From assembly GCA_030622125.1 (NCBI GenBank), contig JAUXGM010000011.1:1-25910 (forward strand): a stretch of 25,910 nucleotides of DNA. Reading direction: 5' to 3'. The translations under genes were made by a program, and so were the position numbers. The notes beneath the pieces are model-generated. The model saw only the letters and a program-made list of their open reading frames with translations, ran no database searches and was not told the DNA's origin. Below are positions 1-25,910 of the stretch, in pieces (positions within the stretch are counted from its first letter, which is position 1; each line of letters starts with the position of its first letter). This stretch comes from a bacterium (GTDB lineage: Bacteria; AUK180).

Positions 1-11
1 TGTCAATTGTT

Positions 12-120
12 TTCGGTAATGTCCCTCTTTTTATGGGGTACGGAGTTTTATATTTTTTTTCTTTACTCATTAACCCATCAACTCATTCACTCATACACTC
101 ATTTCCCTTATTTCCTTATT
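12..120 (+). repeat. Dispersed element copy A (right part only)
   Basis: The stretch 'ggtaatgtccctcttttt' (15-32) followed by an AT-rich tail and an octamer array matches two copies near the other end of the window (25286 onward and 25447 onward). In those copies the tgtccc is the right arm of a palindrome. Here the left arm would lie before base 1, so this copy is cut by the window edge. No gene is associated with it. Confidence 0.7.
65..120 (+). repeat. Degenerate 8-bp tandem array (7 units)
   Basis: Seven consecutive octamers can be read: actcatta, acccatca, actcattc, actcatac, actcattt, cccttatt, tccttatt. The same period and related units occur at 25339-25378 and, inverted, at 25774-25797, always after the same AT-rich tail. 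It is therefore part of the dispersed element and not a chance low-complexity run. Confidence 0.7.
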
Positions 121-123
121 CAT

Positions 124-204
124 AGATTCTTCAATCGTGCAGTTTCCCCCGTATCCCGATTTTCATCGGGACAGGCTTTGATTCGGGGCTCAATCAGAAT
201 GACA
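124..204 (-). repeat. TGTCATTCTGA-type dispersed repeat
   Basis: On the minus strand this reads tgtcattctgattgagcccc at its start and ends ...gattgaagaatct. Intergenic repeats that begin TGTCATTCTGA and end GAAGAATCT are common in many bacterial genomes, and this looks like one copy. It contains an internal hairpin (154-171) and overlaps the last codons of folP, so it supplies the folP stop codon. Only one copy is in the window, so the repeat call rests on resemblance to sequences I recall, not on a second copy here. Confidence 0.5.
154..171 (-). terminator. Perfect 7-bp hairpin after folP
   Basis: tcccgat (154-160) and atcggga (165-171) pair perfectly around a 4-base loop. It lies 19 bases past the folP stop and could end the long operon. 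There is no T-run after it, so it is not a textbook intrinsic terminator and may simply be the structured core of the dispersed repeat. Confidence 0.3.
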
Positions 205-1344
205 GGCAACTGCGTTGCAAGCTTCTCTTACCGCCCAGGTTTCTCTAACATTGTGAACCCTGATTATATCGATATGCCTAAGTATTAAATAAGCACTTAT
301 GCCCATTGTCCCAAATTCTCTCAAATCCTCATAGTCATTATTCAAGATGTTTCTCAGATACCTTTTGTTGGAATGCCCAACCAATATCTTTGTCCCGAAT
401 CTTTTAAAACCATCGATCTCTCTTAATATTCTTATATTATCGGAATACCGTTTGCCGAAGCCGATCCCCGGGTCAATGATAATTCTATCAAGATCGATCC
501 CGCTTTTTACCATCTTTTCGATTTTCCCATCAAAAAAGGAGCTTATCTCATCAATAACATCATCGTAATGTGGATCGTCCTGCATTGTTTTCGGCTCTCC
601 AAGCATATGCATAATAATTATCTTATGGTCTGTTTCCGGTAAATAATCATAAAACCGTTCATCAGAAAGTGCAGATATATCATTTAGATAGGAGACCCTG
701 TTGGAATATTTTTGAAAGGTTTCGAATTTATATGTATCAAGTGAGATCGGTATCCTGATCTTAAAATTTTCAAAAAAATCAGATAATCTATTTCTCTCAT
801 CGTCTATTGAAACAGGATCCGATCCGGGACGTGATGATTCCGCTCCGACATCTATTATATCGCTGTATTTTTCAAATTTCTGAATATCTTTTTCTATTTT
901 TTCTTTGGAATTATAGACCCCGCCGTCATAAAAAGAATCCGGAGTAATATTTAATATTCCCATTATCTTTGTGTGAATTCGGTAAGATCTTTCATAATTT
1001 TTTACTGCATCAGATATCTCCTCTCCCAATTTTTTTAGCCCGAACGGTTGTTGTTCCAACTTTATCCTTAATTTTTTGTAGTTGTGTGAAGCACCGAGAA
1101 GGATCAGGGATTCATTTTCCTTCCTTTTTGAGATAGCGGTTCCGGATATTGCCGCATCGCTGCCGATAGATAACATCTCCTGCTTTAATATTAAAGCAAC
1201 GGGTGTCGGAATATCCTCTACCAATATCGGAATTATATTGCTTTTTTCTGCAAGAAAATCAACAACGATCTTATCTACCTTTACTTTATCTTTAAGATAG
1301 TTTTTTAAATAATTGACATCCGTTCTTAATATCTGAAATTTCAT
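190..1344 (-). CDS. folP: Dihydropteroate synthase (long form)
   Basis: Condenses p-aminobenzoate with hydroxymethyl-dihydropterin diphosphate to make dihydropteroate in the cytosolic folate pathway. The 384-residue protein has a complete DHPS TIM barrel from about residue 125: GILNITPDSFYDGG (129-142), DVGAESSRPGS (165-175), SLDTYK (201-206), NDIS (221-224), DPGIGFGK (291-298), GHSNKRYL (323-330) and RVHNVRE (362-368). About 125 N-terminal residues precede the barrel. The usual bacterial enzyme is nearer 270 residues, so this is a long variant whose extra domain I cannot assign. The ATG overlaps the pfkA stop as ATGA, suggesting coupled translation. It is the last gene of the operon. Its final residues (...ACHSD) and TGA stop are encoded by a dispersed repeat, so the tail is probably acquired and non-functional. 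Confidence 0.93.
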   Translation of the reverse strand: MKFQILRTDVNYLKNYLKDKVKVDKIVVDFLAEKSNIIPILVEDIPTPVALILKQEMLSIGSDAAISGTAISKRKENESLILLGASHNYKKLRIKLEQQPFGLKKLGEEISDAVKNYERSYRIHTKIMGILNITPDSFYDGGVYNSKEKIEKDIQKFEKYSDIIDVGAESSRPGSDPVSIDDERNRLSDFFENFKIRIPISLDTYKFETFQKYSNRVSYLNDISALSDERFYDYLPETDHKIIIMHMLGEPKTMQDDPHYDDVIDEISSFFDGKIEKMVKSGIDLDRIIIDPGIGFGKRYSDNIRILREIDGFKRFGTKILVGHSNKRYLRNILNNDYEDLREFGTMGISAYLILRHIDIIRVHNVRETWAVREACNAVACHSD

Positions 1345-2306
1345 ATAGAAAGATATTTCAATGTTTTCAGATCCTCCATTGGTACCGGTTTCACCATATT
1401 TACCACCCTTTCCAAGGGTAAGACCGAATAAGTGATACCTGAAAAACCAATAAGGATATTTTTGTTTCCTATGAGGTGTTGTTCAACAGCCATACGTCCC
1501 AGCCGAGTTGCAAGTATCCGATCATAAGCAGTCGGAGAACCGCCCCTTTGAATATGTCCGAGTATTGTTATTCTCACATCATAAGGTATTTTCCCTTCTA
1601 ATTTTTTTTCAAGATCAACTGCTCTTATCGCCCCTTCGGCAAGAAGGATAATGCAGTTCTTTTTGCCATCTTTTTTTCTTTTTTTGATCTGTTCAATGAT
1701 CTTATCTATATCCACACTGCATTCGGGAATAATTGCAAGTTCCGCACCCGTGGCAATGGCACCTTCAAGAGCAAGATAACCTGAATTTCTACCCATTACC
1801 TCTATCAAAAATGCCCTTTCATGTGAGGTTGCCGTATCCTTGATCCTGTCTACTGCAAAGAGAATCGTATTTAAAGCGGTATCAACCCCTATGGAGATCT
1901 CCGTTCCCGGAATATCGTTATCAATAGAGCCCGGAAGCACTATGCTTGATGTTCCATACTTTGAAAGTGCATACGCACCTTTAAGGGAACCGTTCCCGCC
2001 AATTATAAATATTGTTTCAAAACCATATTTTTTGATCCTTTCCGCCAATTCCTTTTGAATTTTCTCCTTTTTTAATTCCGGAAATCGTGATGTTTCAAGA
2101 ATCGTCCCGCCTAATTTTATTGTATCGGAAACATCTCGGGTTGAAAGTTCTTTAAAATCACCTTCATAAAGACCCTTATATCCCCTTTGAACACCATATA
2201 TTCCAAGCCCATTTGAGATCGAAACTCTGACAATTGATCTTATGGCGGCATTCATTCCGGGAGAATCACCGCCGCTTGTTAAAACGGCTACCTTTCCTTT
2301 ATTCAC
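1341..2306 (-). CDS. pfkA: ATP-dependent 6-phosphofructokinase
   Basis: Phosphorylates fructose 6-phosphate to the 1,6-bisphosphate, the committed step of glycolysis. It has 321 residues, normal for bacterial PfkA. Visible motifs are TSGGDSPGMNA (10-20), GSIDNDIPGT (126-135) with the catalytic Asp at 129, MGRNSG (171-176) and GHIQRGGSP (250-258). The ATP/Mg motif normally written GGDGS is GGNGS here (103-107). The Gly after it fits ATP rather than pyrophosphate as donor, but Asn replaces the Mg-associated Asp. The start is GTG, with GGGG six bases upstream, and it overlaps the accA end by 8 bases. The family call is firm; whether the Asn changes catalysis is open. Confidence 0.95.
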   Translation of the reverse strand: MNKGKVAVLTSGGDSPGMNAAIRSIVRVSISNGLGIYGVQRGYKGLYEGDFKELSTRDVSDTIKLGGTILETSRFPELKKEKIQKELAERIKKYGFETIFIIGGNGSLKGAYALSKYGTSSIVLPGSIDNDIPGTEISIGVDTALNTILFAVDRIKDTATSHERAFLIEVMGRNSGYLALEGAIATGAELAIIPECSVDIDKIIEQIKKRKKDGKKNCIILLAEGAIRAVDLEKKLEGKIPYDVRITILGHIQRGGSPTAYDRILATRLGRMAVEQHLIGNKNILIGFSGITYSVLPLERVVNMVKPVPMEDLKTLKYLSI

Positions 2307-3255
2307 TATAAACCCCTATATTTCTATATTTATTCATCCTTTTTTTAACTAAATTTTCTATCCTTTTTTTCTTGATATCAGAGAGTTCATCTATCAGAAA
2401 ATTTTTAAGAATATCATACATTTCTTCCGGATTATTGTGTGCTCCGCCTTGCGGTTCGGGTATTATTTTATCAATAATCTTATATTTCTTTAAATCTTTG
2501 GATGTTAATTTTAATGCCTTTGATGAGATCTCCGCTTTTTTTGCATCCCTGAATAAAATAGATGCACAGCCCTCCGGTGAAATAACCGAATAAGTTGCAT
2601 ACTGCAGCATAAATATCTTATCGGTAACACCGATACCAAGTGCACCACCCGAACCACCTTCTCCGATTACAACTGATATCAGAGGAGTTTTCAATCGGGA
2701 CATTTCCATCAGGTTCTTTGCTATTGCTACCGCCTGTCCTCTTTCCTCTGCACCAATCCCCGGATAAGCACCGGGAGTATCAATAAAAGTTATGACAGGT
2801 AATGAAAATTTTTCTGCAAGCCTCATTAACCGTAATGCCTTTCTATATCCCTCAGGGTGAGCCATTCCGAAATTTCTATACAATTTTTCATCCGTACCTC
2901 TGCCCTTTTCTTGTCCGATGATCATTACTTTTTGAGTTCCTATTGTCAAAAAACCACCGACAATAGCGGTATCATCACTAAACAATCTATCGCCGTGAAG
3001 TTCAATGAAATCTACACCGATATTCTTTATATAATCCATCATATAAGGTCTTTTCGGATGGCGTGCGATCTGAATAATATCCCATGGACTTAATTTTGCA
3101 TAAGTCGTTTCGATTAAAAGTTGTAATTTTTTCTCTAATCGGCTGATTTTCGCCTCTCCGGCTGCCGTTTTTGACTTTTTATCTTCCCTCAATTTATTTA
3201 TGTTCTCTTTTAATTCATTGATCGGTTTTTCAAATGAAAGATCATTAAATGCCAT
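2299..3255 (-). CDS. accA: Acetyl-CoA carboxylase carboxyltransferase subunit alpha
   Basis: Forms with AccD the carboxyltransferase that moves CO2 from biotin to acetyl-CoA, giving malonyl-CoA for fatty-acid synthesis. The protein shows the AccA signatures ELHGDRLFSDD, IGQEKGRGTDE, GMAHPEGYRKALRLM, DTPGAYPGIGAEERGQA and GEGGSGGALG. I place the start at ATG 3255, giving 318 residues, close to E. coli AccA (319). A perfect AGGAGG (3260-3265) sits four bases upstream, and the next longer reading would add an unrelated tail of about 17 residues. That ribosome site overlaps the stop codon of the preceding gene. AccD, AccB and AccC are not in this window. Confidence 0.96.
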   Translation of the reverse strand: MAFNDLSFEKPINELKENINKLREDKKSKTAAGEAKISRLEKKLQLLIETTYAKLSPWDIIQIARHPKRPYMMDYIKNIGVDFIELHGDRLFSDDTAIVGGFLTIGTQKVMIIGQEKGRGTDEKLYRNFGMAHPEGYRKALRLMRLAEKFSLPVITFIDTPGAYPGIGAEERGQAVAIAKNLMEMSRLKTPLISVVIGEGGSGGALGIGVTDKIFMLQYATYSVISPEGCASILFRDAKKAEISSKALKLTSKDLKKYKIIDKIIPEPQGGAHNNPEEMYDILKNFLIDELSDIKKKRIENLVKKRMNKYRNIGVYSE

Positions 3256-3263
3256 AATACCTC

Positions 3264-3983
3264 CTATAACCACCTTGTGTAATGCACAAAGAAATAACGA
3301 TAACAATCGCCATTATTATCAAATAAGAATTGGAGACCCAATCCCCAATTTCTGTTCATATTTATCTTGATGGCAGGGCCACCTTGAAAAAAATTAGTTG
3401 ATTTAAATGGTGCTTCATCCAAAAAAAAGCCCAAAGAATCATCAAAAATGAAATAAATTGTGAATGCCTTTGTTAAATAAAAATTGCCTGCTAAATAAAA
3501 TCCGATATAATTTTCATCTATAAAAGGACTGTGAAAACCAAGCGTAAAACTACCGTATTCTTTTTTATTTCCTTTAAATAATTTAGTCAGTGAAAGAAAA
3601 AGTCCTCTCCTTGAGTTAATACTATAAAGTGGAAGTATATCTTTTCCGTCCCATCCCAACTTCATATATAACGGAACATCCATCTTGGGAGAAAGTAATT
3701 GAACAGCAATATAGGGCTTTGGTATATCAACGCCGATAGCATTACTTCCAATAACATTTGTAAATAAGAGAGACACTCCGAACTCTAATAATTTGAATGC
3801 TCCGGCATCTATTTCAAGGCGAATATTACCATTGTCTTCAAACTGAAGTTGTGAAAAAAATTCAGAATTGTCGAGAACCATCCCCGTTGGCAGATTGACT
3901 ATCTTAAACTCAGAATTTGAGTAAAGATGCATACTAATAAATAGTAAGCCCAAAATCAGAAAAATTTTCTTTAAATTCCTCAT
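3264..3983 (-). CDS. Unknown secreted, probably outer-membrane protein
   Basis: I do not recognise a family. The 239-residue product starts with a clear signal peptide: a basic MRNLKK followed by a hydrophobic stretch, with likely cleavage near residue 22 (LYS/NS). The rest alternates short aromatic and hydrophobic strands with glycine turns, and ends in aromatic residues (HYTRWL). That suggests a small beta-barrel outer-membrane protein. The start has AAAGGA five bases upstream and lies inside dnaE, giving a 50-base overlap in another frame. Its stop codon overlaps the accA ribosome site. Sitting between dnaE and accA it is probably co-expressed with essential genes, but this does not reveal its job. 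There is one Cys near the C-terminus and no lipobox. Confidence 0.75.
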   Translation of the reverse strand: MRNLKKIFLILGLLFISMHLYSNSEFKIVNLPTGMVLDNSEFFSQLQFEDNGNIRLEIDAGAFKLLEFGVSLLFTNVIGSNAIGVDIPKPYIAVQLLSPKMDVPLYMKLGWDGKDILPLYSINSRRGLFLSLTKLFKGNKKEYGSFTLGFHSPFIDENYIGFYLAGNFYLTKAFTIYFIFDDSLGFFLDEAPFKSTNFFQGGPAIKINMNRNWGLGLQFLFDNNGDCYRYFFVHYTRWL

Positions 3984-6900
3984 AAATATCCTTTGTAATT
4001 TTTAAACTAAATTTATCGCTAAGTGCTATGAATACCCTATCATATAAGGGAACTTCATCAATAACTATATCAACATTTTTATTACCTTTGTGTCTTTCCA
4101 TGAAATTTTTAACAGAAATAATGTTATTGGTAAATTTATGGAGTTGATCATGCTCAATATGTATCTTAACGCCGTGATTAAATATCTCCCATGTCTTATC
4201 TATCTCTAAAAACCTATCACAATTTAATTCACTTGCAACAAACCCTTTCCCGACGAAGAATAACATCGGCTGATATATCTTTTTTTCAAGATATTTTGAG
4301 AGATCTTCATTAAATTTGTTTGAGTATTCAGTATATTTTTGTCGGTATATGTTTACAATTATTGAACCGGAGAGATCTTCAACAATAAGCTTTAAAAAGG
4401 TTTCTTTGTTCTTTGTAAATCTTTTTTGGATATTGGTCAAAACACCAATAATACACACCTTTTCCTCATCACCGATTTGCCTTGCTTTTTCAATGTTTTT
4501 TATATTGAATAGGGAATAATAATATTCATAAGAAGAGATAGGATGAGAAGAAAAATAATAACCGAGATATTCTTTTTCATATCTTAATTTTTCATTTTTT
4601 TCAAAATCATCAACTTTTTTTAATTTTTTCAAAGAGGCATATAGGTCTATATCTATATTACTATTGGTAAAAAGGTTTCCCTGCATACTTTCTTCATCTT
4701 CCTTGCTCTTTTTCCCATACTCCAATATTCTATCAATAGCATCATAAAGAGACGCTCTATTAGAATTCAGTTCATCAAAAGCACCAACCTTTATAAGCAC
4801 TTCTATCGTACTTCTGTTCATATTTGTGCCTGGAATTCTTTTGATAAAGTTGAATATTTCTTTAAATAAACCGTTTTCTTCTCTTTCCCGAACAATATCT
4901 TCAATCAGTTTGGAGTTTGCACCTTTTATATGGTTTAATCCGTACCGGATATCTGTCTCCTCTGGATAAAAATCAAAAAAACTTTTATTTATCTCTGGCG
5001 GAAGTATCTTTATATTGTATTTAAAGGCATTTTCGTAATAGAACTTTTTTTTGTCAAAATCTTTTTCTTTGTTTATTAAAGCGGTAAAAAATTCTACGGG
5101 ATAATTTGCTTTTAGATATGCAGTCCAATATGAAAGATATGCATAACCCGTAGAATGTGATTTATTGAATGCATACTCTGCAAATTTTTCTATCTGTATC
5201 CAAAGATTAATAACATCTGATTTTTTTGCACCCCTTTTTACAGCACCCGAGATAAATTTTTCCTTCATCTTTGAAAGCACATCTCCCTTTTTCTTAGATA
5301 TTGCTTTTCTTAGGATATCCGCCTCTGCCGGGCTAAAACCACACAATTTTTCAGCAATGAGCATTATGTGTTCCTGATAAATCATTGTTCCATAACTATC
5401 ATCAAGTATATCTCCAATATCAAATGGAATAGTTTTTTTTACCTCTTCCTCTTTTCCTTCCTCCCATTTTTTCTTGTTTTCAATATATTGAGTAACAAGT
5501 CCCGCCTTGATTGGTCCCGGTCTAAAAAGTGAAATGGCAGGGATCAGCTCCTCCATTTTTTTGGGTTTCAATCTCTTTATCATCTCTACCATTCCGGCAG
5601 AGGACTCCAATTGGAAGACACCTTGTAGATCCCCATTTGAGATCATTTCATAAGTTTTTTTGTCATCTAATGAAAGTTTCTCTACGGAAAATTTCGGCTT
5701 TTTAAATCTTATTAATTGTTCCGCTTCATTAATAACAGTAAGTGTTTTTAATCCCAATATATCCCATTTAACAAGTTTAGACCTTTCAATATCCGCCATC
5801 TGAAATTGTGCAACCAAAGTATTTTCACTTGTAGTGAGTAACGGTATATATTCTATCAAAGGATCTTTTGAAATAACAACACCGGCAGCGTGAATACTTG
5901 TGTTTTTTACTAAATTACTTAAATTCTCTGCGGCTTTCTGCCATATCTTGTAAATATTCCTCGATTCTAACAATTTTCTAATATCCGGCTCTATACTTAT
6001 TGCTTCTTCAAGTGTAAATGCTCCCGTGTTATCGACTGATTTGGCAAGTTCATTTACGACCTTTAAAGGAATTCCGAGCACTCTGCCGACATCTCTTATA
6101 ACGCCTTTTATTTTCATAACTTGAAAGGTTACGATCTGGCATACATGCTCCATATTTATATCATCACCGTCCTTATTGTAAGAGGATTTTATGTATTCAA
6201 TTAATTTTTCTCTATTTGTCTGACAGATATCAAGATCAACATCCGGAATATTTGTTCTTTCGGGGTTTAAAAATCGTTCAAATAAAAGTCCGTATCTTAG
6301 CGGGTCAATAGCAGTCAGATCGGTTAGATAGGCAACAAGCGATCCGACAACCGAACCTCTTCCCGGACCGATCGGTATATTATTCTTCTTTGCATATTCA
6401 ATAAAATCCCGCACTATTAAGAAATACTGGGCAAATTTTTTCTCTGAAATGATCTTAAATTCATATTCAAATCTTTTTTTTACCTCTTTCAATTCATTGG
6501 CGGTTGCATTTTTGTACTTTTTTACAATATTTTTTTCACAGATCTTTCTTAAAAGATCACTGTATGCTTCCGCCGGTTGAAAATTTTTGTACTCCTTTGG
6601 AAGTTTATATGCCGGCATTGCCCAATCACGATCCTCTTCAAGCACTAAATTGCATTTTTCAGCAACCTCTTCCGTTCTATCAACTGCATCTAATGCATCC
6701 GGAAAGAGTTCCCTCATTTCCTGTTCCGTTTTAACATAAAATTCCGGATACCTTCCAAGTGCCTTATCAAAGTTACTTATGACATTCAGGATACTTTCTT
6801 CCGATGGGTTAGCACCAAGATTAAGTATCTCTTCACTAAAATCCCTCTTTATTTGAAGAGATAGAAGAATATTGTGAAATTTACCGTCTTCCTTTGTTAA

Positions 6901-7527
6901 ATAATGACAATCATTGGTCGCAACCATTGGAATATTCAATCGTTTAGAAAGTTCTTTCATTTCCTTTATAACAATTTCTTCTTTATCTATCTTATGTCTC
7001 ATTATTTCTAAATAAAAATCATCTTTGAAGATAGGTAAAAATTTTTCATTGATATATTCCTCTGCAAGATCAAGACGATCTTTTAAAATAAATTGCGGGA
7101 TTGATCCTCCCAAACAAGCGGTCATTGCAATGAGTCCATTTCCATATTTTTGTAAATCGGTAAATGTGATCCTCGGTTTTCTATAAAAATGTTTCTTATT
7201 GTCATTTCTTATATAAGAAAGTGATGAGAGTTTTATAAGATTTTTATAGCCGTTCAGATTCTTTGCAAGGAGAGTTAGATGAAAATTATTTATCTCCGTT
7301 AATCTGTTATCCTCGGGATTTAAATAGACCTCAGAACCTATTATCGGCTTTATTCCCTTTTCTTTCATCTTATAATAGAATTCCAAAACCCCGTGCATAT
7401 TTCCATGATCGGTAATGGCACAGGCTTTGAAATTATTTTTGATAAGGTAATTCGCCAAATCATTTATTCTTATTGCCCCATCCAAAAGGGAGTATTCGGT
7501 ATGAAGATGAAGATGTGTAAAACCCAT
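3934..7527 (-). CDS. dnaE: DNA polymerase III alpha subunit
   Basis: Replicative polymerase catalytic subunit. Its 1197 residues are close to E. coli DnaE (1160). It starts with a PHP domain (about 4-210) that keeps metal-type motifs HLHLH (5-9) and ITDHGNMHG (38-46), so the domain may retain its metals. The polymerase core has GPGRGSVVGSLVAYLTDL, the catalytic Asp pair in PDVDLDIC (D429, D431) and the third acidic site in KWDILGLKTLT. The helix-hairpin-helix and OB-fold region follows toward the C-terminus. The ATG lies one base past the stop of the DUF1573 gene, with AAGG-type ribosome-site bases inside that gene. Its 3' end overlaps the next gene by 50 bases. Confidence 0.97.
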   Translation of the reverse strand: MGFTHLHLHTEYSLLDGAIRINDLANYLIKNNFKACAITDHGNMHGVLEFYYKMKEKGIKPIIGSEVYLNPEDNRLTEINNFHLTLLAKNLNGYKNLIKLSSLSYIRNDNKKHFYRKPRITFTDLQKYGNGLIAMTACLGGSIPQFILKDRLDLAEEYINEKFLPIFKDDFYLEIMRHKIDKEEIVIKEMKELSKRLNIPMVATNDCHYLTKEDGKFHNILLSLQIKRDFSEEILNLGANPSEESILNVISNFDKALGRYPEFYVKTEQEMRELFPDALDAVDRTEEVAEKCNLVLEEDRDWAMPAYKLPKEYKNFQPAEAYSDLLRKICEKNIVKKYKNATANELKEVKKRFEYEFKIISEKKFAQYFLIVRDFIEYAKKNNIPIGPGRGSVVGSLVAYLTDLTAIDPLRYGLLFERFLNPERTNIPDVDLDICQTNREKLIEYIKSSYNKDGDDINMEHVCQIVTFQVMKIKGVIRDVGRVLGIPLKVVNELAKSVDNTGAFTLEEAISIEPDIRKLLESRNIYKIWQKAAENLSNLVKNTSIHAAGVVISKDPLIEYIPLLTTSENTLVAQFQMADIERSKLVKWDILGLKTLTVINEAEQLIRFKKPKFSVEKLSLDDKKTYEMISNGDLQGVFQLESSAGMVEMIKRLKPKKMEELIPAISLFRPGPIKAGLVTQYIENKKKWEEGKEEEVKKTIPFDIGDILDDSYGTMIYQEHIMLIAEKLCGFSPAEADILRKAISKKKGDVLSKMKEKFISGAVKRGAKKSDVINLWIQIEKFAEYAFNKSHSTGYAYLSYWTAYLKANYPVEFFTALINKEKDFDKKKFYYENAFKYNIKILPPEINKSFFDFYPEETDIRYGLNHIKGANSKLIEDIVREREENGLFKEIFNFIKRIPGTNMNRSTIEVLIKVGAFDELNSNRASLYDAIDRILEYGKKSKEDEESMQGNLFTNSNIDIDLYASLKKLKKVDDFEKNEKLRYEKEYLGYYFSSHPISSYEYYYSLFNIKNIEKARQIGDEEKVCIIGVLTNIQKRFTKNKETFLKLIVEDLSGSIIVNIYRQKYTEYSNKFNEDLSKYLEKKIYQPMLFFVGKGFVASELNCDRFLEIDKTWEIFNHGVKIHIEHDQLHKFTNNIISVKNFMERHKGNKNVDIVIDEVPLYDRVFIALSDKFSLKITKDIYEEFKENFSDFGLTIY

Positions 7528-7528
7528 T

Positions 7529-8569
7529 TTACCTTATCCTAATATTTACAGGAATTGTAATCGTGCTTTGTTCCCTTTTATTTGTTGTAACAATAAGGTT
7601 TCCCCGTGAATTTCTATTTATAGGATGATCGGAATAAAGGGAAACAATGTATGAATGTTCTTTTACTAATGATATGATCTTTGTTTTTAATAAATTTGGG
7701 TTATTGATATTCAATTGTGCCGATTTTATCATAAATTTTTGATTCGAAGAAAATGAGATGGAGTAATTATAGTAATTGCCCTTTTTTGCTGCAAGACTTG
7801 CAGTCCTTGGATAAAAATCTATCGGTCCCAAGACAATTCCTCTTGTCGTTAAACGAAGCACCGGCGCCTCATTAGAATCGGTATTTATTTTAATAATTCC
7901 TGAAAATGATTTGTAATTTCCAGATATTGGTTTTGCCGTAAAGGTAAGTGCATAAGAGGTTCTACCCTCTCCCTCCTCTTTTTTTGAGGTGTAGCCGATA
8001 AAAGGCAGAGCTGGCGGTATATTTACATTTTTAATATTAAATTTTTTTACAGTTCCACTTTGTATTTTAATTGTCATACTTTTTGAATTACCCACTCTGA
8101 CCTCTCCAAAGTTCAGATTGGAATTGTTTACTACGATCGGAATAATTACATAAGCTTTTAGGGCTAAAATAACTCGTCTTTTCAACGGGTCGTTTGATGT
8201 TATTGTTACGGTTTTTGTTACTGCTCTTTTATAATTTCTCGGATTGAATGTTGCCGTTATGATACCAATTTCGCCCGATTCATATTCTTTCTTGCTCAAC
8301 TTAATTGTTGTGCAGCCGCATGAGGATCGTATATTTTCAATTATCAGTGGTTGTTTACCCGTATTCTTAAATTTAAAATCATGAGTAACCTTATTTAACG
8401 GTTTGATATTCCCAAAGTTGTATTCTTTTTCGGTAAAGGTCAGGATCGGTGTCTTACTCTTCATTCGCAATGGTTTTACATTCGTTGAACTCTTTTCGTT
8501 TTTTGTATCATTCTTTTCACATCCGAGAAAGGCAAATATTAGCACAAGAATAATCAAAAACCGCTTCAT
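7529..8569 (-). CDS. DUF1573 lipoprotein
   Basis: The protein has 346 residues. A type II signal peptide ends in a lipobox (FLGC, Cys17) followed by Glu, which fits a lipoprotein not retained in the inner membrane. Residues about 45-135 are a DUF1573 immunoglobulin-like domain: FGNIKPLNKVTHDFKFKNTG, then SSCGCTT, a typical signature of the family. A second domain of similar beta type fills about 140-245 (NLNFGEVRVGNSKS...), and a third beta-rich part ends the protein. The function of DUF1573 is not established; the fold resembles ASPM/SPD-2/Hydin modules. The ATG overlaps the ackA stop as ATGA, so it is probably translationally coupled to acetate kinase. Confidence 0.85.
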   Translation of the reverse strand: MKRFLIILVLIFAFLGCEKNDTKNEKSSTNVKPLRMKSKTPILTFTEKEYNFGNIKPLNKVTHDFKFKNTGKQPLIIENIRSSCGCTTIKLSKKEYESGEIGIITATFNPRNYKRAVTKTVTITSNDPLKRRVILALKAYVIIPIVVNNSNLNFGEVRVGNSKSMTIKIQSGTVKKFNIKNVNIPPALPFIGYTSKKEEGEGRTSYALTFTAKPISGNYKSFSGIIKINTDSNEAPVLRLTTRGIVLGPIDFYPRTASLAAKKGNYYNYSISFSSNQKFMIKSAQLNINNPNLLKTKIISLVKEHSYIVSLYSDHPINRNSRGNLIVTTNKREQSTITIPVNIRIR

Positions 8570-9777
8570 AAAAACACCTGCTTTGTAAGAATATAAGTAT
8601 CTCTTGCAATGGCAAGCTCTTCATTTGTCGGTATTACAAAGGTTCTTACTTTTGCTTCACTGGAAGAGATATCTACCTCTTTTCCATATTTAATTACCCT
8701 TTTATTTAAATTTTCGTCAATTCCAAAACCAAGTTCTCTCATTCGCTTGCCAACGAGTGATCTTAACGGCGGTGTATTTTCTCCAACACCTGCGGTATAT
8801 GCCAATATATCCGTACCACCCATTATTGCCATATAACTTCCGATATATTTTGTTAATCGATAAGCATACATTGTCATGATCAGGGTTTCAAGTCGTTTTC
8901 CTTTATAATACCCTTCCTCTATTGGTCTCATATCATTGCTTTTCTCATATAAACCGAGTATTCCCGAATGTTTATTGAGAAGTTTGTCTATATTCCCTGC
9001 TGTAAAGCCTTCGTTCCTTTCTAAAAAAACAATGATGGCAGGATCAATATCTCCCGATCTCGTTCCCATGATAAGTCCTTCCAGTGGGGTAAATCCCATT
9101 GATGTATCAATAGATTTCCCATTTTTTACTGCTGTTATACTTGCACCATTTCCGAGATGTGCCGTAATGATCCTCAGATCTTTTAGCGGCTTGCCGAACA
9201 TTTTTGCTGCCTTTTCAGCAACATACTTGTGAGATGTCCCATGAAAACCGTATCTTCTTATTCTATATTTGTGATAGTATTCCATTGGAAGAGCATAGAG
9301 ATAGGCATGTTCGGGTAATGTTTGATGAAAAGCAGTATCAAATACGGCAACCTGTGTAATATCGGGCATTATGCCCTTACATGCGAGTATCCCTTTTAAA
9401 TTTGCCGGATTGTGTAGCGGAGCAAGTGGAATATTTTCCTCAATCGCTTTTATTACCTTCTCCGTTACTACTGTTGAATCGGCAAATGACTCCCCGCCAT
9501 GAACAACCCTATGTCCGATCGCACTGATCTCTTCTATGGATTCAATTACTTTAAATTCAGCCATTTTAATGGTATTTAGAACCTCTTTTATTCCTTCCGT
9601 ATGATCACTTATCTTTTTATCGACTTTGATTTTTTTATGACTGTTCTTCGCTTCAACAATTGATCTTTCTTCACCTATCTTTTCTATAATGCCCTTTATT
9701 AAAAGTTCTTCTTCCGGCATCTTCAGAACCTGATATTTTATCGAAGAGCTGCCGCAATTTAAAACAAGTATCTTCAT
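8566..9777 (-). CDS. ackA: Acetate kinase
   Basis: Interconverts acetyl phosphate plus ADP with acetate plus ATP, giving ATP in fermentation or activating acetate. It has 403 residues, the usual length. Motifs are LNCGSSSIKYQ (5-15), GHRVVHGGESF, FDTAFHQTLP, YGFHGTSHKYV, AHLGNGASI and MGTRSGDIDPA. The ATG at 9777 has AAAGGAG six bases upstream, overlapping the thyX stop. The partner acyltransferase is probably the Ptb-type gene at 21286-22182 in another operon. A butyrate kinase would be a distant relative, but length and motifs fit AckA better. Confidence 0.96.
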   Translation of the reverse strand: MKILVLNCGSSSIKYQVLKMPEEELLIKGIIEKIGEERSIVEAKNSHKKIKVDKKISDHTEGIKEVLNTIKMAEFKVIESIEEISAIGHRVVHGGESFADSTVVTEKVIKAIEENIPLAPLHNPANLKGILACKGIMPDITQVAVFDTAFHQTLPEHAYLYALPMEYYHKYRIRRYGFHGTSHKYVAEKAAKMFGKPLKDLRIITAHLGNGASITAVKNGKSIDTSMGFTPLEGLIMGTRSGDIDPAIIVFLERNEGFTAGNIDKLLNKHSGILGLYEKSNDMRPIEEGYYKGKRLETLIMTMYAYRLTKYIGSYMAIMGGTDILAYTAGVGENTPPLRSLVGKRMRELGFGIDENLNKRVIKYGKEVDISSSEAKVRTFVIPTNEELAIARDTYILTKQVFL

Positions 9778-9780
9778 ACA

Positions 9781-10398
9781 CTACTCCTTTATAAGAACCT
9801 TATGTTCATGGTCAATGTTCATATCATAAAAGACATTCGGACAATGTTCTTTTAATATTTCAAGCATCTTGATCGCTGCTTCTCTTATCTCCCATTGTGC
9901 CCTTTTTGCACATCTCAATTCAAATATCCTTCTATACTCTCTCATATTTGCCGTAATTACTATCTCTGATTCTATTGCATTCGGGAGAATATATCTTGCA
10001 TCTTCCTTCTTTATTTTCATTGATCTTAGTTTTATATAGGTCGCTTTCAAATAATGCATTGTATCCAAAAAAAGTTTTTTCGCTTCCGGATCCTTGTTAA
10101 TAGAGGATGGAACTACATAATTAAAGTTCTTTTCGTCCACATATCTTTGTGATTGCTGGGTAAAAGAAGCAAGACGATGACGAACAAGTTGGTGTGTTGA
10201 TGCTCTTGATATTCTCGTTATTCTAAACGAAGCGCTTGCATGTTCTAAAACCGAATGGTGTCCGTTTTTTATAAGCATTCTAATAAATGACGGTGTTACA
10301 TCTTCATTCATCTTATTGAAAGAGAGATATGATGTTCTTGCCGCTTCTTCTATAATTTTTTCTGCCTTAGGTGTAATGGATATTAACTGAACTTCCAT
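9781..10398 (-). CDS. thyX: Flavin-dependent thymidylate synthase
   Basis: Makes dTMP from dUMP with methylene-tetrahydrofolate as carbon donor and FAD/NADPH for reduction. The 205-residue protein carries the diagnostic RHR-x7-S motif (RHRLASFTQQS, 73-83), preceded by LVRH and followed by QRY. Other family features are GHHSVLEHASASFRI (46-60) and the C-terminal REYRRIFELRCAKRAQWEIR. The ATG at 10398 lies inside ispH (32-base overlap), with a GGGGAGGG stretch about nine bases upstream. It uses folate from the pathway that folP, at the other end of the operon, supplies. No thyA is in the window. Confidence 0.96.
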   Translation of the reverse strand: MEVQLISITPKAEKIIEEAARTSYLSFNKMNEDVTPSFIRMLIKNGHHSVLEHASASFRITRISRASTHQLVRHRLASFTQQSQRYVDEKNFNYVVPSSINKDPEAKKLFLDTMHYLKATYIKLRSMKIKKEDARYILPNAIESEIVITANMREYRRIFELRCAKRAQWEIREAAIKMLEILKEHCPNVFYDMNIDHEHKVLIKE

Positions 10399-11242
10399 TT
10401 TTCACTACCCTCCCCTTTATTTCACTAACTATTTCATCAACATCTTCTTTCGGTGTTGATGTTCCCGATATTATAGCAATGTTTAAGTACTTTTTTATTT
10501 TATTGAAAATTGTTTTTCCCCATTTTTCCATAAGGAGACCTTTTTTCTTATTTTCAATAACAATATCATATAATCTTTTTGTATTTGAAGAATTTTTTCC
10601 GCCTACAATAATAAAAAGATCAAACTCAGAGATATGTTCCAGTACCCAATCCTGTCTTTCATAAGTTGCTTTGCAGATAGTAAATAAACCTAAAAATTGT
10701 TCCCAATAACAAGAGGTTGCTATCTCTTTAAAAAGTGTGTAATATTTTTTTCTATTTTGGGTTGATTGAGATAAAAAAACTGCTTTTTTAAAATTACCGA
10801 TCTTCTCAATATCATCTTTTTCCCGGATAACAATAGGGGATTTTAGTTGTGAAACAAGAGAGCTTACCTCTGTATGGTCCGGATTTCCATAGATCAATAT
10901 CTTGTATCCTTCTTTTTCATACTTTTTCGCCTTATCCGCAATATCAACTACATAAGGACAGATTAGAGAATGACAATTCAATGATTTCTCTTCTGCTTTC
11001 TTCTTATTTCCTTCTGTTATCCCATGAGATGGATAAAAAAAGATTGAGTTGTCGGGAACATCTTTAATATCATCAACTATCATCAGTCCCTTTTCCGAAA
11101 GCCCTTTATTTACGGTAGGGTTATGGATGACCTCGCCGAGTATGTATGTTTTTCCCTCTTTTGGTAATGTTTTTTCTACAATCTCAATTGCTCTTTTAAC
11201 CCCGAAGCAATAACCGTAAGATTTATATACCGTGATCTTCAT
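10367..11242 (-). CDS. ispH: 4-hydroxy-3-methylbut-2-enyl diphosphate reductase
   Basis: Last enzyme of the MEP isoprenoid pathway, converting HMBPP to IPP and DMAPP with a 4Fe-4S cluster. With the ATG at 11242 the protein has 291 residues, and the three cluster cysteines fall at C12 (GYCFGVKRA), C95 (LICPYVVD) and C190 (TICKATYERQ). Substrate histidines are at H40 (GEVIHNP), H73 (PSHGITEG) and H123 (NPDHTEV), with E125. A longer reading from a TTG at 11254 adds only four residues; the ATG has GGAA upstream and puts C12 at the E. coli position, so I prefer it. First gene of the long operon, about 21 bases after the predicted transcription start. Confidence 0.96.
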   Translation of the reverse strand: MKITVYKSYGYCFGVKRAIEIVEKTLPKEGKTYILGEVIHNPTVNKGLSEKGLMIVDDIKDVPDNSIFFYPSHGITEGNKKKAEEKSLNCHSLICPYVVDIADKAKKYEKEGYKILIYGNPDHTEVSSLVSQLKSPIVIREKDDIEKIGNFKKAVFLSQSTQNRKKYYTLFKEIATSCYWEQFLGLFTICKATYERQDWVLEHISEFDLFIIVGGKNSSNTKRLYDIVIENKKKGLLMEKWGKTIFNKIKKYLNIAIISGTSTPKEDVDEIVSEIKGRVVKNGSSVNIHYT

Positions 11243-11269
11243 AAAAATTTCCAAAAATAATCATAAACT

Positions 11270-11297
11270 ATTATACACTTTTATAAAATTTTATCAA
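11270..11297 (-). promoter_or_regulatory. Promoter of the ispH-folP operon
   Basis: On the minus strand TTGATA (11292-11297) and TATAAT (11270-11275) are spaced 16 bases apart. Transcription should start near 11263, about 20 bases before the ispH ATG. No equally good promoter separates the nine downstream genes, so this may serve all of them. The spacing and the TTGAT(A/T) -35 recur at 12321-12348 and 25612-25639. Confidence 0.7.
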
Positions 11298-11307
11298 GTA
11301 GTTGATT

Positions 11308-11673
11308 TTATTTATTGATAAAAAGAAGTATTGTATTTCCTATTGTTATTATGTCTCCATTTTTCATTATACTTTTGGTAATTGGATGCTCATTTAATAA
11401 TGTACCGTTCGTTGAACCGAGATCTTCTATTATATAAAGATTATTTTTTTGATTAATAACACTATGGATCCGTGAGGCACGTTCATCGGAAAGACAAAGG
11501 TTGCAATCTTTTGATCTACCGATCACAAAAGGTGTTTTATTTACTATGGTTTCTTTTCTTGTTACAATATCCTTTAAAATTGCCCCTTCTTTTATGTGGG
11601 CTTTCGATACATTAATCTTTTTTATAATAGTATCAAAGACCGTTTCATCGAAATTTCTATCTTTTCTACTCAT
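11308..11673 (-). CDS. FHA-domain protein
   Basis: A 121-residue cytosolic protein that is essentially one forkhead-associated domain, a phosphothreonine-binding module. The binding residues are present: GRS (52-54), SRIH (67-70) and STNGT (87-91). About 45 N-terminal residues precede it and include DETVF (9-13), a Thr that could be a phosphorylation site if a Ser/Thr kinase exists, as in GarA-like proteins; that is speculation. The ATG has AGGAGC five bases upstream. It is probably transcribed alone, from a possible TTGATT (11715-11720), 18 bases, TATACT (11691-11696). No kinase or partner gene is nearby, so its pathway is unknown. Confidence 0.85.
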   Translation of the reverse strand: MSRKDRNFDETVFDTIIKKINVSKAHIKEGAILKDIVTRKETIVNKTPFVIGRSKDCNLCLSDERASRIHSVINQKNNLYIIEDLGSTNGTLLNEHPITKSIMKNGDIITIGNTILLFINK

Positions 11674-11746
11674 TTCTTGCTCCTGTATTATAGTATAATA
11701 AAAATTTCAAAAAAAATCAATAAATTGAAGTTAGAAAATAAAAAAA

Positions 11747-11818
11747 TAGCGCATAGGGGAATCGAACCCCTGCTACCGGACTGAGAATCCGGTGTCCTAA
11801 CCCCTAGACGAATGCGCC
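11747..11818 (-). tRNA. tRNA-Glu (anticodon CTC)
   Basis: A full cloverleaf folds on the minus strand: acceptor ggcgcat/atgcgct with a G-T closing pair, D arm gtc...gac, anticodon stem ccgga/tccgg with loop ttctcag (anticodon CTC), and T arm aggggttcgattcccct. The discriminator is A and CCA is not encoded. Four bases separate it from the upstream tRNA-Arg, so the two are one transcript. A run of six T follows the gene at once and may help end transcription. Confidence 0.93.
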
Positions 11819-11822
11819 ACAA

Positions 11823-11899
<77 letters not shown>

Positions 11900-11908
11900 C
11901 CTTATAAT

Positions 11909-12301
11909 TTACTTTACATAGTTAACAAAAATTAAAGCCAGTAAAGCAACCAATATAATTATTATTGCCATTAAAACAGCAGTTGTATATGTTTGCCTTT
12001 TTTTTGAATCATGTCTTTTGCTTTTTGCTCTTTTTTTTCTCATGATTCTTTTGTTGTACTCTTCCGAAGTCAGCCATTCTATTGCGCCGTAATGATCGAT
12101 ATATTTTTTGTATCCGCGATCTACATAGAATTTTTCCGTTTCTTCATCTCTTATTCTTTTTTTTTCTAATTCAAAAGCAAAGGAATCTATTTCATGTTCT
12201 TTATTAACCGACTGATCCTTTTTCTCTTCGCTTTTTGCCAATTTTTCCCGTATCTCTGCTCTAATTTTCTTTTCTTCCTCTTCTGAAAGTTTTTTTTCCA
12301 T
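11909..12301 (-). CDS. Tail-anchored membrane protein of unknown function
   Basis: I do not recognise a named family. The 130-residue protein has a highly charged, probably helical N-terminal half (1-58, rich in Glu and Lys). A small ordered-looking segment with aromatic residues follows (YVDRGYKKYI...AIEWLTSEEY, 59-82), then a very basic stretch (85-103) and one transmembrane helix at the C-terminus (about 106-127). The basic block next to the helix predicts a cytosolic N-terminus. GGAG lies seven bases before the ATG, and a promoter (12321-12348) lies upstream. tRNA-Arg and tRNA-Glu follow at once with no workable promoter between, so they appear to share its transcript. Confidence 0.75.
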   Translation of the reverse strand: MEKKLSEEEEKKIRAEIREKLAKSEEKKDQSVNKEHEIDSFAFELEKKRIRDEETEKFYVDRGYKKYIDHYGAIEWLTSEEYNKRIMRKKRAKSKRHDSKKRQTYTTAVLMAIIIILVALLALIFVNYVK

Positions 12302-12320
12302 AATTCAACTCCAAAGTGAT

Positions 12321-12348
12321 ATTATATTATAAAAATAAAAAAAATCAA
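12321..12348 (-). promoter_or_regulatory. Promoter of the tail-anchored protein/tRNA operon
   Basis: TTGATT (12343-12348) and TATAAT (12321-12326) on the minus strand are spaced 16 bases. Transcription should start near 12314, leaving a leader of about 12 bases that holds the GGAG ribosome site. It lies back to back with the dnaG promoter; the two -35 boxes are 17 bases apart. Confidence 0.65.
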
Positions 12349-12365
12349 GTTTTTTTTATTTTTTG

Positions 12366-12394
12366 TTGACAAAACCGCTTTTTTTAATTAGTAT
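12366..12394 (+). promoter_or_regulatory. dnaG-rpoD promoter
   Basis: A perfect TTGACA (12366-12371), a 17-base spacer and TAGTAT (12389-12394) form a sigma-70 promoter. A start six to seven bases past the -10 box falls on or next to the A of the dnaG ATG (12400), so the dnaG message would be leaderless. Confidence 0.6.
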
Positions 12395-12399
12395 TTAAT

Positions 12400-14232
12400 A
12401 TGACCGAAATAAATGAAGTAGTTGAATCCATATTAAGCAACATAAGTCTTGTTAATGTAATTTCAAGATATGTGAAGGTAAAAAAGAGTGGTAAGAATTA
12501 TATGGGACTTTGTCCTTTTCATCCGGACAGTAAAAGTCCTTCTCTTTCTATAAGCGAAGATAAAGGGCTTTACCATTGTTTCGGATGCGGGGCAAGCGGA
12601 AATGTTATCACATTTATTTCTAAAATTGAAGGCATCCCGCATATTGAAGCAATAAAACGTTTGGCTTATGAGATAGGAATTGACATAACCCTTGGAGGAA
12701 AGGGAGAAAAAGAAAAGTATATTCATACAAATCAACTTGCTGCAAACCACTTTCATAACTATCTTCTTCAAAACTTAAATAAGAATGGTGTGCTGACTGA
12801 ATTCATAAAAAATAGACAAATAGATGACTCACTTATCAAAAAATTCAATCTTGGATTTGCACCATTTGATGCATATAAATTTATCGATGAATTAAAACTT
12901 TACGATCTTAATAAGAATGTTGCTGAAAAACTTAATATAATCGGTTATACAAAGGTTGCGAATAAATCATATTTTAAATTACAAAAAAGGTTTATTTTTC
13001 CTATAATGGATATAAACGGTTATACGATCGGTTTTGGCGGAAGAATCTTAGGTCAAAATCCGGATTCTCCAAAATATATAAATTCGTCAAATAGTCCTGT
13101 ATATAACAAAAGTAAAACTCTTTATGGGCTTAATTTCGCTAAGGAGGAGATCAAAAATAAAGATCTTGTTATTTTAGTTGAAGGATATTTTGATATGATG
13201 TCGTTATATAAATTCGGAATTAAAAATGTTGTTGCTTCTTCGGGAACCGCATTAACCCAATATCAAGTTAATCTTATTAAAAGATTCACTGAAAAAGTAG
13301 CGGTTTTCTATGATTCAGATGATGCGGGGCAAAAAGCAGCATTCCGATCAATAGAACTTTTTATTAAATCCGGAGTTACCGGTAAAATATATACTTTACC
13401 GGTGAAAGATCCGGATGAATATATTTATAAATATGGAAAAGAAAATTTTTACGGGCTTTTAAAAAATAAGGGTATTTGTTTTGTCAATTTCTATCTTTCT
13501 GCCTTAAAGAAACTCTATAATTTTAGTGTAAAAAAAGAGAAAAAAGACGCTTATGCTCAAGCCCTGGAACTTTCTCATATAATTGATGATAATGATGAAA
13601 AAGAAATTTTTTTAACCAAGATATCCGAATGTTTTAACTACAAAACGATCTTTGTTGAAGAAGATTATAAAAAACATCATATAACTCCATCGCAATTTCA
13701 CGGCAAAAATGAGGAAAAAAAACTTTCTGAAAATAGAGTGAAGGATAATTATTCTACCTCTTTTGAAAAATTCTTGTCTTTTATATTTCAATATTATTCT
13801 AAAATTGAGAAAGATCTTGATACCGTTGATTATAAATATTTGCCGGCAAACAAATACAAAACTATTTTACGGGCACTTCTCGATTTTATTGAGATCAATA
13901 ATGAATTTGATGCGGGTAAGTTCATAGAATTTTTAACCCGTGACGGAAAGGATGAGTTGGTCTCGCTCGTTGTTGAACTTTTATTTTCGGATAAATTAAA
14001 AAAAGATAATGTGGAAATTGCAAATACATTCAAAAAATTAAGATTGCAAACGGAACTTTTTGGAACCGCTATTTTAATAGATGAACTTTCTAAAAAAATT
14101 TGTGCTTCCGGGCAAAATAGTGGCTTTTTATATACTGATTTGGCAGATCTTAATTTACATATTTCTGAACTTAAAAAAAAATTAGGAGGTCTTTTATATG
14201 GATCAAGTAAAACGATTGGAAAAGGTAATTAA
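12400..14232 (+). CDS. dnaG: DNA primase
   Basis: Synthesises RNA primers at the replication fork. The 610-residue protein starts with a CHC2-type zinc finger (CPFH 38-41, C60, C63 in [10 protein letters not shown]). The catalytic core follows, then a TOPRIM domain with VEGYFDMM (E261) and DSDDAG (D305, D307), and a C-terminal helicase-binding region (about 430-610) of low conservation. The start is forced: an in-frame TAA at 12385 leaves no other start codon before ATG 12400, and no later Met precedes the zinc finger. No ribosome site precedes the ATG. dnaG overlaps rpoD by 35 bases, keeping the primase/sigma pairing of the macromolecular synthesis operon without rpsU. Confidence 0.96.
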
Positions 14233-15745
14233 AAAGATCGGGAAATTAAATAAAACTCACCTTTCTTATGAGGAATTAAGTAAGTTTATCCCAACTACTT
14301 TTACAATTAATGATATTGATGATCTCATTGACAGATTGAGTGATTACAATATATCTCTTGTATATAGCGGAGAGGAAAATTATTTTATTCCCGATAACGA
14401 GATTCACTCCGGCGAAGAAGAAAAAAATCAACTTCTCTTTGAAAAAGAATCCTCTAATAAGGCAACAAGAAATCCTCTTATCTTATATTTAAAGGATATG
14501 GGAAAATATGCTCGACTTTCTTCTGATGAAGAGATTGGAACCTTCGAAACAATTGAAAAAGGGAGGGAGGATCTTTCGAAAATTATTGCTCTTGTTCGAA
14601 CTAATTTTGATTTTTTAAACTATTTTTATGAAAGATTTAAAAGAGGAAAGAATGAGGGCGAAGATAAAATAGAAAAAGTTATTACCTTTGAAAATGCTTA
14701 TGAAATGAATTCTGAACATAAAATGGTTGAAATGAAAAGATTTGTTGGAATTTACGATGATATCAAAAAATTAAGAAGTGAAATTATTGAACTCATCAAA
14801 CAAGGATATTTAAGACATTCTTCTGAAATTACAAAAAGAAAGGAGATATTAACAGAAAAAGCTGCTACTCTTCATTTAAATGATCAGTACTTTAAGCGAT
14901 TTCTTATTATATTCAACAATTCAATCAATAGTGATGAAAAAATTATAGATGATTTCTATAAAAAGTGGGAGCTTCTAAGAATAAAAAGAAAGATCGATCG
15001 GGTATTGGGGATTATTAATAAAGCAAAAAGGAAAATGGCGGAATCAAATTTAAAACTTGTAATTTCCTATGCAAAAAAATTTATAAACAGCAACATGTCA
15101 TTTTTAGATCTCATACAAGAGGGAAATATCGGTTTAATGAAAGCAATTGAAAAATATAAATATCAAAAGGGATATCGTTTCTCAACTTACGCTACATGGT
15201 GGATAAGACAGGCAATTTCCCGTTCCATTGCCGATCAATCCAGAACCATTCGAATACCTGTGCATCTTATTGAAACAAAAAATAAAGCGAACAAAGCAAT
15301 TGCAGAATTAACAATGAGGTTGGGAAGAAGCCCTTCTACAAAAGAGGTGGCGGACCATTTGAATTTGGATCTGGAAAAGATTTTAAAGGTAATGGATTCC
15401 GTTAAGAATCCTATTTCCCTTGATTCTCCAATCGGAGAAAAAGAAGATACATCATTGGGCAATTTTATTGCAAACGACCAGATTGAATCCCCTGAAAAGA
15501 ATTTCAAACATATTATGCTGAAAGAAAAACTCGAACAAGTTTTATCAACCCTTGAATTAAGAGAAGCGGAGATTATACGACTTAGATTCGGATTAAATGG
15601 TGAAACCCCTAAAACATTGGAAGAAGTTGGAAATATCTTTAATATAACAAGGGAACGTGTTCGGCAAATTGAAGCAAAAGCAGTAAGAAAACTTCGACAT
15701 CCTTCGAGAAGTAAAAACCTTTTTGAATTTTATGAAGAAAAATAA
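14198..15745 (+). CDS. rpoD: RNA polymerase primary sigma factor
   Basis: Housekeeping sigma-70 of 515 residues. A region 1.1-like helical part (about 18-56) precedes region 1.2 ([21 protein letters not shown], 92-112). A moderate non-conserved insert spans about 125-270. Region 2 (about 278-360) includes the -10 recognition helix [20 protein letters not shown]. Region 3 follows, and region 4 has the -35 helix-turn-helix [20 protein letters not shown] (473-492) and ends KLRHPSR. The conserved DNA-contacting segments match E. coli sigma-70 closely, in line with the TTGACA/TATAAT promoters here. AGGAGG (14184-14189) precedes the ATG, inside dnaG. Confidence 0.97.
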
Positions 15746-17000
15746 ACTTTTTTTCTGGTTTTTTCTCCCCTTTATTTTTCTGATCATTATTGTTGTCTTC
15801 ATTTTAGTACCGATAGAAAGTAATGGAAATAAGAATCGTAATGAAAATCATGATATTGTTATTATTGATAACTATTCCTCGGTAGAACTAAAATTAAAAA
15901 AAGGTGATTCTTTTTTTAGTATTTTAAATTCTCACGGTTTTTCGGCGAAGGAAATATTAATCTTAACAAAATTGTTGAAAAAAAATAGGGTTTCGATAAA
16001 TAAATTACCGATCGGTAGTAAAATTACTATTTTCTTTTCTGCTTTAAATCCTTTTTCAATTGATGTCTTAACGCCAAAAAAAGATAATTTCTTCTGTCTT
16101 CTACGGAATGATGCTGCAATCTGGGAATTTTCCTCTCTTCCTATCCCCATCACAAAATCCTTTTTTGTTAAGGATTTTACAATTAAAAGTTCTCTTTATG
16201 GAGCATTTAAAGATGCAAACGAAGGTGAGGGACTTATGTATCAATTGGTGGATATACTCAAATGGGATGTAGATTTTTTTCGGGATGTCAGAAAAAATGA
16301 TAAAATAAAGATAATATTCGAAAAAATCCAACGGGGTGAAGATCGAAAATGTTACGATAAGATCATCGCACTGATATACAATGGGGAAAGAATTTCTGAA
16401 AATGCCTACTATTTTAAAATGGGAAAAAGTTTCGGTTTCTTTGATGAAAAAGGACAAAGTATGAAAAAAGCGTTTTTGAAATACCCATTGAAATTTTCCC
16501 GAATCTCCTCCCGCTATACAAATAGAAGATATCATCCTATTCTTCATATATACCGTCCTCACCATGGGATAGATTATGCCGCACCAACAGGAACTCCTGT
16601 TCATGCTATCGGAGACGGTGTTATTGAAAGAAGAGGCTGGGCTGGCGGCGCCGGAAAATCCGTTCGTATTCGCCACGCAAATGGGTATAAATCTTACTAC
16701 AATCATTTCTCCCGATTTGCTTATGGAATAAGGGTTGGAAAAAAGGTTAAAATGGGACAGACAATAGGATATGTGGGAATGACGGGACTTTCAACCGGTC
16801 CACATCTTGATTTTAGAGTAAAGAAAAACGGAAAATGGGTAAATCCGTTAAGGCTAAAAAGAGGCAAGGGAAAGCCTCTGCAAAAAAAATATCGAGCGAA
16901 ATATAAAAAATATCTTCTTGATATTGACCAAATATTTCAAACCTCAGATGTAAAAAATTATTCTGAAAAGATTACGATGCTGGTAGATAGATATCTATAA
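15732..17000 (+). CDS. M23 family peptidoglycan endopeptidase (MepM-like)
   Basis: Predicted membrane-anchored hydrolase that cuts peptide cross-links in peptidoglycan. With the ATG at 15732 it has 422 residues: an N-terminal transmembrane anchor (about 5-28), an OapA/LysM-like region starting [15 protein letters not shown] (about 52-67), and a C-terminal M23 domain. That domain carries [14 protein letters not shown] (277-290, HxGxD zinc motif), YYNHFS and TGPHLDFRV. The final motif is HLD where classic LytM enzymes have HLH; as far as I recall the HLD form occurs in MepM-type proteins. A TTG three codons earlier is a possible start. It overlaps the rpoD end by 14 bases, so translation is probably coupled. 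Its last 29 bases overlap the convergent kinase gene. Confidence 0.9.
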
Positions 17001-19920
17001 TTAGTCCTCTTTTTCCATTTTTTGCTTTAATACTTCCGTAGTGCATTTCCACCACTTGTTTTACAAAAGCAAGTCCGAGTCCCATTCCTGCTTTTTTTGT
17101 TGAAAAATCGGACAAAAAGATTTTGCTTATCAATTTTTCGTTTATTCCGCCACCGGTATCACGATACCTGAAACGGTAATTTTTCCCTTGTTTTTTTCCT
17201 TCTATAATAATTTCACCGCCTTCTTTGTTTTTTAATATATCTATTGAATTTTCAATTAAATTTATAAAGAGGTGTCTTAAAAGATTCTTGTCCGCCTGGA
17301 TTTCATACGGTACAATATCGATATTAATCGTAATGTTATGTTTCTCTGCCATTCCTTTGAATATTATCTTGATCTCCTCAATAAATTTTGTAATTTTTAT
17401 GGTTCTTTTTTTTATCGCTGAAAGCTTGCTCATATAAAAAAAATCCTCCGAAAGATTTCTCAGATAATTTATTTGTTCATATATAATTTCAAAGGATTCA
17501 ATAAATATCTTGTTAAATTCCTTTTTATCTTCCTTGTATAAGATTAAGAGGTGATCGATAAGCATTTTAATTGGTGTTAATGGATTTTTTATTTCATGAG
17601 CAACTTTTTTTGTTATTTTTTCGAGGTTTTTTAGCGCTTCATGTTCCGTCTCTTTCTTAATAAGTTCTTCCAATCTTATCGTCATAAAATTAAAATCCTC
17701 AAATATTTGGGAAAAATTGCTGCTTTCTCTTTTTTTTATTCTAAATTTGAAGTTTCCGCTTCTTAATTGAATAAATCCGTTTTGTAGTATCCCTATCTGC
17801 TTTTTTCTTTCCCTTGTTATAATGTCAATACTCAAAATAATAAATATCATAAAGATAAAGTAAAGACCTGCAAAAAAGAAAAAGCCGATAGGGCTTCCTT
17901 TTTTTGTTTTTAATATGAGAAGAGAATAGTCATTTTTGTCCTCCGATCTTTTCGAATGAAAGAAATATAAATTTTTTTTAGTTCTGATAATCCCTTGATC
18001 TCCATAATTTAAAAAAGTGGGGATTTCTCCTTCTATTATTCCGCTAATATTGGAATTGAAAACTATTTCCCCTGCTCTGTAGATCGTTATCGGAATTATT
18101 TCCAATCTATTCATTCTAAATAGAATGTCACGAAAAAGGACTAAAAAAAGATATTTGTCGGTAACCTGTCGTCCAAGATAGATCTTTCCTTTTCTCTCAA
18201 TAAAATGATATTCCCGAATACCGTTCTTGTTTCTGAAAATTAGAATGTCCGCTTTATCAAGATTATATTTTCCGCTTAAAAAAGAATAGTTGGCGGCAAA
18301 CTCATTTTCTATAATTCTTGCTTCCCGCTTTAATTTTGCAATAAATAATGTACTTTCCTTTTGTAATTTGATCCTATCCTTATGCTCCTCACTCAGATAA
18401 TAAAGATTTGATAGAACAATAAATAATACAACACCGCTTAGAAAAAAAAGCAGTAATATGCGCAGATTTAAATTATTGTATATCTTTTTATAATTGTTTT
18501 TAATAAAATTGCCAAAGATGATCAATGAAAGAAAAAGAATGATCGTTGCAATGTAACCGATGAATGTGAATAATTTAAAAAAAATCAATATACTGAAACC
18601 TTTTTCGGTTAATATCTCTATTTCAAAAGATCCAATGTCAATATTTTTGATATTGATCTTATTATAAAAATGATAGTATTTATAATTTATTCCGTTTATT
18701 TGAATCGATCTTTTTTTGTTTTTGGAATTTTTCGGAATATTTATTGTTGAAAAAATCGGTGAGACAAATCTATCGATCAATCGTTTATTTTCATCAAAGA
18801 AAGAGATCTTGATATCGTTCTCTTTAAAATAATATTTTTTTAATATAAATGATATAAAACTCATATCTTTGTGAAGAAGAGAATATTTTACATCATCATT
18901 TTTAAGGATCTTTTCTACCTTTTTTTGAATGATAGTATCATCCGTATAGAACTTTAAATTAATTATTGAAAGTAATACAACAAAGGTATATATGATTATT
19001 ACTTTCCATTTAATTGATCTTTTTTGTAGGATAATGATCAAAAAAATCAAGATCAGGGTTATCGGTATTTTTATGGAAAGAATAAGTATAAAACCGCTAA
19101 TGAAATAGAGATTATATTTTGTCGGTTGTCTTATTTCATTTAATAAAATAATTGAAAGGTAAATATAGTAAAGGGGGATGCCGCTGAAAAATATCAGTGT
19201 GATTGCTGCCATATGACACACAAAGATCATCTGTTTTTCTTTTTCCGTTATATATAAAAATGAAAGCAGGATATAAAAAAAAGAAATATCAAAATGTAAA
19301 AGTATTGTAAGTATCAGACTGAAAATGGCGACAAAGATTCGAAAATACCTGTTTTCCGATGAATAAAAGAAAATAAAAAGAAAAATTAAGAGAATAAATA
19401 AAATTGGATTTATCGGGCTTATTATTCCTTTATAATTTATATAATATCTATTTTTTCCGATATCAAGATGTTTAATTCTTATACTATTTGATTCTTTATA
19501 GTTGGATATCGAAAAATATGCGAAAAATCTTTTTTGGATATTGAATTCTAATGAATCTCGGCTATTCTTTCCAAGAAAATCTTTTACCTTAATAAAAAGT
19601 GATCTTTCCCCGTTTTTTATTACAAGAATATTATTTTTATAGTTATCTTTGTATATTCCTTTATTTTCAATTTTCTCGATATAAAAACAATCATTGATTA
19701 TTTTCTTTTTTCCATTTTGTTCTTCCAATACCCCCCATTTAATTTTTTCTCCTAATTTTTTTTCAAATATTTCTTTATAGTTATCCTTTCCCAGATCTTT
19801 TTCCCAATTTTCCATGCTCTTTTTTATAAAATGTTCGATCTTTTCAACCGGAAAAAATAAAAAATACGACCCGACAATTAAGACAACAAAAAATGTGATT
19901 ATACTAAGTGTTTTTTTCAT
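16972..19920 (-). CDS. NtrY-like sensor histidine kinase
   Basis: A 982-residue inner-membrane kinase. Predicted order: first helix (about 6-24), an outside region (25-165), a cluster of hydrophobic helices (about 168-320), another outside region (about 325-450), two helices (about 455-510), a third outside sensor region (about 515-670), a helix (676-700) and a HAMP linker (701-755). The phospho-acceptor box is KKVAHEIKNPLTPIK with His775. The ATPase domain has LIENS (N891), DTGGG (921-925) and GMGLGL (945-950). The NPLTP box and HAMP arrangement resemble NtrY. No response regulator is next to it, so the partner is unknown. It overlaps the endonuclease V gene by 17 bases and the ribosome site is weak. 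Confidence 0.88.
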   Translation of the reverse strand: MKKTLSIITFFVVLIVGSYFLFFPVEKIEHFIKKSMENWEKDLGKDNYKEIFEKKLGEKIKWGVLEEQNGKKKIINDCFYIEKIENKGIYKDNYKNNILVIKNGERSLFIKVKDFLGKNSRDSLEFNIQKRFFAYFSISNYKESNSIRIKHLDIGKNRYYINYKGIISPINPILFILLIFLFIFFYSSENRYFRIFVAIFSLILTILLHFDISFFYILLSFLYITEKEKQMIFVCHMAAITLIFFSGIPLYYIYLSIILLNEIRQPTKYNLYFISGFILILSIKIPITLILIFLIIILQKRSIKWKVIIIYTFVVLLSIINLKFYTDDTIIQKKVEKILKNDDVKYSLLHKDMSFISFILKKYYFKENDIKISFFDENKRLIDRFVSPIFSTINIPKNSKNKKRSIQINGINYKYYHFYNKINIKNIDIGSFEIEILTEKGFSILIFFKLFTFIGYIATIILFLSLIIFGNFIKNNYKKIYNNLNLRILLLFFLSGVVLFIVLSNLYYLSEEHKDRIKLQKESTLFIAKLKREARIIENEFAANYSFLSGKYNLDKADILIFRNKNGIREYHFIERKGKIYLGRQVTDKYLFLVLFRDILFRMNRLEIIPITIYRAGEIVFNSNISGIIEGEIPTFLNYGDQGIIRTKKNLYFFHSKRSEDKNDYSLLILKTKKGSPIGFFFFAGLYFIFMIFIILSIDIITRERKKQIGILQNGFIQLRSGNFKFRIKKRESSNFSQIFEDFNFMTIRLEELIKKETEHEALKNLEKITKKVAHEIKNPLTPIKMLIDHLLILYKEDKKEFNKIFIESFEIIYEQINYLRNLSEDFFYMSKLSAIKKRTIKITKFIEEIKIIFKGMAEKHNITINIDIVPYEIQADKNLLRHLFINLIENSIDILKNKEGGEIIIEGKKQGKNYRFRYRDTGGGINEKLISKIFLSDFSTKKAGMGLGLAFVKQVVEMHYGSIKAKNGKRGLIIDIYLPAS

Positions 19921-20584
19921 TCTTTATTTTTTTTGAAACCTTATCCGCAATAAAAAGCGGTTCCGGTAATCTGTGATCTTTAAAAAAACGGGGAAGGATT
20001 CTTTCAATGGAATTAACATCAATAAGATGCCCAGGAGAAATATAAAGAGGTTTTGTGTTTTCTTTATTTACATAAAGAAATCCGGATCTTTTATTGTGCA
20101 GGTAAATATCCCCTATAAACCCTTTCGATCTTGGATCAAAATGTTTAATATCTCCTGTTAATCGGCTTTTTGCTACGCCGATACTTGGTCTATCATAAAG
20201 GATCCCCACATGAGAAGCAAGTCCGATTCCGCGCGGATGAAGAATTCCTTGTCCATCTATCAATAAAAGATCGATTTTATTTACTTTTTCCAAAAGCCTT
20301 ATAATCGGCGGAAGTTCTCTAAAAGACAACAAACCCGTTATATATGGAAATGATGTTTTTATCGATGTATGAATAATTTCTATTGGCTTTCTTTCCGAAT
20401 AAGACCATTTTACGCCAACAACAAAAGTGATTCCCTCCTTTTTGTCATAAGAACAATCAATAGCAAGGACATTTTCCGGATCTTTTTTTAATGGGAAAAG
20501 TCTTACCTTATGACTTAAATTGTTCTGGATATTTATTCCTTCTTTTATATTCTTCGGAAGGTTGAACAAAATTTTATTTTTCAT
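19904..20584 (-). CDS. nfi: Endonuclease V
   Basis: Repair nuclease that nicks DNA near deaminated bases such as hypoxanthine. The 226-residue protein has the family motifs IDCSY (metal Asp43), FPYITGLLSFRELP (79-92, catalytic Glu90), LIDGQGILHPRGIGLASHVG (108-127, Asp110) and GVAKSRL (136-142, Lys139), plus C-terminal RLPEP. The wedge motif usually written PYIP is PYIT. It overlaps the DUF2520 gene by 11 bases and the kinase by 17, so it is in the middle of an operon. There is no clear ribosome site, and coupling to the upstream gene is likely. Confidence 0.95.
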   Translation of the reverse strand: MKNKILFNLPKNIKEGINIQNNLSHKVRLFPLKKDPENVLAIDCSYDKKEGITFVVGVKWSYSERKPIEIIHTSIKTSFPYITGLLSFRELPPIIRLLEKVNKIDLLLIDGQGILHPRGIGLASHVGILYDRPSIGVAKSRLTGDIKHFDPRSKGFIGDIYLHNKRSGFLYVNKENTKPLYISPGHLIDVNSIERILPRFFKDHRLPEPLFIADKVSKKIKNEKNT

Positions 20585-21296
20585 ATCGGTTTTTAAAATA
20601 TTCGATTATTGTTTTATACAATTTTTTTTCTTCTTTATCTTTGATATTTTCAATATGCCTTTTAATTACATCATGATCCCTTCTTACAAGGGGACCTGTT
20701 AATCCATCTTTTCCCGCTGCCTTGAAATTTTCCCAACCACTTTCCAAAAGTTGAAATATTATCGTATCGGGTAATTCAAGTTTTTTAAGATGTTTTTTTG
20801 CTTCCGATATAATCATAAATGGAATATTACCGACAAGTGAACAGGTATAATGATAAAACTCTTTTTCTTTTGATTGAATCTCATAAATTTCCAATCCGAT
20901 TTTTTTAAATATTGATCGAATTATTTTTTTCCCCTCACTGTTTCCTTCAAAAACACCTATTTTTTGATAAAGCTCCGGAATTTTTATCTTTGCATTGATG
21001 GACATAGGAAAATGAATGCTTCCCATTGCTTTACATTTTATTTTCGCCAATATTCTACTATTTATACATCCAGATGTGTGAAATATCCCCTTACATTTTA
21101 AATTTGCTTCAAAGATCTCATTAACAACTCCCTCTATTTCCCTGTCTTTGACACAGATAATGATAATAGATGAATCGCTGAGTTTTGTATATGGATCCCC
21201 TTTTTTTTTTACGGTAATCTTAAAAGATTTATCGAGATTTTTTTTTAGGGTTCTACCTACATTCCCAAAACCGATGATTCCTATCTTATTGTTCAT
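20574..21296 (-). CDS. Rossmann-like/DUF2520 domain protein
   Basis: The N-terminal half is a nucleotide-binding Rossmann fold (IGIIGFGNVGRTL near the start, then SIIIICVKDREI). The C-terminal helical half matches DUF2520, a ProC-like arrangement (YHYTCSLVGNIPFMIISEA; LTGPLVRRDHDVIKRHI). Members resemble NAD(P)-dependent dehydrogenases, but the substrate is not established. Two ATGs stand in tandem. GGGAG directly abuts the first (21299), so I choose the second (21296, 240 residues), which leaves three bases of spacing. It overlaps the ptb end by 11 bases and is co-transcribed with ptb and nfi. Calling it a pyrroline-carboxylate reductase would overreach. Confidence 0.85.
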   Translation of the reverse strand: MNNKIGIIGFGNVGRTLKKNLDKSFKITVKKKGDPYTKLSDSSIIIICVKDREIEGVVNEIFEANLKCKGIFHTSGCINSRILAKIKCKAMGSIHFPMSINAKIKIPELYQKIGVFEGNSEGKKIIRSIFKKIGLEIYEIQSKEKEFYHYTCSLVGNIPFMIISEAKKHLKKLELPDTIIFQLLESGWENFKAAGKDGLTGPLVRRDHDVIKRHIENIKDKEEKKLYKTIIEYFKNRYEK

Positions 21297-22182
21297 CATC
21301 TCCCGAAATAGCTAATGCAAGGAGAAGAGAGTTGTATTTTGTATTACCTTTATCGCTTCTTGATGTCAATACGATCGGTTTTTTCGCACCGACTATTACT
21401 GCTGCTTTTGGAATATTTAGAAAAATTTCAAGGGTTTTGTAAAAAACATTTCCGTCTGTTAATCCGTCCAATACAATAATATCCGCATTTCCCGGAACAT
21501 TATTAAATGAATGCACTTTTTTAGTTTCTGCAGCTTCCATGGAAATAGCAACATCAAGAGCCATCGGACCATCTATATCCGCTTCAATATCAAGCTGTCC
21601 TCTTTCCGCCATCTTTGAAATAATAGCTGCTTCTACCGTTCCGGAAATCTTTAAATTTACCTGTTCCGTCGGGCAGATAAGAGCAACTTTCGGTCTCTTG
21701 AACCCGAGTTTGTGTGAAACTCCGACAATATTTTTGATGATTTCGGTTTTTTGTTTTACATCCGGGTCGATATTCATCCCGACATCCGAGATAATTAGAA
21801 ATTTTCCATTTATCTCCGCAAGTGCTACATGGGAAAGAAATCTTGATCCGATCAACTCTTCTTTTTTATTTAAGATCGTCTTTAAATAAAAATCAGAATG
21901 GACAAGTCCTTTCATTATCGCATCTGCTTGATCATTGACAAGCATTTCCACAGCAGTAACCGTAGCCCTTTCCGGGTCTTTTTCATCAATGATCTCTGCC
22001 TCTTGCTCATTAAAATATCTACTTATGATTTCTTTGTCTCCGACAAGTATCAGATCTGCAATATTGTTATCCCTTGCCTTTTTTGCCGCTTCTAAAATTT
22101 CTTTTTCATTTGCAGCAGCAATGACAAGTCGCTTATTTTTCTTTAATTCGAGAGATTTTTCTACTTCTTTAAAACTTTTCAT
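21286..22182 (-). CDS. ptb: Phosphate acyltransferase (phosphotransbutyrylase type)
   Basis: Exchanges CoA and phosphate on short acyl groups, linking acyl-CoA to acyl-phosphate and then ATP through a kinase. It has 298 residues, typical of Ptb rather than the longer Pta forms. Motifs are ADAIMKGLVHSDFYLKTIL, SDVGMNIDPD, ICPTEQVN, DIEADIDGPMALDVA and a closing LTSRSDKGNTKYNSLLLA. AAGGGG lies upstream of the ATG, and nine bases separate it from the upstream gene. No butyrate kinase is adjacent; the AckA encoded at 8566-9777 is the only candidate partner here. Substrate could be acetyl-, propionyl- or butyryl-CoA, and sequence reading alone does not settle it. Confidence 0.87.
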   Translation of the reverse strand: MKSFKEVEKSLELKKNKRLVIAAANEKEILEAAKKARDNNIADLILVGDKEIISRYFNEQEAEIIDEKDPERATVTAVEMLVNDQADAIMKGLVHSDFYLKTILNKKEELIGSRFLSHVALAEINGKFLIISDVGMNIDPDVKQKTEIIKNIVGVSHKLGFKRPKVALICPTEQVNLKISGTVEAAIISKMAERGQLDIEADIDGPMALDVAISMEAAETKKVHSFNNVPGNADIIVLDGLTDGNVFYKTLEIFLNIPKAAVIVGAKKPIVLTSRSDKGNTKYNSLLLALAISGDDEQ

Positions 22183-22191
22183 AGTATCCCC

Positions 22192-23490
22192 TTAAAATTT
22201 ATAAATATTTTTATTTTTTATCCCCTTTAAGCCATTTCTTGTATCAAAGATCGGTATATTCGATTTGAATAATTTTGCATAATCAACATTGCTGTGATCG
22301 GTTACAATAATAACCATATCCATCTTTGATATTGTTTTTTCATTATACTTTGATGATATGTATATTTTTTGCCCTATCTTGAAAGAGGGAATATGTGGAT
22401 CATGATAGTAAACTTTTGCTCCTTTTTCTTCCAATGATCTTATAATATCAAGAGCGGGGGATTCTCGTATATCACTGATATCCTTTTTATATGCGACACC
22501 GAGAATAAAAATTTTTGAGCCGTTTATTGATTTTTTTCTTTTGTTTAATAGATCCCCTGCAATCTGCACTACGAAATCCGGCATTGAACCATTTACCTCA
22601 CCTGCAAGTTCAATGAATCGTGTATTGAAATTGTATGCTTTTGCTTTCCATGAAAGGTAGTACGGATCAAGAGGGATACAGTGACCTCCAAGTCCGGGTC
22701 CAGGATAAAACGGCATAAATCCATAAGGTTTTGTAGCAGCAGCTTCAATAACTTCCCAGATATTAATATTCATTTTATGGCAGAGTTGTGCCATTTCGTT
22801 TATAAGCCCAATATTTACACTGCGATAAATATTTTCAAGGAGTTTTATGCTCTCGGCGACACGAGTGGAACTTACCGGTATTACCTTATCAATTGCAATA
22901 GAATAAAGAGCTTTTGTAAGATTTGTTCCTTTTGCCGTTACCCCGCCAATCACCTTGGGAGTATTTTTTATCTGATAGGTTTTATTTCCTGGATCCACTC
23001 TCTCCGGAGAAAATGCCAGGAAAAAATCTTTTCCAACTTTATATTTTCCTTTGTTTTCAAGCTCCGGTAATAAAATTTCTTCTGTTGTTCCCGGATAGGT
23101 AGTTGATTCAAGAACGATCAGTTTGCCTTTGTAATCAATTTTTTTTATGATTTCAAGGGCACTTAAAATATATTTGATATCCGGTTCTTTCGTTTTTCTT
23201 AGTGGTGTCGGTACACAAATTAAAATTGCATCTGCTTTATTTAAAAGTTCAAGCTTTGTTGTCGGAGTAAACAAATCTTTTATTTTTTTTAGATCACTAT
23301 CGGATATATCTCCGATATAGGATTTTGTTTTTTTTAGTAACCTGACCTTTTCTTCGTTTACATCATAACCTATTGTTTCGAGTCCTTTTTTACTGAAACT
23401 GACAATTAACGGAAGACCGACATAGCCTAATCCGATCACACCGACAATTACTTTTTTACTTTTTATTTTTTTCATCTGTTCATTATACAT
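22192..23490 (-). CDS. UDP-N-acetylglucosamine-type 6-dehydrogenase (WbpA-like)
   Basis: NAD-dependent nucleotide-sugar dehydrogenase that oxidises a UDP-hexose at C6 to a uronic acid for surface polysaccharide. The 432-residue protein has GLGYVG (20-25), ICVPTPL (91-97), ESTTYPGTTEE (128-138), FSPERVDPGN (160-169) and the active-site Cys271 in GPGLGGHCIPLDPYYL. The C-terminal domain includes GVAYKKDISDIRESPA. The SPERVDPGN form favours the UDP-GlcNAc/ManNAc class over UDP-glucose dehydrogenase. GGGAG sits six bases before the ATG. It heads the five-gene operon; 53 bases separate it from ompA and I see no convincing promoter there. No glycosyltransferases are nearby. Confidence 0.88.
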   Translation of the reverse strand: MYNEQMKKIKSKKVIVGVIGLGYVGLPLIVSFSKKGLETIGYDVNEEKVRLLKKTKSYIGDISDSDLKKIKDLFTPTTKLELLNKADAILICVPTPLRKTKEPDIKYILSALEIIKKIDYKGKLIVLESTTYPGTTEEILLPELENKGKYKVGKDFFLAFSPERVDPGNKTYQIKNTPKVIGGVTAKGTNLTKALYSIAIDKVIPVSSTRVAESIKLLENIYRSVNIGLINEMAQLCHKMNINIWEVIEAAATKPYGFMPFYPGPGLGGHCIPLDPYYLSWKAKAYNFNTRFIELAGEVNGSMPDFVVQIAGDLLNKRKKSINGSKIFILGVAYKKDISDIRESPALDIIRSLEEKGAKVYYHDPHIPSFKIGQKIYISSKYNEKTISKMDMVIIVTDHSNVDYAKLFKSNIPIFDTRNGLKGIKNKNIYKF

Positions 23491-23511
23491 AACACACTCC
23501 CAAATATTTCT

Positions 23512-23532
23512 AAAAAAACTGTTCGTTTTTTT
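23512..23532 (-). terminator. Possible weak A/T terminator after ompA
   Basis: aaaaaaac (23512-23519) and gttttttt (23525-23532) form a perfect 8-bp arm pair around five bases, just past the ompA stop. On the minus strand the second arm is a T-run. Only one G-C pair supports the stem, so termination would be partial, and readthrough into the dehydrogenase operon is possible. Confidence 0.3.
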
Positions 23533-23543
23533 ACAAAAGGGGA

Positions 23544-25163
23544 TTACTGTATAATAACAAATTCAACCCTTTTATTTTTCATTCTTCCTATGGTCGTTGA
23601 ATTATCAAATCTTGGATGAGCCGATCCAAAACCTTTCGTTGCTAACCTTGAAGGATCAAGTCCAAATTTTTTAACAAGGTAATTCTTAATTTTCTTTGCC
23701 TGATTTTTTGATATCTCAATGTTTTTACTTTTTTCTCCTGTATTATCTGAGTATCCTTGTATTTCTATCTTTATGTTCGGATTATCTTTAAGATATTTCC
23801 CAATTTCATTTAATGCTTTATATGCTATCGGAGAAAGATCGGTAGAATCTTTTTTAAATCGAACACTTTTAGGAATAAATTTAACAGTGTCGGCTTCTTC
23901 AATGAACTGAATCGTTTTCCTAACCGACTCTGATAAAGATTTTTGGATATCCTCTTTTTTAACTTTTGGCTGAGCAGCTGGCTGCTGTGCTGCAATTGCT
24001 CTTCTTCTTGCTTCCGATGCCTTTCTTCTTGCTTCAAGTGCTCTTTTTTTAGCAACTACTCCCAATTCTTCCGGCGTCATCTTCTTTTTTGCTTTTTTCT
24101 TTTCTCTTTTTACAACTTTTTTCTTCGGAGTTGTTTTTTTCTTTGTAACTTTTTTCTTCGGTTTTACCTTTTTCTTAATCCTTCTCTTTGCCGGTGCTCC
24201 TGCATAAGATAGATAGGCATTATTTGTAATACCAAGTCCAAACTCAATTTTCGGGGACCACCCGGCGTCTTCATATTGATGAATTGCTTCATCGATATCG
24301 GTAACTGCAAGGTTGACTACAAAACCCGGAATGAATTTTCGTGTCTTTTCATCCTTGGCAATATCTAAAAGTTGTGAATTATTATAAACTAACTGAAGAC
24401 CTAATGAATATTTGTTCCCGTCATAATCAAACATAATCTTCAAAGGTGAAAGTTTATTTATTGGGAAGATAGTTGTTGAAATACCATAAACAACACCGAC
24501 ATTCCTATCTACTTCTTTTATACCCATAAATGTTCCGCTTCCCCAACCTAAATGACCTTGAATGAAGGAATTCCCAAGATAAAATTTCTTTGAAAGTGCC
24601 AGGTAAAAACTGTTGTTATAGTTATGACTGAGATTGTATTGTCCTTCTGCCGGAGAGCTTAAAGAGCCACTTTCATCCGTAAAGGTCGGAGTACCGACAG
24701 AGGTTATATACTTTTCTCCCGATAAATTTTTTATTCCAATAGCAACCGACGGCACAAATTTATACACGGGGTTTTTATCAAAATCAAAATTTCCTTTATA
24801 ATCCTTATCCGAGGCATCCTCTATAAACTGTAATTTAAGGTTCCCGGCAATTAAATTCTGCCCTGAGATCTTTGAGAACATTGAAAAAACACTGACCCCA
24901 AACTCGAAATTGAGTCTAAATAAACCTGAATCCATTGGAAAATGATAACCAAAATTAAAATTCAGATCCTCTTCGCCAATCTCTCTGCCATCGTATATAT
25001 TACTACTAAAAGAATGTGCATGGTTAATAGCCAGATAGTATCCCATACTCTGAAGTACTTCTGCATTCGGTGCATTTACCAATGCTGTGGAGTAATTAAA
25101 TGATGTTGAAAATACAAAACCGCTTATTAAAATAAATGTAAGTAGAAAAAGCCTTTTAATCAT
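23544..25163 (-). CDS. OmpA-family outer-membrane protein with basic linker
   Basis: A 539-residue protein in three parts. A signal peptide (about 1-20) precedes a beta-rich, probably barrel domain (about 22-322). A strikingly basic low-complexity linker (about 325-403, roughly 36 Lys or Arg in 78 residues) then leads to an OmpA peptidoglycan-binding domain (about 425-539: RFKKDSTDLSPIA, IEIQGYSDNTG, GFGSAHPRFDN, NKRVEFVI). The Asp that binds diaminopimelate in OmpA is present (D473), but the paired Arg is Gln488. Likely role is tethering the outer membrane to the wall and giving envelope stability. GGAGG lies four bases before the ATG. A perfect consensus promoter suggests very high expression, as expected for a major outer-membrane protein. 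Confidence 0.88.
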   Translation of the reverse strand: MIKRLFLLTFILISGFVFSTSFNYSTALVNAPNAEVLQSMGYYLAINHAHSFSSNIYDGREIGEEDLNFNFGYHFPMDSGLFRLNFEFGVSVFSMFSKISGQNLIAGNLKLQFIEDASDKDYKGNFDFDKNPVYKFVPSVAIGIKNLSGEKYITSVGTPTFTDESGSLSSPAEGQYNLSHNYNNSFYLALSKKFYLGNSFIQGHLGWGSGTFMGIKEVDRNVGVVYGISTTIFPINKLSPLKIMFDYDGNKYSLGLQLVYNNSQLLDIAKDEKTRKFIPGFVVNLAVTDIDEAIHQYEDAGWSPKIEFGLGITNNAYLSYAGAPAKRRIKKKVKPKKKVTKKKTTPKKKVVKREKKKAKKKMTPEELGVVAKKRALEARRKASEARRRAIAAQQPAAQPKVKKEDIQKSLSESVRKTIQFIEEADTVKFIPKSVRFKKDSTDLSPIAYKALNEIGKYLKDNPNIKIEIQGYSDNTGEKSKNIEISKNQAKKIKNYLVKKFGLDPSRLATKGFGSAHPRFDNSTTIGRMKNKRVEFVIIQ

Positions 25164-25181
25164 AAGACCTCCATTTTTTAT

Positions 25182-25210
25182 ATTATATTTTTTTTTTTAT
25201 TAAATGTCAA
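25182..25210 (-). promoter_or_regulatory. Consensus sigma-70 promoter of ompA
   Basis: TTGACA (25205-25210), a 17-base spacer and TATAAT (25182-25187) on the minus strand match the sigma-70 consensus at all twelve positions and optimal spacing. Transcription should begin near 25175, leaving a leader of about 12 bases with GGAGG. It is the strongest-looking promoter in the window. Confidence 0.8.
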
Positions 25211-25256
25211 GTTTTTTTTTGTTTTGGTGTATTTTCTTTTAACCTTAGAAATGAAT

Positions 25257-25378
25257 CCGGGACACATCTCAACTTTAAAATATCCAAAGTTGAGGTAATG
25301 TCCCTCTTTTATGGCTTTTCGGAATTTAATATTGTTTTACTTATTTTCTTATTAACTTATTGCCTTATTGCCTTGTCT
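25257..25378 (+). repeat. Dispersed palindrome-tail-octamer element, copy B
   Basis: Left arm gggacacatctcaacttt (25259-25276) and right arm aaagttgaggtaatgtccc (25286-25304) form a long near-perfect hairpin. An AT-rich tail follows (tcttttatgg...tttaatattgtttt), then five octamers (25339-25378: acttattt, tcttatta, acttattg, ccttattg, ccttgtct). This is the most complete copy. Together with copy C it fills most of the 363-base gene-free stretch between ompA and tRNA-Gln (25164-25526); the remainder is the ompA promoter and T-rich spacer. Confidence 0.8.
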
Positions 25379-25418
25379 ATACTGTTCTCGGGTGGTCTAT
25401 CGTTATCTAAGGAAGAGT

Positions 25419-25515
25419 CCGGGACACATCTCAACAAAAAAAATCAGTTTGATGAGGTATGTCCCTCTTTTATGGGGGTATTGAGTTTAATATTGTTTTA
25501 CTTAATTTCCTGACT
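25419..25515 (+). repeat. Dispersed element, copy C
   Basis: Left arm gggacacatctcaac (25421-25435) and right arm gtttgatgaggtatgtccc (25447-25465) again bracket a short AT loop. The tail tcttttatggg...tttaatattgttttactta matches copy B. It lies in direct orientation 162 bases after copy B, so the two form a tandem pair. The octamer part is almost absent; the copy ends shortly before the 3' end of tRNA-Gln. Confidence 0.75.
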
Positions 25516-25526
25516 TTTAGCTCAAT

Positions 25527-25600
25527 TGGCTGGGGAACAGGGATTCGAACCCCGATATACGGAACCAGAATCCGCAGTCCTGCCGTTAGACGATTCCCCA
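25527..25600 (-). tRNA. tRNA-Gln (anticodon CTG)
   Basis: Cloverleaf on the minus strand: acceptor tggggaa/ttcccca with the T1-A72 pair typical of tRNA-Gln, D arm gtctaacggcaggac, anticodon stem gcgga/tccgt with loop ttctggt (anticodon CTG), T arm cggggttcgaatccctg. Discriminator G is followed by an encoded CCA. It is transcribed from its own promoter and divergent from tRNA-Thr. Confidence 0.94.
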
Positions 25601-25611
25601 GCACAAAAATT

Positions 25612-25639
25612 ATTATAGGGAAAAAAAAGAAAAAATCAA
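25612..25639 (-). promoter_or_regulatory. tRNA-Gln promoter
   Basis: TTGATT (25634-25639), 16 bases, TATAAT (25612-25617) on the minus strand; the -10 box is 12 bases from the mature tRNA 5' end. Identical in both hexamers and spacing to the promoter at 12321-12348. Confidence 0.7.
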
Positions 25640-25657
25640 GTTTTATCTTATTTTTTC

Positions 25658-25686
25658 TTGACTTTTTTTATTTATTTAATTATCAT
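25658..25686 (+). promoter_or_regulatory. tRNA-Thr promoter
   Basis: TTGACT (25658-25663), 17 bases, TATCAT (25681-25686). A start near 25693 would give a 5' leader of about six bases. A TATACT at 25686-25691 is a better -10 hexamer but would need a 22-base spacer. Confidence 0.55.
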
Positions 25687-25698
25687 ATACTTTAAGTT

Positions 25699-25771
25699 GC
25701 TGGTGTAGCTCAGTTGGTAGAGCAGCTGATTCGTAATCAGCAGGTCAGCGGTTCAAATCCGCTCACCAGCT
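25699..25771 (+). tRNA. tRNA-Thr (anticodon CGT)
   Basis: Cloverleaf: acceptor gctggtg/caccagc, D arm gctcagttggtagagc, anticodon stem gctga/tcagc with loop ttcgtaa (anticodon CGT, reading ACG), variable aggtc, T arm agcggttcaaatccgct, discriminator T. CCA is not encoded. An inverted repeat copy starts two bases after the gene. Confidence 0.95.
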
Positions 25772-25773
25772 GT

Positions 25774-25830
25774 GGATAAGGCAATAAGGGAATAAGTAAA
25801 ATAATATTAAACTCCAAAAACAAAAGAACA
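25774..25830 (-). repeat. Dispersed element, inverted tail copy D
   Basis: Read on the minus strand this gives ...ggagtttaatattattttac followed by octamers acttattc, ccttattg, ccttatcc. It matches the tail and array of copy B in reverse orientation. The palindromic arms are absent or badly degraded (gctaatgttctttt in place of ggtaatgtccctctttt). It follows tRNA-Thr directly. Bases 25831-25910 show nothing I can name. Confidence 0.65.
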
Positions 25831-25910
25831 TTAGCATCGGTGTTAAATCTGTATTTTAATATAATTTAAAATATGTCTTTATATTATTACTATTAATAAG
25901 AGTTGTGTAA

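Follow-up and report, generated by a model that had tools for sequence, protein, structure and literature searches.

Repeat copies in the analysed contig

The window, i.e. the whole 25,910-nucleotide stretch of DNA analysed here, is an entire contig (C104) of the draft genome of an uncultured bacterium (G000; 2,079,618 bases in 192 contigs). It carries four copies, A to D, of a repeated element (Table 1), whose neighbours are a tRNA-Gln gene on the reverse strand and a tRNA-Thr gene on the forward strand. An initial annotation had proposed that all four copies share one unit, a hairpin with arms GGGACA and TGTCCC followed by a conserved tail, and that B and C stand in tandem. The hairpin and the tail hold up, and both B and C are complete, but they do not form a simple tandem because they are separated by octad repeats and by the terminal 50 nt of M1, a dispersed module of 71 bp. 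Copy A, described as partial, does contain its 3′ half (TGTCCC and the tail) and lacks the 5′ arm, since the contig begins inside its short tandem repeats. Copy D, described as an inverted tail copy, consists of a tail with adjoining octads and has no hairpin. The real unit is larger than first described and includes GARTCC, tandem repeats, an optional 71-bp module and, in one class of copies, a nested hairpin.

Table 1. Parts of the repeat copies in the window
Feature	Position	Strand	Remark
Copy A, end of heptad-repeat interior (TGTCAATTG) and TTTTCGGTAA	1..19	+	part of a composite copy
Copy A, 3′ arm TGTCCC (20-25) and conserved tail (26-55)	20..55	+	
Short tandem repeats behind copy A	61..121	+	ACTCATTC / TTATTTCC type
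Copy B, 5′ flank, head type 2 (GTTTTGGTGTATTTTCTTTTAACCTTAGAAATGAATCC)	25221..25258	+	second occurrence at C34:8893
Hairpin B, GGGACACATCTCAACTTT-loop-AAAGTTGAGGTAATGTCCC	25259..25304	+	conserved C.A mismatch/bulge after GGGACA
Tail B, TCTTTTATGGCTTTTCGGAATTTAATATTG	25305..25334	+	conserved
Octad tandem repeats	25335..25370	+	imperfect, CTTATTTT / CTTATTGC type
Final 50 nt of 71-bp module M1 (...CTTGTCTATACTGTTCTCGGGTGGTCTATCGTTATCTAAGGAAGAGTCC)	25371..25420	+	
Hairpin C, GGGACACATCTCAACAAAAAAAATCAGTTTGATGAGGTATGTCCC	25421..25465	+	
Tail C, TCTTTTATGGGGGTATTGAGTTTAATATTG	25466..25495	+	conserved
Copy D, octad tandem repeats	25774..25801	-	directly behind the tRNA-Thr 3′ end
Copy D, tail (TTTTTGGAGTTTAATATTA)	25802..25820	-	without hairpin

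Copy number and gene context

The earlier expectation of further copies is borne out genome-wide, with roughly 90–110 found in G000 against 0–6 control matches. The 3′ junction TGTCCCTCTTTTATGG has 90 matches, compared to 6 for the reversed pattern (up to 2 mismatches), and the 5′ junction TCCGGGACACANYTC has 109, compared to 0 for its control (up to 1 mismatch). The retrieved loci comprise 122 3′ ends and 149 5′ ends, the latter collected with a looser pattern that also matches the 71-bp modules. Short-hairpin pairings give 72 complete copies (71 of 45–47 nt and one of 67 nt). These counts are probably low, as many copies lie near contig ends and the draft seems to break at the repeats. The family has more than 100 members, short modular DNA repeats dispersed through the intergenic DNA of G000. 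An exact pattern scan of the GTDB genome contigs, a set from which G000 itself may be absent, returned 0 matches, and an Rfam scan found the tRNAs alone, with no family matching the element.

Only 3 of 121 3′ junctions fall inside a called ORF, and one of these (C47:8719) has no other element part nearby and looks like a chance match. Being short palindromes in high copy number outside genes, the repeats are REPs in the general sense of the term. On the tail side, the neighbouring gene mostly runs in the opposite orientation, with its 3′ end facing the tail (69 versus 24, p = 3e-6), while genes on the other, upstream side show no orientation bias (21 versus 17, with 80 unresolved). The copies in the window agree with this genome-wide orientation: tail C points at the 3′ end of tRNA-Gln and tail D at that of tRNA-Thr.

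Modular architecture

The element has the layout GARTCC-(GGGACAC...GTGTCCC-type hairpin)-TCTTTTATGG-n-CGGAGTTTAATATTG. A unit is made up of one or more optional M1 modules, hairpin A, a 30-nt tail TCTTTTRTGG-n-CGGAGTTTAATATTG and imperfect 7–8-nt tandem repeats, in that order, with GARTCC forming the 5′ flank of hairpin A. M1 (71 bp) starts with GGGACACAGTCATTCTATTTCC and ends with GAAGARTCC. It has at least 65 matches dispersed in G000 and none in the four further genomes of the bacterial family. In contig C74, M1 starts recur at exact 71-bp steps (fragment positions 1106, 1177, 1248, 1319, 1390 and 1461), giving an array of up to six units in which the last start (1461) is hairpin A itself. 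M1 was also considered as a structured RNA and rejected, as it has no consensus fold.

In one composite class, the arms of hairpin A are 121–135 nt apart and a second hairpin with its own tail sits inside the loop. This nested hairpin defines subfamily B (CTTGGGACRCAC...GTCCC, tail GCCTGTTTTCGGAGTTTGTATTTG, heptads CATTGTCAATTGTC; 65 exact starts). Composite copies overall have arms 120–250 nt apart and still keep their ends. The tail is common to hairpin types A and B and to further head types, and across copies the outer ends are constant while the interiors vary.

Several imperfect heptad and octad tandem types lie directly behind the tails (CTAACCT, ATTGTCA, TTATTTCC, ACTCATTC and CTCAACT). 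They occur at the three tandem-repeat sites of Table 1 and at most repeat loci, and sister genera have comparable ones. The same intergenic mosaics also hold unrelated hairpin families (CACCCCGCACC..GGTGCGGGG, CAACGGGTAGACACAC..GTCTACCCCTAC, GGGCACGGCATGCCGTGCCC and CTTTTTCGCTTTGCGAAAAGGGGTGCCCC; loci L012, L019, L022, L006, L044, L049 and others).

Hairpin structure

The short hairpin is a 17-pair stem with a 9-nt loop and a stem energy of about -18 to -25 kcal/mol, and it keeps a C.A mismatch or bulge directly after GGGACA. The claim that loops differ while the arms pair is upheld by 29 distinct short hairpins of 45–47 nt, the aligned arms of which stay paired. Standard pairs occupy 97.2% of their stem pair cells, compared to a shuffled mean of 89.4% (0 of 500 shuffles reach 97.2%, a figure that is not a probability because the hairpin sequences are related to each other) and to 33–47% in slid controls. 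Changes on both sides of the stem occur at three inner pairs, which flip from TTT/AAA to AAA/TTT (A-T for T-A) in nine sequences; this swapped triplet may represent one or two events. At pair 6 of nested subfamily B, 23 copies have G-C, 16 have A-T, 3 have G-T and 1 has A-C, i.e. an A-T/G-C swap that is Watson-Crick in 39 of 43 copies. In a single locus (L044; C132, reverse strand, hairpin start at ~12690), the interior of hairpin A is 20 nt longer and holds a second stem (CTGATGCGTAAACGCATCAG), possibly as an insertion in the loop.

Related repeats in other genomes

The tail and the GGGACA/TGTCCC frame are present in three other genomes of the bacterial family (G001, G002 and G004). The hairpins of G002 read TGATTCGGGACACATCTCTACGAGATATGTCCTTCTTTTGTGG, and those of G001 and G004 read TTATCCGGGACAGTCGTGCCAATAAATTGTCGACGGCATGTCCCTCTTTTCTTGTGTTACGG or close variants. 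Arms of the form GGGACACA[CT]CTC are confined to G000 and G002, which represent two genera. The hairpin arms are of two kinds, GGGACACAYCTC in G000 and G002 versus GGGACAGTCG, with a related tail, in G001 and G004. G001 and G004 have two hairpin sites in common (L172/L174 and L077/L175). At another G001 site (L173), the hairpin is absent from the orthologous G004 locus (L179), which is not a clean empty site because a decayed tail-like stretch remains there. As this one orthologous-site comparison yielded no clean empty site, mobility is something that we infer.

A candidate transposase

The initial annotation had suggested REP sequences moved by a RAYT, noting that the window contains no transposase gene. 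A search with PF01797 found four Y1 transposase genes in G000. Three of them have terminal inverted repeats (TIRs) beginning with GGGGACGGTGGT, and the ends of these elements (GGGGACGGTGG) do not match the hairpin arm. The fourth gene (C172:3630-4469) encodes a 280-residue protein that scores 26.1 bits against PF01797 (cut-off 23). Residues 207–260 match the DnaA-type helix-turn-helix (HTH) family PF08299 (Bac_DnaA_C) at a sub-threshold 24.9 bits (E 2e-5, cut-off 31.5), and a match to NF047646 (REP_Tyr_transpos) is likewise under its cut-off. TIRYTs combine a Y1 HUH domain with a C-terminal domain of DnaA-type or HTH_23/28; the protein has this composition, with a DnaA-type domain that scores below threshold.

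The left end of the C172 gene is TTAGGGACACACCTCGC (opening sequence TTAGGGACACACCTCGCAATTC). It has 12 consecutive bases in common with the hairpin arm (GGGACACACCTC) and diverges beyond them. The initial annotation had proposed to look for a Y1 gene flanked by the same hairpin; this gene has the 12 arm bases at its left end, and neither the full hairpin nor the tail flanks it. The right end has diverged or decayed (TTAGGGACGCCCCTCGC / TTAGGGACGCCCCTCGCTTTTC), which makes present activity of this transposase doubtful. The G002 orthologue, 66% identical and located between the same two genes, carries TTAGGGACACACCTCGC at both ends (TTAGGGACACACCTCGCYTTTTTCGCCTTT). RAYTs, unlike ordinary insertion sequences, are typically inherited vertically at a single locus. 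The ends of the C172 and G002 genes (AGGGACAC) are one base off GGGGWSAS, the motif of TIRYT terminal inverted repeats, and those of the other three G000 genes read GGGGACGG.

With a profile built from the C172 and G002 proteins, these two reach 595 and 589 bits, and the other Y1 proteins of seven genomes of the class reach at most 165 bits. C172-type transposases are found only in G000 and G002, the two genera with GGGACACAYCTC arms; G001 and G004 lack them, and no transposase with GGGACAGTCG ends was found in either. In the GTDB genome contigs, a scan for the C172 transposase returned one MAG record, AUK180, which is apparently the sister genus itself.

Y1 transposase genes from five genomes were also compared at their ends (L031, L032, L033 and L096-L119). 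At the ends of TIR-type RAYT genes, a GGGACGGT-like head precedes an element-specific word that is present twice as a direct repeat, spaced 9 bp, e.g. TTGCAAAAG TTGCAAAA. Identity at lag 9 is 67%, compared to 36% in shuffled sequences (0 of 2000 shuffles). The word differs between elements and is the same at both ends of one element, as if it were read by the C-terminal HTH.

How the family may have spread

The most probable reading, in which we have moderate confidence, is that the repeats are non-autonomous REP-like elements spread by a TIR-type RAYT (Y1/HUH), for which the C172 protein is the best candidate. The enzyme would bind a folded single strand via the GGGACAC arm, cut beside the hairpin, and insert hairpin and tail close to gene 3′ ends. 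If this happened repeatedly at the same ends, nested and tandem composites would result. These recognition, cleavage and insertion steps are inferred from the shared ends and from TnpAREP biochemistry. The family can be explained without any host function.

Spread by recombination, replication slippage, gene conversion between intergenic mosaics, or another transposase absent from the draft is a less likely alternative. The arm shared with the C172 gene would then be a coincidence, or the transposase would once have landed in a repeat. The conserved unit does exceed any transposase end (M1 with no conserved fold, tails, heptads), the exact 71-bp arrays resemble products of slippage or unequal recombination, and G001 and G004 have related hairpins without a matching transposase. 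Against this alternative, the orthologue has the 12 identical nt at each of its ends, the identity is restricted to the two genera that have that arm, and the other three Y1 elements of G000 show no such match.

A rather speculative proposal, which is doubtful as it stands, treats the fixed outer ends (GARTCC-GGGACACA ... TGTCCC-TCTTTTATGG) as a cassette. The HUH transposase would swap or insert what lies between them, be it a short loop, a sister hairpin, a 71-bp module or a heptad array; heptads would be made at the ends, and the family would grow by modular assembly and not by copying of a unit.

It is improbable that the hairpin and TCTTTT are a functional intrinsic terminator or mRNA 3′-end stabiliser that was amplified and kept for ending transcripts. 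The tail-side gene is usually on the opposite strand, so the T-run is not placed to terminate the commonest neighbour, whose transcript reaches the hairpin with no T-run following. No orientation bias is seen for upstream genes, and composites part the arms while keeping the ends, even though nearly all copies have a stable stem followed by TCTTTTAT and the elements adjoin gene 3′ ends. A structured non-coding RNA or riboswitch-like element could account for the compensatory stem changes but is highly improbable given that no Rfam family matches, other hairpins and heptads freely take the place of the interior, no consensus fold exists for the 71-bp module, and copies lie at the 3′ sides of unrelated genes.

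Comparison with known systems

Spread by a RAYT is in keeping with RAYT-type genes that are flanked by TIRs and accompanied by dispersed TIR families (PMC3733652, Di Nocera 2013; PMC6006769). The element best fits this TIR-repeat/TIRYT kind (TIRtrons; TnpAREP subclass 2.1) (PMC3733652, PMC6006769). Similar to TIRYTs, the candidate is a Y1 transposase of ~280 residues with a C-terminal DnaA-type HTH and ends beginning with (G)GGGAC, and similar to TIR repeats, end-like palindromes form dispersed families in the same genome. Published TIR families contain single, dimeric or grouped TIR copies (PMC3733652, PMC6006769). Here, by contrast, only 12 nt are common with the transposase end, the TIRs are not the whole hairpin, and the unit also has a tail, the 71-bp module, heptads and nested sister hairpins.

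The first assignment to REPs moved by a RAYT finds genuine, if indirect, support and survives as REP-like and RAYT-linked; the family is a modular composite and not a single REP. As extragenic palindromes in high copy number, the repeats resemble GTAG REPs and REPINs with their RAYTs (PMC2817692, PMC3116915), and their mosaics of several hairpin types resemble BIMEs. The conserved stem mismatch has a counterpart in the E. coli REP, the bulge of which is needed by E. coli TnpAREP (PMC8266576). Unlike GTAG REPs, they have a longer stem, a fixed 3′ tail and a TIR-type transposase, and the unpaired GTAG tag is absent at the ends of complete copies (flanks GARTCC and TCTTTT(A/G)TGG), so that this identity was rejected. 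CGTC REPs, which likewise have TGTC or CGTC at the hairpin end, carry it as an unpaired tag on an 8–9-bp stem with a 4–5-nt loop (PMC3733652). This candidate was also rejected, since TGTC is here paired with GACA in the longer stem and the loop is larger.

Pneumococcal BOX elements are likewise modular, with constant modules at the ends and a middle module whose copy number varies. The comparison with BOX elements (PMC3049150) is an analogy of layout, and the presumed mobiliser is different. The intergenic heptad direct repeats TAACTGA of Beggiatoaceae, Cyanobacteria and Bacteroidetes (PMC4679880) are, like those here, short tandem heptads between genes, but G000 has many different degenerate 7–8-mers that typically adjoin hairpin-tail units.

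With this family, the range of TIR-type RAYT repeats reaches a lineage that is represented here by draft genomes only. From genus to genus, the hairpin arm tracks the ends of the transposase resident there, so that an old question, which enzyme mobilises palindromes without a tag, becomes testable with one purified protein and a few oligonucleotides. No description of nested cassette-like composites or of an iterated 71-bp module was found in the two accounts of TIR repeats and TIRYTs considered here (PMC3733652, PMC6006769). The kind of element is known; what is unusual in this family is its nested, cassette-like build, which shows the extent to which such repeats can grow into nested composites.
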